Shown here: positions 1 through 64,000 of the stretch, in pieces
Numbering within the stretch: position 1 is the stretch's first letter
How the letters are laid out: the number at the start of each line of letters is the position of its first letter
Assembly: GCF_009834915.1 (NCBI RefSeq)
Contig: NZ_WVHS01000002.1
Coordinates: 1,116,001-1,180,000, forward strand
Direction: 5' to 3'
DNA: 64,000 bases
From: Hufsiella ginkgonis
GTDB taxonomy: Bacteria; Bacteroidota; Bacteroidia; Sphingobacteriales; Sphingobacteriaceae
Notes under the pieces: model-generated
Databases searched by the model: none
The model's input: only the letters and a program-made list of their open reading frames with translations
What the model was told of the DNA's origin: nothing
Made by a program: the position numbers and the translations under genes

Positions 1-2
1 TT

Positions 3-395
3 GCCGCTAGCGATGCTACCCAACAATACAACGGGTGGAAGAAAGGAACGGAACCAGATCCGGAGCGTATCGTCGAAAAGAAAAAAAGCTTCCAGGCAGC
101 ATTGCGCAGCGGCGTTACCATCTGTATGGGAGGCGATGCAGGAGTGTTTAGTCACGGCACCAACGCCCGCGAAATGGAGCTGATGGTGCAATACGGCATG
201 AAGCCACTCGACGTGCTCAAATCCGCTACCTCTGTAAACGCTTCGGTATTCGGCATCGGGGACCAGGTGGGCAGGGTGCAAAATGGCATGCTGGCCGACC
301 TGGTGGCGGTACAGGGAGATCCTTCCCTCGACATCACGCGCACGCGCAACGTGATATTCGTGATGAAAGACGGGGTGATCTACCTTAAAAAGTGA
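3..395 (+). CDS. Amidohydrolase family protein, 3' part (5' end outside the window)
   Basis: Reading frame 3 is open from the first bases of the window, so this is the C-terminal ~130 residues of a longer gene. It carries the amidohydrolase signature GGDAGVFSHG near residue 42, where the Asp is normally the last metal ligand of the (beta/alpha)8 barrel. The usual C-terminal composite-domain pattern follows: a helix with KSATSVNA, then GRVQNGMLADLVAVQGDP and a final short beta hairpin ending VMKDGVIYLKK. This fits imidazolonepropionase-like or prolidase-like amidohydrolases, many of which are secreted in Bacteroidota; the substrate cannot be told from this fragment. The stop codon lies 11 bases before the ATG of the M20 peptidase, which suggests one transcription unit of two peptide-bond or amide hydrolases. 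Confidence 0.85.
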   Translation, partial: AASDATQQYNGWKKGTEPDPERIVEKKKSFQAALRSGVTICMGGDAGVFSHGTNAREMELMVQYGMKPLDVLKSATSVNASVFGIGDQVGRVQNGMLADLVAVQGDPSLDITRTRNVIFVMKDGVIYLKK

Positions 396-406
396 TATTT
401 TTATGT

Positions 407-1705
407 ATGAAACTACGACTGACCTTCCTGTTAATTCTCGCCGCTATCACAACCCATGCGCAGCTGAGCCCGCAGGAGCGCAAAATTATCGACTATGTAA
501 ACAGGAACCTGCCCGCGGCAGAGCAATTGCTGATCCAGACAGTGAACATTAACAGCGGCACCCTCAATAAAGAAGGCGTGCGCAGAACCGGCGATATTTT
601 CCGGAAAGAATTCGACAAGATCGGCTTCACCACCGAATGGGTAAATCTCCCCGACTCACTGAATCGTGCCGGTCACCTGGTGGCGGTGCGCAAGGGCGCC
701 AACGGAAAAAAGCGGCTGTTGCTTATCGGTCACCTGGATACCGTATTCGAGCTCGACATGAAGTTTTCGCCTTATACCAGGCTTAACGATTCCACAGCCA
801 CGGGGCAGGGCGCCAACGACATGAAGGGCGGCGACGTGATCATGATCGCCGCATTGCAGGCGCTTAACGCAACAGGGTCGTTAAAGGACGCCAGCATCAT
901 CGCTTACCTAACAGGTGACGAGGAAAAGCCGGGCCTCCCCTACAGCGTAGCCCGGGCGGATTTTATTGCCAAAGCAAAGATAAGCGATATATCCCTGGGC
1001 TTTGAAGGCGCACAGGGGCTCAATACGGTGGCTACGGCCCGCCGCGGGTCCAGCAGCTGGACATTGGGGGTGACCGCAAAAACGGGCCACTCTTCGGGCG
1101 TGTTCGGCAGGGGCTCCGGTTATGGCGCCATTTACGAAGCAGCCCGGGTAGTGAACAGCTTCCGCGAAGAGCTATCAGCCGAAAAATACCTCACATTTAA
1201 CCCGGGCATGTTTATCGGCGGTACCGAGATCAAAAAAGATGCCGCACTGGTACGCGGCGAAACGGTTTCGAAAACCAATATCATTGCCCCGGAAGCATTG
1301 GTAACCGGCGACCTTCGGTTTATTACCGAAGCGCAAAAAGAAGCCGCCCGGGCAAAAATGTCGGCAATAGCCGCGCAAAACCTCAACGGTACAAAATCCT
1401 CGCTCACCTTTAGCGATGGTTACCCGGCCATGTCGCCTACCGCAGGCAATAACCGGCTGGTTACCGTGCTGGATAAGATCTCGAGGGATATGGGTATCGG
1501 TGCAACCAATGCCGGCGATCCCGGGTCGCGCGGGGCCGGAGACATTTCCTTCGTGGCGCAATACACCGATTGCTTAGACGGCCTCGGGGCTTCCGGCGGC
1601 GGCTCACACAATCCCGGCGAAACCATCAACCTTAAACAGTTTCCTTATTTGGTGCAGCGGGCGGCATTGCTTATTTATCGCCTGTCGTTAGAAGACAAGG
1701 AATAG
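407..1705 (+). CDS. Secreted M20/M28-type zinc peptidase (carboxypeptidase G2-like)
   Basis: A 432-residue protein with an N-terminal signal peptide (MKLRLTFLLILAAITTHAQ), so it should act in the periplasm. Metal-ligand motifs of family M20 appear in order: LLIGHLDTVFE (His, Asp), GQGANDMKGG (bridging Asp), TGDEEKPG (catalytic and metal Glu), a later GFEG, and a C-terminal GGGSHNPGE with the last His. A dimerisation (lid) domain is inserted between, as is usual. The likely role is release of a C-terminal residue from peptides or folate-like substrates. I chose ATG at 407 rather than the in-frame GTG at 392, because the GTG overlaps the upstream stop and would put five extra residues before the signal peptide. 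Confidence 0.88.
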   Translation: MKLRLTFLLILAAITTHAQLSPQERKIIDYVNRNLPAAEQLLIQTVNINSGTLNKEGVRRTGDIFRKEFDKIGFTTEWVNLPDSLNRAGHLVAVRKGANGKKRLLLIGHLDTVFELDMKFSPYTRLNDSTATGQGANDMKGGDVIMIAALQALNATGSLKDASIIAYLTGDEEKPGLPYSVARADFIAKAKISDISLGFEGAQGLNTVATARRGSSSWTLGVTAKTGHSSGVFGRGSGYGAIYEAARVVNSFREELSAEKYLTFNPGMFIGGTEIKKDAALVRGETVSKTNIIAPEALVTGDLRFITEAQKEAARAKMSAIAAQNLNGTKSSLTFSDGYPAMSPTAGNNRLVTVLDKISRDMGIGATNAGDPGSRGAGDISFVAQYTDCLDGLGASGGGSHNPGETINLKQFPYLVQRAALLIYRLSLEDKE

Positions 1706-1831
1706 AAAACAGCCAGGTCATAGCTGTAAAAGTGTAATTCGCTTAAACCTTTCGTCGTGCGTAAGCATTCAACCGGCATGAAACCATTTGTTATGTTCCT
1801 GGTCACACTATTCAAACAAATAATTGTGCTC

Positions 1832-3676
1832 TTATTTGTACCCCATCGCCTGCAGCTCGAACAGTTCTGCATACCTTCCCCGTTTAGCCAGGAGTTCTTC
1901 GTGACTGCCGATCTCCATCAACCGGCCTTTCTCGAGCACCAGGATCCTGTCGGCCATGCGCACGGTGGAGAACCGGTGAGAGATGAGCACGGCAGATTTT
2001 CCTTTCGTTAGCTCCGCGAACCGTTCGAACACCTGGTACTCGGCCCGGGCGTCGAGTGCCGCCGTGGGCTCATCAAGGATCAGCAACTGCGCATCTTTCA
2101 TGTAGGCGCGGGCGAGTGCGATCTTTTGCCATTCGCCGCCTGAAAGCTCCACCCCATTGGCAAAACGTTTGCCAAGCACCTGGTCATATTGCCCGGGCAG
2201 CCTGTTGGCCAGCTCATCGGCCAGGCTCGACTTCGCGGCAGCCATGATCAGTTCCCGGTTATCCGCTTCGCGGATATTTCCTGCGGCGATATTTTGTGCC
2301 AACGTCATCTGGTAGCGGAGGTAATCCTGGAAAATAATGCCCATGTTCAGGCGGAGGTCGCTGAGGTCGTATTCCCTCAGGTCGACGCCGTCAAGCAGGA
2401 TGCGGCCTTCGGTAGGATCATACAAGCGGGCGAGCAGCTTCACCAACGTCGTTTTGCCGGCGCCATTCTCACCGACAAGGGCCAGCTTTTCGCCCGGGTG
2501 AAGGGTAAAGCTCAGTCCCCGGTTTGCCCAGCGTTCGGAATTAAGGTAACGGAAGCCCACATTTTCGAACGTGAAACCGGTTTTTATGGGCCGTGGAAAT
2601 GGCAGCGGGTTTGCCGCGGTCCGGATCTTGGGCTGGATCTCGAAAAACTCAAAGAAATCGCCGAGGTAAATGGCACCCTGCGAGATCCCGGTGAACCGCG
2701 TGAGGATCCCCTCGAGGTACCCCTTCATCTGCCGGAAGGAACCTGCCAGGAACGTCAGCTCGCCGATAGTCACACGTCCATTGATGGTACGCACCAGGAT
2801 GATTACGTAGGCGGCATAGTAACCAACACTTCCTAACATGGAGAAGAAGACGCCCCAGGTAGCCCGGCGGATCACCAGCCTGCGGTTTTCGTTATAGAAC
2901 TTCGCAGAAAGAGCGCGGAATCGTTCCACGATAAAATCAGAAAGGTCGAAGATCTTTATTTCTTTAGCCGTTTCATCACTTGCCCCAAGATAACGCACAT
3001 AATCCAGCTCGCGGCGTTCGGGTGTTTGCCATCGGTTCATTACATAGGCCTGGTTATTAAAATGCGATTCGCCCAAAAAAGAAGGGATGATGGCCAGCAG
3101 CAGCAACGCGATCAGCCAGGGGCTAAACGCGAGCAATCCTACGGCAAGGAAACCCATAGTTACCAGGTCCTGCGCCTGGCTCATTACGGCTGAAAGTAAA
3201 AGGGTGCGCCCCACAGTTTGCTGCCGCGCACGTTCCAGCTTATCGTAAAACACCGAATCCTCAAACTGGTCGAGGTCCAGTTTCGCGGCGTGCCGCATGA
3301 TCTTTACCGATGATTGGTTGGCGAACTGGTCGCCCAGCAAGCTGTCGCAAAGCGAGATGCCCCGACTAAGCGCGTCGGCGGCAATGGCCAGCCCGAACTC
3401 CAGCGCCACAAGCTCCCAGAGGCGCTCATGCGAAACACCGGCAGGCTCGCGGGTAAAAAGCACCACGTGATCGATGATCAGCTTGCCTACATACAGGATA
3501 GCCAGCGGCACCGCCGAGCGGAGCACCCGCAGCACAGCGCTGGTTATAACCAGGCCTGGGTTGGTTTTCCACACCAGCAGCAGGAACCTGGGCACATTGC
3601 CAAGCGCGCTTAGACGCTCCTTAAAAGTCGGTGTAGGTGCATCTTCGGGTTTCGGGTAAATTCGTGATCTTGCCAT
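1832..3676 (-). CDS. ABC transporter, fused permease and ATP-binding protein
   Basis: A half-transporter of 614 residues that would work as a dimer in the inner membrane. Residues ~30-330 hold the six-helix exporter-type membrane domain. The last ~230 residues are the nucleotide-binding domain with Walker A (GENGAGKTT), Q-loop (IFQDYLRY), signature LSGGEWQKIALARAY, Walker B (LLILDEP) and an H-loop (ISHRF). The domain order is that of MsbA/multidrug-type exporters; the charged soluble stretch before helix 1 (ARSRIYPKPEDAP) and the EWQK form of the signature are typical of a Bacteroidota subgroup of unknown cargo. ATG at 3676 is preferred to the TTG at 3685. The gene is monocistronic and divergent from the TetR operon, leaving a ~110-base shared upstream region. 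Confidence 0.9.
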   Translation of the reverse strand: MARSRIYPKPEDAPTPTFKERLSALGNVPRFLLLVWKTNPGLVITSAVLRVLRSAVPLAILYVGKLIIDHVVLFTREPAGVSHERLWELVALEFGLAIAADALSRGISLCDSLLGDQFANQSSVKIMRHAAKLDLDQFEDSVFYDKLERARQQTVGRTLLLSAVMSQAQDLVTMGFLAVGLLAFSPWLIALLLLAIIPSFLGESHFNNQAYVMNRWQTPERRELDYVRYLGASDETAKEIKIFDLSDFIVERFRALSAKFYNENRRLVIRRATWGVFFSMLGSVGYYAAYVIILVRTINGRVTIGELTFLAGSFRQMKGYLEGILTRFTGISQGAIYLGDFFEFFEIQPKIRTAANPLPFPRPIKTGFTFENVGFRYLNSERWANRGLSFTLHPGEKLALVGENGAGKTTLVKLLARLYDPTEGRILLDGVDLREYDLSDLRLNMGIIFQDYLRYQMTLAQNIAAGNIREADNRELIMAAAKSSLADELANRLPGQYDQVLGKRFANGVELSGGEWQKIALARAYMKDAQLLILDEPTAALDARAEYQVFERFAELTKGKSAVLISHRFSTVRMADRILVLEKGRLMEIGSHEELLAKRGRYAELFELQAMGYK

Positions 3677-3785
3677 TTCGGGCAAAATTTAGGGAATTAA
3701 TGGAGATTACGGGGCATCTGATCAAGTTAATATAAATCACGATATTTGCCCTATAATTTCACTTCTTCAAAAACGTTCCCATTAT

Positions 3786-4433
3786 ATGGATATCAAAAAC
3801 ACGCTCCAGGACGCTTACATTCACCATGTGCTGAACCATGGCGAACAACCTAAATCCGTATACCTGTTTGCAAAGGAGAACGGCATGGCCGAAGAAGAAT
3901 TCTACAATTATTTCGGTTCTTTTGAAAGCATCGAGCACCAGACCTGGAAGGATTTTATGTCGCACACCATCGCCGAAGTAAAGAACCAGGAAATATGGGC
4001 GCAATACACCTCGCGCGAAAAAGCGCTCAGCCTGTTTTACAGTTTTATCCAGTTCATGAAAAGTAAACGCAGCTTTGCCACGTTCAGCCTGAAACAGGCA
4101 GGCAGGACCCTTGGCACGCGCCCCGTGCTGAAAGGACTGAAAACCGAATTTGAGAACTTCGGCACGGAGATCATCCGCGAAGGAATCGAATCCGGCGAAC
4201 TGATGGACCGGCCCTTCTTCGCCAATAGATACAAAGATGCGTTGTGGGCACAATTCGGTTTCATCCTCAACTTTTGGCTCAACGATACCTCCGCCGGGTT
4301 TGATAAAACCGATGAGGCCATCGAGCGGGGCGTAAACGTAACTTATAACTTCTTCCAGCGGTCGCCGGTAGACGAGCTGTTCGACTACGGGAAATTCCTC
4401 GCAAAAAACTCAGGCATTAAAATGCCCTTCTGA
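3786..4433 (+). CDS. TetR-family transcriptional regulator
   Basis: A 215-residue helical protein. Residues ~10-55 form the TetR DNA-binding domain; the recognition-helix region is recognisable in SVYLFAKENGMAEEEFYNYF, where YNYF matches the end of the family's HTH. The rest is the ligand-binding and dimerisation domain, of the type annotated as TetR C-terminal in Bacteroidota. It is the first gene of an operon with an ABC1 kinase (2 bases downstream) and an MpaB-like oxygenase, so it probably autoregulates that operon in response to a lipid or hydrophobic ligand; this regulation is inferred from context only. There is no sign of truncation. Confidence 0.85.
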   Translation: MDIKNTLQDAYIHHVLNHGEQPKSVYLFAKENGMAEEEFYNYFGSFESIEHQTWKDFMSHTIAEVKNQEIWAQYTSREKALSLFYSFIQFMKSKRSFATFSLKQAGRTLGTRPVLKGLKTEFENFGTEIIREGIESGELMDRPFFANRYKDALWAQFGFILNFWLNDTSAGFDKTDEAIERGVNVTYNFFQRSPVDELFDYGKFLAKNSGIKMPF

Positions 4434-4435
4434 TC

Positions 4436-5761
4436 ATGGCCGGAAAAGATGCAAGGGAGCAGGACAGCATTCCCACCAGCAAAGCAGAGCGATCTACTCA
4501 ATTTGTAAAAACGGGACTTAAGATCGGCGGGAACTATGTAAAACACTACTCCAAAAAGCTGTTTAACCCTGACCTCAGCCGGGATGAGCTGAATGAAGAC
4601 AACGCGACCGATATCTACGAGTCGCTCAGCAAACTGAAAGGCAGCGCACTTAAGGTGGCGCAGATGCTGAGTATGGATAAGAATATCCTGCCCAAAGCAT
4701 ATATCAACCAGTTTTCGAAATCGCAATATAATGCGCCTCCCCTTTCGGGCCCGCTGATCGTGCAAACCTTCAGGAAATTCTATGGAAAAACACCGGAACA
4801 GGTTTTCGACACGTTCAATATCCGGTCAACCAATGCGGCATCTATCGGACAGGTACACGAAGCCACCCTCAACCGGAAATGGCTGGCGGTAAAGATCCAG
4901 TATCCGGGGGTAGGTGATTCCATCACGTCAGACCTGAAGCTGATCAAACCCTTTGCGTTCCGTTTACTGGGCATGAGCGAAAAAGAACTGGACATTTACA
5001 TGAAAGAGGTAGAAGAGCGCCTGCTCGAAGAAACCGACTACGAGCTGGAAGTACGCCGCTCCGTGGAGTTTTCGCAGGCCTGTGCCAACCTGCAAAATAT
5101 CATATTCCCGACCTATTACCCGGAACTTTCCAGTAAGAGGACCATCACCATGGATTGGCTGGAGGGCATGCACCTGAAAGAATACCTGCAAACCAACCCT
5201 TCGCAGGAAGACCGAAACCGCATCGGGCAAGCCTTGTGGGATTTCTACAATTTCCAGCAGCACGAGCTGCGCGCCGTACACGCCGATCCCCACCCCGGGA
5301 ATTTCCTGGTAACCCCGGATGGAAAGCTTGGCATCATCGACTTCGGTTGTATCAAGGTATTGCCCGACGATTTTTACTACCCGTTCTTTTCCCTCACCTC
5401 TTCCGGCTTTTTAGATGACCGCGAAAAAACACTCCGGGCATTCAGGGAGCTGGAGATGGTACAGCCGAACGACACCCCTGCACAGGTCGACTTTTACTAC
5501 GAGATGTACTGCCAGATGATCGGGCTGTTTGCCAAACCGTATTCCACGGGTATATTTGATTTCACCGGAACGGAATTTTTCGAAGACATTTACCGCTACG
5601 GCGAAATGATCGCCCGGATGCCGGAGTTTAAGCAGGCCCGCGGGGTGAAACATTTCATCTATATTAACCGCACGAATTTCGGTTTGTACAATATCCTGCA
5701 TGAACTGAAGGCAACCGTACGCACGGATACGTTCGTAGCCGACCTGGCCCTGCAGCATTAA
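4436..5761 (+). CDS. ABC1/UbiB/AarF-family atypical kinase
   Basis: A 441-residue member of the UbiB/COQ8 protein-kinase-like family, whose members act in isoprenoid-quinone or lipid homeostasis. Visible elements: an A-rich nucleotide loop AASIGQVHEA (134-143), the beta-3 lysine in AVKIQYPGV (K153), the catalytic loop VHADPHPGNF with D284 and N289, and the metal-binding DFG at D302. The family hallmark KxGQ, which sits in the N-terminal extension and occupies the active site, reads KVAQ here (K73-Q76): Lys and Gln are kept and Gly is replaced by Ala. The start is 2 bases after the TetR stop, so translation is probably coupled. There is no signal peptide and no obvious C-terminal membrane helix. 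Confidence 0.9.
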   Translation: MAGKDAREQDSIPTSKAERSTQFVKTGLKIGGNYVKHYSKKLFNPDLSRDELNEDNATDIYESLSKLKGSALKVAQMLSMDKNILPKAYINQFSKSQYNAPPLSGPLIVQTFRKFYGKTPEQVFDTFNIRSTNAASIGQVHEATLNRKWLAVKIQYPGVGDSITSDLKLIKPFAFRLLGMSEKELDIYMKEVEERLLEETDYELEVRRSVEFSQACANLQNIIFPTYYPELSSKRTITMDWLEGMHLKEYLQTNPSQEDRNRIGQALWDFYNFQQHELRAVHADPHPGNFLVTPDGKLGIIDFGCIKVLPDDFYYPFFSLTSSGFLDDREKTLRAFRELEMVQPNDTPAQVDFYYEMYCQMIGLFAKPYSTGIFDFTGTEFFEDIYRYGEMIARMPEFKQARGVKHFIYINRTNFGLYNILHELKATVRTDTFVADLALQH

Positions 5762-5770
5762 CACAAAAAC

Positions 5771-6805
5771 ATGGTCGCGGTATCCTGGTCAACCGAGTTT
5801 CTCTCTTCCCAACGCGTATCGGGTGACGACGAGGCCGACCGGTTTATCGAAACTCAATTTACCGATACATCGTCTAAACTGGCCTTTCAGCAATGGCTGA
5901 ACAGCCTCGGAAGCAACGAAGCGCTCCGGCACCTCCCTGCGGCGTATCAATGTCCGCCGGTATCCCCGGCGCTGCAGCTCCCGGCCTGGGCGAACAGGCA
6001 CATGATGGCCAATGGCGCCGCCTTCTTCGCTAAACACGCCGAACAGATCATGCAACTGCTCGGCCTCCTTTCCCTGCCCTATTGTTACGCAGCTGCAGAT
6101 GGTGCAAAAGTGCTCCATCTCTCGCAACGGCTCACGCATGATGCAGGTAAGCGCCTTACCGATACCGCAAGTTTTGTATGGGACGTTTTATCGCCCAGGG
6201 CTTTCGCTCCTGGGGGAAAGGGATTTACCGCTATTTTGAAGATCAGGCTTACGCATGCCGCCGGGCGTTACTACCTGCTGCGTGCGGGAACCTGGGATTT
6301 TGCAGATGGCTATCCCATCAACCAGGAAGACATGGCCGGCACTAACCTCGCATTCTCCCTCATCGTGATCCGCGGGTTGCGTAAGCTCGGTCATTCCATT
6401 TCGTATGCGGACCAGCAAGCGTTCCTCCATTTATGGAATGTGATCGGTTCGCTGATGGGGATCCGGGAACCGCTCATTACACACGACGGGAAATCAGCCA
6501 ATTTGCTCGAGCAGGCGATCAGGACGCGACATTTTAAAGCATCGGAACACGGGAGGGAACTGACGCGATCGCTGACTGCGTATTTTACCGGCGCCATCAG
6601 CTCCCGTGTTACGGAAAAAGAAATCCGCCAGCTGATGCGTTACCTGCTTGGCGACGAGCCCGCAAACCTGCTGGGAATAGACGAGCCGGTTCCTGTTCAC
6701 CTGCCCTACCTGCTCAGGATCAATAGCGCCGTTCTCGCTTTCACACCCGGTGAAACCGCTGATGCGGCCTGGTACCGAAAATCCCGTACGTTTCAACGAA
6801 GGTGA
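5771..6805 (+). CDS. MpaB/rubber-oxygenase-like protein (DUF2236 family)
   Basis: A 344-residue, almost wholly helical protein resembling the MpaB/latex-clearing-protein fold (oxygenase MpaB family). Features that fit are the central region around HMMANGAAFFAKHAEQIMQ, a conserved RLTHDAGKR and RLTHAAGRYYLL, and the later ADQQAFLHLWNVIGSLMGI segment that in this family packs against the cofactor. Known relatives bind b-type heme and cleave isoprenoid chains, or are of unknown activity. No signal peptide is seen, so a cytoplasmic location is likely. It is the third gene of the TetR-ABC1-MpaB operon (9-base gap). Together with a UbiB-like kinase this suggests a lipid or polyprenoid pathway, but the substrate is unknown. 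Confidence 0.75.
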   Translation: MVAVSWSTEFLSSQRVSGDDEADRFIETQFTDTSSKLAFQQWLNSLGSNEALRHLPAAYQCPPVSPALQLPAWANRHMMANGAAFFAKHAEQIMQLLGLLSLPYCYAAADGAKVLHLSQRLTHDAGKRLTDTASFVWDVLSPRAFAPGGKGFTAILKIRLTHAAGRYYLLRAGTWDFADGYPINQEDMAGTNLAFSLIVIRGLRKLGHSISYADQQAFLHLWNVIGSLMGIREPLITHDGKSANLLEQAIRTRHFKASEHGRELTRSLTAYFTGAISSRVTEKEIRQLMRYLLGDEPANLLGIDEPVPVHLPYLLRINSAVLAFTPGETADAAWYRKSRTFQRR

Positions 6806-6840
6806 TGATGCCGGTGAAGCGCCGGCGTAGTCCGGATACT

Positions 6841-6888
6841 CCTTCGGCAGGTTCAGGGTGTTAGTTCCTTCGGCAAGCTCAGGGTGAC
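6841..6888. repeat. Two direct copies of a REP-like dispersed repeat
   Basis: Two copies of a ~20-base unit, consensus TTCGGCARGYTCAGGRTGA, lie in tandem at 6841-6860 and 6867-6888. A third copy is at 21214-21235, also intergenic. The unit is non-coding and occurs only between genes in this window, as expected of REP-like elements. The surrounding gap 6806-7109 shows nothing else recognisable. Confidence 0.7.
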
Positions 6889-7109
6889 AACTAATATGAT
6901 CCGGGTATTAGCGTGATTTTGCCAGGGTTCAGCGGGAGCTGCGATCGAATTTTCCGGCATGTCAGCGCGGCATCCTGATCGGCAAGGACGATTCTATTAT
7001 TCTTGATCCTGCTTGCGTATTTTTTGTGTGAAATAAAGCGCTTCGTTTCACGCAAAGAGGCGAAGGGGAAACTTTACAAACTCTTCTCTAACCGAACTGT
7101 TGTGCAACT

Positions 7110-8477
7110 ATGGCAATTCAATCCGTTAATCCGGCTACCGGCAAAGTGATCAGAACTTACCGCGCTCACACTCCTGAACAGGTTACCAGAAAGATCTCGC
7201 AGGCCCATAAGGCCTGGCTTTCCTGGAAACAAACCACCTTTAATGAGCGTGCCGCGCTGCTCCGCAATATATCCTCGGTGCTGCATCGCCGCAAAGCGGA
7301 ACTGGCAAACCTGATGGCGCTGGAAATGGGCAAGCCGATAAAACAGGGCATCGCCGAGATAGAGAAATGCGCCACGGTTTGCGACTACTATGCAAAGAAC
7401 GGCGCAACCTTCCTGGCCGACGGGCCGGTAAAAACAGAAGCCGCCAAAAGCTATGTTTCCTTTCAACCGCTGGGCGTTGTACTCGCCGTAATGCCCTGGA
7501 ACTTCCCTTTCTGGCAGGTGTTCCGCTTCCTCGCGCCTGCGCTGATGGCGGGGAACTGCGGCGTGCTTAAACACGCATCAAACGTACCGGGCTGTGCGCT
7601 GGTCATCGAGGAGATGCTGGCAGATGCCGGCTTTCCCGAACACGTTTTTAAAACCCTCCTTGTTAGCGGCAAAGAAGCAGGCGCCGTGATCGAAAACCCG
7701 CTGGTGAAAGCGGTAACTCTTACCGGTAGTACTTCCGCGGGGACGGAAGTGGCGACCAAAGCTGCATCACTCTTAAAGAAAACCGTGCTTGAGCTCGGCG
7801 GCAGCGACCCTTACATTGTGCTGGAAGATGCCGATCTCGAGCTGGCCTCCCGTGTATGTGCAGACAGCCGCCTGATCAACAGCGGCCAGAGTTGTATTGC
7901 CGCCAAGCGATTTATCGTGGTTAAGCAGGTGGAAAAAGCGTTCACCAGGCTTTTTGTGGAAAAAATGTCGGCCAAAAAGCTGGGAGATCCAAGGGAGGAA
8001 GACACCGACATTGGCCCGCAGGCACGCACCGATCTCCGCGACCAGCTTCACCGGCAGGTAGGCGACTCCATTGGCAAGGGCGCCCGCCTGGTATTGGGCG
8101 GAAAGATCCCAAAGGGCAAGGGCGCATACTATCCGGTTACCGTTCTCACCCAGGTAAAAAAGGGCGCACCGGCTTATGACGATGAGCTGTTTGGCCCTGT
8201 TGCGGCCATCATATCCGCAAAAAACGAGGCCGATGCCATCCGCATCGCGAACGACACACCCTTTGGATTAGGCGCCGCCGTGTTTACCAACGACCTGCAA
8301 AAAGGCGAACGTATCGCCCGGCTGGAGCTAAACGCGGGCTCCTGCTTCGTCAACACGCAGGTAATGTCAGACCCAAGGCTGCCATTTGGCGGCATCAACG
8401 CCTCCGGCTACGGGCGCGAGCTCGGCCTGTACGGAATTCATGAATTTGTGAATATTAAAACGGTGTATGTTAAATAG
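7110..8477 (+). CDS. NAD(P)-dependent succinate-semialdehyde dehydrogenase-like aldehyde dehydrogenase
   Basis: A 455-residue aldehyde dehydrogenase without insertions, the length typical of the short SSADH group (YneI/Sad-like). Cofactor-pocket signature VMPWNFPFWQ is at 127-136, the general base Glu is in LELGGSDPY (E228), and the catalytic Cys is in SGQSCIAAKRF (C262). The C-terminal bridging segment ends LPFGGINASGYGRELG. The expected reaction is oxidation of succinate semialdehyde or another small aldehyde to the acid in the cytoplasm. It stands alone, converging on the E2 gene with a 9-base gap. The substrate assignment rests on family resemblance only. Confidence 0.88.
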   Translation: MAIQSVNPATGKVIRTYRAHTPEQVTRKISQAHKAWLSWKQTTFNERAALLRNISSVLHRRKAELANLMALEMGKPIKQGIAEIEKCATVCDYYAKNGATFLADGPVKTEAAKSYVSFQPLGVVLAVMPWNFPFWQVFRFLAPALMAGNCGVLKHASNVPGCALVIEEMLADAGFPEHVFKTLLVSGKEAGAVIENPLVKAVTLTGSTSAGTEVATKAASLLKKTVLELGGSDPYIVLEDADLELASRVCADSRLINSGQSCIAAKRFIVVKQVEKAFTRLFVEKMSAKKLGDPREEDTDIGPQARTDLRDQLHRQVGDSIGKGARLVLGGKIPKGKGAYYPVTVLTQVKKGAPAYDDELFGPVAAIISAKNEADAIRIANDTPFGLGAAVFTNDLQKGERIARLELNAGSCFVNTQVMSDPRLPFGGINASGYGRELGLYGIHEFVNIKTVYVK

Positions 8478-8486
8478 ACGGGTTGA

Positions 8487-9902
8487 TTAAAACTCCCGGC
8501 CCGCATTCCACCCCTCCAAATAATCCGCTATCCTTCTCAGGAAGGAGCCGCCCAGCGCACCGTCGACCACGCGGTGGTCATAAGACAGCGAAAGATAGGT
8601 CATATGACGGATAGCGATCATATCACCGTCGGGGGTTTCTATTACCGCGGGCTTTTTCTTGATCACGCCGATGGCGAGGATAGCTACCTGGGGCTGGTTA
8701 ATGATGGGGGTGCCCATCACATTGCCAAAGGTACCCACATTGGTGATGGTAAAGGTACCGTCTTTTACTTCGTCGGGCTGCAGCTTATTGTTACGGGCGC
8801 GGTTGGCCAGGTCGTTCACGGTTTTGGTGAGGCCGACGAGGCTCAGGAAGTCCGCGTTCCTGATCACCGGGACGATCAGGTTACCCGAAGGCAGCGCAGT
8901 AGCCATACCGATGTTGATATCGCGTTTCCTGATGATCTTCGTGCCGTCTACCGACACGTTGATCATCGGCATATCCCTGATGGCTTTCGCTACCGCTTCG
9001 ATAAAGATGGGCGTAAACGTGATCTTCTGTCCCTCGCGTTTTTCAAAGCTGTTCTTCACGCGATCGCGCCATTTCACAATATTCGTTACGTCGGCCTCCA
9101 CGAACGAGGTTACGTGCGGCGAGGTTTGCTTGCTCATCACCATGTGGTCGGAGATGAGGCGGCGCATGCGGTCCATTTCGATGATCTCGATGTTGCCGGT
9201 TGCGGGCGGCGGCTGTTGGCTGCCGGCTGACGGCTTGTTTACACCTGTTTTAAGAGCTTCAGCTTCTTTTGACGGGGCTGGAGCAGGCTCTTCGGCTTTC
9301 GACGCTTCATTCAGGGCTCCGGGGCCCGCGGTTTCTGCGCCGGGTTTCCTGTTCTTTACATAGCCCAGGAGGTCTTCCTTGGTCAATCGTCCTTCAGAGC
9401 CGCTTCCGGTGATCTTTTCAAGCTCTTCGGGTGAAATACCTTCTTCGGCTGCAATACTTTTCACCAATGGTGAGTAAAACCTGCCGGACACCGTTGCGGG
9501 TGCTGCGGCAGTTGTTTCCCGTTTCCCGGGCTCGGGTTGCGCCTGACTGAGCATGTCCATGCCCGGAAAAATGTCCTCCAACGGGATTCCCGGTTCGACC
9601 GGTTCGACCGCGGGTGCATTTTCGCCCACCGTGTCTCCCCCGGCTGGTGTTGCTGCTGCTGCTGCCGTTTCTATCAGTGCGATCACGTCGCCTACCTGCA
9701 CCACCTCCTCTTCTTTATATAACTGGCTTATCAAACGACCGCTAACGGGAGAAGGCACTTCTGAATCTACCTTATCTGTGGCGATCTCCAATACCGCTTC
9801 GTCCTCGCTGATCATATCGCCGGGTTTCTTCAACCATTTGATCACGGTCGCTTCGGCAACGCTTTCGCCCATTTTTGGAAGTAGTAATTCAATTTGTGCC
9901 AT
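8487..9902 (-). CDS. Dihydrolipoamide acyltransferase, E2 of a 2-oxoacid dehydrogenase complex
   Basis: A 471-residue E2 core protein. The order is one lipoyl domain (1-78) with the modified lysine in IATDKVDSEV (K44), an Ala/Pro-rich linker, the peripheral-subunit-binding domain (142-178), a second Ala/Pro/Glu linker (~185-235), and the catalytic acyltransferase domain ending in SYDHRVVDGALGG, where His443 and Asp447 are the catalytic pair. It transfers acyl groups from E1-bound thiamine intermediates to CoA; whether the substrate is pyruvate, branched-chain oxoacid or oxoglutarate is not decided by the sequence, and no E1 or E3 gene lies beside it. The ATG is preceded by a CTAACCAAA-type leader (9910-9918). 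Confidence 0.92.
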   Translation of the reverse strand: MAQIELLLPKMGESVAEATVIKWLKKPGDMISEDEAVLEIATDKVDSEVPSPVSGRLISQLYKEEEVVQVGDVIALIETAAAAATPAGGDTVGENAPAVEPVEPGIPLEDIFPGMDMLSQAQPEPGKRETTAAAPATVSGRFYSPLVKSIAAEEGISPEELEKITGSGSEGRLTKEDLLGYVKNRKPGAETAGPGALNEASKAEEPAPAPSKEAEALKTGVNKPSAGSQQPPPATGNIEIIEMDRMRRLISDHMVMSKQTSPHVTSFVEADVTNIVKWRDRVKNSFEKREGQKITFTPIFIEAVAKAIRDMPMINVSVDGTKIIRKRDINIGMATALPSGNLIVPVIRNADFLSLVGLTKTVNDLANRARNNKLQPDEVKDGTFTITNVGTFGNVMGTPIINQPQVAILAIGVIKKKPAVIETPDGDMIAIRHMTYLSLSYDHRVVDGALGGSFLRRIADYLEGWNAGREF

Positions 9903-9955
9903 GGATGTGTTTGGTTAGAAAAAACAAAATTAATGATTTTTAGCCTCGCTAGCTA

Positions 9956-10582
9956 TTACTGTGGAATATATACCACGTATTTGGTATTAAAGTGTTCCTC
10001 TTTAAAGAAGTCGGAAACAGGGATCAGCGTTGCCTGCAGCCCGGATTCCAGGATCTCCTGCGAAAGGTCGCCGCCCTTCAGGTACAGGATGCCGTTTTGC
10101 AGGGTGTTGCGCGAATCCTTTAGGAACTTGCCCTTTATCCAGGGATAAAACTCCTTCAATTGTGTAACGGCCCGCGAAACAACGAAGTTGAACTTATCGT
10201 TGATCTGCTCAGCGCGGGCATGTGTTGCCACCAGGTTGCCCAGCCCCACGCCGCCTGCCACACCATTCACCACCTTGATCTTTTTGCCGATAGAATCTAC
10301 CAGGTGAAAGTTTGTCTCCGGGAAAAGAATAGCCAGCGGGATGCCCGGAAATCCGCCGCCGGTACCTACGTCGAGCACCTTCTCGCCCGGCAGGAAACTG
10401 ATCACTTTGGCGATGGCCAGCGAATGAAGAATATGGTGCAGGTACAGGCTGTCGATATCTTTACGCGATACCACGTTAATCTGGGCGTTCCAGTGACGGT
10501 AGTGCGCATTTAACTCGGTAAACTGGTCCTTTTGATGGGTAGTAAGGTCAGGGAAATAAGAATAGATGAGATCAGTGGTCAC
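9956..10582 (-). CDS. rsmG: 16S rRNA (guanine527-N7)-methyltransferase RsmG
   Basis: A 208-residue SAM-dependent methyltransferase of the GidB/RsmG family, full length. The SAM-binding glycine loop VLDVGTGGGFPGIPLA is at 69-84, after the family-specific helical N-terminus with HYRHWNAQINVVSRKD and LYLHHILHSLAIAK. A downstream VATHARAEQ and VSRAVTQL match motifs around the substrate pocket. It methylates N7 of G527 in 16S rRNA. The start codon is GTG and shares GTGA with the stop of the upstream sigma-factor gene, so the two are translationally coupled. Confidence 0.95.
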   Translation of the reverse strand: MTTDLIYSYFPDLTTHQKDQFTELNAHYRHWNAQINVVSRKDIDSLYLHHILHSLAIAKVISFLPGEKVLDVGTGGGFPGIPLAILFPETNFHLVDSIGKKIKVVNGVAGGVGLGNLVATHARAEQINDKFNFVVSRAVTQLKEFYPWIKGKFLKDSRNTLQNGILYLKGGDLSQEILESGLQATLIPVSDFFKEEHFNTKYVVYIPQ

Positions 10583-11184
10583 AGCTCAATTTTTCGTTTT
10601 CGGTCCATAATATGATACAGCAGGCTGCGTGCCCTGAAAAGCTGCGCCTTAATGGTGCCCAGCGGCAGGTCGAGCTGCCGGGCGATCTCCTCGTACGAAA
10701 GTTCGTTATAATAACGCAGGACGATCAGGTTACGGTAGCGCTGCGGCAGGTTGTCTACGATCATTTTGAGCTGCTTGCTTTGCTGCTTGCGGATGGAGCT
10801 TTCTTCGGGATTCAGTGAGTCTGATTTGATCTGCAGCGGACGATCGTCGCCGTCATCGTCCACCATCGTGTTCAATGAAACCACGTTCAGCTTTTTCTTC
10901 CTGATAAAGTCGATGCAGCTATTGGTGGCGATGCGGAACAGCCAGGTGCTGAAGGCGAAGTCGGGTTTATATTTATCGAGGTTTTCGAAGGCCTTTCCGA
11001 AAGTTTCTACCGCCAGGTCCATGGCATCGTCTTTATTATTCAGCATTTTGAGCGCCATGAAGTAAATGGCGTCCTTGTAGCGCTGCATCAGCTCGGCATA
11101 CGCCCGCTGATCGCCTTCTTTGGCACGCAGTACGAGGTTAAAATCATTTTTCGCATTCTCTGAAAAATTCGGATTTATTTCCAT
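10579..11184 (-). CDS. ECF-type RNA polymerase sigma factor
   Basis: A 201-residue sigma factor with region 2 at ~20-95 (QRYKDAIYFMALKML, then FSTWLFRIATNSCIDFIRKK, the -10 recognition helix) and region 4 at ~135-190 (LPQRYRNLIVLRYYNELSYEE, then LPLGTIKAQLFRARS, the -35 recognition helix). Regions 1 and 3 are absent, as in ECF sigmas. No anti-sigma factor is encoded next to it; it sits between a glycosyltransferase and rsmG in one operon. That arrangement (constitutive-looking operon, no FecR or zinc-ribbon anti-sigma) suggests a general stress or housekeeping role rather than TonB-linked signalling; this is inference. Confidence 0.92.
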   Translation of the reverse strand: MEINPNFSENAKNDFNLVLRAKEGDQRAYAELMQRYKDAIYFMALKMLNNKDDAMDLAVETFGKAFENLDKYKPDFAFSTWLFRIATNSCIDFIRKKKLNVVSLNTMVDDDGDDRPLQIKSDSLNPEESSIRKQQSKQLKMIVDNLPQRYRNLIVLRYYNELSYEEIARQLDLPLGTIKAQLFRARSLLYHIMDRKRKIEL

Positions 11185-12290
11185 TGAATTTTCTTCTTAA
11201 ATAGGGATATGAAAGTGAGCGCGAATAGATAAAAATAATAAATTAAATCAAATAATGGCAACCACCAGGCCAGGTCGCTGTATCTCAGCTTTTTAAATAC
11301 CGGGAGATATACCCATAACTGCGCCAGCAAGCGCACGGCGTATACCGGGAGCAGAACCCACCATTGTGCTTTCAGCACGATCAGGCAGGCCAGCGAAACA
11401 TAGAACAGCAAACCGGAAGCCGCCTGTGCAGCCAGGATGCGTTTATGCTCACGCCGGTAAGCACCGCCAGCGCCCTGGTGCCTGATCTTCTGGCGCATCA
11501 GCGCGCTGAATGAATGCTTAGGTTCGCTCCAAGTATGCGCATCCGGGCTGATCTCGATCACTGTATTAAGCCCGTTTGCGTGCTGGTTCACAAAAAGATC
11601 GTCGTCGCCCGACTGGATATGCATATGCGATGCAAAGCCTTTCCCTTTAAAGAACAGCGATTTGGTATAAGCGAGGTTACGGCCCACTCCCATATAAGGA
11701 TTACCGGCCAGCGAAAACGACAGGTAATTCATGGCTGTATACCAGGTTTCGAAACGGATCAGCCTGTTCAGAAAACCACCCTCGGCCATGTACGGCGAGT
11801 AGCCCAGCACGATACTTTCCCCATGGCGAAACTTCGAAGCCATCAGCGCGATCCAGTTGGGCGATGCCGGCTTGCAATCGGCATCCGTAAACAGTAAATG
11901 GTCGTACCGGGCCGCTTTAATGCCCAGCGTTACCGCGAATTTCTTACCATGCTTATAGCGTTTGTGCTCGTCAATGGTTACCACGCGCAGCTGCGGGTAC
12001 CGCTCAGTGAACGCTTTTAAGGTCATTTCCGACTCGTCGGATGAGCAATCATTCACCACCACCACTTCAAAATCGTCATACCGCTGCTCCAGCACCAGGG
12101 GCAGGTTTGCCTGCAGGTTGGCATCCTCGTTACGGGCGCAAATAATCACCGAAACCGGCAGCACCGATTCGAACAGCGGCTCCGCAGGAGCTTTAGCACG
12201 CAGTTTCTGGTGGATCACCAGGATAAAATATAATTGCACCAGGAAGGTTACCTGGAAGAGAATGAAGATGGCAATGAGAAGGTAATCCAA
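11175..12290 (-). CDS. Membrane-bound family 2 glycosyltransferase
   Basis: A 371-residue GT-A enzyme. One N-terminal membrane helix (3-22) is followed by the catalytic domain: VSVIICARNED (donor binding), EVVVVNDCSSDES, the metal-binding LLFTDADCKPAS, an acceptor Asp in SGDDDLF, and QKIRHQGAGG, equivalent to the QxxRW motif of processive GT2 enzymes. Three C-terminal membrane helices follow (~285-360). It probably adds sugars to a lipid or extracellular polysaccharide on the cytoplasmic face of the inner membrane. The start is TTG. The gene overlaps the sigma-factor start by 10 bases, so glycosyltransferase, sigma factor and rsmG form one minus-strand operon. Confidence 0.88.
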   Translation of the reverse strand: MDYLLIAIFILFQVTFLVQLYFILVIHQKLRAKAPAEPLFESVLPVSVIICARNEDANLQANLPLVLEQRYDDFEVVVVNDCSSDESEMTLKAFTERYPQLRVVTIDEHKRYKHGKKFAVTLGIKAARYDHLLFTDADCKPASPNWIALMASKFRHGESIVLGYSPYMAEGGFLNRLIRFETWYTAMNYLSFSLAGNPYMGVGRNLAYTKSLFFKGKGFASHMHIQSGDDDLFVNQHANGLNTVIEISPDAHTWSEPKHSFSALMRQKIRHQGAGGAYRREHKRILAAQAASGLLFYVSLACLIVLKAQWWVLLPVYAVRLLAQLWVYLPVFKKLRYSDLAWWLPLFDLIYYFYLFALTFISLFKKKIQWK

Positions 12291-12310
12291 AATGTCTTAT
12301 CCGGCTATCA

Positions 12311-12394
12311 GCTGTCAGCTATCAGCTACCAGCCCTGTTGTGTTTACTGATCGGGATCGTTACGTTAACCAGCTGGCAGCTGACCGCTGACAGC
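12311..12394. repeat. Long imperfect inverted repeat (BIME/REP-like)
   Basis: Two 23-base arms, 12311-12333 and 12372-12394, are inverted copies of each other with three mismatches and a 38-base spacer. The arms are built from the unit TCAGCT (for example CAGCTATCAGCTACCAGC). The element lies in the 235-base gap between the divergent glycosyltransferase and tgt genes. It looks like a bacterial interspersed mosaic element; there is no T-run for a terminator and neither gene would need one here. Confidence 0.65.
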
Positions 12395-12525
12395 GCTTAA
12401 CTATCAATGGGCAGCAGCTAGCTGCAAAAAAACAAAGTTGGCATTTTTAACCCGACCGTACGCATGAATGTTGATAAAAAATTGAGCACGGCGCCGCTGG
12501 TTATTTTCTTATTTTTGCGCACCAG

Positions 12526-13656
12526 ATGAAATTTAGTTTACATTCTTCAGATAAGTTCTCGAAGGCACGTGCAGGCGAGATCGTTACCGCACACGGAACC
12601 ATACAAACGCCTATCTTTATGCCGGTCGGCACCGCAGGATCGGTAAAAGCGGTACATCAGCGCGAACTGAAGGATGATATTGAGGCCCGGATCATCTTAG
12701 GAAATACCTATCATTTATATTTACGCCCGGGGCTCGATACCCTTGAGCAGGCGGGCGGTCTGCATAAATTTAACGGCTGGCAAGGGCCCATCCTTACCGA
12801 CAGCGGCGGCTACCAGGTGTATTCCCTCACCGACGTGCGCAAGATCAAAGAGGAAGGGGTTACTTTCAGGTCGCATATAGACGGGTCCAAACACCTGTTC
12901 ACGCCCGAATATGTAATGGATATCCAGCGCGTCATCGGTGCCGACATCGTTATGGCGTTCGACGAGTGCACCCCCTACCCGTGCGAATACGGGTACGCCC
13001 GGAAGTCGATGGAAATGACGCACCGCTGGCTGAAACGCTGCTGCGACAGGTTCGACGAAACCACGCCAAAATACGGTTACGACCAGGCGCTGTTTCCCAT
13101 CGTACAGGGCTCCACGTACAAGGACCTCCGGATAAAATCGGCCGAAACCATCGCCTCCTTCGGGCGCGAAGGGAATGCCATCGGTGGTCTTTCGGTAGGT
13201 GAACCTGCCGAGGAAATGTACGCCATGACCGAGCTGGTTTGCGGCATCTTACCCGAATCCAAACCCCGTTACCTGATGGGGGTAGGAACACCGGTGAATA
13301 TTCTCGAAAATATCGCCCTCGGCATCGATATGTTCGACTGTGTAATGCCCACACGCAACGCCCGTAACGGCATGCTCTTCACCCGGGACGGGATCATCAA
13401 CATCCGCAACGAAAAATGGAAGAACGATTTCAGCCCCGTCGATGCCGAAAGCGACCTCTTCGCCGATCTCGCCTATTCCAAATCCTACCTGCGCCACCTC
13501 ATCCATTCAAAAGAGATTTTAGGCGCCCAAATCGCTACCTTGCACAACCTGCATTTTTATTTGTGGCTGGTCCGCGAGGCGCGAGAACGGATCATTGACG
13601 GCACGTTTTATGAATGGAAACAGAAAATGGTAGTGACGCTCGCGCAAAGATTGTAG
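12526..13656 (+). CDS. tgt: Queuine tRNA-guanine transglycosylase
   Basis: A 376-residue (beta/alpha)8 enzyme that exchanges guanine-34 for preQ1 in GUN tRNAs. Seen are DSGGYQVYSL, VMAFDECTPYPCEYGYARKSM (catalytic region), GGLSVGEP (substrate base binding) and the nucleophile Asp in MFDCVMPTRNARNG. The zinc-binding CxCxxC of the classical enzyme is missing: the corresponding stretch reads SPVDAESDLFADLAYSKSY before the conserved YLRHL and TLHNLHFYL. I believe this loss is shared by many Bacteroidota Tgt proteins, so it is not a sign of decay. It starts a likely operon with the permease and EamA genes, though a 142-base gap follows. Confidence 0.94.
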   Translation: MKFSLHSSDKFSKARAGEIVTAHGTIQTPIFMPVGTAGSVKAVHQRELKDDIEARIILGNTYHLYLRPGLDTLEQAGGLHKFNGWQGPILTDSGGYQVYSLTDVRKIKEEGVTFRSHIDGSKHLFTPEYVMDIQRVIGADIVMAFDECTPYPCEYGYARKSMEMTHRWLKRCCDRFDETTPKYGYDQALFPIVQGSTYKDLRIKSAETIASFGREGNAIGGLSVGEPAEEMYAMTELVCGILPESKPRYLMGVGTPVNILENIALGIDMFDCVMPTRNARNGMLFTRDGIINIRNEKWKNDFSPVDAESDLFADLAYSKSYLRHLIHSKEILGAQIATLHNLHFYLWLVREARERIIDGTFYEWKQKMVVTLAQRL

Positions 13657-13798
13657 GAGGTTGAACGATAAAGGTTGGGCGTGCCGCCAAAATACGTAAC
13701 AGCCTGTGCGTAAAAACATGTAACGATAAACATAAATAACCAGGAAACCCGTTAGTTAACCTAACCAGGCGTAAAACGTCGAACCATACCGCAACAAC

Positions 13799-14878
13799 AT
13801 GATCCGCATCATCGACTGGTACATCATCAAAAAATACCTCGGTACCTTCGCATTCACTATGGCGATATTTACCGTGGTGATCGTGATATTTGACGTTTCG
13901 GAGAAGCTCGACGATTTCCTGAAACACCACGCGCCGCTCTCGAGCATCGTAACACAGTACTACGCAGGCCTGATCCCGTTTTACCTGAACATGCTCTCGC
14001 CGCTGATCAACTTTATCGCGGTGATCTTTTTTACCGCGAAAATGGCCGACCAGACGGAGATCGTCCCCATCCTGAGCAGCGGCGTTACCTTTAACCGGTT
14101 CCTCTACCCTTATTTTATATCGTCGCTGGTGATCTTCCTGGTAACCTTATTTTTCAATATCTACGTGATACCCAGGACCAATCGCTGGAAGGTCGATTTC
14201 GAAAATGTATATATCAATCCCAACCCCGATAATACCAAGCGGGAAACACATATGCAGCTCGATAAAAACACCTATGTGTATGTTGAAAGTTTCGACAATA
14301 ACCGCAAAGTAGGCTACCGCTTTACCATGGAGAAGTTTAAGGGCGACGAGATGAAGGAACGGTTAATGGCCGACCAGGTGGCCTGGGATTCGCTGAAACA
14401 TGTGTGGAAGCTCTCTACATACACCATACGAAAAATAGACGGCCTGCACGAAAAGATGAGCAACGGCGCCGCTAAAGACACCGTGCTGGACATGCGCCCG
14501 GGCGATTTCGAAGCCTATGATAACATCTTCCAGGCGATGACCATGAAGGAGCTGAACGACCGGATGAACAAGGAAAAGCTGCGCGGCACCGGCCTGATGG
14601 TAAATATGGAGCTGGAGAAATATAAGCGTTTTGTGTACCCGCTGTCGGCATTCGTACTCACGCTGATGGGCGTGGCGCTTTCTTCCCGCAAGGTAAGAGG
14701 CGGGATCGGGCTGCCGCTGGGCATCGGGATCTTCCTTAGCTTTGCCTACATCCTGTCTATCCAGTTCACCACGATGTTCTCGCTCAAAGGCGGGCTGTCG
14801 CCGTTGATCGCCGTATTCATCCCTAACATCCTGTTCGGTGCTTTAGGCACGTACCTCATCAAGCAGGCGCCCAAATGA
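13799..14878 (+). CDS. LptF/LptG-family (YjgP/YjgQ) lipopolysaccharide export permease
   Basis: A 359-residue membrane protein with helices at ~15-35 and ~55-75 plus ~100-122, a periplasmic beta-jellyroll domain (~125-265, containing the PRTNRWKVDFENVYINP stretch), and three C-terminal helices (~280-355). This 3+3 layout with a central periplasmic domain is that of LptF and LptG, which with LptB2 extract LPS from the inner membrane. Which of the two it is cannot be settled. The ATGA at 14875 overlaps the next gene. The N-terminus MIRIIDWYIIKKYL is typical of the family. Confidence 0.9.
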   Translation: MIRIIDWYIIKKYLGTFAFTMAIFTVVIVIFDVSEKLDDFLKHHAPLSSIVTQYYAGLIPFYLNMLSPLINFIAVIFFTAKMADQTEIVPILSSGVTFNRFLYPYFISSLVIFLVTLFFNIYVIPRTNRWKVDFENVYINPNPDNTKRETHMQLDKNTYVYVESFDNNRKVGYRFTMEKFKGDEMKERLMADQVAWDSLKHVWKLSTYTIRKIDGLHEKMSNGAAKDTVLDMRPGDFEAYDNIFQAMTMKELNDRMNKEKLRGTGLMVNMELEKYKRFVYPLSAFVLTLMGVALSSRKVRGGIGLPLGIGIFLSFAYILSIQFTTMFSLKGGLSPLIAVFIPNILFGALGTYLIKQAPK

Positions 14879-15768
14879 CCAATAAGCAGATTAAAACAGA
14901 CCTGCTTATCCTGCACATTACAGTACTGGTATGGGGCTTTACCGGTGTGCTGGGAGCGCTCATATCCGTTTCAGCGGCGCACCTTGTCTGGTATCGCGTA
15001 CTGATCGCTTTCGTTACCCTGTTCGTCTATTTTAAGTGGAAGAAAACCGATATCCGGGTTTCCCGCGAAGTGTTCTTCAAGCTGTTCTTTACCGGAGCCG
15101 TCGTGGGGCTGCACTGGATCCTTTTTTTCCAGGCCATCAAGTCGTCCACGGTATCGGTAACGCTGGTGTGCCTGTCCAGCATCACCCTGTTTACGGCTAT
15201 TTTCGAGCCCATCATTAACCGTAAGAAGATCTCGCCGCTGGAGATTTTCACCGGGCTGATGATCATAGCCGGGATCTGTCTCATCTTTACTTTCGAGTCG
15301 CAATACACCACCGGAATTATCTGCGGCCTGGCCAGCGCGGTTTGTGCCAGCCTGTTCTCCATCATCAACTCCAGGCAGGTGCAAAACCGCCCGGCGCCCA
15401 TCATCGGGTTCTATGAATTATTTGGCGCATGGATATGGATTTCATTGTACCTGGCGGTCTCCGGAAATTTTAACCAGGAGATGCGGCTGCGTCTTTCGGA
15501 CCTCTTTTACCTGCTTATTCTGGGCATCCTGTGCACTTCCGTCGCATACGTGGCGGGCGTTTCTGTGATGAAGTTTTTGTCGGCTTTCCGGGTAGCCCTC
15601 ATCACCAATTTAGAGCCGGTATACGGCATCATACTGGCCTTTCTTTTCTTCGGAAAAAGAGAGCAGATGACCGCCGGCTTTTATGGCGGATCGGTGATGA
15701 TCCTGGGCGCCATATTCCTCTACCCGGTAGTGAAAAATAAGATGGGAAGAGGAAGGGCGGGTAGGTGA
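14875..15768 (+). CDS. EamA-family (DMT superfamily) transporter
   Basis: A 297-residue inner-membrane protein with ten predicted hydrophobic helices arranged as two EamA repeats of about 140 residues each. The first repeat contains the family-typical VLVWGFTGVLGALI and LHWILFFQAIKSSTVS; the second contains ICGLASAVCASLFSIINS and the terminal ITNLEPVYGIILAFLFFG. It belongs to drug/metabolite exporters, with unknown substrate. It overlaps the LptF/G gene by four bases (ATGA) and is therefore co-translated, which may reflect operon convenience rather than a joint role. Confidence 0.88.
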   Translation: MTNKQIKTDLLILHITVLVWGFTGVLGALISVSAAHLVWYRVLIAFVTLFVYFKWKKTDIRVSREVFFKLFFTGAVVGLHWILFFQAIKSSTVSVTLVCLSSITLFTAIFEPIINRKKISPLEIFTGLMIIAGICLIFTFESQYTTGIICGLASAVCASLFSIINSRQVQNRPAPIIGFYELFGAWIWISLYLAVSGNFNQEMRLRLSDLFYLLILGILCTSVAYVAGVSVMKFLSAFRVALITNLEPVYGIILAFLFFGKREQMTAGFYGGSVMILGAIFLYPVVKNKMGRGRAGR

Positions 15769-15989
15769 GGAACCGCCAAACGTCAACGTATACCTTCCGG
15801 CATAAAACTTTTTTCCTACATTTATTCCAGTAAGTTACGGCTTATTTTTAATAATTACCTGTACTTCACACGAATTAAAATATATTAATATGATGCTGTA
15901 AACCAGTGGATTATTTAATATCAATACAAGTGTAGATTCAAGTAATGAAGCGCCAGGAGACCGATTAGTACTATATTTTTTAGCATTCC

Positions 15990-18842
15990 ATGAAAAGAGC
16001 CAGCATTTATAACTATAAAACGTTATCGATCAAATACTTGCTTACGATAATATTAACCTTAACTTTCCAGAAGGCATTTTCACAGTTATTCGACGAATCC
16101 CAAAATCCTCCTTCCCTGGAATGGCGGCAGCTGAATACCAAAAACTTCCAGGTCGTGTATCCCGCCGGGTTGGAGAGCGAGGCCCGCCGCATGGCCAATA
16201 CGCTTACCGCGATCATCGAAAAAGTGAGCCGCTCTTATCATAAAGTCCCGCGAAAGATCACCGTGATCCTGCAAAACCAGGGCACCACTTCCAACGGTTT
16301 CGTACAGTTGGCGCCGCGCCGTTCGGAGTTTTTTACCATCCCTTCGCAAGAGTTCGATTACCAGGATTGGCTCAATAGCCTGGCCGTTCATGAGCTCCGC
16401 CACGTAGTGCAATTCGACAAGCTGGCGGGCGGTTTTAAGGCGCCCCTGGAAAGCCTCGGACTGGCCATTTTCGGTATCACCTTACCCCCCTGGTTTTACG
16501 AAGGGGATGCCGTGGTAACCGAGACCGCGCTTACCCACGCTGGGCGCGGGAGACAGGCGGAGTTCGACCTTCCGTTCCGCGCAAACCTGCTCAGCGGACG
16601 CCGGTTCAGCTACTCGAAAAACTACCTCGGCTCGCTTACCGATAATACTCCCGGCTACTACCCGCTCGGTTATTTTATGACTGCTAAACTGCGGCGCGAT
16701 TATGGCCCCCGTATTATGGACAGCATCCTCAGCCGGGTGGCCCGCGCGCCTTTCCTGCCCTACCGCCTGAGCCGCTCCATCAAGAAACTTACGGGCATGA
16801 ATACGCGGCAGCTGCATGACTCTACCGTCGCGGAACTCACCGGTCTATGGAAACAACAACAGGTTGCCGCGGGCGTTGCCCCCTACGCCCCTATCAATAA
16901 ACGGCGCACGCGGGCCGAGCTCAATTACCTGATGCCGGTGGCCGTTGCGCCCGGCAAAACAGCCGTGCTCCGGCGGGGTGTCGGCCAGGTACCCGCCATC
17001 GTCCTGCTCGGCAGCGCCGGCAAAGAAACCACCCTCGTGCGGATCGGGATCCAGGAGGAGCCGTATTTCAGGTACGCGGCCGGTTTGTATGTGTGGGATG
17101 AATTCCGTTTCGATGCCCGGTTCCATAAGCGCTCCTTTAACGTGGTCATGAGCTATGATCCCGCTACCGGCGCCAAACGGCAGCTTACCCATAAAACGCG
17201 GCTGTTTGCACCGAACGTTTCGCCCGACGGTCAAACGATCATCGCGGTGGCGGTTTCGTATGCCAACGTGATCTCGCTGGTAGAGATGGACCGAAACGGG
17301 AAAACGCTCCGCGAATTTCCCAGCCCGGGGAATGACATGCTGCAAAACCCGTCGTGGCATGCCAGCGGGCAAAAGGTAGTGGTGACCGGCGTTTCCGGGA
17401 AAGGCAAGACGCTGTACGAGCTCGACTGCAATACCGGGAAATTCACTATGCTGATGCCTTACCTGCTGCAATTGATCTCCAAGCCGGTGTACATAGAAAA
17501 CAAGATCCTTTACAAAGGACAAAATAACGGCACAGACAACCTGATGCTGCTCGATCCTGGCAGGAGTACCCTGCAGGTCACATCATCGCCCTACGGCGCT
17601 TATAATCCTTCTTACGACGCTGCCACGAACCGGGTATTATTCAATGATTACCAGCCATCGGGTTACAATGCCGCCGCCATTAGCGCGGCTGAACTTTCCG
17701 GCAGTCGCCCGGCGCCGGGCAGTGAAGTGCTTCCCTACATAGAGCCGGTAGCGAAGCAGGAAGGCAACCGCGATGTGTTCGATAGCATCCCGGCTGTGAA
17801 CTACCCGTCAAAACCCTACCGGGAATTTGCCAACCTGTTCTATTTTCACAGCCTGGTACCCATCGCGGAAGAGAATGACTATTTCAACGACAACAACTAC
17901 GGGCTCAAGCTTCAGTCAAACAACAAGCTGAACACGCTCGGCGCGTACGTCGGTTACCAATACAACAACGCGCTCGGCAGGAGCGAATACCTGGCCGGCC
18001 TCACCTGGTCGCGACTGTTCCCGGTGTTCGACCTCAGTTACCTCAACCGTGCCCGCTTCACGTACGTGAAACGGCTGCCTACTTCCCCGCTGCCGGATGT
18101 GCCGGTAAGCTGGCGCGAAAATGCGTGGGAAGCCACCATGAAGATCCCGTTGGTATTTAACCGGCTCAACAAAACGTACGGCACGGGCTTCGAGGTGTCT
18201 ACGTCGTACGTTACCCGTTACGGGTTCGAGAACCGGCCCGGAAATGTAGTCACCCGGCTGAAGTTCCCGATGTCTTACCGGTTTTACGAAAGCATGAACA
18301 CCCAGCGGAGCGCACGTGACCTGGCGCCGCGCTGGGGCCAGAACATGTCGGTTCAATACCGGCACTTTCCTTTCGAGAACCAGCTGCAGGGCGAGTTGCT
18401 TACCTTTAAGAGCACGTTCTTTTTCCCGGGCCTGTTCCTCAACCACTCGCTGCAGGCATCTTTCAACTACCAGGAAGGCTCGGGCAATTACGACATGACG
18501 AACGATATCCCGCGGGTAAGCGGTTACAGCAACCTGCCTCCGGCGGGCGCCGTGCACAATACACTGTTAACGGCTTACCGGATGCCGCTTTTCTATCCCG
18601 ACTGGGAGATCGGTCCGCTGGCCTATATCAAGCGCTTCACCGGGGGCTTTTTCGCCGATTTCGAGAACGCAGGGCACGGCAACCGCTTTGCGCCACGCAC
18701 GTTCGGCGCCGAGGTGAGGGCCGACATGAACCTGCTCCGGTTTTATCTTCCCGACTTCTCGTTCAGCACCAAAATCATTTTCTCGGATGCGGCAAGCGGC
18801 AAAAAAACGATATTAGATGCCGGATTCACCTATAACTACTAG
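15990..18842 (+). CDS. Outer-membrane protein: peptidase-MA-like domain, beta-propeller and C-terminal barrel
   Basis: A 950-residue exported protein (hydrophobic signal 12-31). Residues ~45-185 resemble the peptidase MA superfamily: a gluzincin HExxH as HELRH at 134-138, then PPWFYEGDA with a Glu (E171) placed like the third zinc ligand. Residues ~300-600 hold repeats such as TGAKRQLTH...FAPNVSPDGQTI, of the TolB/WD40-like propeller type. From ~620 to the end the sequence alternates aromatic beta strands and finishes in ...DAGFTYNY, a C-terminal aromatic as in outer-membrane barrels. So it is probably an outer-membrane anchored metallopeptidase-like sensor or assembly factor. The precise function is unknown; catalytic activity is inferred from the motif only. 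Confidence 0.7.
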   Translation: MKRASIYNYKTLSIKYLLTIILTLTFQKAFSQLFDESQNPPSLEWRQLNTKNFQVVYPAGLESEARRMANTLTAIIEKVSRSYHKVPRKITVILQNQGTTSNGFVQLAPRRSEFFTIPSQEFDYQDWLNSLAVHELRHVVQFDKLAGGFKAPLESLGLAIFGITLPPWFYEGDAVVTETALTHAGRGRQAEFDLPFRANLLSGRRFSYSKNYLGSLTDNTPGYYPLGYFMTAKLRRDYGPRIMDSILSRVARAPFLPYRLSRSIKKLTGMNTRQLHDSTVAELTGLWKQQQVAAGVAPYAPINKRRTRAELNYLMPVAVAPGKTAVLRRGVGQVPAIVLLGSAGKETTLVRIGIQEEPYFRYAAGLYVWDEFRFDARFHKRSFNVVMSYDPATGAKRQLTHKTRLFAPNVSPDGQTIIAVAVSYANVISLVEMDRNGKTLREFPSPGNDMLQNPSWHASGQKVVVTGVSGKGKTLYELDCNTGKFTMLMPYLLQLISKPVYIENKILYKGQNNGTDNLMLLDPGRSTLQVTSSPYGAYNPSYDAATNRVLFNDYQPSGYNAAAISAAELSGSRPAPGSEVLPYIEPVAKQEGNRDVFDSIPAVNYPSKPYREFANLFYFHSLVPIAEENDYFNDNNYGLKLQSNNKLNTLGAYVGYQYNNALGRSEYLAGLTWSRLFPVFDLSYLNRARFTYVKRLPTSPLPDVPVSWRENAWEATMKIPLVFNRLNKTYGTGFEVSTSYVTRYGFENRPGNVVTRLKFPMSYRFYESMNTQRSARDLAPRWGQNMSVQYRHFPFENQLQGELLTFKSTFFFPGLFLNHSLQASFNYQEGSGNYDMTNDIPRVSGYSNLPPAGAVHNTLLTAYRMPLFYPDWEIGPLAYIKRFTGGFFADFENAGHGNRFAPRTFGAEVRADMNLLRFYLPDFSFSTKIIFSDAASGKKTILDAGFTYNY

Positions 18843-18850
18843 CTCCGCTC

Positions 18851-19120
18851 ATGAAACCGAAATATATCTTCCTGGTTATTGTCACCGTACTGGTCACCAT
18901 CATCCTGATGAAAAATACCGACGAGGTAAAGTTCTGGATCTTCGGCGACAGGTATGTACAAAAGCTCGCCGTGCTGGGTACGATGTTCGGGCTCGGGCTG
19001 GTCTTCGGGTTTATCCTGGGAAGGCCAAGGAAGAAGAAACCAGTGGAAAACACCAGCTTGGAAGGCAGCCCCGTCGAACGGAAAGAGCTTAGTGCTGAAG
19101 ACGAAGAATATATCAAATAG
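18851..19120 (+). CDS. Small LapA-like (DUF1049) membrane protein
   Basis: An 89-residue protein with two membrane helices (~5-20 and ~40-57) separated by a short loop (NTDEVKFWIFGDRYVQ), followed by a basic then acidic tail. Helix 1 with KNTDEVKFWIF and helix 2 with GLGLVFGFILGR match the LapA/DUF1049 family of lipopolysaccharide-assembly-related proteins, here without the C-terminal coiled coil. It starts 9 bases after the stop of the large outer-membrane protein and is likely in the same operon. Confidence 0.75.
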   Translation: MKPKYIFLVIVTVLVTIILMKNTDEVKFWIFGDRYVQKLAVLGTMFGLGLVFGFILGRPRKKKPVENTSLEGSPVERKELSAEDEEYIK

Positions 19121-19153
19121 TTGGGTGACCGGGACCTGCGTGTTATGTGGTGA

Positions 19154-19876
19154 TTATTTCAACGCTTTCGCAATTGCCGCCTCCGTAACCGGAGCCATAA
19201 TGGCATATCCCGCCACGTTCGGATGCACGCCATCCAGGGTCAATTCGGCCTTCTGGCCATTTCTGTCGTCCACCAGGGGGGTGAAATAATCCAGCAGCAC
19301 CAATTTGTTCTTTTTCGCATACGCGATGATCTCTTTGTTCAGCGACATGATCTTACCCGCCGGTTCGATCCCTTTCCGCCAGGGATAATCGAACACAGGG
19401 AGGTATGCGCAGAGAATCACTTTGATCTTGTTGGCTTTGGCCAGCTGCACCATGGAACGGATGTTATTCATAATGGTCTCGTTGGTAACGTGCCCGGTAC
19501 TGCCGGAAATATCGTTACTTCCTGCGAGGATGATCACCGCTTTGGGTTTCAGGTCGATCACATCCTGGCGGAAACGGATAAGCAGCTGCGGCGAGATCTG
19601 GCCGCTCACCCCGCGGTTGATGTAAGGCCTTCCTGCGAAAAACTCCGGCACCATTTTCTTCCAGTTTTCAAAGATGGAGCTCCCCAGGAACACCACGCGC
19701 TTCTCCCCCGTTTTCGGGTCGCCTAACAATTTATTTTCTTTTGAATAGTGGTTCAGGTCTGCCCAGTCGTCCTTAAAATCTTCTTTGGCGGCTGGCGCCT
19801 GGACGACCGGTGTACCTTGCTGCGCGTAAGCGCTAGCGAACAGCATTAACGCGGGAAATAAGAGCTTGAGCTTCAT
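19154..19876 (-). CDS. Secreted SGNH/GDSL hydrolase (esterase)
   Basis: A 240-residue protein with a signal peptide (MKLKLLFPALMLFASAYAQ) and the SGNH blocks: block I VVFLGSSIFENW (nucleophile Ser), block II GVSGQ (oxyanion Gly), block III AGSNDI (Asn) and block V LDGVHPNVAGY (Asp and His of the triad). These enzymes remove acetyl or other ester groups from glycans or lipids in the periplasm. It is transcribed on the minus strand, convergent with lapA-like gene, 350 bases from a second member of the same family (20228-20893), with which it shares the general plan but differs clearly in sequence. Confidence 0.88.
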   Translation of the reverse strand: MKLKLLFPALMLFASAYAQQGTPVVQAPAAKEDFKDDWADLNHYSKENKLLGDPKTGEKRVVFLGSSIFENWKKMVPEFFAGRPYINRGVSGQISPQLLIRFRQDVIDLKPKAVIILAGSNDISGSTGHVTNETIMNNIRSMVQLAKANKIKVILCAYLPVFDYPWRKGIEPAGKIMSLNKEIIAYAKKNKLVLLDYFTPLVDDRNGQKAELTLDGVHPNVAGYAIMAPVTEAAIAKALK

Positions 19877-20227
19877 TAGCGATTCCGGGATGGTTAGTCA
19901 TTTAATTACTTCTATACATGCGCGGCTGTGGCACAGGAGCATTTTTAAGCTGCCTTATCCTTTTCCTCATTCTTCCCCGCGGATCCGAAACGCAATTCGC
20001 TATGCCACGGGCCGATCACCGATCCTGTATAAAGGGTCAAACATAAATAAAATTGTGGTAGAAGCGTACTTCGCCGGTGAGCATATATACCGTAAAGCCA
20101 AACAAGGCAAGGGTTAATATTAATCTCCGGGATATACAGGTGGACGTATTCACCGGCTGCTGTGCATCGGCGGGCGATAGCTACGGCTACGCGCTCATCA
20201 TGTGCCCCGATAGTTATTGGCTAATGG
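19877..20227. other. Intergenic gap without a recognisable gene
   Basis: The 351 bases between the two SGNH hydrolase genes contain only short overlapping frames that look random in composition. A GGTTAG motif at 19892-19897, close to the start of the downstream hydrolase, resembles the CTAACCAAA leader found before other genes. I see no terminator, repeat or RNA gene. Confidence 0.5.
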
Positions 20228-20893
20228 CTACTTCAACAAGTACGGCCTCACCGCCTTTTCCCAGATCATATAGCCCTCCGGTTTCATGTGCAGCATGTCG
20301 CTAACGAACAGTTCCGGGCGCATTTTCCCGTTCTTATCCAGCATTTTGCTGAATACATCTACAAACGCGGTATTCTTCTCGGCCGCAAGATAGGTTTTGA
20401 TCAGTTTGTTTACGGCTTTGGTCTTCTCCACGAACTTTTCGCGTGAAGGGCTTGGTTTTAAGGAAATGTATACGATGGGCACCACCGGCATTTGCTGGCG
20501 GATGGTAGCATACAGCACCTTAAAGCGGTTAAAGATCGTGTCGGCAGACGCCTGTTCGTTCACCACATCGTTTTCGCCTACGTAGATCACGATCTGCCGG
20601 GGATTGTACGGGAAGATGATATCTTTTGCAAAACCGGTAATCTCGTTGGTAACGGTTCCGCCCACGCCCCGGTTGATGACGTTATAAGCGCCGAAAACCT
20701 GTTCCAACCGCGTCCACTTGCGGATGGAGGAGCTGCCGACAAACAGGATCGGGTCAGCCGGCGGCTCAAAAAGCTTATCGTATGCCTTAATGATCTTTAC
20801 ATCTTCGGAAAAGCGGGGAGATTGCTGGCCATAGGCTTGCGCGGAAAATACAAGTAAGAATACGATTGGGAATAGTGATCTTGGTGTAAGCAT
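20228..20893 (-). CDS. Secreted SGNH/GDSL hydrolase (esterase), second paralogue
   Basis: A 221-residue protein with signal peptide (MLTPRSLFPIVFLLVFSAQAYGQ). SGNH blocks: ILFVGSSSIRKW (nucleophile Ser), INRGVGG (oxyanion Gly), VIYVGENDV (block III, with Glu-Asn), and the C-terminal SDMLHMKPEGY carrying the Asp and His. The GENDV form of block III and DMLHMK ending are common in bacterial family members acting on acetylated sugars. It probably works with its neighbour and the downstream esterase on ester-decorated polysaccharide; the idea rests on location only. Confidence 0.88.
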   Translation of the reverse strand: MLTPRSLFPIVFLLVFSAQAYGQQSPRFSEDVKIIKAYDKLFEPPADPILFVGSSSIRKWTRLEQVFGAYNVINRGVGGTVTNEITGFAKDIIFPYNPRQIVIYVGENDVVNEQASADTIFNRFKVLYATIRQQMPVVPIVYISLKPSPSREKFVEKTKAVNKLIKTYLAAEKNTAFVDVFSKMLDKNGKMRPELFVSDMLHMKPEGYMIWEKAVRPYLLK

Positions 20894-21254
20894 ATTGTCA
20901 GTTGTCAGTTTTCCGGTTGGGTCTGTGGTAATTATGGTGAACGTGGTTAAATCGGTTTTGGGTGGTCAGCTATCGGTACCAGTTAAAATTTCTTACCATA
21001 GTAAACCTGCTCCAGTATCTTCCCGGCCTCCCCGTCGGGGTCTTTTTACCTGGCAGACGTTATTAAGTATCATGGTAGCTCCTTCCTGTTCGTTAGCCGG
21101 AAACGTAAATGTACGAAAAGTAACCGCACCGTATTCCCGAAAAAAAACGAAGGATTCCCAGGGGGTACGGGTCGTTGGATGTAGCCATTTTACCTGTATC
21201 CCGGGTGTCAGTTACTTCGGCAGGCTCAGGATGACACGCTGACAGAAAGCGCCA
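20894..21254. other. Intergenic region with a REP-like repeat and a short GC hairpin
   Basis: This 361-base gap holds the third copy of the TTCGGCARGYTCAGGRTGA repeat (21214-21235) next to the esterase stop codon. Around 21029-21046 a CCCCG/CGGGG stem is followed by TCTTTTT on the plus strand; it looks like a weak terminator, but no plus-strand gene precedes it. No convincing coding frame is present. Confidence 0.5.
21214..21235. repeat. REP-like dispersed repeat, third copy
   Basis: The 22 bases share the TTCGGCARGYTCAGGRTGA consensus with the tandem copies at 6841-6888, differing at three positions at most. It lies just past the 3' end of the minus-strand esterase gene. Confidence 0.65.
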
Positions 21255-22115
21255 TCAATACTGATGGAACCCCTGCGACACGAACTCCAGCACCACGGGA
21301 AGTGAGCCGCGCCAGTAGGTCCAGGTGTGGCCACCTTCGCGGATACGGAACTCGTGCGGAATCTCTTTCTTCCGCATGGCGATGTGTACCAGGTCATTAC
21401 CCTCGTACAGGAAATCATCGTCGCCGATATCGATAAACCAGCGAACGGCCTTTTTCTGAACATCGGGCATGTTATTCATCATGGCCACTACGCTATGGAG
21501 GTTATAGTACCCGGTAACAAGGGTATCCGTGGCAGCGGGCAGGGTTCGGGTAATGTTACGGCGGGCCTCATCCAGCGTAAGCGGACCGGTTGCGGCACTT
21601 AGCGGACAAGCAGACGAAAACAGCTCCGGGTGGTGAAGGGCATACACGAAAGTACCGCCGCCGCCCATGGAAAGGCCTGAGATCGCGCGGAACCGCTTCT
21701 CGCCCCTGATGCGGTATTTTTTCTCAATGGTGGGCATAAATTCCGTGAAGAAAAAATCCTCGTAATTCCAGTCGCCTTTGGGATCGTTAAAGTAACCGCG
21801 GCGGCCGGTATTCCCATCGGGCATCACAATGATCATAGGCGTAGCCTTTCCTTCGGCGATGGCGCGGTCGGTGATGTTAAGCACCTCGCCAAATTGCACC
21901 CAACCGGTCTGGTCATCGCCGGCGCCATGCAGCAAGTAAAGTACCGGGTAGCTGCGTCCAGAAGTTTCGTAATCGGGTGGCAGGTAAACGGCGTATTTGC
22001 GCTCCATCTTTAACAGCTTACTTGGCACTGTGAGGTTGTCATACACTTTTCCGCTTTGCGCGAATACAGAACAGGTAATCAACGCGTATACTGTGAGAAA
22101 GGAGAATCGTTTCAT
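21255..22115 (-). CDS. Secreted esterase, enterochelin-esterase/feruloyl-esterase-like (putative esterase family)
   Basis: A 286-residue alpha/beta hydrolase with signal peptide (1-19). Motifs are VLYLLHGAGDDQTGW (oxyanion region), the nucleophile elbow GLSMGGGG with catalytic Ser, DIGDDDFLYEGND supplying the acidic residue, and EGGHTWTYW with the catalytic His. The overall plan matches the esterase D/Fes/XynZ-C family, whose members in polysaccharide loci remove feruloyl or acetyl esters. The start is preceded at 22121-22135 by the 15-base leader shared with susC. It may form a regulon with the nearby SGNH enzymes and SusCD. Confidence 0.88.
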   Translation of the reverse strand: MKRFSFLTVYALITCSVFAQSGKVYDNLTVPSKLLKMERKYAVYLPPDYETSGRSYPVLYLLHGAGDDQTGWVQFGEVLNITDRAIAEGKATPMIIVMPDGNTGRRGYFNDPKGDWNYEDFFFTEFMPTIEKKYRIRGEKRFRAISGLSMGGGGTFVYALHHPELFSSACPLSAATGPLTLDEARRNITRTLPAATDTLVTGYYNLHSVVAMMNNMPDVQKKAVRWFIDIGDDDFLYEGNDLVHIAMRKKEIPHEFRIREGGHTWTYWRGSLPVVLEFVSQGFHQY

Positions 22116-22120
22116 TGCGG

Positions 22121-22135
22121 TTTGGTTAGTTAATT
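22121..22135 (-). promoter_or_regulatory. CTAACCAAA-type translation leader of the esterase gene
   Basis: On the minus strand this reads AATTAACTAACCAAA, ending 5 bases before the ATG. The identical 15 bases precede susC (29336-29350), and shorter forms precede the E2 gene (9910-9918) and the hydrolase at 42785. Its constant place just upstream of start codons suggests a ribosome-binding or leader element rather than a promoter. Confidence 0.5.
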
Positions 22136-22370
22136 CTACGAAAGATCGTAAGCTTTCACGAAATTCGCATCTTTATTTTCTAAAAATCCGCGATTGCTGT
22201 TTTTGGGTGTCCTAATTATGTCACCAGGTCCGCTTAAAAAATAAGCCATAATGGCGGGAATGGCGACCGCCACCTAACGGCGTTTCATCCAATACCGGGT
22301 ATATGAGCAGGGTCGTAAGGCATCACCCGGCGATAATGCCGGTCAATAGGGCAAGTTCGTCGACCCCGTA

Positions 22371-24278
22371 TTAACTTACCAGGATCTCTATCGTAATCTT
22401 ACCGCCGCCGGCGGATATTGGCACCGCCTCCAGGCCGGGCACGAAATTAAACAATCTTTGCTGCGTAACGGGCAGCCGGGTCAACAACTGGTCTGATAAG
22501 ATGGTTACGGTTGACCTTGCTTTTTTAACGGTGATCTTCCGGTCGGATAACACCCGGACCGTTTCATCTGCGCGTGAGATCACCGGTAAGATCAGCCTGA
22601 TCTCCCGGTTCTCCGGCTGATCGTGTGTGAAAGTAATGACTACTTTTTCCGCAGAAAACATATAGCTCACTTCGCAATGTACCGGACCGGTCGACGGATC
22701 CTTTTGGGCTTTGTCCACGAGGCGCGAACGTGTTTTCACCATTACTTTTCCCTTTTCGTTGCTGTCGCTCACAACCGCCTGCAGATCGCTTATATTCCTG
22801 TACGTGTTGTGATCGGTTCGCCACTCCAGCCTTGGTGTAAGCGGCATGCTCAGCGGGTCGTTATCTGCCTGCATGTTGCCGGCTTCAATCAACGTATAAT
22901 CCGTCATACTCGCCGCCAGGATCGGGCCGGCGTGCTCATGCCATAACATGGAAAGTGCGCCGCCGGATGCGTGACCATTCTGGTCGGGGTGGTATTCGCG
23001 GTCGTAGCCGGTTACGGTTGCGCGGAATTTACCGGTTGAGACCAGGCAGGTCTGGATGTCGTTAAAAAATCGCCCGCCGTAAACTTTTTCGCGGGGAAGA
23101 ACAATCTTCGGGAGATCATATTTCTTTTCGGCATTGCCATGATCCAGAATAGTAGTAAGTGCCTTGATGTGGCAGAACGTATGGTGCACACTGGGCGGTA
23201 CCTGGTGCGAACGATAATGCGGGCCGCCATACAGCAGCCCCCCGTCTGTACATTGCCGCAGCAGCTCCGTATTACGCAGTGCCGCTTTATAGAACCGCGG
23301 ATCACGGTCTGCCAGCAAGGCATAAGCGGGCTGGCAACCATCCGAAGTACGACTGCCCCAGTACGTCCATTTATAGTTGCGGGTTCCCCAGCTATTGTCC
23401 CATCCCCCATCGGGCAGCATAAATTCCATATGGGTTTGAAGCGAGCGGGTGGCGGCGGCGAGCACTTCTTCGTCCCCGGTAAACAGGCCGTACAAAACCA
23501 GCGAGGGGAGCGACTCTTCTACGTTATAGCCAAGATCAACGGAAAAACAACCCTTTTTACTCGGTTGGTCGTAAGGCCTTCCTTCCCCGTAGAGGAATCC
23601 CTCTTTCGTAAAAAAGGGCAGGGTTTGTTTGGCAAGCATCTTCCCCTTTTCCCGGTATTTAGGTATATCCAACAGCGTGCCGAGGAGTGTGAGCGCGTAC
23701 GATGCCGAGATGGGGTAGTTGATATTTCCGTAATCGATCGAAAATGTATCGTACACATATTCGCCGGCCTTCCGCAGGCGGTCTTCCATCTCCTTTTTAA
23801 AGGATGGGTCGAGTATGGCGCCATGGTTCTTCAGTGTCTCGCAAAAGGCAATGATGGTGAACACGGTCGTCCCTTTCCACGATCCCTTTACCGGTTCGTT
23901 AAGCCATGACCCGTCGTCCTGGCTTACGCGGCGCTCCATCCAGCGATACAGTAATACCGAAGCGTCGAGGTAACGGCTGTCGCTGGTTTTTGCGGCCATA
24001 TAAGCGAAGGGATAGATGCTATCGGCCACACGGCCATGCACCAGTTTATTGGCGGGGCACCAGATACCTCCATAATCGGCGTCACGGGCAGCATCGGTAA
24101 CCTGCAGCGCTAGCAACGCCTTAGCCCATTGTTCAACCAGCGATTTGCTGAGTGCGTATAGCGGCGACGACGCGGCAGTCGGTATAGCGGCAAAACAATC
24201 CGGTAATTGAAAACCGGCAGCGGCGCCTGCTATGGCGGTGGTGCGAATAAAATCTCGGCGGGTTTGGATCTGCTTCAT
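22371..24278 (-). CDS. Tat-exported alpha/alpha-toroid-like protein, putative polysaccharide-active enzyme
   Basis: A 635-residue protein beginning with a twin-arginine signal (MKQIQTRRDFIRTTAIAGAAAG), so it is exported folded. ATG at 24278 is chosen because the 16 residues added by the upstream ATG would bury the Tat motif. Residues ~45-390 look like a helical toroid: repeated helices with YPFAYMAAKTSD, a GGIWCPA segment near the start, and DGGWDNSWGTRNYKWTYWGSRTSDG. The last ~240 residues are beta-rich, as in the C-terminal domains of heparinase-II/III- or alginate-lyase-like proteins. I do not recognise the exact family. Its place beside SusD/SusC suggests a glycan lyase or hydrolase of that locus. 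A terminator separates it from susD, so it may have its own promoter. Confidence 0.6.
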   Translation of the reverse strand: MKQIQTRRDFIRTTAIAGAAAGFQLPDCFAAIPTAASSPLYALSKSLVEQWAKALLALQVTDAARDADYGGIWCPANKLVHGRVADSIYPFAYMAAKTSDSRYLDASVLLYRWMERRVSQDDGSWLNEPVKGSWKGTTVFTIIAFCETLKNHGAILDPSFKKEMEDRLRKAGEYVYDTFSIDYGNINYPISASYALTLLGTLLDIPKYREKGKMLAKQTLPFFTKEGFLYGEGRPYDQPSKKGCFSVDLGYNVEESLPSLVLYGLFTGDEEVLAAATRSLQTHMEFMLPDGGWDNSWGTRNYKWTYWGSRTSDGCQPAYALLADRDPRFYKAALRNTELLRQCTDGGLLYGGPHYRSHQVPPSVHHTFCHIKALTTILDHGNAEKKYDLPKIVLPREKVYGGRFFNDIQTCLVSTGKFRATVTGYDREYHPDQNGHASGGALSMLWHEHAGPILAASMTDYTLIEAGNMQADNDPLSMPLTPRLEWRTDHNTYRNISDLQAVVSDSNEKGKVMVKTRSRLVDKAQKDPSTGPVHCEVSYMFSAEKVVITFTHDQPENREIRLILPVISRADETVRVLSDRKITVKKARSTVTILSDQLLTRLPVTQQRLFNFVPGLEAVPISAGGGKITIEILVS

Positions 24279-24308
24279 ATAGCGTTTATACGAATGAATG
24301 TAAGTTAT

Positions 24309-24339
24309 AAAAAAGGCCCCATTCAATTGAATGAGGCCT
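24309..24339 (-). terminator. Rho-independent terminator downstream of susD
   Basis: On the minus strand an 11-bp stem (AGGCCTCATTC paired with GAATGGGGCCT, one G-T wobble) with loop AATT is followed by a run of six T. It lies 27 bases past the susD stop and should end the susC-susD transcript before the Tat-exported gene. Confidence 0.8.
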
Positions 24340-24349
24340 CGCCATTGTA

Positions 24350-24369
24350 CTAACTAACTAACTAACTAA
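24350..24369. repeat. CTAA tetranucleotide run over the susD stop codon
   Basis: Five tandem CTAA units run across the stop codon of susD (TAG, read on the minus strand, within TTAG repeats). Slippage here would change only the last residues or the stop position. Confidence 0.7.
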
Positions 24370-26246
24370 GGGAGCTTGTCTAAGGCAGGAACGTTAAGTT
24401 CATAGCCTGTATATCCTTTGTTCTGGTTGATACGTCCGTTGGTATTGAACCGCTGGGCGCTTGCCGGAACCGGCCATAATACGTGGTACGGTGCGATCTG
24501 GAATCTCACGCCACTCACGGTAGGAACCTTATCCCGGTAGAATTCGTTCTTTTCAATAATGCGATCGTACATATAGTTGTTGTCTGAGAACGTAGCAAGC
24601 GAATAGGTTTTACCGTTCGGAGCCGTTTTACCGGTCGATGCAAAGATGTAAGCAATACGGGTCAGCTCGCTTTTGCGGGGCTCTTCGTAATAAAGCTCGC
24701 GTGCACGCTCATCGAGAATAGTGCTGATATTAACTTTCGAGGCATCGGTCAGCGGCGCAGCGTTTGCGCGTGTCCGGACCTGGTTGATATCCGCCATGGC
24801 CAAAGCCAGCTCGCCTTTCCAGACGTAGGCTTCCGCACGCAGCAGGTAGGTTTCCGCTAAACGGAACACATACCAGTCAGTATTGGTACCTCTTGGCGGC
24901 GACCACCATTTATCTACCGCCAACGCGTTGGTGGAGTTGATAAAGGTTTTGTAATGCGGCCATCCGAACCAGTGACGGATCGTATCGAGCGATTTGTTGG
25001 TAAACATGTTATTTACCGTAGTCGAATTGTATTGCACCAACGGTTGCCCGTAAAGTGCCTTTTCAGTTGGATTGGTAGAGGTTTTGAGCGCCGGGTTGTT
25101 GTATACCAGGTCTGTCATATCCATCCACATGCCTTTCGCATGGCGATAATCGGTATTGTCTGTCCAGATATATTTAGTGGCATAAGGCGTACCGCGGTAG
25201 CGTCCGATGCCGCGGCCATACATCAGTGTAAGCGGGATCTCGGCGGTTACCGCATCGGTGATGGCCTGGTTAGCGCCGGACGGCGTTCTGAGTAAGTTCA
25301 GGTGCCACATCGGTACGCAGTTACGCATTACCTGCGAGCCGCTTCCGGTCGAACTGCTCACAAATGCCTCCCGGTCGATCACCAGGTAAAGAGTTTCCTT
25401 GTTAGCTGCGATGGCTTTGTTATCCATACGGTGAAGGTCCCATATCACGTTCTTTGAAGCATCGCCGGCCGTACTGCCGAAACGTGTACGCATCAGTGAA
25501 TAGGTAGTTCCGCCGATCACGCTGCTGGCGGAAGCGATCGCATCGTCAAATTTGCCCAATGCCAGGTTCACTTTAGTGAGGAGGTGGCTGATCGCTCCTT
25601 TGGTTACTTCACCCCTGTTGGCTACGTCAGTTACGTTTGCCTGCGCAAACTCGAGGTCTGCTTTCATTTTGGTGAGGATCACCTCACGTTTAGTGGAATA
25701 AAAGTCGTCTTTCGGCGCATCCAGGTCGCTTAACAGCAGCGGCACATCGCCGAACTGGTGTACTAACCGGTAGTAAAAATACGCGCGGAAGAAATAAGCC
25801 GACCCCAGGATGGAGTTTTTCTCCGCTGCGTTGGCATAGGTTGGCACGTCGATATTAGAGATCACCGTATTGGCCTGGCGTATGCCCCTAAAAAAGTTCG
25901 TCCAGTAGTAACCGATGCGGTTATAATCCGGGTTATCCAGCTCTGCTTCGGGAGTCACGCGGCTGATCATATCCTGGGCCTGTGTAGATTTATCGGTGGT
26001 ACCGTCAACCGCCACATCAGAAAAGATAGATTCGGTAACAATTGGCGCCATATCTCCGAAGAATTCGCCGCGGGTAGTTAAACCGGCGCCGGCGAGGGCG
26101 GCTTTCATCGCGGCAGGGGTAGTTAGCGACGCCGCAGGCTCGTATTTCGAAAGCGCGTTGTTGTCTAAATAGTCTTTTTTACACGCGTTCGCCGACAGCA
26201 GTACCGCCACGGAACTCATGATAATTAATTTATGATTGATCTTCAT
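24366..26246 (-). CDS. SusD/RagB-family nutrient-binding lipoprotein
   Basis: A 626-residue lipoprotein with signal peptide and lipobox ending in Cys22 (LLSANAC), so it is surface-exposed on the outer membrane. The N-terminal SusD-like region has KKDYLDNNALSKYEP, the conserved YYWTNFFRGIRQANTVI and SAYFFRAYFYYRLVHQFGDVPLL, which form the TPR-like helices. The C-terminal RagB region has RLAETYLLRAEAYVWKG, DINQVRTRA and ILDERARELYYEEPRKSELTR, ending GYTGYELNVPALDKLP. It binds oligosaccharide or another substrate and closes the top of the SusC barrel. It follows susC by 12 bases. The substrate is unknown. Confidence 0.96.
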   Translation of the reverse strand: MKINHKLIIMSSVAVLLSANACKKDYLDNNALSKYEPAASLTTPAAMKAALAGAGLTTRGEFFGDMAPIVTESIFSDVAVDGTTDKSTQAQDMISRVTPEAELDNPDYNRIGYYWTNFFRGIRQANTVISNIDVPTYANAAEKNSILGSAYFFRAYFYYRLVHQFGDVPLLLSDLDAPKDDFYSTKREVILTKMKADLEFAQANVTDVANRGEVTKGAISHLLTKVNLALGKFDDAIASASSVIGGTTYSLMRTRFGSTAGDASKNVIWDLHRMDNKAIAANKETLYLVIDREAFVSSSTGSGSQVMRNCVPMWHLNLLRTPSGANQAITDAVTAEIPLTLMYGRGIGRYRGTPYATKYIWTDNTDYRHAKGMWMDMTDLVYNNPALKTSTNPTEKALYGQPLVQYNSTTVNNMFTNKSLDTIRHWFGWPHYKTFINSTNALAVDKWWSPPRGTNTDWYVFRLAETYLLRAEAYVWKGELALAMADINQVRTRANAAPLTDASKVNISTILDERARELYYEEPRKSELTRIAYIFASTGKTAPNGKTYSLATFSDNNYMYDRIIEKNEFYRDKVPTVSGVRFQIAPYHVLWPVPASAQRFNTNGRINQNKGYTGYELNVPALDKLP

Positions 26247-26258
26247 GTCTGTTCAGTT

Positions 26259-29200
26259 TTACAATGAAACATTTAAGCCAAGCGTGTAATACCTTGGGGT
26301 CGGGCCGCCGTTCTGCGGATCCCAATATTTCCAGTCAGGAGCGTACACGCCTGCATTCGCTACGTTTACGTACAGCTTCGCGTTCTGGATCTTAGCCCTG
26401 GTAAGCAGCATTTTAGGGATACTGTAAGAAAGCGCAACCGTATTCAGCCTGATGAACGAGCTTTTTGCGTACACGTTAAAGCTTGTTCCGCTGAATGCTG
26501 AATTGATGCGCGCATAATCGTTGATCGGGTTCTCAGGCGTCCAGTAAGGAACCGCGTAAGAGTTGGTCCTGAAATAACCTACCCCACCGATGTTGTTCTT
26601 GCGGAGGTTATCTGTAGCATACTGGCCCCAGCTGGAAACCAACTGGAACGAGAAGTCGAAGTTTTTGTAGATGTTAAACTCGTTGCGCATCGACCAGTTG
26701 AAGCGTGGGTTACTGTAACCGAGGTACTGCTTATCGGCATCGGTGTACAAATAGTCTCCGTTTACGTCCTCAAGCTTAAAGTCACCCGCCTTGATGCCCG
26801 CTTTGGTGTACTTGGCTGCTTCGGTAAGCTCATCCGCCTGCCATACGCCAAGGATCTTGTAGTCCCAGATCACGTCGATGTCTTTACCGATGAACCAGCC
26901 GTTGCCAAGATCATTGGCAGGTGTCGCCAGCTTGTCGATCTTGTTGCGGTTCAGGAAGAAATTTACACTGGTGTTCCAGCTAAAGTTCTTGGTAGACATA
27001 TTCTTGCTGGTTACGCTGGCCTCAAAACCGCGGTTACTTACCTGTGCCAGGTTCGATGTTACGTTAGAGTAACCGGTGATGTTAGGCAATGTCTGGCTGA
27101 TCAGCAGGTCGGTGGTTTTTTTGTCGTAACCATCAAAGGTGGCGGTGAACCGGTTATTAAGGAACGCCAGGTCGAGCCCGAAGTTGAGGGAAGCTGTCTT
27201 CTCCCACTTCAGACCGCTGTTCCCGATCCTGTTGTTTACCGACACGGTGTTGATCTCGCTTGCCGAACCGCTGCTGTTCACCAGCTGGTATTTACCCACG
27301 TCGAGCTGTGATAACGCCACATACGGGTCGATGGTGCCTGAACTGCGCACCTCGCGGTTACCGTTGATACCGTATGATAGGCGGATCTTACCGTAGTTAA
27401 GCACGTTACCGATCGATTTCAGGAAGGGCTCCTCGGTGAAGGTCCATGCCAGTGCGCCGGCGGGGAATGTAGCACGCTTGTTTTGCGCACCAAACCCGGA
27501 GTATCCGTCCCTGCGAACAGAAAGGGTCAGGCTGTAGCGTGACATCAGCGAATAATTCAAACGGGCCATCAGGGCGTCGCCGGTATAGATCCGGTCGTCG
27601 CTGCTTACGGTTGGCGTGGTTCCGCTGGCCAGGTTATGGTAACCGAGAATGTCACTTGGCACAAACCCGGTGTTGGATGCAATGGTATACCAGGTTTGGT
27701 ATTTCTCTGCGTTCGCCAGCAAGGTAACATCTACGTTATGGATGTTCGCAAAGGTTTTGTTCCATTTTAACAGGTTATCTATCTGCCAGTTGTAACGGGT
27801 TTCGGTAGCACGTGACGCGGTGCCGCCCGGTGTGGTAACTTCCGGATTGAGTGAAGAGCCGGCGTTAAACGTGCGATAGCTGTCATAGCCAGGACTGAAG
27901 TTCAGTGAGTAAGTGATGCCGAAAGGTAGTGCCGCTTTCGCGTAAAGACTTCCGAATACGGTACCCTGTTTTTGTAACCTCGAGTTATAGGTAGTGGCAA
28001 GGAACGGGTTCCTGGCGTTCAAGCCGTTGTCGTCTGTCGGGATCCTTCTTATCGTTCCGTTGGCATTGTAGAAATCGCCGTAAGGCGAGAGGTTCACCAA
28101 CTGGCCCCAATCTGCTTCGATAGCGCCTTCATTCCGGTTAGCGAACTGCAGGTTCATCCCTACAGTGAGGAATTTCGCAGCCTTACCTTCCAGGTTCACT
28201 CTCGAACGGAACGAGCTGAAATCGCCGCCTTCGATCAGGTTTTCATTTTTTTGGTAGCCGAGCGACATATAATAGGTCACGTCTTCTTTGCGGCCGGATA
28301 AGCTGGCTGTATGGTCCTGGCGTTTGCCATCGCGAAAGAGCAGGTCATACCAATCTGTTGTCTTACCGGCGAGATAATTGGCTTTTTCGTTATCCACGAG
28401 GCCGAGGCGGGTCAACCAGAGATCGGTGGGGTTAGTGGTGGTTTGCCCGTTCAGCCACTGTGTAAGGGTAACTCCGGCAGGCAGGTTGTTGGGATCGAGG
28501 TAAATGTACGCCGGGGTGGTTCCGCCGCTGCGGGCCACGTCGCCGCGCCATTTCAAAAAGCCCGGGCCGTCATATACGTTCTGGTTTACCGACATCGTCG
28601 CCAGACCAACATTCGAATTCAGGCTGATCTGCGCTGCGCCTGCCCTGCCTTTTTTTGTGGTGATGGCTACCACACCGGTAGCCGCTTTTGCGCCGTAAAC
28701 TGCAAGAGAGCTCGCATCCTTTAATACGTCTACGGTTTCGATGTCGTTCGGGTTAATGTCAGACAACTGCCCGATGTAGATCACACCGTCCAATACGATG
28801 AGCGGGGAAGTGCTCGCGCTCAGGGTAGTTTTGCCACGTACCAGGAGGTCGCCGCCGCCTTTTGCCGAACTGTTATAGCTGACATTCAAACCGGCGATGT
28901 TACCGCGAAGGATATCTGCCACACTTTGTGGATTTTCGTTTTCGAGCTGCGTGGCACGTACGCTTGAAACCGCCCCGGTCACGTCCTTCTTTTGGGCAGT
29001 ACCGTAGCCGATCACTACCACTTCCTGTAATTGGGTCTTATCATCCACCAGTATAAAATCAACCGTCGAACGGCCGCTTACCGGCTGTTCCTGTGTTACA
29101 TAACTAATGCTGCTGGCTACCAGCACCGCGTCTGAAGGGGCGGAAATGGAATACGTTCCGTTAATGCCGGTCGAAACACCCGTGGTAGATCCCTTTACCC

Positions 29201-29327
29201 TGATGGTTACACCCAGCAGCACCTCGCCCTTACTGTCTTTCACCGTACCGGTAACCGTTTGCTGGGCCACAGCAAGGGAAATGGCAGAAAACAAGCACGC
29301 AATAAGAAGAGTAATTTGTTTTTTCAT
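26259..29327 (-). CDS. SusC/RagA-family TonB-linked outer-membrane transporter
   Basis: A 1022-residue TonB-dependent transporter. ATG at 29327 gives a proper signal peptide (MKKQITLLIACLFSAISLAVAQ); the upstream ATG only adds 18 non-hydrophobic residues. After it come a carboxypeptidase-regulatory-like beta-sandwich (~24-100), the plug domain starting VVIGYGTAQKKDVTGAVSSV with the SusC hallmark VLKDASSLAVYGAKAATGVV, and a 22-strand barrel ending RYYTLGLNVSL. It imports the ligand held by SusD into the periplasm using TonB energy. The usual N-terminal secretin-TonB extension that talks to an anti-sigma factor is absent, which agrees with the lack of an ECF/anti-sigma pair here. Confidence 0.96.
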   Translation of the reverse strand: MKKQITLLIACLFSAISLAVAQQTVTGTVKDSKGEVLLGVTIRVKGSTTGVSTGINGTYSISAPSDAVLVASSISYVTQEQPVSGRSTVDFILVDDKTQLQEVVVIGYGTAQKKDVTGAVSSVRATQLENENPQSVADILRGNIAGLNVSYNSSAKGGGDLLVRGKTTLSASTSPLIVLDGVIYIGQLSDINPNDIETVDVLKDASSLAVYGAKAATGVVAITTKKGRAGAAQISLNSNVGLATMSVNQNVYDGPGFLKWRGDVARSGGTTPAYIYLDPNNLPAGVTLTQWLNGQTTTNPTDLWLTRLGLVDNEKANYLAGKTTDWYDLLFRDGKRQDHTASLSGRKEDVTYYMSLGYQKNENLIEGGDFSSFRSRVNLEGKAAKFLTVGMNLQFANRNEGAIEADWGQLVNLSPYGDFYNANGTIRRIPTDDNGLNARNPFLATTYNSRLQKQGTVFGSLYAKAALPFGITYSLNFSPGYDSYRTFNAGSSLNPEVTTPGGTASRATETRYNWQIDNLLKWNKTFANIHNVDVTLLANAEKYQTWYTIASNTGFVPSDILGYHNLASGTTPTVSSDDRIYTGDALMARLNYSLMSRYSLTLSVRRDGYSGFGAQNKRATFPAGALAWTFTEEPFLKSIGNVLNYGKIRLSYGINGNREVRSSGTIDPYVALSQLDVGKYQLVNSSGSASEINTVSVNNRIGNSGLKWEKTASLNFGLDLAFLNNRFTATFDGYDKKTTDLLISQTLPNITGYSNVTSNLAQVSNRGFEASVTSKNMSTKNFSWNTSVNFFLNRNKIDKLATPANDLGNGWFIGKDIDVIWDYKILGVWQADELTEAAKYTKAGIKAGDFKLEDVNGDYLYTDADKQYLGYSNPRFNWSMRNEFNIYKNFDFSFQLVSSWGQYATDNLRKNNIGGVGYFRTNSYAVPYWTPENPINDYARINSAFSGTSFNVYAKSSFIRLNTVALSYSIPKMLLTRAKIQNAKLYVNVANAGVYAPDWKYWDPQNGGPTPRYYTLGLNVSL

Positions 29328-29756
29328 ACGAATTATTTGGTTAGTTAATTGATTTGGTGGGCTAAATTTAAAGGTGTTCAAGTTTAAAAAGCAAATAAAA
29401 AAACTCGTGACGTACTGATAATTAGGACGTTACAAATATTTTAATACGCTTCAGTCGCAAGCGGGACGTTCCTGCATTTTCGGAGGGAAATGAGCTGCAG
29501 AACAAAAAAATCACCAGATAACACTACATAATCACCACACTACTTGTGCCCCGCCGGTTACAACTAGTTAAAATTGATGAGGTTACTTGATATTGTACCA
29601 AGCAAAATTAAATCTGGTATCGTGATATAAATCTGAGCAGATCGTACGGCAATCCGATAGCTCTCGCTATGGATGATACGGTTCATGAGCATTAAAAAAA
29701 TTATCCACAAATGCCGTGCAGAACAGCATAGATCAGGATGGATGGGGATTCAGCGG
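29328..29756. other. SusC upstream region
   Basis: 429 bases between the 7TM receptor gene and susC, both on the minus strand. The part next to susC holds the 15-base CTAACCAAA leader. The rest is AT-rich and has no good coding frame. I looked for the TAnnTTTG promoter element on the minus strand and found only imperfect matches, so the susC promoter is not placed. Confidence 0.5.
29336..29350 (-). promoter_or_regulatory. CTAACCAAA-type translation leader of susC
   Basis: Minus-strand AATTAACTAACCAAA ends 8 bases before the susC ATG and is identical over 15 bases to the leader of the esterase gene (22121-22135). Its proximity to the start favours a role in translation initiation. Confidence 0.5.
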
Positions 29757-31682
29757 TTATTGGGGGACCGTTTCGAACAGGATCTTACTCCACCCGGAAT
29801 TACCGCTCCCTTTAAGCGCCCGTTTTCGGGAATCCAGCACCTTTTTTACGCGGCTGGCATATACCCAGCAGGTACTTTGCCTGATACCCAGCTTTTCTGA
29901 CAGCTTATGCGACGAGATAGTGCCCTTACTGGTGTACATGAGGTACACGAGGTAAAACGCCTTATTGATAGGGATGCGGTTGTTTTCGAAAATGGTATTA
30001 TGGAGCACCGATTCCTCGTAGGCGCATTTAGTACAACGGCGATTATGCGGGATCCGGCCATTGCAAAACGTTTGGTTACCGCAGCGGACACAGGAATAAC
30101 CCTTCTCCCACTTCAGATCCGCCAGGAATTTATAACAGGAATCCCTGTCCGGATATTTCTGGCTAAACTCATCGAATTCCATGTCTGTAGACAGCACACG
30201 TGCATCCGTTACCTTCTCGATATTGGTTTTAAGCGTGATGTTGTCGTTCTCCAGCAGCACGTTCATCCGCGAGATCTCTTCCGCCTGCCGCTGCAGTATA
30301 AGATTGATGGAGATCAGCTCGGCATTCTGGTCCTCTATGATCTGGGACTTCTCGAACACCTCACGGGATTTCTCGACCACCTCTCTCGTCCTCTTTAGTA
30401 CCTGTGCCTCTAATTCCTTGTTAATGGAATCTTTCAGGCGGGCATTTACTTCCATCTGGCTGATGATCTTCTTCTGGGCTTTGTCCTTCTTCTTTTTCAG
30501 GAGACGAACCTGGTCGCCAATGGCAAAAGAGAGCAATACCATTTCGAGGACAAAACAAAAGCTCAGGCTGTAATAAAGAATGTAACCGGGAATAAACCGA
30601 CTGTAACCCAACACGTTAAGCACCTTCATAGTGAATCCCACGAACAGGAACCCGTAAGCCATCACAAAAAACCGTGCGGGCCGGTAACCGCTGCGCCAGA
30701 TCCACATCCCCGTAAAAAAGGCAAGAGTGAGCGGCACAAATTCGATGAACTTATAAATGAACCACTCCGGCTTATAAAACAGGCTTACCAGGAAAAAGGC
30801 GGTCCGCAGCACAATTACCACCTTAAAGACCTTATGTATTAACGGTGCTTTTGATTTTACGTGCAGCAGCTCGTTGGTAAAAACCAGGGAAAAGATGCTG
30901 ATCATGTAAAGTGCGATCCCATAGGCGTAATGATTCCATTTCGGGAAATCCGACCAGATGTATTGAAAAGCAATCCCATCAGCCGAAAGCTCATACAGGC
31001 CGATACTAAGAATATATAACACATAGAAAAGATACTGCCGCCTTCGCACTGCCATGAACATCAGCAGGTTATGAAAACTAAATATCAGGATCATCCCGTA
31101 AAACAGTCCGTAGGTAAAATACTCGGTGAGTCCGTATTTAATAAAGCGGCCCATGGTCCTGAACACCACGATCACGTTCACCGGCTGCGCAGATTTCACG
31201 CGGAAATAATACAGCCGCTCGCCGCTGGCATTCTTCGGGATCAGGAACTCGAAATTTTTATGCTCAAACATGCGCTCGGTAAAGTGCAGCCTGGCCCCGG
31301 CTACGCTTTTAAGGTATTTGCCTCCTGGTCCGGGTACGTAAGCTTCGATCGCATCTGTGGTCTGGTCGTAAAACTCAAACAGGGAATTACCCGCCAGCCC
31401 TTCAGGGAGTTTCACTTTAATACGATACCAATAGGCCGAAGCCTGGTGATAGTTCTTTGGATAATAATCCTTATTAGTGGTGAAACGATTTTCGAAAGCC
31501 GCGGACGAAACCTGTTCGAAAGTCAGCTTTCCCGAGGGATCTTCCAATCCTGCGAGATCTGACGTGTTAAAGATATATTCATCTGTTTTCTCACCAATGG
31601 TGATGGTTTTTTGGGCAAATGAAGGCAGAACACCAAAACACAGGAACAGGAAAACCAATCGGTTCAGCAAGCTTATCGTCAT
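29757..31682 (-). CDS. 7TMR-DISM receptor with coiled coil and C-terminal IS1595-transposase-like zinc ribbon and HTH
   Basis: A 641-residue protein. Order: signal peptide (1-24), periplasmic 7TMR-DISM extracellular beta domain (~30-175), seven membrane helices (~185-385), a Lys/Glu/Gln-rich coiled coil (~390-505), then a zinc ribbon CVRC(531-534)...CTKC(550-553) and TIFENNRIPINKAFYL followed by a helix-turn-helix (KGTISSHKLSEKLGIRQST). This tail matches the N-terminal DNA-binding part of IS1595/ISXO2-type transposases; no DDE catalytic domain follows. So the protein may be a membrane receptor that binds DNA directly. It is encoded 430 bases upstream of susC on the same strand and is the natural candidate for regulator of that locus (inference). 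Confidence 0.8.
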   Translation of the reverse strand: MTISLLNRLVFLFLCFGVLPSFAQKTITIGEKTDEYIFNTSDLAGLEDPSGKLTFEQVSSAAFENRFTTNKDYYPKNYHQASAYWYRIKVKLPEGLAGNSLFEFYDQTTDAIEAYVPGPGGKYLKSVAGARLHFTERMFEHKNFEFLIPKNASGERLYYFRVKSAQPVNVIVVFRTMGRFIKYGLTEYFTYGLFYGMILIFSFHNLLMFMAVRRRQYLFYVLYILSIGLYELSADGIAFQYIWSDFPKWNHYAYGIALYMISIFSLVFTNELLHVKSKAPLIHKVFKVVIVLRTAFFLVSLFYKPEWFIYKFIEFVPLTLAFFTGMWIWRSGYRPARFFVMAYGFLFVGFTMKVLNVLGYSRFIPGYILYYSLSFCFVLEMVLLSFAIGDQVRLLKKKKDKAQKKIISQMEVNARLKDSINKELEAQVLKRTREVVEKSREVFEKSQIIEDQNAELISINLILQRQAEEISRMNVLLENDNITLKTNIEKVTDARVLSTDMEFDEFSQKYPDRDSCYKFLADLKWEKGYSCVRCGNQTFCNGRIPHNRRCTKCAYEESVLHNTIFENNRIPINKAFYLVYLMYTSKGTISSHKLSEKLGIRQSTCWVYASRVKKVLDSRKRALKGSGNSGWSKILFETVPQ

Positions 31683-31889
31683 AGGGAATATAGATAATTG
31701 GTTACTGCCGAAGGTAAAAACAAATGGCGCCTGCTACAAATATCTTGCGGGTTAATTACGGAAACGTTTGCGGACTAAGCGTATCAAACACGTTCAGAAG
31801 CCATTTATCACTAGCTTCTTGAATGATTTGCCGCTATCGTTTGCACCAGCCCGCGTGAAACTTATCTTTGACCGTTCAATCCGTTAAAA

Positions 31890-34376
31890 TTGACTTTTAA
31901 TCCTTATAGCACCCCGCTTCCCGTTAAGGAGATCCTGCAGACTGTGGGCGATCACCTTGCAGCCAACCCGACGCTGATCGTAAGCGCACCGCCTGGCGCC
32001 GGGAAAAGCACGCTCCTGCCGCTGGCGCTGCTTGACCTGCCCTGGCTTGGCAACAAGAAGATCATCATGCTTGAGCCACGGCGGCTCGCCGCCAGCACTA
32101 TTGCCAGCCGTATGGCTTCCTTACTGGGCGAGCCCGTTGGCAAGACCGCAGGCTACCGAGTCCGTTTTGAAAATAAGGTAAGCCCCCAAACGCGCATAGA
32201 GGTAGTAACCGAGGGCATCCTTACGCGCATGCTCCAGCACGACAATGCCCTCGAAGACGTAGGCCTCGTAATATTTGACGAGTTCCACGAGCGCAGCATC
32301 CATGCCGATGTTTCGCTCGCGCTTTGCAGGGAAACCCAGGAAGTATTGCGGCCCGATCTTCGCATCCTGATAATGTCGGCTACACTTGACATGACCCGGC
32401 TGTCCAGCCTGCTAAAGGCGCCCGTGGTAGAGAGCAAAGGAAAGATCTACCCGGTTGAGGTGATCTACACCGAAGATTGCGACCCGCAGCAGTTGCCTGA
32501 ACAGTGTGCCTCCGTAATTAACCGCGCCCTGCGCGAAAAAGAAGGCGATGTGCTCGCTTTCCTGCCGGGACAGGGCGAAATTACCCGTTGTGCCGACCTG
32601 CTGAAACGAAATGCGGCGTCCGCGCTGGTGTACCCGCTGTACGGTCAGCTGCCGGGCATAGAACAGCAGGCGGCTATCCTCCCCGATCCGCATGGGCGCC
32701 GCAAGATCGTGCTCGCCACCTCGATCGCCGAAACAAGCTTAACCATCGAGGGCGTTACCATTGTGGTAGACAGCGGTTATGGGCGCACGGCGCGCTTCGA
32801 CCCCAAATCAGGGCTGTCGGTACTAAAGACCGCCCTTATCTCCGTCGATTCCGCAGACCAGCGGGCAGGTCGTGCGGGCAGGCTTAGTCCAGGCGCCTGT
32901 TACCGCATGTGGAGCAAGGCCACCCAGGAACGTATGGCGCCGTTCCGCGTGCCCGAGATCATGGAGGCCGACCTCGCGCCCCTGGTGCTGGACCTGGCCG
33001 AAATGGGGATCTATGACGCTTCACGCCTCACGTGGCTTTCGCCGCCGCCCGCCAACGCGCTCACACGGGCGGTGGAAATTCTCACCCAACTGCAAACGCT
33101 AAAAAACGGCCGCATTACACCACATGGCCGGGAAGTTCAGCAACTGCCGCTTCACCCCAGGCTGGGAAACATGCTGATCATCGCCAAAGCGCGCCAGGTG
33201 CTGCACCTGGCCGCCGATCTCGCTGCCTTGCTGGAAGAGCGCGACCCGCTGGAAAAAACCGCCGGCATCGACCTCAATCTTCGCATCGAGGCTTTAAGGC
33301 GGCACCGCAGCGAGCAGCGCAAAGACCGGCGCATGGACGTCATTGAAAAGATCGCTTCCTCGTACCGCCGTCTTTTCCGGACGGAGGTAAACAACCAGGC
33401 AACAGATCCTTACGAAACCGGTCTCCTGCTCGCCTATGCCTACCCCGAAAGGATCGCTTCCGCAAAAGCCGGGCAACCCGGGCAGTTCCAGCTGGCAAAT
33501 GGCAAAAATGCGGCTACCTCCCGGGAGGATGAACTGGCAGAAGAAAGCTGGCTCGCTATTGCACAGGTAGACGACAGGAAAGGCCTGGGAAAGATCTTCC
33601 TGGCCGCCCCGCTGAACCCCGCAGACCTGCTGCCCATGGCCGCGCCTTCCGACAACATCAGCTGGAATACACGCAAAGGAGGCCTCATCGCCTCCCGGGA
33701 TCTGCGCATCGGCAGCCTGGTGATCCGGTCAGTTGCCTTACCAGCGCCGGCTGAAGCGCTCGTTACCGGGGTGATCTCGCAGGCGATACAAGACGAAGGC
33801 AGCGCCCTGCTCAACTTCACAGAAGAGCTGGAACAATGGCAAAGCCGGGTAAATGCGCTTCGCCTTTGGCGGCCCGACGAAGACTGGCCGGAGGTGAGCA
33901 CCCAGGCATTACTGTTACGAAATAAAGACTGGTTGTGGTCGTGGCTGCCACAGGTAAAGAAAGCTGAAGATCTCAAAAAGATCAATTTAACAGGAGCAGT
34001 ACAGCAGCTATTAAGTTATGAGCAACAACTGGCCCTGGAAAAACTGGCACCCGCATCCATACGCGTACCCAGCGGTTCAACGATTAAGCTGAGCTACCCA
34101 GCCCATGGCGAAGATCCCGTGCTGGCGGTCAGGTTGCAGGAAGTTTTCGGGATGATGGAAACGCCCCGCGTAAACAACGGTCAGAAAGCGATCGTGATGC
34201 ACCTGCTCTCCCCGGGATTTAAACCGGTACAGGTTACCACCGACCTCCGGAGCTTCTGGAAGAACACGTATTTCGAGGTGCGTAAAGAGCTGAAGCGCCG
34301 GTACCCGAAACACTCCTGGCCCGAGAATCCGCTGGTGGCCGAAGCAGTAAGCGGCGCCAGAAAGCGGCAACCGTAA
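31890..34376 (+). CDS. hrpB: ATP-dependent helicase HrpB (DEAH-box)
   Basis: An 828-residue superfamily 2 helicase of normal HrpB length. Motif I APPGAGKST (35-43), Ia LEPRRLAAS, motif II as DEFH in VIFDEFHERS, motif III MSATLD, then helicase C with VLATSIAETSLTIEGV and the arginine-rich motif VI SADQRAGRAGRLSPG. A helicase-associated helical region (~365-460) and the HrpB-specific C-terminal domain complete it. The role of HrpB in bacteria is not settled; it is an RNA-dependent-ATPase-like protein. The only suitable start is TTG at 31890, before PYSTPLPVKEILQT. The gene stands alone. Confidence 0.94.
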   Translation: MTFNPYSTPLPVKEILQTVGDHLAANPTLIVSAPPGAGKSTLLPLALLDLPWLGNKKIIMLEPRRLAASTIASRMASLLGEPVGKTAGYRVRFENKVSPQTRIEVVTEGILTRMLQHDNALEDVGLVIFDEFHERSIHADVSLALCRETQEVLRPDLRILIMSATLDMTRLSSLLKAPVVESKGKIYPVEVIYTEDCDPQQLPEQCASVINRALREKEGDVLAFLPGQGEITRCADLLKRNAASALVYPLYGQLPGIEQQAAILPDPHGRRKIVLATSIAETSLTIEGVTIVVDSGYGRTARFDPKSGLSVLKTALISVDSADQRAGRAGRLSPGACYRMWSKATQERMAPFRVPEIMEADLAPLVLDLAEMGIYDASRLTWLSPPPANALTRAVEILTQLQTLKNGRITPHGREVQQLPLHPRLGNMLIIAKARQVLHLAADLAALLEERDPLEKTAGIDLNLRIEALRRHRSEQRKDRRMDVIEKIASSYRRLFRTEVNNQATDPYETGLLLAYAYPERIASAKAGQPGQFQLANGKNAATSREDELAEESWLAIAQVDDRKGLGKIFLAAPLNPADLLPMAAPSDNISWNTRKGGLIASRDLRIGSLVIRSVALPAPAEALVTGVISQAIQDEGSALLNFTEELEQWQSRVNALRLWRPDEDWPEVSTQALLLRNKDWLWSWLPQVKKAEDLKKINLTGAVQQLLSYEQQLALEKLAPASIRVPSGSTIKLSYPAHGEDPVLAVRLQEVFGMMETPRVNNGQKAIVMHLLSPGFKPVQVTTDLRSFWKNTYFEVRKELKRRYPKHSWPENPLVAEAVSGARKRQP

Positions 34377-34492
34377 TTAACGAGTTTTCCTGCGATAGCG
34401 CACAATGAATACTGGTAACAACACCATGGCGCCCCCTAGCCCAACACCACGAAAAACGGTGAAACTGAAACGGAGCTTAGGTTATGCGCCCA

Positions 34493-35428
34493 TCACTGGG
34501 TTACCACCATCGCCATTTCGCTAAACGCCGCCAGCTGGTTAGCGCGATCCTGTGCGGTCGGGCTGTTTTTACGCTCATCGAGCCGGGTAAAAACATGCAG
34601 TTTCGACGATATCATCGTCACCTGGATAGGCTCGCCGCCACGGGTTTTCACCCCCTTGTAGATCAGCAGTGCGCTCACCGGGTCGGCCACCTCATCTTTG
34701 TCCGACTTAAAAACTTTCAAGGTACAGGCCTCCGGCAGCCTGAAACCTTGCTCGAGCTTCTTACGTACCAGCCCGCTTATTTCGTTAAGCTCCTTCAGCG
34801 TTTCCACCGGGCGGAAGTTATAATAGTACCGCTCCTCCCCCGAGGTATTGTCCACAGTAGTATACCCGACCATCGGCCCCAGCAATCCCACTATGGATAA
34901 CGATTTATCAGACGGGATCACGAAAGGATCGACCATGAATATATGTTTCGGTTTTAGCCGGTCATTAAAATAGCCATCGGCAAGCATCTCCAGCAGCAGG
35001 GTGCAGCCGGCCGACGAACCCGCAAAGCTGATATTGTTATAGCCCAGGCTGGCCAGTTTCTCGTATTCCGTCATGATGGGAGCCCGCCAATCTTCCCAGC
35101 TGGCGCTTTTAAACGTGTGGAAATCACGGCCATGTCCGCCAAGCAATACCTGCGACAGGTAAAAATCCGTTCTTGCGCCCATCCAGGTACGGAGCTCGTC
35201 CCACTCAAATGTGGTCGCCCCAAAGCCGTGGATGGCGATAATTACCGGCTTCTGCATTTCCGGGATGGTAGGGTTGGGTTTCTTTGAAGACAACAGGTAG
35301 TTACCGGGATCCGTTAGCGAAGGATCCATATAAAACCCGCTGTCGAGCGAAGCACTTCCGAGTGAAGGCTCCTTACCGCAGGAGGTTAACCATATCATGG
35401 CAGCGGCTAACAGGATTTTTTTCTTCAT
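34493..35428 (-). CDS. Alpha/beta-hydrolase lipoprotein
   Basis: A 311-residue lipoprotein (lipobox WLTSC, Cys17) with an alpha/beta-hydrolase domain: oxyanion motif VIIAIHGFGATTFEWDEL, LLGGHGRDFHTF, nucleophile elbow FAGSSAGCTLLLE, VDPFVIP around the acidic residue, and KLHVFTRL with a possible catalytic His. It should act on an ester or lipid at the inner face of the outer membrane or the cell surface. It shares ATGA with the upstream barrel gene (35425-35428), so the two and probably 36000-36620 form one operon. Confidence 0.85.
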   Translation of the reverse strand: MKKKILLAAAMIWLTSCGKEPSLGSASLDSGFYMDPSLTDPGNYLLSSKKPNPTIPEMQKPVIIAIHGFGATTFEWDELRTWMGARTDFYLSQVLLGGHGRDFHTFKSASWEDWRAPIMTEYEKLASLGYNNISFAGSSAGCTLLLEMLADGYFNDRLKPKHIFMVDPFVIPSDKSLSIVGLLGPMVGYTTVDNTSGEERYYYNFRPVETLKELNEISGLVRKKLEQGFRLPEACTLKVFKSDKDEVADPVSALLIYKGVKTRGGEPIQVTMISSKLHVFTRLDERKNSPTAQDRANQLAAFSEMAMVVTQ

Positions 35429-35976
35429 TTAGCCTGGTGTTTTCCAAGGTTCCAGAGAGCGCTTAACTGGTAAAATAGCGGGTAGAGCGTGCCAGGACCG
35501 CTTTCTCCGTCGCCGGTGATGGCGTTATAGCCGATAGACACGTTCATTTTCAGGGGAAACTTAAACCGGTACATCAATCCGGCATCCGCCGACAAGAGCA
35601 CCGAGCTCTTTGGCAGCCGGTTAAAGATCTCTGTCTCGTAATCGGCACGAAAATATCCGGTATTGGCGCGCACGAAAGGATTCAGCGCCGCAGCCGCCTT
35701 GAACAAATAAGCGCCGGAAATGAGAAAATTATCTTGCTTAATGGCATTGGAGCGGCTCGCGGAGCCTAGCCGGCTGGTAATGTAAGAGACGCCGAATACC
35801 CATCGCCGGCTGTAATTGTATTGTGCGGTAAGCCCGTTCTCATAATAAAGGCCGACAGCTTTCTGGAACCGGAGCCCGGCATCTACGGTATGTTGCTGTC
35901 CGTACGATTTCGAAGGCAGGCTGAGAAAGAAAAAAAATATCCCGGAAGTGACCAGGATGATACGTTGCTTTTTCAT
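35425..35976 (-). CDS. Small outer-membrane beta-barrel protein
   Basis: A 183-residue protein with signal peptide (MKKQRIILVTSGIFFFFLSLPSKSYGQ). The mature part alternates polar and aromatic residues in about eight strands (GLYYENGLTAQYNYS, RWVFGVSYITS, FLISGAYLF, ADAGLMYRF, LSALWNLG), as in eight-stranded outer-membrane barrels of the OmpW/OmpX kind. ATG at 35976 is chosen because it begins the signal peptide. The specific function is unknown. It is translationally coupled to the hydrolase lipoprotein, which may sit with it in the outer membrane. Confidence 0.7.
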   Translation of the reverse strand: MKKQRIILVTSGIFFFFLSLPSKSYGQQHTVDAGLRFQKAVGLYYENGLTAQYNYSRRWVFGVSYITSRLGSASRSNAIKQDNFLISGAYLFKAAAALNPFVRANTGYFRADYETEIFNRLPKSSVLLSADAGLMYRFKFPLKMNVSIGYNAITGDGESGPGTLYPLFYQLSALWNLGKHQAK

Positions 35977-35999
35977 ACAGCGGAATAGCAATACCGCGG

Positions 36000-36620
36000 T
36001 TAACCAAGATATTCGATCAACTGGGTAAGGTCTGCCACCTTATTAAGTTCCAGGTGATTGCTCTTTACATATTTCCTGATGTCATCTCCACGGCCAGGGT
36101 AAATCACCTCGAGGCTTTTGGTATTGGTAATACGCTGGTAAATGCCTTTGCCAGTTTTAATATAGCATTCGTTGGCGGAAGTGATCTTAAACTCCTCCGG
36201 GATGTTCATATTGTACACACCCGCAATACCTTTAGAACTTTTGGTAGACAGCTGGCTGGCATTCTGAGAAATAGCACCGGCGCCGGCCGCCTTGGCTACC
36301 ACCGCCACAGCAGTTGAATGATAACGAATGTACAGTGTCTTATCTTTTACCTGCAGCACTTCCTTAAATGTCTCCCCTTCCGGAACAAACTTATGCCCTG
36401 CCACGAATACTGTATCTATCTTCGCGGTTTCGGTCATGGCCATATAAGCGTCACCTTTCTTAAATACCATTTCTTCGGTGAGGGTGTTGTAATTGATCAT
36501 CGCCGTAAGCGGATTCCCCGTTTTATACTTGATAACCCCACGCTCAAAATTAGTGAATACGTAATGCTCTACCTTGGTTTGCATGAGCATCGCCAGTACA
36601 ATAAATGCTGCCAGTTTCAT
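36000..36620 (-). CDS. Exported protein of unknown function
   Basis: A 206-residue protein with a short hydrophobic N-terminus (MKLAAFIVLAMLMQT), probably a signal peptide. The rest is mixed beta (EHYVFTNFERGVIKYKTGN, EEMVFKKGDAYMAM, IDTVFVAGHKFVP) followed by a helical end. I recognise this general layout from Bacteroidota proteins of unknown function but cannot name a family. It precedes the barrel gene by 23 bases on the same strand, so it is the likely first gene of a three-gene envelope operon. Confidence 0.6.
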   Translation of the reverse strand: MKLAAFIVLAMLMQTKVEHYVFTNFERGVIKYKTGNPLTAMINYNTLTEEMVFKKGDAYMAMTETAKIDTVFVAGHKFVPEGETFKEVLQVKDKTLYIRYHSTAVAVVAKAAGAGAISQNASQLSTKSSKGIAGVYNMNIPEEFKITSANECYIKTGKGIYQRITNTKSLEVIYPGRGDDIRKYVKSNHLELNKVADLTQLIEYLG

Positions 36621-36698
36621 ACGCTAATAGTTTATAGTTTTGAGAGATCAGTTAAAATTAAGAAATTTCAGCTGATCCCCGCAAACAAAGAGGTTAGT

Positions 36699-37829
36699 TC
36701 ACTTCCCCGGTTTAAAGTAAATCGTTTTACCCGTTTTCGCCGAAGTACGTGCCGCGTCCAGGATCTTTACTACTTCCACATTATTTTCCAGCGCATATAA
36801 TCCATGGGGAGGCACGGTGATCTTCCCATGGATCACGTCGGCCAGGTAGGTAAACGGATCGGTATATACCGCAATGTCTTTATCGGTTACCTGCACTGCC
36901 TGTTCTTTAGGGAATTTCCTTCCGCGGATGCGCATAGCGGATTTATCCACCTGCACGATATATCCCGCATCACCGTATATCTCCATGTCTTTGCGGCTGA
37001 AAGGCCAGTTCCACGATGCTTGGATAATGCATTGCGCTGATGGATAATTTACCACGATAGTTGCTTCATCTTCCACTTTTGGATAGATCGCGGGTTTGTA
37101 ATGCTGCGTAACGGCCGTAACAGAAATGGGTTTTTCGTCCTTCATCAGGAAGGTCATCAGGTTGGCGCCGTAGCATCCGAAATCGATGAGGGCTCCGCCG
37201 CCGTTCAGCACCGGGTCCGTCAGCCAGTTAAAAAACTCGGGGCCCACACCGATCTCTTTTGGCCCCTGGTGCCCGTCGTGGATTACCACCTTACGCACCT
37301 GCCCCACGAAATTACTGTCCTTCACCAATTGAAAGGCCTTTTCTACGGCCGGGTACCAGGATGTCTCGTAGTCGGTAAGCAAGTGGATCTTATATTTACG
37401 GGCGAGGTCCTGCATTTTTTTCGCCGCGGCCGGGGTAGTGGCGAGCGGCTTCTCAACCATTACATGGATTCCCCTGGGAGCGCACTTCTCTACTACTGCG
37501 AGGTGATCGAAAATACTGCCAAAGGCAAGTACGGCTTCCGGCTTTACTTCGTCGAGCATTTTATCAAAGTCGGTATAGATGATCCCCGGATCGAAATTAT
37601 ACCGTTTGGCATAGCGTTGTGCAAGTGCCGCATCAGGGTCGAAAACACCGCTCAGCACAATATCGGTCTTACTTTTTCGTCCAAGAATAAAGGCAGAATG
37701 ACCATGTACCAACCCGGCGACGGCCACCCGTACGGGCGCATTACTTAACGTTTGCGCCCGCATTGTTCCCGCGAACGCCGGCAGCAACATGGTCAGTAAA
37801 AAGAGTTTTACCAGGAAGTTCGTTTTCAT
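36699..37829 (-). CDS. Exported Gfo/Idh/MocA-family oxidoreductase
   Basis: A 376-residue protein with a signal peptide (~1-26, ending TMRAQ), followed by a Rossmann domain (VRVAVAGLVHGHSAFIL) and the family's EKPLATTPAAAKKMQDL, whose Lys lines the active site. The C-terminal alpha/beta domain has GGGALIDFGCYGANLM, placed like the catalytic His/Asp region. The nucleotide loop lacks the normal GxGxxG (it reads GLVHGH). Exported Gfo/Idh proteins are frequent in Bacteroidota and act on sugars in the periplasm, keeping tightly bound NAD(P). The substrate is unknown; no partner gene lies beside it. Confidence 0.87.
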   Translation of the reverse strand: MKTNFLVKLFLLTMLLPAFAGTMRAQTLSNAPVRVAVAGLVHGHSAFILGRKSKTDIVLSGVFDPDAALAQRYAKRYNFDPGIIYTDFDKMLDEVKPEAVLAFGSIFDHLAVVEKCAPRGIHVMVEKPLATTPAAAKKMQDLARKYKIHLLTDYETSWYPAVEKAFQLVKDSNFVGQVRKVVIHDGHQGPKEIGVGPEFFNWLTDPVLNGGGALIDFGCYGANLMTFLMKDEKPISVTAVTQHYKPAIYPKVEDEATIVVNYPSAQCIIQASWNWPFSRKDMEIYGDAGYIVQVDKSAMRIRGRKFPKEQAVQVTDKDIAVYTDPFTYLADVIHGKITVPPHGLYALENNVEVVKILDAARTSAKTGKTIYFKPGK

Positions 37830-37961
37830 AACAATAATTTGGAGGTTTAGGTGCCTGCATCCTCATTAACCGGGCAGGGCAAACGGTATTACAAAGTAGG
37901 TATTTTCTGCCAAAGAAATGGGAAAAACCCCAAATACGGAATGCTAAAACGTATTATGTGA

Positions 37962-40361
37962 CTATTCTCCATTCCCCATCCTCCCGACAACATAATGCAG
38001 CACCTTCCTGTACAACTCATCCGGCAGGAACGGCTTTACCACGATATCGTTGATCCCGGTGGCGGTGACCTCCTGTTCAATTTCGTTCGGGAGGTTAGCG
38101 GTAAGCGCAATGATGGGGATGGTAACTCCGCTGGCACGCATGCGTTTTGAGGCCTCGTAGCCATCCATTAAGGGCATGTGCAGGTCCATCAGCACCAGTT
38201 TATGGCGGTCGGTGTCCAGTTTATCCAGGGCCTCCCGCCCGTTTTGCGCCACGTCCGTAGCCGCGCCCCACTTTTTAAGGAACGATTGAGCTACCAGCAC
38301 ATTCATCGGGTTATCTTCTACCAGCAGGATACAAACGCCCGTCAGCGGTTTATCCTCCTCTTTGGGAAGGCTGTTCTCCCGTGTTTCCTGCCCGCGTGTG
38401 CGGATGCTTTTTTCGAACGTTTGCACAAAAAAGAACTCCGAGCCAATCCCCTCATCGCTTTGCAGCTGCAGCGACGAATGCTGGAGCTCGAGTATACGCT
38501 TGCAGATAGCCAGGCCCAGGCCCGTTCCGCCGAATCCTCTTGATGTGGACGAATCGGCCTGCGTAAACCGTTCGAAAATGAGCTTTTGTTTTTCCCTGGA
38601 GATCCCGATCCCGGTGTCCTTCACGCGGATGCGCAGTGTAATAGTCCGTTCTGTTTCTGCCTGTACCGCGATGCCAATCTCTACATATCCCTTCTGCGTG
38701 AACTTAATGGCATTGTGTACCAGGTTACTTATCACCTGGAAGATCCGCGTAGGGTCGCCCAGGAGTTTGTGCTGAAGCGCATTGTCCACCTGCAGTTTCA
38801 GCTCGATCCCCTTGTCCTGCGCAGGTCCCTGCAACCCCATTACAATGTTTCGGGTGATAGATACCAGGTCCATTTCGATATGCTCGAAGGATATCTTCCC
38901 GGCCTCGATTTTATTATAATCCAGGATGTCGTTCACGATCGCCAGCAGGTTGTTGGCCGAGAAAAGCATCACGTCCAGCTGCGCTACCTGGTCAGGGCGC
39001 GGATCATTCTTTAGCAGGAGATGGCTCATACCGATCACCGAATTGAGCGGGGTGCGGATCTCGTGGCTCATAGTGCTCAGGAACTCGCTTTTTGCCGTAA
39101 GGCCTTGCTCGGCCTGTGCACGCGCCTTTTTAAGGGTAAACGACACCCGGTGAGATAATACCAGCGACTGAAGGAAGAAAAAACTCACATAACACAAGAA
39201 GCTGAGCAGCTGCAGCGCCGGGATAAATCCCCAGTAATGGAACAGCGAGATGGCGAATATAGACATCAGCGCCACCGTGCTGATGAGCGAATAAATGGCT
39301 CCCGGCCTGCGCCTTTTATAGGCCTGCGTATACACGTAAGGTATGTACACCAGGCAAAACAACGTAAACAGCAGGAACGGGTTGATCAACCGTGTAAAAT
39401 AAACCGGTGCCAGCAGCAGCGTCGCCAGCGAAAAGGTCACGCAAATAACCAGCATCCCCTTAACGATCAGTTTGTTGATATCTTCCGGGTAGAGGTGCCG
39501 CGTATACAGGCCGAACAGGCCGATCCCTGTAAACAGCGTGATATATTCCAGCCGTACGGCGATCTGCCAGCTTAAACCCGGCAGCAGCGAATGGAGCACG
39601 TAATTGTCGACGCCCACGATCCGGTAACTATATACCATCGAGTAAAGAGAGAACAGCAGGATCGCCTTATCGCGGTTGCCAAGCAGGTACAGTCCCAGGA
39701 AAAACAACCCGCCCATAAACAGGCAGCCAGTAAGGAGCAGGTCGATGGCTTCGCCTTGCCGCCGGAGCAGGTCTACCGCGTCCGTTTGCCCGATCGTCAG
39801 CGGTTTATTTATCCCGCCGGAGCTATGCACGAAATTGGCGATCTGCAGCACCAGGTCCAGCGTATCGGTACCCGGCTCGATGTTCACGGCATGATACTCC
39901 CAATGTGGCACGAAATCTTTCACCGTGGTAGCTACCACCCCGTTAGCGGCCATCTCTTTCCCATTAATAAAAAGTTTGTAGGACGAATAGACGTCGGGCA
40001 TAGTGAGACTCAGCCTTTCTGACCTATGGGGAAGCAGCACCCGGACCTTATAGGTGGCATAACCAAATCCGCCGAGGCGTTCTCCTTTATACACAGACCC
40101 GTTCCACTTCGCTGGAAAGTCCACTAACTCGCGTTTACCCTTAACGGACGATGCGGGATCGAGCAGCCGCCGCCAGTAAAATTCCCACTGCCCGTTGAGG
40201 GCGATCTCGTTGCCGAACTTCTCGCCGCGCAGATCGATCACGCCGTTTTCGGCCACCGGTACACCAGGCCGGTCGGATAAATAGCCCGAAGCGGTGCCCG
40301 AAAGCACTAACAGGAAGAAACAACAGCAGGCTCTTTTCAGTATCTTAAAACACGGGTACAT
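37962..40361 (-). CDS. Hybrid histidine kinase with galactose-binding-like sensor and 7TM (DISM-type) region
   Basis: A 799-residue protein from ATG 40361, which gives a signal peptide (MYPCFKILKRACCCFFLLVLSG); an upstream in-frame ATG adds 29 unlikely residues. The periplasmic part (~30-190) resembles a sugar-binding jelly-roll (NGQWEFYWRRLL, GYATYKVRV, SYKLFINGKE). Seven membrane helices follow (~200-400), then HisKA with SHEIRTPLNSVIGM (phospho-His), HATPase with N box (NLVHNAIKFTQKG) and G boxes (DTGIGI, GGTGLGLAI), and a C-terminal receiver with ILLVEDN and LVLMDLHMPLMDG (phospho-Asp). There is no output DNA-binding domain, so it must pass phosphate to another protein. It could report on glycans or cell-envelope state. 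Confidence 0.92.
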   Translation of the reverse strand: MYPCFKILKRACCCFFLLVLSGTASGYLSDRPGVPVAENGVIDLRGEKFGNEIALNGQWEFYWRRLLDPASSVKGKRELVDFPAKWNGSVYKGERLGGFGYATYKVRVLLPHRSERLSLTMPDVYSSYKLFINGKEMAANGVVATTVKDFVPHWEYHAVNIEPGTDTLDLVLQIANFVHSSGGINKPLTIGQTDAVDLLRRQGEAIDLLLTGCLFMGGLFFLGLYLLGNRDKAILLFSLYSMVYSYRIVGVDNYVLHSLLPGLSWQIAVRLEYITLFTGIGLFGLYTRHLYPEDINKLIVKGMLVICVTFSLATLLLAPVYFTRLINPFLLFTLFCLVYIPYVYTQAYKRRRPGAIYSLISTVALMSIFAISLFHYWGFIPALQLLSFLCYVSFFFLQSLVLSHRVSFTLKKARAQAEQGLTAKSEFLSTMSHEIRTPLNSVIGMSHLLLKNDPRPDQVAQLDVMLFSANNLLAIVNDILDYNKIEAGKISFEHIEMDLVSITRNIVMGLQGPAQDKGIELKLQVDNALQHKLLGDPTRIFQVISNLVHNAIKFTQKGYVEIGIAVQAETERTITLRIRVKDTGIGISREKQKLIFERFTQADSSTSRGFGGTGLGLAICKRILELQHSSLQLQSDEGIGSEFFFVQTFEKSIRTRGQETRENSLPKEEDKPLTGVCILLVEDNPMNVLVAQSFLKKWGAATDVAQNGREALDKLDTDRHKLVLMDLHMPLMDGYEASKRMRASGVTIPIIALTANLPNEIEQEVTATGINDIVVKPFLPDELYRKVLHYVVGRMGNGE

Positions 40362-40530
40362 GGCGATGGAAACCCGGGCTAACAGCCGCAGGATTTCGAA
40401 GCCTAAAGATACGCATTTGGCGCAGAAACCGGGGCAGGCGAAAACCACTTCGGGGCTAACAATTTAACGCAAAGGTTAATATCCTTTACGTCCTTTACGT
40501 TAAAGCTTCGTGCTGTTTGCGTCCAAATCG

Positions 40531-41451
40531 TTATTGCCCGATCACAAAGCTGCTGAGGCCGACGAACTGCTGTACGCGTGCGCTTACTTCTTCCGACGAT
40601 AAGTTCCTGATCTTCTCTGTACCGAATTTCTCTACGCAGAACGATGCCAGCGCAGAGCCGAAGATAATGGCGTTCTTCATGTTATTGAAGTTTACGGTGC
40701 CCACTTTAGCCATATAGCCGATAAAGCCGCCTGCAAACGTGTCGCCGGCGCCGGTAGGGTCGAACACTTCCGCCAACGGCAGCGCCGGCGCAGAAAAGAC
40801 CAGGTCTTCGTGGAACAGCAGTGCGCCATGCTCCCCTTTTTTAATGATCAGGTATTTAGGGCCCATCTGCAGGATCTTGTTCGCGGCTTTTACCAGCGAA
40901 TACTCCCCCGAAAGCTGGCGTGCCTCCGAATCGTTGATGGTAAGCACGTCCACCAGTTTAATGGTTTGCTTCAGGTCGTCCATGGCGATGTCCATCCAGA
41001 AATTCATCGTATCCATCACGATGAGCTTGGGCCGGTTCTTTAGCCTTTCGATGGTGGTGCGCTGCACCTGCGGCGTGAGGTTGCCCAGCATCAGGTATTC
41101 GCAATCCTGGTACGAATCCGGGATGATTGGGTCGAAATCCGCCAGTACATTGAGCTCGGTGATCAGCGTATCGCGGCTGTTCATGTCGTTATGATACTTG
41201 CCGGCCCAGAAAAAGGACTTCTCCCCTTCTTTGATCTGCAGCCCTTCTACGCCGATGCCGTGGTTCTTAAAATCCGCTATATCTTCTTTATGAAAATCAT
41301 CGCCCACCACGGCGACGATCTTTACCTTATCGTAAAAGTACGATGCGGCCAGGCTCGCATAAGTGGCGGCGCCGCCCACGATCTTATCAGTTTTTCCAAA
41401 AGGGGTTTCGATGGCATCGAATGCAACGGTTCCTATAACGACCAGGCTCAT
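40531..41451 (-). CDS. PfkB-family carbohydrate/nucleoside kinase
   Basis: A 306-residue ribokinase-fold enzyme. The N-terminal substrate region has VIGTVAFDAIETPFGKTDKIVGGAATYAS (split by other residues) with the PfkB signature 1 glycines, and the C-terminal signature FDPTGAGDTFAGGFIGY contains the catalytic Asp and anion hole (GAGD). It phosphorylates a sugar or nucleoside; in Bacteroidota such proteins are often annotated as adenosine-kinase-like or sugar kinases, and this sequence does not decide. It is a single gene, 130 bases from tRNA-Asn and divergent from it. Confidence 0.92.
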   Translation of the reverse strand: MSLVVIGTVAFDAIETPFGKTDKIVGGAATYASLAASYFYDKVKIVAVVGDDFHKEDIADFKNHGIGVEGLQIKEGEKSFFWAGKYHNDMNSRDTLITELNVLADFDPIIPDSYQDCEYLMLGNLTPQVQRTTIERLKNRPKLIVMDTMNFWMDIAMDDLKQTIKLVDVLTINDSEARQLSGEYSLVKAANKILQMGPKYLIIKKGEHGALLFHEDLVFSAPALPLAEVFDPTGAGDTFAGGFIGYMAKVGTVNFNNMKNAIIFGSALASFCVEKFGTEKIRNLSSEEVSARVQQFVGLSSFVIGQ

Positions 41452-41580
41452 ATATTTTTTTTAAATTTTTTCCCCGCAAATATTGCATAAATAATTTTAA
41501 ATCCCGAACATTGCAGTCCCAAAACGGGGGAATGGATTTTAAGGTTTAGCCTTAAAATATGTTCCATAACCGGATAAAAT

Positions 41581-41654
41581 TCCTGAGTAGCTCAGCCGGT
41601 TAGAGCATCTGACTGTTAATCAGAGGGTCGCTGGTTCGAGCCCAGCCTCAGGAG
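41581..41654 (+). tRNA. tRNA-Asn (anticodon GTT)
   Basis: A complete cloverleaf. The acceptor stem TCCTGAG pairs with CTCAGGA in full. The D arm is AGCTCAGCCGGTTAGAGC, the anticodon stem TCTGA/TCAGA encloses loop CTGTTAA with anticodon GTT, and the T arm GCTGG-TTCGAGC-CCAGC is perfect. The discriminator is G54, and CCA follows at 41655-41657, so CCA may be genome-encoded. A terminator follows directly. Confidence 0.97.
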
Positions 41655-41656
41655 CC

Positions 41657-41696
41657 AATGGCCTCAACGATATCGTAGAGGCCATTTTTGGTTTTT
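41657..41696 (+). terminator. Rho-independent terminator of tRNA-Asn
   Basis: An 8-bp perfect stem, ATGGCCTC (41658-41665) with GAGGCCAT (41678-41685), and a 12-base loop that contains the palindrome CGATATCG, followed by TTTTTGGTTTTT. It lies immediately 3' of the tRNA CCA. Confidence 0.85.
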
Positions 41697-41739
41697 AGGC
41701 ATTTTTTAAATGTGGTTTAATGCCCCAAAAAGCCACCTT

Positions 41740-41753
41740 CTGGTTCGAGCCCA
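41740..41753 (+). repeat. Partial copy of the tRNA-Asn T-arm
   Basis: The 14 bases CTGGTTCGAGCCCA repeat exactly the T-arm of the tRNA-Asn located ~110 bases upstream; the acceptor end does not follow. Such partial copies are typical scars of integration at a tRNA 3' end. The 41697-41921 gap has no gene. Confidence 0.55.
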
Positions 41754-41921
41754 CTCTGCATAGGACACCGGAGCATCGAACCCCTGAGGCCATAATCAAC
41801 TATCAACAAAGCGCTAAGTTATCGGCGTCTCAATCACATTGCAGGGTATATTAACTTAATTATTTGAGTTCCCGTAAGCGTTTTCCAGCAAGAGGAAGTA
41901 CTTCAGTAGGCTGGCTTACTA

Positions 41922-42785
41922 TCATTTTAAAAATTCGTTAATCAATATTGCCGTAGCCTTAGGTGTTTTATTGCTGTCATTTGCCGATCCCATCTCGCCA
42001 AAAAATTGGCCGTGCATGCCGGGTAAAACAATGAGGTGAGCTCCCGCTATCAATCGCGACATGCCTATGGTATGCTCTATCGTTACTACGTCCTTGTCTG
42101 AAACCATAAAAAGCGCAGGAACTTTTATATTTCCAATTGCTTCATCGCTAATGTCTTTAAAATCAATCATCCGTTGTTTGTCTTTATTAAACATGTTCAA
42201 CAGTCCGGCCTGGCTCGGCGTAACGTTCAAATAAGCTTCTTTTAACGGCTCCGGCATACTTTCAAACGTGGCTGCTTTCATAAAATTGAAAAAGCCATCG
42301 ATGAAGCCATCGCGTTTGTAAGCACCTGACATCATCACCATTCTATTCATCAATTGCGGATGCCTGATCGCTATTTGTAACGTGGTGGTACCCCCATTAC
42401 TAAAACCAACAATATTTGCCTTATCTATTTTTAAATAGTTAAGCAATTCTGCCACGTCATCGGCGTCCTGTTCAAAGGATTCCGGGGCATTACGGTCGCT
42501 GGTTCGGCCATGCGCCTGCAGTTCCACAGCTATTATTTGATGATCGACTGCAAGCAACGGCAATAAAACTCCGAAAGAGGTTTGTATGGTTGAACCGCCT
42601 CCGTGAATCAGGACTAAAGGCATTTTGCCTTTGCCATGAGTCTCATAATACATATCAATGCCATTGATCGGAGCTTTTCCTGATGTGATAATTGTTCCCA
42701 TTTTGACTGGCGTTTTTTGTGCTGAAACCTGTCCTGTGAGCAATAACATAAATAATGCAGACAGTACGCGGGGGTTAAAGGTCAT
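41922..42785 (-). CDS. Secreted alpha/beta hydrolase
   Basis: A 287-residue protein with signal peptide (MTFNPRVLSALFMLLLTGQVSAQ) and a classical alpha/beta-hydrolase fold: PLVLIHGGGSTIQTSFG (oxyanion), nucleophile elbow IVGFSNGGTTT (Ser), FMVSDKDVVTIEH (Asp) and VLPGMHGQFF (His). The sequence is like those of haloalkane-dehalogenase/esterase-type enzymes with unknown substrate. It overlaps the SRPBCC gene by one base and is third in an ArsR-led operon. The DNA is visibly AT-richer than the genes left of the tRNA, which suggests acquisition. Confidence 0.86.
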   Translation of the reverse strand: MTFNPRVLSALFMLLLTGQVSAQKTPVKMGTIITSGKAPINGIDMYYETHGKGKMPLVLIHGGGSTIQTSFGVLLPLLAVDHQIIAVELQAHGRTSDRNAPESFEQDADDVAELLNYLKIDKANIVGFSNGGTTTLQIAIRHPQLMNRMVMMSGAYKRDGFIDGFFNFMKAATFESMPEPLKEAYLNVTPSQAGLLNMFNKDKQRMIDFKDISDEAIGNIKVPALFMVSDKDVVTIEHTIGMSRLIAGAHLIVLPGMHGQFFGEMGSANDSNKTPKATAILINEFLK

Positions 42786-43237
42786 TATTTGGTTAATTGA
42801 TTAGTTAAGTAAACTTGAAGTTTTTCCACATTTTGTTTCAATCCTTCGGCTGCATTATGCGCTTTGACCACGGCCTGAAAAATCTCTGCTGAATCGAACA
42901 ACATATGCCAGTCAAGGTGTGTTCTTTCGCCATCCTCTTCGAAATTAATAGTGGCTATAATGTGCGGATTGAAATGTTCATAGCTTATCCGTTTAAATTC
43001 AATCACTTCTATAAACCTGCTTTTATTCGGATAATCGGTACCGTCAGGCCCGTGCATCACCAGGTGCCAATGACCGCCCGGTACCACGTCCATGATGGTT
43101 ATCGTATTAGTAAACCCGTTAGGTCCCCACCATTGCCCTATATGTTCGGGCTTTGTCCATACTTCCCAAACCAGATTGATGGGGGCATTAAGGGTTCTCA
43201 TCAGGCGTAGTTCGCGGTCTTTAGTGTTACTTACCAT
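42785..43237 (-). CDS. SRPBCC (AHSA1/START-like) domain protein
   Basis: A 150-residue single-domain protein of the AHSA1/SRPBCC fold, beginning ELRLMRTLNAPINLVWEVWT and containing EHIGQWWGPNGFTNT, the usual first strand and helix of the family. It makes a helix-grip cavity for a hydrophobic ligand. ArsR-SRPBCC pairs are common in Bacteroidota and other bacteria and are thought to sense or process unknown small molecules. The start overlaps the ArsR stop by 11 bases, and the stop overlaps the next start by one base. Confidence 0.9.
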   Translation of the reverse strand: MVSNTKDRELRLMRTLNAPINLVWEVWTKPEHIGQWWGPNGFTNTITIMDVVPGGHWHLVMHGPDGTDYPNKSRFIEVIEFKRISYEHFNPHIIATINFEEDGERTHLDWHMLFDSAEIFQAVVKAHNAAEGLKQNVEKLQVYLTNQLTK

Positions 43238-43562
43238 GCTGTCTTTCTTTTTTAAGTTTATCTAAATAAGTTTCTAAATTGTCTAGTTTGCTTTCAAAGT
43301 GCTTGCGATACTGTTCAACCCAAATTGCTACTTCTTTCAGCTGATCCAATTGCGCTTCGCAATATCGTTCACGCCCCAGTTTTTTAATTTTAAGTAATTC
43401 ACATTCGATTAAAACCTTGATATGTAAGGATACAGCCTGTCGGCTAACATCAAAGCTTTCGGCAATGGCATTTACGTTTAGCGGCTTTTCGGCCACCATG
43501 TTTATGATTTGCCGGCGGGTAGGATCAGCAATTGCCTGAAAAACATCTCTTCTTTGTATCAT
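43227..43562 (-). CDS. ArsR-family transcriptional repressor
   Basis: A 111-residue winged-helix regulator: VFQAIADPTRRQIINMV (helix 1-2), NAIAESFDVSRQAVSLHIKVL (HTH), and LLKIKKLGRERYCEA (wing). No metal-binding Cys cluster (CxC) is seen in the recognition helix, so it is of the SdpR/AHSA1-associated kind rather than a metal sensor. ATG 43562 is used; a start at 43595 would translate through the operator. It leads the operon with SRPBCC and hydrolase genes, and two GCAAG/CTTGC palindromes over its promoter point to autorepression. Confidence 0.9.
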   Translation of the reverse strand: MIQRRDVFQAIADPTRRQIINMVAEKPLNVNAIAESFDVSRQAVSLHIKVLIECELLKIKKLGRERYCEAQLDQLKEVAIWVEQYRKHFESKLDNLETYLDKLKKERQHGK

Positions 43563-43565
43563 TAT

Positions 43566-43581
43566 GCAAGTATATGCTTGC
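43566..43581. promoter_or_regulatory. Putative ArsR operator 1 (between promoter and start codon)
   Basis: GCAAGTATATGCTTGC is an inverted repeat with GCAAG/CTTGC arms. It lies directly after the -7 element and 4 bases before the arsR ATG, so a repressor bound here would block the transcription start. Its half-sites match those of operator 2. Confidence 0.65.
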
Positions 43582-43611
43582 AAATATAAACGCAATCATT
43601 TGCTTGCGCAA
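43581..43611 (-). promoter_or_regulatory. Bacteroidota-type promoter of the arsR operon
   Basis: On the minus strand TTG (43611-43609) is followed after 20 bases by TATATTTG (43588-43581), a full match to the Bacteroidota primary-sigma consensus TTG-N19-21-TAnnTTTG. The TTG lies inside operator 2, and operator 1 begins at the last base of the -7 box. Confidence 0.75.
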
Positions 43612-43614
43612 GCA
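43601..43614. promoter_or_regulatory. Putative ArsR operator 2 (over the -33 element)
   Basis: TGCTTGCGCAAGCA is a perfect 14-base palindrome covering the -33 TTG of the arsR promoter. It shares the CTTGC/GCAAG half-site with operator 1 but has a shorter spacer. Confidence 0.65.
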
Positions 43615-43620
43615 GAATCG

Positions 43621-44239
43621 AAATTCATCTTGAATTTTTCTATAGCCCTCCTTACCGTAGTTGGACAACGGAAACAGGATTCGAATCGATGGCCATTAAG
43701 GCTCATACCAGCGTGAAAATTAACTTTAACGAAAAAAAGTCTTAATCTTTCGGCTAAGGCTTATTACTTGGGGTAGCCGGAACAAGACGCGAACCGATTA
43801 GTTAGCGCAAGGCAAATCACCCAACAGTTTCAAATTTTCTATCAAACGGTTCAAAAACTGCCCACTCAGGGGAGCTTGTGAAACAAGTAGTTAGCCCCAC
43901 TTTAAAGACTGAGGCTTTTTTCTCACACATTTCTCACACATTTGGGTTCAAAAAACGCAGGCCTTGCGGCTTCACAGGAAATGCAGTCACTATCACTCAT
44001 AGCCAGAGACGGGAGTATCTTTCAATATTCGATATTACTCAAATCTGCCTGGAGGAGGCTTAGAACGACAAACTGTATACGCCGCAATCGGGGTATTGCC
44101 GGATCTCAAACAGGAGAATAATTAATTCGTCATATAGTTGTTGGAGTGAGTACCGACGAATCCACGGCGACTGGTTGAAGCGTTATTGCTTTGTAACAGC
44201 ATTACACGCTTTGTGATGAGGAGCAGCTTTGCGAAGCGA
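43621..44239. other. Gene-poor AT-rich gap with tRNA-like and tandem fragments
   Basis: About 620 bases without a convincing gene; a plus-strand frame at 43878-44063 looks random. It contains a tandem TTCTCACACA direct repeat (43920-43940) and two short stretches reminiscent of tRNA 3' ends: AGGATTCGAATC near 43677 and, on the minus strand, GGTTCGCGTCTTGTTCCGG near 43777-43795. These could be remnants of integration events, but neither folds into a complete arm. Confidence 0.4.
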
Positions 44240-45334
44240 TTAATTTGCAGGGAGCGTTTCGTTTACGATAAGTTTGATCTTTTCATCAAGCTCATTCACA
44301 GCCGCTTCCATAAGCTGGTAAAGTTCTTTATCCGCGCCGTAGTTTCCGGCTTTGATCAGGTTCATGATACCGCTGATGGATGCTACCGGACGCCTCAGCT
44401 CATGTGATTGCATGAACGCGATATGCCGCAGTGAATCGTTTTGCGCCTGCACCTGCTTTTCCTTTTCCACGCGACGTGTAATATCGCTCGCATGGTAAGA
44501 AACGCCGATAATTTCACCGGCAGCATTTCGTGCCGGGTCGAACGTGATAGACCACCACATCTTGCCGTGTTTGTAATCAACCATTCGCTCGATAGTAGTG
44601 ACTTTCCCCGCCAGGGCTTTCTTAAAGTTTTTATGAAATACCGGAATTAGCGAAGGATCGATAAAGTCGATCATCTTCGCCCCCGTTCTTAATTCAGCAT
44701 CTTTAACGGCACGAAGAAAATTTTCTACCGCTTTATTAAATACTACAATCTCCATGTCTCGATTCAATAACAAATGGCATGAAGACGAGCTCTCGAAAAA
44801 GGAACGCAGCTTATTTTCCGATTCCCGCGCGTCGATAAACTGTTGTTTCAAAATCTGCACGCTCGCATCGAACTCCAACAACTGGATCACTTGCTTAGCC
44901 AATGCCGCCAACATTTGTTCTTGCAGCGGACTAAGTTCCCTGGGCTCCCGGTCGATCACGCACAAGCTACCCAGGCTATGGCCGTCACTCGTGGTTAGCG
45001 GCGCACCGGCATAAAACCGGATATTCGGATGTCCGGTGACCAGCGTATTGTCAACAAAACGCAGGTCCTTCGTCGCATCGGGCACGATCATCACCCCCTT
45101 TTGTTCTATTACATGGTTGCAAAAGGCGTCCTGGCGCCTCGTCGTGCTTTTGTCGAAGCCGATCTTAAATTTAATATGCTGCAAATCCTCCGCAATCAGC
45201 GTAATCAGCGCGGTAGGTGTACCGCAAATCCTGGCCACCAACTCAACGATCTCCTGCAACTCCTTTTCGCGGTCTATATCTAGTTTCAAAAACCGGTTGA
45301 CGGCTTGTAGCCGTTCTAATTCTTTTTTGGGCAT
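44240..45334 (-). CDS. GAF-PAS sensor protein with DHp-like domain but no ATPase domain
   Basis: A 364-residue cytoplasmic protein. GAF domain (~15-155: PTALITLIAEDLQHIKFKIG, FYAGAPLTTSDGHSLGSLCV), PAS domain (~180-290: FESSSSCHLLLNRDMEIVVFN, ending SYHASDITRR), then a dimerisation/phosphotransfer-like helix with SHELRRPVASISGIMNLI, the H-box of HisKA. The protein stops ~40 residues later, before any HATPase N or G box. ATG 45334 (MPKKELERL) is used, not the TTG two codons before. This form recurs in Bacteroidota, so it may be an acceptor or scaffold rather than a broken kinase. Confidence 0.85.
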   Translation of the reverse strand: MPKKELERLQAVNRFLKLDIDREKELQEIVELVARICGTPTALITLIAEDLQHIKFKIGFDKSTTRRQDAFCNHVIEQKGVMIVPDATKDLRFVDNTLVTGHPNIRFYAGAPLTTSDGHSLGSLCVIDREPRELSPLQEQMLAALAKQVIQLLEFDASVQILKQQFIDARESENKLRSFFESSSSCHLLLNRDMEIVVFNKAVENFLRAVKDAELRTGAKMIDFIDPSLIPVFHKNFKKALAGKVTTIERMVDYKHGKMWWSITFDPARNAAGEIIGVSYHASDITRRVEKEKQVQAQNDSLRHIAFMQSHELRRPVASISGIMNLIKAGNYGADKELYQLMEAAVNELDEKIKLIVNETLPAN

Positions 45335-45340
45335 ATCCAA

Positions 45341-45655
45341 CTAAGTACGTTTGGGCATGAGAATAAGTTTTGGTGACAGACCTTTACTTTGGGGCTATTC
45401 AACCAGCGAAGTAACGGCACTCACCGTTATAGATCGTTATCCGACGTTTAAGGAGCGGGTGGCTGCCGGCTTTTACAACATCCTTAAAAGTTATTTTTCC
45501 TCCGAAGGACCCAGCAGCTGTTTAAAGATGATCGAGCTTGTAAGAGCTACGTGAACAACAGCAGGTGGTAAATCTTTTTCACGAACATCAATTCCAGCTA
45601 ATAAGAACCTAATAAAATATTTAGCGGGAATTACAGCGAATGAAAGTGAGTAAGC
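45341..45655. other. Intergenic gap without a recognisable gene
   Basis: 315 bases between the start of the GAF-PAS gene and the stop of the giant vWA-like gene. A plus-strand frame at 45351-45554 has no homology I know and an unconvincing composition. No terminator for the vWA operon is obvious: the stop at 45656 is followed on the minus strand by AT-rich sequence without a stable stem. Confidence 0.5.
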
Positions 45656-48600
45656 TTAGTTAGTGGTTGGTTTTTGATAAAGGGGATTATACTTGAGGTG
45701 GATCTCTACACGGCGGTTTTGTATGCGGCCTATCTCTGTGTTGTTACTTGCGATTGGATTGGCTTCTCCATAGCCTTTAACCATGATCCTGGAAGGGTCG
45801 ACGCCGGAATTTACCAGGTAGGTTTTTGCCGAATTCGCCATATCTGCAGAAAGCCTTAAATTATATTCATCAGCTCCTTCGGACGACATGTAACCTTGAA
45901 GCCACACAGAAAGCGCAGTGGTGGATTTCATTTCTGCCGCTAACTTATCCAGCAATGGATATGATGAAGTTCGCAATACCAAACTATTATATTCAAACCC
46001 GATCTTGCCATACAGCTCAGGTAGGGAAATGCCTTTCGTATATACAATATAACTCCGGTCAAATGGCGTTCCGTCAAAGTAGGGGTGCATCACGAAATTG
46101 AAATTTGAGACGTGTCGTGCGTCATTTTCATCCATCCCGATATGTGAGAAAAACAAGGCCTCGATCCATTTCTGATCAGTGCCATTGTCGCGGGAGTCCA
46201 TGCTATTCATATAGATATCTATCGTCCCCGTCTGGTAGATCATTTCAGGCTTGTAAATATCTTTTATTTGCCTTTCCGATTTCGGCGATATTGCTCCTTG
46301 TCCACCCGGCCTTACATAAATGGCATTAGCCGGTGCGCTGCCGTGATAAACCGTCATCCGTTTAAAGCTGCCGCATGAGCCTGGTTTTACCATTGCGGCT
46401 TCGGCAGCCGTTGAAAATGTCTGCGTGCAAAGCGACACCGAAATGGCCTGCGGACCCAGGTCCTTCAGGAAAATCACCCGATAGGTCTTCTGACCGGTCG
46501 ATGAAATTACACGGTACACTCCGTCCTTAACCGTTACCTTACCTAAAAGATAGGTTGCATATTTCTTTTTGTTGCCGGTAGTGTAATACAGTGCGTTATA
46601 ATACAGGTCAATGGCGATCAGTTCACCGGTGCCGCTCCTCCAGTTATCCTGGGTAAAGTCCGGCAATTGAGCCGCTACTTCTGGTACGACAGCCGAAGGA
46701 TCCACCAGCAATCTTAAGGCCGGGTTTTGCTGCTGCGACAGGGCTTCGTTTTGCGTTGTGTACGATTTAGGATCTTTATAATATCCCAGGCGGCCAAGGC
46801 TATCTATCCGGGATAAATAATAGGTGAAGAATTGCCGGCCGTTAGTGGTTATGGCTTTAAACTTTTCGCTATTCTGGTCACAGCGCAGGTAAAGCAACAC
46901 CGTATCGCCGTTTAGCCTTCCGCGAGAATAAGTCATTACCGGTGTTTTCCTATCACGGCCGTCAACCCATTGCCCCCGAAGATCATTCTGCAGTTGAAGA
47001 TCGATAAATGACGACAGGAACAGGCACGAGTTCTTATCCCTGATTATCTTCACCGTTACGTTGTTCTTGTGGAGGTAGATGGTGCCGGGCTTAAAGGAAT
47101 TCCGCCTGTTAAGGATCTTCATCCTGACTTTTTTCTCCCTGATCCATTGGTAGGGAAGCTGCCTGGTGATCACCGTGTCGGTTACGCCCACTTTTACCGA
47201 ATCATTTTGCTGCAGGTAAAGCCAGATGGATACCGAGTCGGCGCGGAGTTTGGCCGTTTCGGGATAGCCCGTTACCGAGAACTGAATGGTAAATGGAACT
47301 AGCATACTTTCGTCTTCTTTTACGATATGCAGCCATTTATCCGCTTTGGTGCCTTTAATTTCCGATTTCCAGACAGATAAAGCTATAAGCAGGAGAATCA
47401 GCAATGTCGAAAGAACTGAGGCGGCGATCTTTGTGACCGAAAGGTTACGTAGTTTGGCGGTAGTCTCCTTATTAAAAAAGGTATCGACGGCTTCGCTGGC
47501 TGACGACCGGTCGGATAAAGAGCGGTTACCTACAAGGGTGTTCCATCCCCCGTCCTTTTGAAGGTATACTTGCAGGATGGGATCCATGGTTACCTGTTTA
47601 TCCTGCCAAAGCGTTTTAAACTGCGCGTAGGCTTCTTCAAAACGTTGATAAGCGGGATTTAAGGGTGCATGTGCATAGAGCAGGAACTTATCGGTTATCA
47701 GCTGTAGCTGCATCCGTTTTACCACCTGGTTTTTGATGCCGTCGAGATTTTTAAGCACGTATTCCAGCAGTGCTACCGTGGTTTCCCTGGCTATTTTCTC
47801 ATTAAGGGGCTCGAGTTGTTTTAATAGCTCCAGGCGGAGCCAATCAGGCATTATGCCGTCTTTCATCCAGCTGATCCTTACGAGCTTGAGTAGCCCACTA
47901 TATGAAACGAGATCGTTGGTATATCGCTGATGACGAAGGGCGTCGCCGATGCCTAAAAACACGTTCCATTCTACTGAAGGATAAATAGCCGAGGCGCAGA
48001 GCCATTGAAACAGGAACGGATCCTCGCGGAGATAGCTCTTAACGTCATCGATCCTCGTAAAATTTACTCCTGCTGCTTTATAACTATCGCTGATCCCGCG
48101 GTTGTATCGCTGATCATAAATATCAGCCGCTTCGGTGAGTGTAAATATCAGCATCAGACCTTTCAGGTCGGAAGGGAGTACCAGGAAGTTTTCCTGTAAT
48201 GCCTGTTCATTGGCGCCCCAGTCGGGAAACGGTATCGGGGTAATAATAGCGCGGCGCGACCATCGTTCCAGCGGTTTTACCAGGAACTTATTCGTTACCG
48301 GGTAGAAATCGCGGAGCAGAGGCTTACCGTCGCTAAATATAAGAAGCACATGGTCGGGGTAAAGATCGTACAACCGGCTGATCGGTAAACCCTGGGGAAA
48401 TTCGCTGTTAATGTAAAGGTCCGGGAGGTCCGAAAAATAAAACTCCCTGATGTAGATTTCGCTTCGCGAAAAACGCTGGAGCAGGTAGCTGGCAAGTTTT
48501 ACCTGCTGGTTGTTCCTTACCGTGCGGTCTATCAGCACCAAATATTCGGCCGCAATGGTCCGCCGCTTCCAGGCAGGGACAATCTGGCCACCGGACAATG

Positions 48601-49837
48601 GAATATTGGCGATCGTTTTCCTGATGTCGAGTGTAAACCCTTCACCGGCGAACCGTTGTTTCCAGCTTTCTGCAACCGGGTTGATGAGCGTTTCGTCGGT
48701 AATAAGCCTGGTGGTATCGTTAAACGGGATTTCGTACGGCGGGCCTCTTCCTTTTAGCTTATTCAGGATGGAATCTGAATTTTCAGGCACCAGCATTCCG
48801 CGGCTGCGGGCCTTTAAATAGATCCAGGATAATAGCATGACCAGGGAAAGAATTACAGCGATCATCCATGGGTTCACATAATTATGAAGGGACGCGGAGT
48901 CGTTACGCTGGAGAATATTCACACCGCTTTGCGATGCCGGCTGTATGTCGATGGTGGTCTCCGCTACCGAGTCGCATGCCGTGCCGGTTGTGTACGAGGC
49001 ATCGGTATAAGTGATCGTTTGTACTCCGGGTCTACTGAAAGTGATGGTAAATGAAGACTGGTTTTGCTCCGTCACTTTTCCGTTTACTTTCCAGGTATTG
49101 GCTCCCGACGGCGGATAGAGGGAATCATAACGGACAAAAAACCGGACCGGCTGGTTGAGCGTAGCTTTTGCACCGGTTTCGGATTCAACGGTAAATGCCG
49201 GTTTGCAAACATTGACCGACTGTATTGTATCCTTCGGGGGCAAATGGATATGTTTGTCAGGTTTACGCGGTAAAAGATGTAACGATAGCTGGTAGCCTCC
49301 CGGTTCGCGGTATTGGTGCCTGGCGGTTGCGCTGGTGGTGGTATCTTTTGTCCCGTCGCCGAAATCCCATACAAAGCTGGCATAAATGGTGTCTGCCGGT
49401 TTCTCGAACCCGGAGGCGGAAACAATTACCGGTTCTTTTACGGAAATGACTTGAATATCAAATGAAGATTTTAAATAGACCTCGTTTTCCGGGAGGTGAT
49501 ACAGTAACAAACCCAGCAGGGCAAGCAGGGTGCCCCCCGCTGCGAACACCCATTTGCGCCAGGTTTTCTTGACCACTACCACATTATGCGGGGCCGGTGG
49601 AAAATGGGCGTTAAACTCCTTCTTAATAAGAAGCATGTCTTCCCGGTTTTTTACCAGGATTGGGGCGATATAATTGAAAAGGTCCTCGTCGCTGGTGATC
49701 TCGCCGGCATAGGCCTCCAGTACCTGGAGCACCTGGAGGCGTGCATCCGGCCCAAAATGCATACCTTTTTTCTCAAGTGCATCGAGAAAAGGGGTAAGCC
49801 AGAGGTACAGGGCTTTGTTTACGATCGGCGACGCCAC
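45656..49837 (-). CDS. Giant envelope-spanning protein: CoxE-like N-terminus, PKD, vWA-like and OmpA domains
   Basis: A 1393-residue protein, GTG start. Residues 1-80 (FGPDARLQVLQVLEAYAG, APILVKNREDMLLIKKEF) resemble the N-terminal helical domain of CoxE-type vWA proteins. TM1 is ~95-113. A periplasmic PKD domain follows (125-190; FVWDFGDGTKD) with a second Ig-like unit (~210-300). TM2 ~323-341. The cytoplasmic part has a vWA-like domain (~428-575; EYLVLIDRT, HVLLIFSDGKP) whose MIDAS DxSxS is changed to D437-R-T-V-R, then a helical region. TM3 ~803-823. The periplasmic end is beta-rich and closes with an OmpA peptidoglycan-binding domain (~1280-1385; LQGYMSSEGADEYNLRLS, SRIMVKGYGEANP). The topology puts vWA with the AAA+ ATPase partner inside and PKD/OmpA on the wall side. 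It is last gene of the SLATT-DUF4062-MoxR operon. Confidence 0.85.
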   Translation of the reverse strand: MASPIVNKALYLWLTPFLDALEKKGMHFGPDARLQVLQVLEAYAGEITSDEDLFNYIAPILVKNREDMLLIKKEFNAHFPPAPHNVVVVKKTWRKWVFAAGGTLLALLGLLLYHLPENEVYLKSSFDIQVISVKEPVIVSASGFEKPADTIYASFVWDFGDGTKDTTTSATARHQYREPGGYQLSLHLLPRKPDKHIHLPPKDTIQSVNVCKPAFTVESETGAKATLNQPVRFFVRYDSLYPPSGANTWKVNGKVTEQNQSSFTITFSRPGVQTITYTDASYTTGTACDSVAETTIDIQPASQSGVNILQRNDSASLHNYVNPWMIAVILSLVMLLSWIYLKARSRGMLVPENSDSILNKLKGRGPPYEIPFNDTTRLITDETLINPVAESWKQRFAGEGFTLDIRKTIANIPLSGGQIVPAWKRRTIAAEYLVLIDRTVRNNQQVKLASYLLQRFSRSEIYIREFYFSDLPDLYINSEFPQGLPISRLYDLYPDHVLLIFSDGKPLLRDFYPVTNKFLVKPLERWSRRAIITPIPFPDWGANEQALQENFLVLPSDLKGLMLIFTLTEAADIYDQRYNRGISDSYKAAGVNFTRIDDVKSYLREDPFLFQWLCASAIYPSVEWNVFLGIGDALRHQRYTNDLVSYSGLLKLVRISWMKDGIMPDWLRLELLKQLEPLNEKIARETTVALLEYVLKNLDGIKNQVVKRMQLQLITDKFLLYAHAPLNPAYQRFEEAYAQFKTLWQDKQVTMDPILQVYLQKDGGWNTLVGNRSLSDRSSASEAVDTFFNKETTAKLRNLSVTKIAASVLSTLLILLLIALSVWKSEIKGTKADKWLHIVKEDESMLVPFTIQFSVTGYPETAKLRADSVSIWLYLQQNDSVKVGVTDTVITRQLPYQWIREKKVRMKILNRRNSFKPGTIYLHKNNVTVKIIRDKNSCLFLSSFIDLQLQNDLRGQWVDGRDRKTPVMTYSRGRLNGDTVLLYLRCDQNSEKFKAITTNGRQFFTYYLSRIDSLGRLGYYKDPKSYTTQNEALSQQQNPALRLLVDPSAVVPEVAAQLPDFTQDNWRSGTGELIAIDLYYNALYYTTGNKKKYATYLLGKVTVKDGVYRVISSTGQKTYRVIFLKDLGPQAISVSLCTQTFSTAAEAAMVKPGSCGSFKRMTVYHGSAPANAIYVRPGGQGAISPKSERQIKDIYKPEMIYQTGTIDIYMNSMDSRDNGTDQKWIEALFFSHIGMDENDARHVSNFNFVMHPYFDGTPFDRSYIVYTKGISLPELYGKIGFEYNSLVLRTSSYPLLDKLAAEMKSTTALSVWLQGYMSSEGADEYNLRLSADMANSAKTYLVNSGVDPSRIMVKGYGEANPIASNNTEIGRIQNRRVEIHLKYNPLYQKPTTN

Positions 49838-49847
49838 AGACGGATAA

Positions 49848-50786
49848 TTAATATCTAGACAGGAATTCTTTTGCCTTCAGCTGGTCTGACTGGTTCTTGA
49901 ACAAGATGCCGAGGCCGGCCGTTATCGCTTCATTTTCACCTATTTTATTTTTAGTCTGTATGGTTTTAAGAAGATTGTTGGTTTGGAGGTAAGTGACCCA
50001 GCTGATTAGCTCGGCGGTAGCAGGTTTTTTAATGACAGCAAGACCACGAAATTTGTTAAAAAGATCGATCACCGGGGTTAAAACATCCAGGTCAGTGCTG
50101 ATCCCCGGTAAATGGGACTCCAATATCGCGGCCAGCTGCGTCTCAGGGAATTCGATGTAGTGGAAAATGCATCTTCTTAAGAAAGCATCCGGAAGCGATT
50201 TTTCGTTATTGCTCGTCATGATCACCAGGATCTTCGCATCGTTCGCTGCTGCCGGGATCTCCGCCGGGATCTCGCGGATCTCAAAAGCATATTCATCGAT
50301 CTCGTTCAGGATGTCATTCGGGAAATCCCGGGGCGCTTTGTCGATCTCATCGATAAGTACTACTGAACTTAAAGGTTCCGTGTTGGGAAGATTGACGGTG
50401 TCAAATATTTTCAATTTTACCAGTTTATCCAGGCCTTTTGAATTTCGGCCATGTTTGATCGCGATGGCTTTCCCGAGCGCATTTAAACGGATGTAATCTT
50501 CAGCCTCTTTTTTTTCATTGTTATACGCATCCCGGAGACGGGCGAGCGAATCATAGGTGTAGAAAAGATCGGTGGCTGCGGAAGTGGTTTTGGTAGAAAA
50601 GATCAACGGTTCTGGCAGGAAAGGGCTGCATCCGTTAGGAGCGCTTTTATTGTACCGCGTCGCTAATGCTTTGGCGAGCGCTGTCTTGCCGGTTCCGGGT
50701 TCACCGCAAAGCAATAGCGGTTTGTTTAGTAATAAGGCAATTTCAACCGCTTTATCGAGGGTTGAAGATGAAATATAAGTGCTCAT
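49848..50786 (-). CDS. MoxR-type AAA+ ATPase
   Basis: A 312-residue AAA+ ATPase. Walker A GEPGTGKT (28-35), Walker B VVLIDE (142-147), sensor 1 TSNN (191-194) and arginine finger in FLRRC (R204/R205) are all intact, so it should hydrolyse ATP. A ~90-residue insert between Walker A and B and KAPRDFPNDILNEIDEYAFE around Walker B are typical of the MoxR group, which works as hexameric chaperones for vWA-domain partners. Its partner is almost certainly the vWA-like giant, whose start lies 10 bases downstream. It starts 25 bases after the DUF4062 gene. Confidence 0.93.
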   Translation of the reverse strand: MSTYISSSTLDKAVEIALLLNKPLLLCGEPGTGKTALAKALATRYNKSAPNGCSPFLPEPLIFSTKTTSAATDLFYTYDSLARLRDAYNNEKKEAEDYIRLNALGKAIAIKHGRNSKGLDKLVKLKIFDTVNLPNTEPLSSVVLIDEIDKAPRDFPNDILNEIDEYAFEIREIPAEIPAAANDAKILVIMTSNNEKSLPDAFLRRCIFHYIEFPETQLAAILESHLPGISTDLDVLTPVIDLFNKFRGLAVIKKPATAELISWVTYLQTNNLLKTIQTKNKIGENEAITAGLGILFKNQSDQLKAKEFLSRY

Positions 50787-50811
50787 GATCGTATAATTTT
50801 AAACACTGGGG

Positions 50812-52149
50812 TTAATCAGCTCCGGCGAACAGTTCTCTTTTCGCATTGTAGTCTGCCACTATTTTTTCGAGGCGTTCGGCAGTTTCCGCCATAGTGAATT
50901 CGGCGTCGACGCCCGGGAAGTATTTTTTCTTGATTTTTAAGGGAAGCCCAATCTTATCCTCTTCTGTAAAATATGTTTGAATCCAGTTCCGGATGTCGTT
51001 GTCAGTCACTTTCGCGAGGCGCGGCAGCACGTTCACCTCTTCGTGTTTTGCAATTTCGCTGTCGGGATCGTTGTAGTAAAGGTTGACGAGGAAATACACC
51101 GACTTCCCTTTCGTGTCGCCCGGAACCTGGATGCTGTTTAACGTTCTAAACAGGTGCAGCATCAAGGGATGGGTTCGCTCCCAGGCAATATACCCAACAC
51201 TCAGTTGAAATACTACCGTTTGATAGGTCGGGTGTACGACCAGGTCAAGGGCCATGTCCATGAATGAATAGGGATCGTTAGCCGGGTCGCCGGTAAAGAG
51301 ATTCTTGTGACATTCTAACGCGACGTTTTCGATAAGCTCATCTTTGGTTACATAACTGCAATCCACCTGCAGCGGTTTAATCTCGCTATTCCGCAATTCG
51401 AAATTCGAGATACTTTTCGAAAATTCTTCAGGCAAGTCGGTCTCCTCACCGTGTATAATAAATGATTTAAAAAATTGGTTCCTGATACTCTTATTGGTAT
51501 TCCGGAAGCGGTTCGTGGGGGCGATACGGTCACAGCGATTGACCACATTATCCGGAAGAAGGAGTTTTTCTCTCACAGAGGCATAGTTTCGCGATACCAG
51601 CTCGGGAATGAGCGCTGCCATGACCATCATGCCAAGATCTGCAGGGCGTGTAAATCTTTTACTAATGGTAAAATCTGATAAAATGCGGTTCTTAAATTCG
51701 TTGTATTTGGCTTCTTTTTGGGCAGTAAGCGCGTTGCCGTCTCCATCTTTTTCCTTTTTTATGAGGTCGTCGATATCATTACCAAGTTCATAACGTTCAT
51801 CGAGGACAAAAGGGAGCACGCACCGTTTACTGCCCTTATCACGCCTGTACGCAACGGCGGCGACGTTATTATCGTTATCGTCGATGGCTGCTTTATATTC
51901 CAGGTTGGTGATCGACCACTTTTCACCCGGGGGAATGAAGCCGTATCGTTTCCCGATAAGGAGGATATAGAATTCGCACGATGCGACATCCTTCAGGCAT
52001 TGGTAGAGCGGCGTCTCATTTATGGTCCCGTAATCTTCCATGCCGATCACTTCAAATAACCTGGTCTCGCGTAATACCTGCAATAAGGTACTCCGGTGCT
52101 CCCTCAGGTCGGAAAAGGTAGATGATAAGTAAATTACCGGCTTTGCCAT
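50812..52149 (-). CDS. DUF4062 protein with possible degenerate STAND-like region
   Basis: A 445-residue soluble protein. Residues 1-110 are a clear DUF4062 domain: KPVIYLSSTFSDLREHRSTL, then VASCEFYILLIGKRYGFIPP and WSITNLEYKAA. DUF4062 is a TIR/nucleotidase-like fold usually found at the N-terminus of STAND NTPases in conflict systems. After a charged linker, residues ~215-400 begin FFKSFIIHGEETDLPEEF, which looks like the first strand and loop of a STAND NTPase that has lost the GKT of Walker A (inactive-STAND-like; my inference). The gene lies between the SLATT gene (49 bases) and the MoxR ATPase (25 bases). Likely role: sensor or adaptor. Confidence 0.82.
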   Translation of the reverse strand: MAKPVIYLSSTFSDLREHRSTLLQVLRETRLFEVIGMEDYGTINETPLYQCLKDVASCEFYILLIGKRYGFIPPGEKWSITNLEYKAAIDDNDNNVAAVAYRRDKGSKRCVLPFVLDERYELGNDIDDLIKKEKDGDGNALTAQKEAKYNEFKNRILSDFTISKRFTRPADLGMMVMAALIPELVSRNYASVREKLLLPDNVVNRCDRIAPTNRFRNTNKSIRNQFFKSFIIHGEETDLPEEFSKSISNFELRNSEIKPLQVDCSYVTKDELIENVALECHKNLFTGDPANDPYSFMDMALDLVVHPTYQTVVFQLSVGYIAWERTHPLMLHLFRTLNSIQVPGDTKGKSVYFLVNLYYNDPDSEIAKHEEVNVLPRLAKVTDNDIRNWIQTYFTEEDKIGLPLKIKKKYFPGVDAEFTMAETAERLEKIVADYNAKRELFAGAD

Positions 52150-52198
52150 AGTGATATACTTGCTTTCGCGATGTGATCAATCGTGGAAGTTCTCATAG

Positions 52199-53017
52199 CT
52201 AAGCAGGAAATTCCAGTTGAAGTTCTGCTGTTTTGTTTGCCTCCACATCTACTACACCTTTCACAATTACGATAGATTGGCCGGTCTTCTTTTTTGCAGT
52301 CAGGCAGATCTCGTGCGGGCCTACGCTCATGTTTTTTAGCAGCGATTGTCCGCCGGTAAACGGCCTGCTTTCCATTTGGCCGGGCTTAATGCTGATGTCC
52401 TGGTAAGCTGTATGATCCTTCAAAACCACGCGTACAGCACCCGGTTGTGTCGCTTCTGTCCTCGTATTCGCTATTTTTTGAAGCTCTGCAATATTTGACT
52501 GGAACTCCGATGTCCAGATCAGGGTTTCCTGCTTCACCAGTTCATCGATAACCGATCTGAAATCGCGAAGGGAGACTAACAATTCCACGGTTTTTTCGTA
52601 AGTAAGTTCCACGTTACAAAGCTCGATCCTCGCCATTTCAATCTGCCATTTGCTGGTGAACTCTTTTAGTAACTTCCTGATCTCCATTTCGGCGTTGATA
52701 TAGCGGATCCAGGTTGAAGAAAACCCAAAAAACTTATCGAGGAAAATGAGCACACCGGCAATTGCAATGGCGATATATCCCCAGTTGGTTACCACGACAG
52801 GACCCGATCTGAAGTTTATCGTGCCAATCAACGGGAATATTCCTCCAAGTCCTATCAGGACAATAGAGGCGAACCGGATGGTTTGCGACCACCTGCTTTT
52901 ATTTTGCTTCCGGCTTTGATACCATTCCGCCTGGCCCAGCGTTTCAGCCGAGACGTCCGAAAAATTCTTGTCGACAAGCTTTTTTAATGAACCCGCTTCT
53001 ATTGCTCTATCAGTCAC
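52199..53017 (-). CDS. SLATT-type two-helix membrane effector with C-terminal beta domain
   Basis: A 272-residue protein, GTG start. After ~45 soluble residues (AEWYQSRKQNKSRWSQTIR) come two membrane helices (47-66 and 78-95), then a long amphipathic helix (FFGFSSTWIRYINAEMEIRKLLKEFTSKWQ, split). This is the pattern of SLATT domains, predicted 2TM effectors that may form pores in nucleotide-signal conflict systems. The last ~80 residues form an extra beta-sandwich-like domain (VRVVLKDHTAYQDISIKPG ... VVDVEANKTAELQLEF) not usual for a plain SLATT. It is first gene of the four-gene operon, preceded by an inverted repeat at 53041-53057. Confidence 0.72.
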   Translation of the reverse strand: MTDRAIEAGSLKKLVDKNFSDVSAETLGQAEWYQSRKQNKSRWSQTIRFASIVLIGLGGIFPLIGTINFRSGPVVVTNWGYIAIAIAGVLIFLDKFFGFSSTWIRYINAEMEIRKLLKEFTSKWQIEMARIELCNVELTYEKTVELLVSLRDFRSVIDELVKQETLIWTSEFQSNIAELQKIANTRTEATQPGAVRVVLKDHTAYQDISIKPGQMESRPFTGGQSLLKNMSVGPHEICLTAKKKTGQSIVIVKGVVDVEANKTAELQLEFPA

Positions 53018-53040
53018 TGTGTTAAAATTTGCACCAGTTT

Positions 53041-53057
53041 TACTTACCGGTTAAGTA
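53041..53057. promoter_or_regulatory. Inverted repeat upstream of the SLATT operon
   Basis: TACTTA-CCGGT-TAAGTA is a perfect 6-bp inverted repeat 24 bases upstream of the operon start. The 9-mer TTACTTACC within it recurs at 53142-53150. The pair could be an operator; no regulator gene is adjacent. Confidence 0.35.
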
Positions 53058-53168
53058 AGAAAACCGATGGTCTTAAGATAGTATTTTTAAGTTAGCCAGT
53101 CAATAAGCGATAAATCAAAGACTCACCGCAGGCTATATATCTTACTTACCATGAATAATGATATCTGT

Positions 53169-53633
53169 TCATTTGAGTTCTGAAAGTATCAATTTTTTCT
53201 GCTTTAAAGTGTTCTTCATTGCTTTTTCCCTTACTGCGGGGTCATCGCTATGTATTAATTCAAAATATTCAGTGGGCACAACTTGCCATGATAATCCGTA
53301 TTTATCTTTACACCATCCACAAGAGCCTTCCTCCCCACCATTTTTAGTAAAAGCTTCCCAGTAATAATCCGTTTCAGCCTGGTCTTTTGTATTGATAACA
53401 AAAGAAATCGCTTCATTAAATTTGAATAGTGGGCCTGCTGCTAATATACTAAACTCCATTCCTGCTATTTCAATTACAGCTGTTTCTATGCCCGCATCAT
53501 TTCCACTTTCGTCACTATCGAACTCCCGAAAATCTTTCAGCTTACCGTCTTTAAAAATGGATAGGTAGTAATCTGCTACAGCCTTGGCATCTTTCTCTAC
53601 CCATAAATAGGGCGTAATTTTTTGAGTAATCAT
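53169..53633 (-). CDS. VOC-superfamily (PhnB-like glyoxalase-fold) protein
   Basis: A 154-residue PhnB/3-demethylubiquinone-methyltransferase-like VOC protein: ITPYLWVEKDAKAVADYYLSIF, GIETAVIEIAGMEFSILAAGP, and the C-terminal CGWCKDKYGLSWQVVPTEY. The family's fold is a paired beta-alpha-beta-beta-beta metal site; the metal ligands are only partly evident here (Glu and possibly His absent), as in most PhnB relatives, which lack known activity. It is AT-rich like the ArsR module at 42-43.6 kb. A decayed ArsR gene lies 290 bases upstream on the same strand and may once have controlled it. Confidence 0.88.
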   Translation of the reverse strand: MITQKITPYLWVEKDAKAVADYYLSIFKDGKLKDFREFDSDESGNDAGIETAVIEIAGMEFSILAAGPLFKFNEAISFVINTKDQAETDYYWEAFTKNGGEEGSCGWCKDKYGLSWQVVPTEYFELIHSDDPAVREKAMKNTLKQKKLILSELK

Positions 53634-54294
53634 ACTTTTATTTTAATGTTTTCACCGGATCATTTGCAATTACGGTTTTATTGATTGCGTTATCAGGGAT
53701 ACCTGGCTGATTTGGATTTGACAAGAAATTGTCAAACAAAAGACAATCGCAGATGTAACGTTTCATCCTTATCAGTAAAAACACTCAGGCATTTTAAATT
53801 TGATTTGGTGTAATGGAAGTAAACTCAAGGATTTGCCAACCTATTTCCGCTCCATCCCGGCTTACCATTGCATAAAATCTTCTGCCCCCAACTCTAAAAT
53901 AGTTTATTTCAGGAGAATAGCAAATAGCGTTGGGTGCATTGCTTGTAACGCAATTAGGGCGATCATTGCCGCCTGGTTGGATCTGCTATTGCTTGAAATG
54001 TCTCCTCATTTTTTTAAATTTATATATGCAACTATTCGATTGCAGGCATATGTGCAACTTTCCGGTTCCGCAAATTTTACATCATTTTTTCCAGGCTGTA
54101 TCTGTATAACAATTCATATATCGTTTTATCCGCCTGTCCGCTGGCTGATACAGTAGATAGCTTATTAACAAGCCCCATAGGATTTAGGCTTGCGGCATAA
54201 CCGACATGGGGTCCGAATGGCTCAAAATCGAACCAGCCATAGAACCGTATTCCCTTTCTTCTCGTTAGTAGATTAAGAATCTATTCATCTACTT
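53634..54294. other. AT-rich gap containing an ArsR remnant
   Basis: 661 bases between the VOC gene and the esterase lipoprotein. Apart from the frameshifted ArsR fragment (53923-54009) no intact gene is found; a plus-strand frame of 118 codons at 53800-54156 is antisense to the remnant and unconvincing. Composition is clearly AT-richer than the surrounding genes. Confidence 0.6.
53923..54009 (-). pseudogene. Decayed ArsR-family regulator, N-terminal fragment with frameshifts
   Basis: On the minus strand, ATGAGGAGA at 54009 is followed, after frame changes, by FQAIADPTRRQ, then in another frame MIALIALQAM, then in the third frame PNAI. Joined, these reproduce the typical ArsR start FQAIADPTRR...IALIALQAMxPNAIAE. 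At least three small indels split it, so it cannot be translated. Beyond PNAI the match ends. It is not derived from the intact ArsR at 43227-43562, whose sequence at this place is IINMVAEKPLNVNAIAE, but is a member of a different subgroup. Confidence 0.65.
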
Positions 54295-55431
54295 ATGAAA
54301 ACAACACTTTCTAAATCCATTCTTTTGGCCTTCGCTGTACCGGCGATGGTCGCGATGCTGGCTTCCTGTGCGGGTTCAGGAACAAAGCCCGCAGGCGACT
54401 CAAGTGCCGTTATGACAGATAGTACCGCAACGGATACGGTAATTGCGGCCACCGGCCCGAAGCCAGCCTGGGGCGAGACCATCGAACCCGAAATGCATGC
54501 GGTGATTGAAAAGCTCGCCGAATATGGTGACAAGCCTATCCCGGAGCTTACCCCGGCAGAGGCGCGTAAAAATCACACGCCGACAGATGCGGTGATGGAT
54601 CTCATCAGTGAGCATCATCGTACCATTCCACCTCCCATGTGTGATACTACCGGAAAGGAGATACCTGTAAACGGCGGCACTGTTCACGCGCGGGTATACA
54701 CGCCGAAAACCGGTGCCGGTCCGTTCCCTGTTATCGTTTATTATCATGGAGGCGGTTTTGTGATCGCAAATATCGACGTTTACAACGCTTCGGCACAGGG
54801 CCTCTCTGATCTTACGGGCGCCATAGTTGTTTCCGTGGCGTACAGGCTTGCGCCTGAGCACAAATTCCCTACTGCCCATAACGATGCATTTGCCGCTTAT
54901 AAATGGGTGACGGAGAATGCCAGCAGTATGAAGGGCGATCCTAAGAAAATCGCAGTAGTGGGAGAAAGTGCAGGCGGTAACCTGGCGGCCAACGTGAGCA
55001 TTATGGCCAGGGATAAAGGGATAACGGTGCCGGTTTACCAGGTGCTGATTTATCCGATAGCTCAATCAGATATGAACACGCCCGCTTATATAAAATATGC
55101 AGCTGCAAAGCCCCTGGATAAACCAATGATGGAATGGTTCACCAGGCATTACCTGAATAGCATGACCGAAGCAAAAGATCCAAGGATCTCCCTGGTGATG
55201 GCAAATCTCAGGAATTTACCTTCAACAACCATTATCACGGCTGAAATAGACCCGCTAAACAGCGATGGGATGATGCTGGCTGATAAGCTGAAAGCGGCCG
55301 GCGTTTCAGTGGATAGTAAAAATTATACGGGCGTTACCCACGAATTCTTTGGGATGCCGGCCATTGTTCCGCAAGCGAAAGACGCCCAGCAATACGCCGC
55401 CGATGCACTGAAGAAAGCATTCGGTAAGTAA
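54295..55431 (+). CDS. Lipoprotein esterase of the hormone-sensitive-lipase family
   Basis: A 378-residue lipoprotein: signal peptide with lipobox MLASC (Cys24), a Ser/Thr/Ala-rich linker, then an HSL-type (family IV) alpha/beta hydrolase: YYHGGGFVIAN (HGGG oxyanion), SVAYRLAPEHKFP, nucleophile elbow VVGESAGGNLA (Ser), AEIDPLNSDG (Asp) and GVTHEFFGM (His). All triad residues are present, so it should be an active carboxylesterase or lipase in the periplasm or on the outer membrane. It stands alone and ends in a terminator. Confidence 0.9.
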   Translation: MKTTLSKSILLAFAVPAMVAMLASCAGSGTKPAGDSSAVMTDSTATDTVIAATGPKPAWGETIEPEMHAVIEKLAEYGDKPIPELTPAEARKNHTPTDAVMDLISEHHRTIPPPMCDTTGKEIPVNGGTVHARVYTPKTGAGPFPVIVYYHGGGFVIANIDVYNASAQGLSDLTGAIVVSVAYRLAPEHKFPTAHNDAFAAYKWVTENASSMKGDPKKIAVVGESAGGNLAANVSIMARDKGITVPVYQVLIYPIAQSDMNTPAYIKYAAAKPLDKPMMEWFTRHYLNSMTEAKDPRISLVMANLRNLPSTTIITAEIDPLNSDGMMLADKLKAAGVSVDSKNYTGVTHEFFGMPAIVPQAKDAQQYAADALKKAFGK

Positions 55432-55448
55432 CAGGTATTCGAAACTTA

Positions 55449-55475
55449 AAGCCCCTTTCACCGGGGGCTTTTTTA
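55449..55475 (+). terminator. Rho-independent terminator of the esterase gene
   Basis: AAGCCCC pairs with GGGGCTT around an 8-base loop, followed by TTTTTTA. It lies 18 bases after the stop codon. Confidence 0.8.
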
Positions 55476-55704
55476 TTGATAATTTTTCCAACGCTACGGA
55501 ATGTCATGGCCGCCCATACAAGGCGTAAACAGTCACCGAGATCTTTCCGCCGTGATGACACTGGCTGAAAAACACATGTTATTACAATTAATCCCCGCAT
55601 GGGTAATAAAACCCGGCAGATTAAGATCTCGTCTTATAAAAAAGTCTTACAGATGAATTGCCATAATAAGGGAGATAAGTTACAGGAGCAATCGCTTTGA
55701 TGAG

Positions 55705-56778
55705 CTACACCGCCTTAAACCGCTCTTTTAACCTTAAAACCGGCTTCTCAACCACGTGGTATGATAGCAGCGCAATCAAAAATACCACCACCAGGTTCTG
55801 CGGGAACTTATTGAGCCAGGTATCCATGTGAGGAGTCAGAATTAACTGCTGCCAGATGTACAGGGAGTAAGACAGCAAGCCGATCCGCACCATCAATTTC
55901 TTATTCAGCATACGCTGAAACCAGGAAGGCACATACATGCTCCAGAATAAGATAATTAAAATGAACAGGTTGTTTGCGCTCATGCCTACCGAAAGGTTAT
56001 AGGCCCCCGCGAAATAATGTGTGAGCACCGGATCGATCACCAGCAGGCAGAAGAAAGCTACTATGACGATCAACTTGCTTTTGACGTACTTTAAGTACCT
56101 GGCCTCAAATTCAGGCGACATTTCAATCAACGCACCCAAACAACCTGTCAGGATGTAATCGCCGGCGGTGTGCAGCATGAGGCCAATTTCCGGCCGGATC
56201 ATGGGGACCAGGAAATAGCTGCCTACCCGGATGACCGGCATCAGCAATATAATTACCACAACGGCTTTCTTCAACTTCTTCAGGCTGGCCGCCAGGACGA
56301 ACGCCAGCGGCCAGAGCAGGTAGAATTGCTCTTCCATGGCCAGCGACCAGAAATGACCAAGGAACCAGCCGCCGATGGGCCCCGGGTCAAAATGAAAAAA
56401 CACGGCATAGTTCCAAAGATAAAGCCCGGCAACCGCAACGGTCGTGAAGCCGTTAATAATGTCGGGCATGAAGAATACTTTCAGCAGTATGATGACCAGT
56501 ATATAAAGGTAGAAAACCGGGAATATCCTGAGGATCCTCCTCAAATAGAACTGCTTAAGGCTGTTTCTGCCGGTTTTATTCTTTTCTGCGATTAAGAGCC
56601 GGGTAATTAAATACCCGCTGATCACAAAGAAAATATTCACACCCAACGCCCCGCCCGGCAGAATATCAAAAAGGAGGCTTTGAGCAAGTACGGGTGGCAT
56701 GGTCGGCCTGCAATGCCCTATTAATACCAATATAATGGATATCGCTCTTAAGCCGTCAAGACTCTTAATTCTGTTCAT
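55705..56778 (-). CDS. OafA-type membrane acyltransferase (acyltransferase family 3)
   Basis: A 357-residue membrane protein with about ten hydrophobic helices. The N-terminal motif SLDGLRAISIILVLIGH carries the catalytic-type His, followed by the family's LGVNIFFVISGYLITRLL and EEQFYLLWP. These proteins transfer O-acetyl or other acyl groups to LPS, peptidoglycan or exopolysaccharide across the inner membrane. There is no SGNH domain at the C-terminus, so it is the short form. ATG 56778 (MNRIKSLDGLRA) fits the family start; an upstream in-frame start adds 18 residues before the first helix. Confidence 0.92.
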   Translation of the reverse strand: MNRIKSLDGLRAISIILVLIGHCRPTMPPVLAQSLLFDILPGGALGVNIFFVISGYLITRLLIAEKNKTGRNSLKQFYLRRILRIFPVFYLYILVIILLKVFFMPDIINGFTTVAVAGLYLWNYAVFFHFDPGPIGGWFLGHFWSLAMEEQFYLLWPLAFVLAASLKKLKKAVVVIILLMPVIRVGSYFLVPMIRPEIGLMLHTAGDYILTGCLGALIEMSPEFEARYLKYVKSKLIVIVAFFCLLVIDPVLTHYFAGAYNLSVGMSANNLFILIILFWSMYVPSWFQRMLNKKLMVRIGLLSYSLYIWQQLILTPHMDTWLNKFPQNLVVVFLIALLSYHVVEKPVLRLKERFKAV

Positions 56779-56870
56779 TAGAAGGGATAAGGCTCCGCGG
56801 TAAGCCGGCGGCAAGATAGAAAAAAGCCGCAAGATCCGGGGAACCGGCTTACCGGTGCATCCCCTCCTAC

Positions 56871-57695
56871 CTATTTAAACAAGTCGATCCCTCCGTTGTA
56901 ACGCGATATCCGGTCAGATAATCCATTATAGCCGCCGTTGATCTTGCGGGTGATCTGTTTAAAATAGACCAGGTTCTCATCCGCATCGATCGGTTTAAGC
57001 AAATCGATCTTGCCGGCTATGTCGTTTAGCTTGCGGCTGTCCCAAAACCAGCCCGCGCTGAGCGTGGCGTATTTGAGCTGATCGGGTGAACAAACAGACG
57101 CATTTTTACCTCCTAACAAGGGTGGGCTAGCAGTAAAGTCAACCTTAAAGGCAGAAGACAGAGATCTGTAATTTGCACGTCCTGTGATCTGGATAAGCCC
57201 TCGTCCCTTAAAGCGGATGCCATCGCCGGCTTCACTATTGCCAAGGTCTGCGCGACCTTCGTACGCTTTCCCGCTGGCGAGTTCTTCGGTATAGTACAGG
57301 CCGGCGCTTTCATGGCCCAGCTGTGCGAGGAAAGCCAGGCGCTTGCCGGGTGTATCGATGTCGTATTGCTTACAGGTATCGATAATGAACGGCAGAAATT
57401 TCTGGGCGGTAGCTAACAGGCGGGCGCCGGTAGCGGCCTTCACCTGTTCGGCGGTCAGCTCGGCGCCTTCGGCTAGGGTCACCCGGGCCAGGGCCCCTCC
57501 CCAATAAAAGAAGCCTGCCGTGTCCTTTATCCATTTCCCGATATCCGGGTTGGGCACTTCCGAAGGATCGGCTTCCCGGCCTTCAAACTTAAACCCCTTA
57601 AAGACCGTCCCGGCGATGTTGCGCTTGTCCGGCAAATTTGCGGGAACAACGGTCCTTTTATTTAATTTGCTTGCGGTTACCTGGTATTGTGCCAT
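56871..57695 (-). CDS. GH19-type chitinase/lysozyme-like protein with N-terminal SH3-like region
   Basis: A 274-residue protein without a signal peptide. The N-terminal ~70 residues (TASKLNKRTVVPANLPDKRN, then TAGFFYWGGAL) look like a bacterial SH3-type wall- or glycan-binding unit. Residues ~75-274 are a glycoside hydrolase family 19 / endolysin-like domain: FLAQLGHESAGLYYTEEL with catalytic Glu129, a second acid at Glu146 region (AYEGRADLGN), KGRGLIQITGRANY, and GWFWDSRKLN. This is the phage-endolysin form that can cut peptidoglycan. Without a signal peptide it needs another route out. The ATG is 1 base beyond the stop of the upstream membrane protein, so the two are coupled. Confidence 0.82.
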   Translation of the reverse strand: MAQYQVTASKLNKRTVVPANLPDKRNIAGTVFKGFKFEGREADPSEVPNPDIGKWIKDTAGFFYWGGALARVTLAEGAELTAEQVKAATGARLLATAQKFLPFIIDTCKQYDIDTPGKRLAFLAQLGHESAGLYYTEELASGKAYEGRADLGNSEAGDGIRFKGRGLIQITGRANYRSLSSAFKVDFTASPPLLGGKNASVCSPDQLKYATLSAGWFWDSRKLNDIAGKIDLLKPIDADENLVYFKQITRKINGGYNGLSDRISRYNGGIDLFK

Positions 57696-57696
57696 A

Positions 57697-59070
57697 TTAT
57701 CCCACTGCCTCCTCGTCAGTTGTTTGAGAACCTACGTGTACATTTACGGCCTGATGCCCGGGGCTCACTCCCGCCGTACTTCCACTGCTGTTATTATTTT
57801 CTTCGCGTTTGCCTGTAGCGCGTATATTGATGAGCTTATTAAGCAAGTCGAACCAAAACGGCGCACCTAACGAAATAGCCAGGGCGGTTAGTAAAAACCC
57901 CGTCATCTTGCTGGGATTGGTAAACGTGGCCGACAACACATGCCCTGCTTTATATCGCACGTAGTGTTTTTCGTACAGCGAATCGAGCCGCTGCTTTTTT
58001 ATCGTATCCGCAACTTTGGCCTCGCCAAATTCCGCTTTAATGATGGCTGCACTATCCGCTTTTCGTCCAAAATCTCCCCAGCCCAGTGCCAGCACCTGGT
58101 TGGCATTGACCACGCCTGAGTCTATTTTCTTACGTGCATCGTCTAAACTTTTCCGGTAAAGCGCACTGACCGAGTCCACCTGTTTTGCGCTGCGTTGTGA
58201 ATCTACCACGGTCCGGTAACTTTCGGCCTCTTTAACCGCCAGGTCTACCAGGTTTTTGCGTGCGTCCTTATCCGTGGACAGTTTTCCCGCGATCTGGATA
58301 ACGTCTACGTTAAATATCACCGCCAGGGAAATGCCGATGAAGAACAGGATGAACTGTACCTGCCGCTTATACCAACCGGAGATCCGGTCCATGCTGTCGT
58401 CATACCAAACCAGCAGGCGCCGTTTAAATTCGTCCATGTTGTATGCGCTGTTGCGCAGGTGTAATTGCAGGATGCGCAGCGTATCTTCTTCGATCACAAG
58501 ACCAGTTACCCGTTCCGCGACCGGCTTTTTATACTCACTTGCATAATAGCTGAACAGATCTTTCAGCTTTAGCGTATCGGCGGCATTGATCAGTTCTCCG
58601 CGTACGGCGTCTTCGGTGCTGCCTGCTGTTCCGGCAAGCTTAAAGGCAATGATCCCGTCCTCCAGCCTACTGAACTCGTCGCGAAGCACATCCAGTAGGA
58701 TGATAGAGAAATTGCCGCCGGCAATGTAAGACGGGAACCGGAATACCCGGCTCGAGCCGTAGTTCTTAATGATGGGATGGTCGTAGAAAAAATGCCCGAG
58801 CTTTTTGTGTTTCTTGCTCACCGCGGGACGATGGATAAATGTATACACAGCCTCTTTCAGAAAGCCCCAGACACCGAGAATAATACTCTTCCAGAGCGAG
58901 ATCTTAGGCGTGTTACACAGCATGCCGTTAATCACACCGTCCCGCAGGGTGCGGGCGCGCAAGGCGAATCCCGTGGCGATCGCCTCCTGGATCGAGGTCG
59001 CCAGCAGGCTGTAGAGCATAAAAATAAAGACGATGCCTATAACGACATCCAGTACCACATTGTTGAACAT
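57697..59070 (-). CDS. Membrane protein of unknown function, paired with the GH19-like enzyme
   Basis: A 457-residue protein that I do not recognise. Membrane helices are seen at ~8-28, ~240-258 and ~385-405, with a large soluble region between the first two, containing YDHPIIKNYGSSRVFRFPSYI (split here) and helices with acidic/basic heptads, and a second soluble region (~265-385) with coiled-coil-like repeats. The C-terminus is a Ser/Gly/Asn-rich tail (NNNSSGSTAGVSPG). The N-terminal LLATSIQEAIATGFALRARTLRDGV pattern recurs in uncharacterised Bacteroidota membrane proteins. Its stop is one base before the GH19-like ATG, so it may export, anchor or control that lysin, but this is inference from gene order. 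Confidence 0.6.
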   Translation of the reverse strand: MFNNVVLDVVIGIVFIFMLYSLLATSIQEAIATGFALRARTLRDGVINGMLCNTPKISLWKSIILGVWGFLKEAVYTFIHRPAVSKKHKKLGHFFYDHPIIKNYGSSRVFRFPSYIAGGNFSIILLDVLRDEFSRLEDGIIAFKLAGTAGSTEDAVRGELINAADTLKLKDLFSYYASEYKKPVAERVTGLVIEEDTLRILQLHLRNSAYNMDEFKRRLLVWYDDSMDRISGWYKRQVQFILFFIGISLAVIFNVDVIQIAGKLSTDKDARKNLVDLAVKEAESYRTVVDSQRSAKQVDSVSALYRKSLDDARKKIDSGVVNANQVLALGWGDFGRKADSAAIIKAEFGEAKVADTIKKQRLDSLYEKHYVRYKAGHVLSATFTNPSKMTGFLLTALAISLGAPFWFDLLNKLINIRATGKREENNNSSGSTAGVSPGHQAVNVHVGSQTTDEEAVG

Positions 59071-59606
59071 ATTAATTAAGGGTTAGGTTATTTTCCGGTT
59101 CTGGATCAAACCAGATTGAGCCGTTTTCGCCGCTTATTCGATCCACCGCACAGGAGCCTCATCATATCCGCAGTGAACTGATCATTACTTATTCAATAAA
59201 ATCAAATTATTTCAATAAAATCAAATTGGATAGCACCTGCCCGGTTGGAAACACCTGTATGTTTTCCCGAAAACAGCACATTACTCTGGCTGGGTGGAGC
59301 GAATCTTATGTTGACTAATATAAGGTTCTTTTAAAATATTTCAATAACGCGGGATTTTTTTTAGACCCCGGAAAAGAATAAACCGAAGGGGTGCACACAC
59401 ACCAGCACGCCCTTCGGTTTGAGATTATTCCGGCTCGCTTGCTTTGCCTTTAGCAAGTGACCATTGCACTTAAGAGAAAGGTAGGCATCCCCGGCCTCAA
59501 CCGGTAATATTTTATCCGGAACGGTGTATTTTCTATATGTAAGTGGTTATTATCTATATCAAACAGGAAACAGTATCTTTAGGGCGTTGTTCTACGGATC
59601 AGGTGT
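59071..59606. other. Divergent intergenic region with a long perfect stem-loop
   Basis: 536 bases upstream of both the membrane-protein operon and the LytTR regulator. An 11-bp perfect inverted repeat, AAACCGAAGGG (59380-59390) with CCCTTCGGTTT (59410-59420), encloses a 19-base loop with a GTGCACACAC run; there is no clean T-run on either side. Tandem TTTCAATAAAATCAAAT-type units occur at 59185-59226. No good ORF is present. Confidence 0.55.
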
Positions 59607-60359
59607 ATGTACAAATGTGTCATAATTGACGACGAATCTCACGCGATTGAGGGTCTGGAACGTTATATCAATTCAATCCCGGATTTAGAGCTTGTTAAAA
59701 GCTATATGGACCCCATAGATGCTTTAAGGGAGATCAGCGAAAGCGACCCGGTCGACATTATTTTTCTTGATGTCGATATGCCAAAAATAACCGGCATCGA
59801 GCTTTCGCGGCACATCAGGGGCAAAACCAATAAGCTGATATTTACTACCGCGCATACCAAGTATGGGTACGACGCCTTTGAGGCGGAGGCAGACGCATAC
59901 CTGCTCAAGCCCTATTCGCTCGCGAAGTTTGCCGCCACCATCAGCAAGCTGTTCCCCAAAAGGATGGCGGCAGAAGAGCCGCTGCTTATGGAAACACCAA
60001 AGGAAAAAAGCGACTTTTTCTTTGTAAAAAGCAAAGAGGACAACCTGAAGCTGATCAGGATCTCTTTTGCCGACGTGATCGCCGTGGAAAGCAAACTCAA
60101 TTACGTAATGATACACACCACCAAGCGAAAAGTACTGGCATATATCTCGTTACGCGAAATTTCCGCGATATTAGAGGAATATCCCGGGTTTGTACGCTTC
60201 CAGCGAAGCTTTATTATCAGCCAGAATCACATCGAGTTTATCGATGGCAATATGATAAAAATGAATAACGGGATCACGATTACCGTGGGCGAATACTACC
60301 GGAAACATTTCACGGCGTTTGTGTCCGAGAAACTAATCAAGGCAGGGCGCAAAAATTAG
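59607..60359 (+). CDS. LytTR-family response regulator
   Basis: A 250-residue two-domain regulator. The receiver (1-118) has acidic pair D8/D9, phospho-acceptor D55 in IIFLDVDMP, T81 in FTTAH and K101 in YLLKPYS. The LytTR DNA-binding domain (~145-245) has FFFVKSKEDNLKLIRISFAD (split), ESKLNYVMIHT and GFVRFQRSFIISQNHIEFI, typical of the beta-sheet DNA binders of Bacteroidota. It is paired with the LytS-type kinase downstream (253-base gap). In that gap, on the other strand, lies the small Thr-rich peptide gene, so the system plausibly controls the lanthipeptide locus. Confidence 0.93.
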   Translation: MYKCVIIDDESHAIEGLERYINSIPDLELVKSYMDPIDALREISESDPVDIIFLDVDMPKITGIELSRHIRGKTNKLIFTTAHTKYGYDAFEAEADAYLLKPYSLAKFAATISKLFPKRMAAEEPLLMETPKEKSDFFFVKSKEDNLKLIRISFADVIAVESKLNYVMIHTTKRKVLAYISLREISAILEEYPGFVRFQRSFIISQNHIEFIDGNMIKMNNGITITVGEYYRKHFTAFVSEKLIKAGRKN

Positions 60360-60377
60360 CGCCATGCCTTAAAATAA

Positions 60378-60521
60378 TTACTTACGACCGCGGGCGATGC
60401 CGGTTAATGTGATGGTAATCGTAGTTGTGGTTGGGTCGGTGTTCCTGTTTCCGCTCATTGATTTGTTTCTGCGATAGACAACAAGCGTAGTGTCTTTAAT
60501 GCTAAATTGGTTCTGTTTCAT
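60378..60521 (-). CDS. Small Thr-rich peptide, candidate lanthipeptide-type precursor without Cys
   Basis: A 47-codon gene reading MKQNQFSIKDTTLVVYRR, then a Ser/Asn/Gly-rich stretch, then DPTTTTITITLTG and a basic end IARGRK. The first half looks like a leader; the second half has eight Thr and one Ser in a beta-like alternation with no Cys anywhere. With the LanB dehydratase 1.15 kb away on the same strand, the natural reading is a RiPP precursor whose Thr/Ser are dehydrated, but cyclisation to lanthionine is impossible without Cys. Placement exactly inside the regulator-kinase gap, free of other coding constraint, supports a real gene. No homologue is known to me. Confidence 0.55.
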   Translation of the reverse strand: MKQNQFSIKDTTLVVYRRNKSMSGNRNTDPTTTTITITLTGIARGRK

Positions 60522-60612
60522 GATTTTTTTCACGGAACATACCCGGGCATTTCGGCCCAAAAAAAATCGTTATACAGAACGGTCAGTATTCTATTTAGGA
60601 AGGAATTATCTG

Positions 60613-61743
60613 GTGAAAAAGATCTTTTCAGAATGGCTCAAAAGGAATAAGATCCACCTGCTGGTTTGGGGAATATTCATTATGTACGAAACGGTGATCG
60701 TAGGCGTGGTTTTTGGCGTCTTCGGCAATCTGCTTACCTACGTGGCGCATTATACGCTCATACTTTCCCTGTTTTATTTCCACTCGCTTATTGCGCTTCC
60801 CTGGGCGCAAAAGACCCGTGTGGGCGCATTCTGGCGTTTACCGCTGATCCTGGTATTTCAAATGGCGGTATATGTATGCGGTACGTTTGCGGTGGATAGC
60901 GTGCTGATTGCCATCAAGTCTATCACCCATATTAAAGTGGCGAAATTCGATTACCAGTTCATCCTGCGGGCGCTTTACCGGGGGCTCTACTTTATCGGGA
61001 TCTCCAGCGGTTATTATTTTATGATCACCTACAACAAAGAAAAACGCCGCGCGGAAGAGCTGGAACGGATCCGCTTAAATAACATCATCAACCAGCAGCG
61101 AACTGAGCACGAGCTCTCAAAAGCGCAAAATGCCTTCCTGAAAGCGCAGATCAACCCGCATTTCCTGTTTAATACGCTCGATTTCGTTTATCATAAGGTG
61201 AATACCTTGTCGCTCGCCGCCAGCGACGCCATCATCACCCTGGCGGAAATGATGCGTTATGCCATCGATTCCGACAAAAAAGGCGACTTCGTGGTGCTCT
61301 CGGAAGAAATAGAACAGGTAGAAAACCTGCTGCATTTATACCAGCTCCGGAAAAATAACGAACTGGCCATCCGCTTCGAACATACGCCCGAAGTGGGCGG
61401 GCTGGAGATCATTCCCCTGGTACTGCTCACCCTGGTAGAAAATATCTTTAAACACGGCGACCTTAACTCCCCGGGTCATGAGGCTTTGATAGAGGTGTAC
61501 AGGGACGACAACTACCTGCACCTCAATACCAGCAACCTGATCGGCCATAAACACAACCCGGATATCCCGCATACGGGGCTGGACAACATCGAAAGACGCC
61601 TCGGTTATACCTATGGCGACCTGAAGCGGTTTAGTTACGGCGCCGGCGACGATAACTATTTCACCGTTTCGGTCAGTATCCCGTTATTGCCTTTAACCGC
61701 GCTGCCGGCATCCGCAGCAGTTTTAAAAGGTATTGATAGATAA
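60613..61743 (+). CDS. LytS-family sensor histidine kinase
   Basis: A 376-residue kinase from GTG 60613 (VKKIFSEWLKRNKIHLL). An ATG frame from 60490 is open but the extra 41 residues are just antisense of the peptide gene, so I do not use it. Four membrane helices (~20-155) precede a coiled region and the His_kinase domain with KAQINPHFLFNTL (phospho-His in the INPHFLFN motif) and a HATPase with N box VENIFKHG and G box TGLDNIERRLGYTYG. It pairs with the LytTR regulator 253 bases upstream. Its last 71 bases overlap the end of the convergent LanB gene, an unusual arrangement. Confidence 0.9.
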   Translation: MKKIFSEWLKRNKIHLLVWGIFIMYETVIVGVVFGVFGNLLTYVAHYTLILSLFYFHSLIALPWAQKTRVGAFWRLPLILVFQMAVYVCGTFAVDSVLIAIKSITHIKVAKFDYQFILRALYRGLYFIGISSGYYFMITYNKEKRRAEELERIRLNNIINQQRTEHELSKAQNAFLKAQINPHFLFNTLDFVYHKVNTLSLAASDAIITLAEMMRYAIDSDKKGDFVVLSEEIEQVENLLHLYQLRKNNELAIRFEHTPEVGGLEIIPLVLLTLVENIFKHGDLNSPGHEALIEVYRDDNYLHLNTSNLIGHKHNPDIPHTGLDNIERRLGYTYGDLKRFSYGAGDDNYFTVSVSIPLLPLTALPASAAVLKGIDR

Positions 61744-64000
61744 TGGTTTCGTGCACGCGCTGGTCTGAGGAGAACAGCCTGTTGACGTGCATGTGTACCA
61801 GGTCTGTGAATAGCTGTACCTTTTCGGCGTCCGTGCATGCCGCCATCAGGCGTTTGAGCAGCGGCCCCTGCCTCGCAGCTCGCCTGGCGGCCTGCGGCAC
61901 CACCCCGGGATGAACGCCCGCATACAATTGAGCGAACGACTGGTTGAGCTTTTTAAAAATCGCCGGTCCCATTTCCATTTCATTTGCATAACTGCCTGCA
62001 ATAGCCTGCACCACCTCCGCCTGCTCGGCGGCCGAGGCAAAGCAAAGCGATAAAAAGAAGCGAACGGTGTAAAGCGTAGTAGCATACAACTGCTCTGTGG
62101 ACACCGCACGGGAAAGCAGATCAAGCGCATACTTGCTGTCCATCCAAAAAAAACGCTCCGCCAGCCCGATCCGGGCGATGCCATAACGCGTCAATTCGCG
62201 GATATACGGCTTAATGCTGAAATCCCGGATAATGCCCGACCGGAGATCTTTCGCGATGATGTCTTTAAGCACAGCGATCACACTAAATCCGTCATCCGGC
62301 GACTTCAGGTGCACCCTTAACCGGATATGGGGCGCAGGATCATCGTACCTGACAAAAAACCATTCTTTTATCAGCTTATTGATCTCGCCGATAAACTTCG
62401 CCACGTGACCAAGGAGCAGGCTATTCGTTCGTGCCGGGTAGCAAAATAGCTGGAAGTATAACCAATCACCGCCGGGGATCAGCATCTCTTCCGGTTGTTT
62501 TTTGCGCGGATCGATCGCAGGGCTGCCATACCCCGTAACCGCCCGGTAAACACATCCCGGATGACCGTAACTGGCTATAAACTGGGCAAAATAAGGTTTC
62601 CCGCCTTCATCGCGGACACTTTCGTCTTCATCCACCAGGGCCTCCGAGATCAGCAGATCGCCACTGCGGTGCTGCCTGCAAAACAGCAGGAAAGCGGTAA
62701 GGTCGCAGGTACTGCCCGGATCAAAGCACAGGGTATGATCGGCATCGCCGGCTTTGAACAGGAAGTCGATCTTTTCGCGGCTGAGCCAATCTTTCAGCAA
62801 CGATCTTTTTATTTCAGGCCTATCGTTTTTTCCATATTCCAGCAGTTCTTTGGGCACCAGCCATTTTGCGGGCGAAACGATCGTTTCTTTAAAAGTGACC
62901 CGGGGATAATACGAAAGCCCGGGAAGAAAATGCTGCGGGTTAAAACCCAGGTCGGGGCGGATCTGCTGGTACTGAAGGTCGCATAAAAAGCGGAAAGCCG
63001 CTAGATCAGACCGGGTATAGTTATAGGCGGAAGGGATTCGCGGCACCAGTCGCGCACCATCGCGTTTCGACCGCAGGATGATGCTGCTCCCGTGTATGCT
63101 TACCAGTATCTCGTTAAAGGTGAGCGGTTCCGGCAGGCAGGACCAGCTGAGTACAGGTAATTCAGTTCCGTACAGCGATTTTCGCCTGTTCACGTTATCC
63201 ACTTCTTTTTCCGCCTGGTAGGCGATATCGAAAAACATGATGCCGGGATTGGCACGGGCTTCGGCGGCAGCTATAGACTTGCCGAAGTCTTCGAAACGTT
63301 CGCCCATCAGCGTAAAACGGCCCAATAAAGCGGTTGCAGAACAGCCCCCGGCGTTGGCGATCACCGGCCGCCCCTGCCATACATGAAAAATAACGCTCAA
63401 TGAATTAGGAATCTCCGGCGGTCCTGTCCGGGCATCGCCCTCAAACAGCTCGAGTTTGATGGGAGCTCCGCGGACAACGCCGTTCACCAGGAAACTGGTG
63501 AAGGCAGTATAGGGATGAGAGAAAAGATTTTCTCCGTCGTCCTCCGGGCCGCCGCCGGATTTTATAGCTTCAACCAGGTCCCCCGAACCCTGCTCCTCCA
63601 GGTTGCCGTACCCGATACCTGTTTCGGGGTCCATGGCTGTCGCAAGGGAGATCTCCTCCTGACCGAACCTCTTCAGAAAGGCCGTTCTAAAACGGTCCAG
63701 GTCCTGATTACCGGGTGCGGGCAGTACCCTGTTTAAAAATTGAAGCAGCTCCGGGAGGTCTTTCAACACCTGTTTCCGAAGACTGCCGGAAATGTGTGCG
63801 CGCTCTGATAAGAGATAACTGCTCTCGCTCGTCGCGGTACCCGGGCAGACGCGGTTAAAAAAATCGGGCCCGGTAATGTTGGGGTGCCTGTCTGTTAGCA
63901 ACAGCTGGTGTTCCACCGAAATCCCGAGCAGGTTATCCACGCTCTCCGTGTCCAGCGAGAACTGCGCAAACAGCTCATTCGCTATTTCCTCCTTAAGCCG
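61673..64000 (-). CDS. Class I lanthipeptide dehydratase (LanB), 5' end outside the window
   Basis: The frame is open to the window edge, so the ORF start at 63940 (GTG) is not the true start; 775 residues are seen. The visible N-terminal part belongs to the glutamyl-tRNA-dependent dehydratase domain (VNRRKSLYGTELPVLSW, LVPRIPSAYNYTRSDLAAFRFL region, split). The C-terminal third is the SpaB_C elimination/thiopeptide-type domain (DWLYFQLFCYP, EWFFVRYDDPAPHIRLRV with family Arg/His residues). LanB enzymes glutamylate Ser/Thr and eliminate water to give dehydroamino acids. No LanC cyclase lies in the window; one may be beyond the edge. It converges on the kinase gene with a 71-base overlap. Confidence 0.93.
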   Translation of the reverse strand, partial: RLKEEIANELFAQFSLDTESVDNLLGISVEHQLLLTDRHPNITGPDFFNRVCPGTATSESSYLLSERAHISGSLRKQVLKDLPELLQFLNRVLPAPGNQDLDRFRTAFLKRFGQEEISLATAMDPETGIGYGNLEEQGSGDLVEAIKSGGGPEDDGENLFSHPYTAFTSFLVNGVVRGAPIKLELFEGDARTGPPEIPNSLSVIFHVWQGRPVIANAGGCSATALLGRFTLMGERFEDFGKSIAAAEARANPGIMFFDIAYQAEKEVDNVNRRKSLYGTELPVLSWSCLPEPLTFNEILVSIHGSSIILRSKRDGARLVPRIPSAYNYTRSDLAAFRFLCDLQYQQIRPDLGFNPQHFLPGLSYYPRVTFKETIVSPAKWLVPKELLEYGKNDRPEIKRSLLKDWLSREKIDFLFKAGDADHTLCFDPGSTCDLTAFLLFCRQHRSGDLLISEALVDEDESVRDEGGKPYFAQFIASYGHPGCVYRAVTGYGSPAIDPRKKQPEEMLIPGGDWLYFQLFCYPARTNSLLLGHVAKFIGEINKLIKEWFFVRYDDPAPHIRLRVHLKSPDDGFSVIAVLKDIIAKDLRSGIIRDFSIKPYIRELTRYGIARIGLAERFFWMDSKYALDLLSRAVSTEQLYATTLYTVRFFLSLCFASAAEQAEVVQAIAGSYANEMEMGPAIFKKLNQSFAQLYAGVHPGVVPQAARRAARQGPLLKRLMAACTDAEKVQLFTDLVHMHVNRLFSSDQRVHETIIYQYLLKLLRMPAARLKAITGY

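Follow-up and report, generated by a model that had tools for sequence, protein, structure and literature searches.

In the 64,000-nucleotide stretch of Hufsiella ginkgonis DNA analysed here (the window), one gene codes for a receptor that is probably a membrane-anchored regulator of the one-component type, controlling the transcription of polysaccharide utilization loci (PULs), the means by which Bacteroidota eat complex glycans. Its C-terminal tail would bind an operator at these loci, most likely activating them. The tail descends from the zinc ribbon and helix-turn-helix (HTH) module of IS1595 transposases, and the receptor lies just upstream of SusC/SusD, as the first-pass annotation of this region had described; both genes are found downstream of it on the same strand. 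The features are collected in Table 1.

Table 1. Features of the receptor gene and its surroundings (window coordinates).
Feature	Position	Strand	Description and basis
Receptor gene	29757..31682	-	Intact ORF of 641 aa; a signal peptide-like N-terminus is followed by DISMED2, the 7TM domain, the long helix, the zinc ribbon and the HTH
7TMR-DISMED2 sensor, residues 43-174	31161..31556	-	Pfam E 9.4e-27, far over cut-off
7TMR-DISM_7TM (PF07695), residues 187-391	30510..31124	-	Pfam E 5.9e-43, 147.6 bits against a cut-off of 29
Continuous helix from TM7, residues 366-492	30207..30587	-	Predicted structure; presumed dimeric coiled coil
IS1595-type zinc ribbon, residues 514-555 (C531, C534, C550, C553)	30018..30143	-	Pfam, alignment
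HTH common to IS1595 transposases, residues 568-624	29811..29981	-	NF033547 match, alignment, predicted structure
Candidate operator before susC	29405..29451	-	Box A AAGCGTATTA (29442-29451), followed by box B TAATTATCAGT; 34.1 bits
Bacteroidota-type promoter	29363..29395	-	-33 TTTG, 21-bp spacer, -7 TAAATTTA; 56 bp from operator start
susC	26259..29327	-	TIGR04056 E 3.4e-207; signal-peptide ATG at 29327, listed ORF opens at TTG 29381
susD-like lipoprotein	24366..26246	-	SusD profile, in which the window sequence is one of five seeds
TAT-like-signal protein, same strand after susD	22371..24326	-	Pfam: no family over cut-off
Putative esterase (PF00756), same strand	21255..22115	-	Pfam
Isolated box A AAGCGTATCA, between receptor and divergent helicase gene	31777..31786	+	Pattern match; may be chance

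Architecture of the receptor

The reading of the protein as a 7TMR-DISM receptor with a zinc ribbon and HTH tail was borne out by Pfam, by NCBIfam and by the ribbon cysteines, Cys531, Cys534, Cys550 and Cys553, which are invariant in 33/33 receptors of this kind. No histidine kinase, receiver or AraC domain, and no sigma-70 or FecR-type domain, was detected in it by a Pfam scan at E <= 1. The full receptor was modelled with AlphaFold2 on 22 aligned receptors (mean pLDDT 81.6, pTM 0.57); after TM7 the predicted chain runs through the helix of residues 366-492, two short helices, the ribbon strands and the three HTH helices, with pLDDT <50 at residues 467-499. The tail modelled alone reached a pLDDT of 84.5 and a pTM of 0.74. 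When the predicted structures were compared with solved ones, the best match of the sensor fold was the periplasmic domain of RetS (2xbz, E 1.7e-5; 3jyb, E 3.0e-5), followed by weaker matches to GH2 enzymes and CBM6 (E about 0.003-0.03), and sensing of a glycan by DISMED2 would suit these last predicted likenesses. About 6 kb from the receptor (37962-40448, reverse strand) the window encodes another 7TMR-DISM protein, which has HisKA, HATPase and receiver domains and is a hybrid histidine kinase.

Transposase ancestry of the tail

Residues 514-555 matched PF12760 (Zn_ribbon_IS1595) in Pfam with E 0.0027 and 18.1 bits, under the curated cut-off of 25.4, and residues 568-624 matched model positions 2-59 of the NCBIfam IS1595 transposase family NF033547 (E 7.7e-6, 25.9 bits, the cut-off of 75 not being reached). 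When receptor tails were aligned with transposases, PF12760 was matched at E <= 0.01 by 25/25 members of the alignment and any other family by at most one of the 25, and a ribbon from another family was thus ruled out. The family of the ribbon had been fixed beforehand as a possible refutation; PF12760, NF033547 and the tree described below all gave an IS1595 origin. The region shared with transposases and the predicted helices start near residue 503, earlier than residue 525, from which the module had been said to begin. The loss of the catalytic DDE part was confirmed: the chain stops behind the HTH, the Pfam scan of the protein detected no DDE family, and a profile of eight IS1595-type proteins detected no DDE remnant downstream, in six frames of 29201-29800 at E <= 10.

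In a tree with 27 IS1595-type rows, some of which are truncated, the 33 receptor tails formed one branch (support 100/96) nested inside the transposases; its root was placed at the midpoint for drawing only. The sister group of the receptor tails consists of one protein with a DDE domain (L088; PF12762, E 1.6e-23; tail identity 47%) and four G162 proteins that are 43-48% identical to the receptor tail. A single domestication of an IS1595 module would be the simplest reading that fits these sequences. As to the G162 proteins themselves (L089, L090, L091 and L092), they have ~310 aa and keep the ribbon and the HTH, and the first two DDE aspartates are replaced at what we take to be the position of this motif; they are possibly a second, soluble domestication. 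The neighbouring genes that were scanned are of the DUF5916, BNR-repeat and GFO/IDH/MocA types.

Structural searches with the tail were also carried out. Foldseek gave no match at E <= 0.001, and the best PDB sequence against the tail profile reached only E 0.32. In VIA-align the best row was 4uus (Z 5.7, 59 residues, rmsd 2.8), and the transposase entries 8b4h and 1u78 (Z 4.4) stood amid many HTH proteins and are uninformative.

It is very improbable that the ribbon and the HTH have turned into a protein-protein or dimerisation module working off the DNA. The PF12760 score under the curated cut-off in the window protein would agree with such a change, as would the HTH, in which no column is fully invariant in the 33 receptors, and a few plasmid receptors that stop soon after it; against it stand the zinc cysteines kept in every receptor, the nearly invariant HTH columns such as T604, and the co-occurrence of the operator with the receptor presented below.

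Distribution and gene neighbourhood

The same full architecture was found in 33 distinct loci, all of them from Bacteroidota: the window, a paralogue in its own genome (L076, 51% identical to the window receptor), nine loci of Pedobacter, Mucilaginibacter and Chitinophaga (49-64% identity in the best segment), eleven loci of other genomes and eleven plasmid loci (Persicobacter, Flammeovirga and Aureibacter). Any match to the receptor at E <= 1e-30 was present in 29/296 Bacteroidota genomes, mostly to the sensor/7TM part alone, and full-length matches among these genomes were restricted to the own genome and eight others. These loci are related and therefore not independent. As 33 distinct loci carry the fusion, it is not a chance one: a recent insertion of an IS into the receptor gene, to which the mobile-element ancestry of the tail could point, was ruled out by these loci in several families, by the single well-supported tail clade and by the alignability of the receptors over their full length, and retains next to no probability.

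To map the neighbouring genes, SusC and SusD profiles were seeded with the window pair and annotated plasmid pairs, the SusD profile having five seeds, four of them annotated SusDs. The next same-strand gene after the receptor is susC in 11/33 loci (the window, L003-L007, L078-L080, L082 and L120), one or two genes lie between them in five more (L074, L077, L081, L083 and L084), and in 23 of the 33 SusC or SusD is no more than five mapped genes away in one direction or the other. For comparison, the window genome holds 44 SusC over the cut-off in 5.2 Mb, ~1% of its genes (gene number estimated). Enzymes of glycan degradation are encoded at several of the remaining ten loci. Genes of GH2, GH5 and pectate-lyase-like type surround the paralogue, and the same-strand cluster to which it belongs opens with SusC, SusD, GH16 and GH3; the receptor comes after GH81 in L085, with a similar layout in L086 and L087; L009 adjoins an alginate lyase and L011 a GH88 gene; and L075 is surrounded by GH3 (BglX), GH43, GH97 and sulfatase genes. 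Among the scanned genes of L008, L010 and L072 there was no clear case of a glycan-degradation neighbour. The co-occurrence with SusCD in relatives, the other check set in advance by the first-pass annotation, held, with SusCD or other glycan-degradation genes at most of the 33 loci.

Enzymes of beta-glucan type (GH81, GH16, GH3 and PF10091) were noted at receptor loci among L073, L074, L080, L081, L083, L085 and L095, which may hint at the ligand. In the window itself, the TAT-like-signal protein encoded after susD is a candidate for an unknown glycan-active enzyme.

A candidate operator at receptor-linked promoters

Inspection by eye of several intergenic regions between receptor and susC revealed a common AAGCGTATYA (box A), which belongs to an element of ~47 bp, AAGCGTATYAAAAT..TTATAA.....TAATTATCAGTTATTTATG (short form AAGCGTAT..TATCAGTTATTTATG). 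In 10/10 receptor-linked promoters examined (the window; L003-L007; L078; two in L077; and the susC of the paralogue's cluster) box A starts 56-57 bp before a promoter of the form NTTG-N19-22-TANNTTT(A/G); for the promoter of the window we used what we take to be the Bacteroidota consensus. When this spacing was first noticed, the proximal box A had been chosen by hand; the pattern and matrix tests were made afterwards. A second box A with 8 or 9/9 letters lies upstream in 9/10 of these promoters, the window's own being the one that lacks it, at 76 bp (one), 79 bp (five) or 88-90 bp (three); at least 7/9 letters of box A are found in 9% of random stretches.

By itself box A lacks specificity: the genome holds 38 exact copies of it, compared with 12 when the pattern is reversed. 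Within the window the exact motif occurs twice, in the susC operator and in the gap between receptor and helicase gene, the latter copy giving no matrix match >= 14 bits; the 12 copies with one mismatch are unremarkable, a number that 7/100 shuffles reach. A matrix was built from 29 sites of other genomes, after removal of those with the same sequence as a site of L003, L005, L006 or L007; two of the 29 score poorly in it (0.3 and 4.2 bits). At >= 29 bits it found nine sites, one per promoter and all with the promoter at 56-57 bp, in the window (34.1 bits), L003-L007, L077 (two promoters) and L125 (susC of the paralogue), the best score in reversed sequences (697,663 bases) being 14.5. The susC site of the window is weaker than every other matrix-found susC site except one in L077. 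Three matches of 14-18 bits (L011, L077 on the opposite strand and L087) lack a correctly spaced promoter and were discarded as chance. Sites >= 29 bits were absent from L008-L011, L076, L078-L087 and the plasmid loci; the site of L078 is a variant under the matrix threshold and that of the L076 cluster lies in L125. Since the matrix finds none in other clades, the operator is established for the Pedobacter/Mucilaginibacter-type clade only. The clade of L079-L082 is devoid of the AAGCGTAT element, and L079, L080 and L081 share, by eye, a stretch TTAAATC..TTTTTTCATGT, which is perhaps the operator of that clade.

Genomes were searched for a composite pattern in which box A and the promoter stand at a built-in spacing of 56-57 bp. 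The own genome gave 3 matches (reversed control 0), two of which stand before susC in the clusters of the two receptors; the third (L136, C1, site 845582) is found before a polysaccharide lyase 14-like gene, on a contig other than those of both receptors. In the family, 72 sites were found in 57/301 genomes (reversed control 4), and the tail at E <= 1e-20 in 113/301, a few weaker ones of which may be transposases. The pattern genomes comprise 49 with the tail and 8 without it (Fisher p 6e-17, relatedness ignored), while 64/113 tail genomes have no exact composite match, the pattern being strict and a few weak tails perhaps belonging to transposases. At least 41/72 sites lie <= 20 kb from a receptor.

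The 29 training sites are no test of this co-occurrence, because they were taken near receptors, and the remaining ones were scored outside the searched core (44 rows, 43 counted as untrained, since G616 is also in the training set). A score >= 8, a threshold set after seeing a gap between 9.6 and 4.7, was reached by 24/43, and all 24 are in receptor genomes. The 19 lower-scoring sites are divided into 11 in receptor genomes, which look like chance, and 8 outside, all below zero. At full quality and in its fixed position, the element was seen solely in genomes with the receptor.

Gene context was retrieved for seven near sites and for all 13 far sites, that is, those scoring >= 8 outside the window genome and >20 kb, or on another contig, from any receptor listed; for three of the 13 a receptor may be nearer, because their contigs are <110 kb and the ends close. 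SusC followed by SusD comes directly after 11/13 far sites (the SusC of L173 reads as two pieces), L172 precedes genes homologous (68 and 71%) to those of a GH30 + GH16 operon, and L170 precedes two GH2 genes. The near sites comprise four before SusC-SusD and three before the GH30 + GH16 operon. The element, chosen regardless of the position of the receptor, thus marks glycan-utilization promoters in receptor-bearing genomes, and this conserved, receptor-tied promoter element lends further support to the proposal of a one-component membrane regulator, whose tail would bind the DNA.

Palindromes were seen by eye in the gap after the receptor, ACGCAAACGTTTTCG, GCAAACGTTTGC and GCAA[TA]CGATTTCGGA in L003, L004 and L006, with similar ones in L083 and L079/L080/L082. 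They resemble what we take to be LacI/PurR sites and are perhaps a second input at receptor-linked promoters.

Proposed mechanism

Taking these data together, the periplasmic, RetS/CBM-like DISMED2 domain would sense a glycan product, and the 7TM domain and the long helix would relay the change inward. The cytoplasmic tail, derived from IS1595 and captured once, would bind the ~47-bp operator just upstream of -33 at susC and other glycan operons, and from there may act on RNA polymerase, activation being the most likely outcome.

An unlikely alternative is that another transcription factor of the regulon, a soluble one, recognises the operator, and that the receptor is a genetically linked sensor acting on this factor. 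The LacI/PurR-like palindromes of some intergenic regions suggest that more than one factor may act there; but full-quality operators were seen in receptor genomes only (24/24 untrained sites >= 8), and the receptor has a DNA-binding-type tail of its own and no kinase or other output domain. With receptor and operator unchanged, the tail could also repress susC and release it upon glycan sensing. Such repression is known to be within the reach of HTH one-component proteins, and the sign of the regulation is unreadable from sequence; we consider repression rather unlikely, given that the whole element is placed before the -33 hexamer, at a constant 56-57 bp, which is the usual place of an activator. 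A regulator that activates from the operator by its own tail is the reading we prefer.

The origin of the operator was also considered. IS1595-type elements are present many times over in CP012852.1 and CP012861.1 (L104 and L108-L119), as near-identical copies of which some form tandem pairs, and the ends of these multi-copy Persicobacter elements read GAGGTCGGTAG in the eight copies inspected. The operator as a relic of such IS ends was rejected for these elements, whose short ends are unlike it, but which are distant from the receptor tails. A broader scenario, which we put forward as doubtful, is that an IS1595 end-binding module, captured once, gave rise to a fourth class of Bacteroidota PUL regulators with clade-specific operators, the operator having descended from the ends of the ancestral element; if true, transposon DNA addresses became a nutritional regulon.

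Relation to known systems

The combination of DISMED2 and 7TM domains is common to RetS/LadS-type 7TMR-DISM sensors, and the predicted sensor fold of the receptor matches that of RetS; a LadS gene, annotated as a hybrid sensor kinase, is among its weaker protein matches. RetS/LadS-type sensors end in kinase/receiver domains. The name 7TMR-DISM reportedly dates from a paper of 2003. With IS1595-family transposases, the closest being L088 and the four G162 proteins, the receptor shares the zinc ribbon and HTH, but it has no DDE domain and carries the module at its C-terminus.

Three Bacteroidetes-specific types of PUL regulators have been described, namely SusR-like, HTCS and ECF sigma/anti-sigma (PMC3878776). 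By description, the receptor may be likened to the SusR-like type, likewise a membrane protein with a periplasmic sensor and a cytoplasmic DNA-binding part at sus promoters; its domain order fits such a protein, topology and binding being predicted for the receptor. Unlike this type, it has a DISMED2 and 7TM sensor, a transposase-derived zinc ribbon and HTH, and box A repeats 76-90 bp apart. The target genes are of the same kind as those of HTCS and ECF sigma/anti-sigma systems, whereas the receptor has no histidine kinase, receiver, AraC or sigma domain.

A fusion of 7TM and DNA-binding domains is not new as such, because a figure legend of PMC8092284 lists 7TMR-DISM among the domains accompanying the DNA-binding domain of the ChiS family. 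That domain is other than the receptor's, and the word zinc is absent from the available part of the text of PMC8092284. Signalling helices are said in PMC1592074 to connect HTH domains with signalling domains, though at a low frequency. In a search made mostly outside the subscription literature, we recognised no published description of a 7TMR-DISM-IS1595 fusion or of a 7TM PUL regulator.

The receptor is probably an undescribed kind of switch for the use of complex polysaccharides, and what is new here is a candidate operator tied to it. It would also give bacteria a clear example of a transmembrane receptor whose output is a transposase DNA-binding module put to new use. A further type of regulator, together with its candidate operator, would make many PULs of soil and marine Bacteroidota that have no known regulator testable at once.
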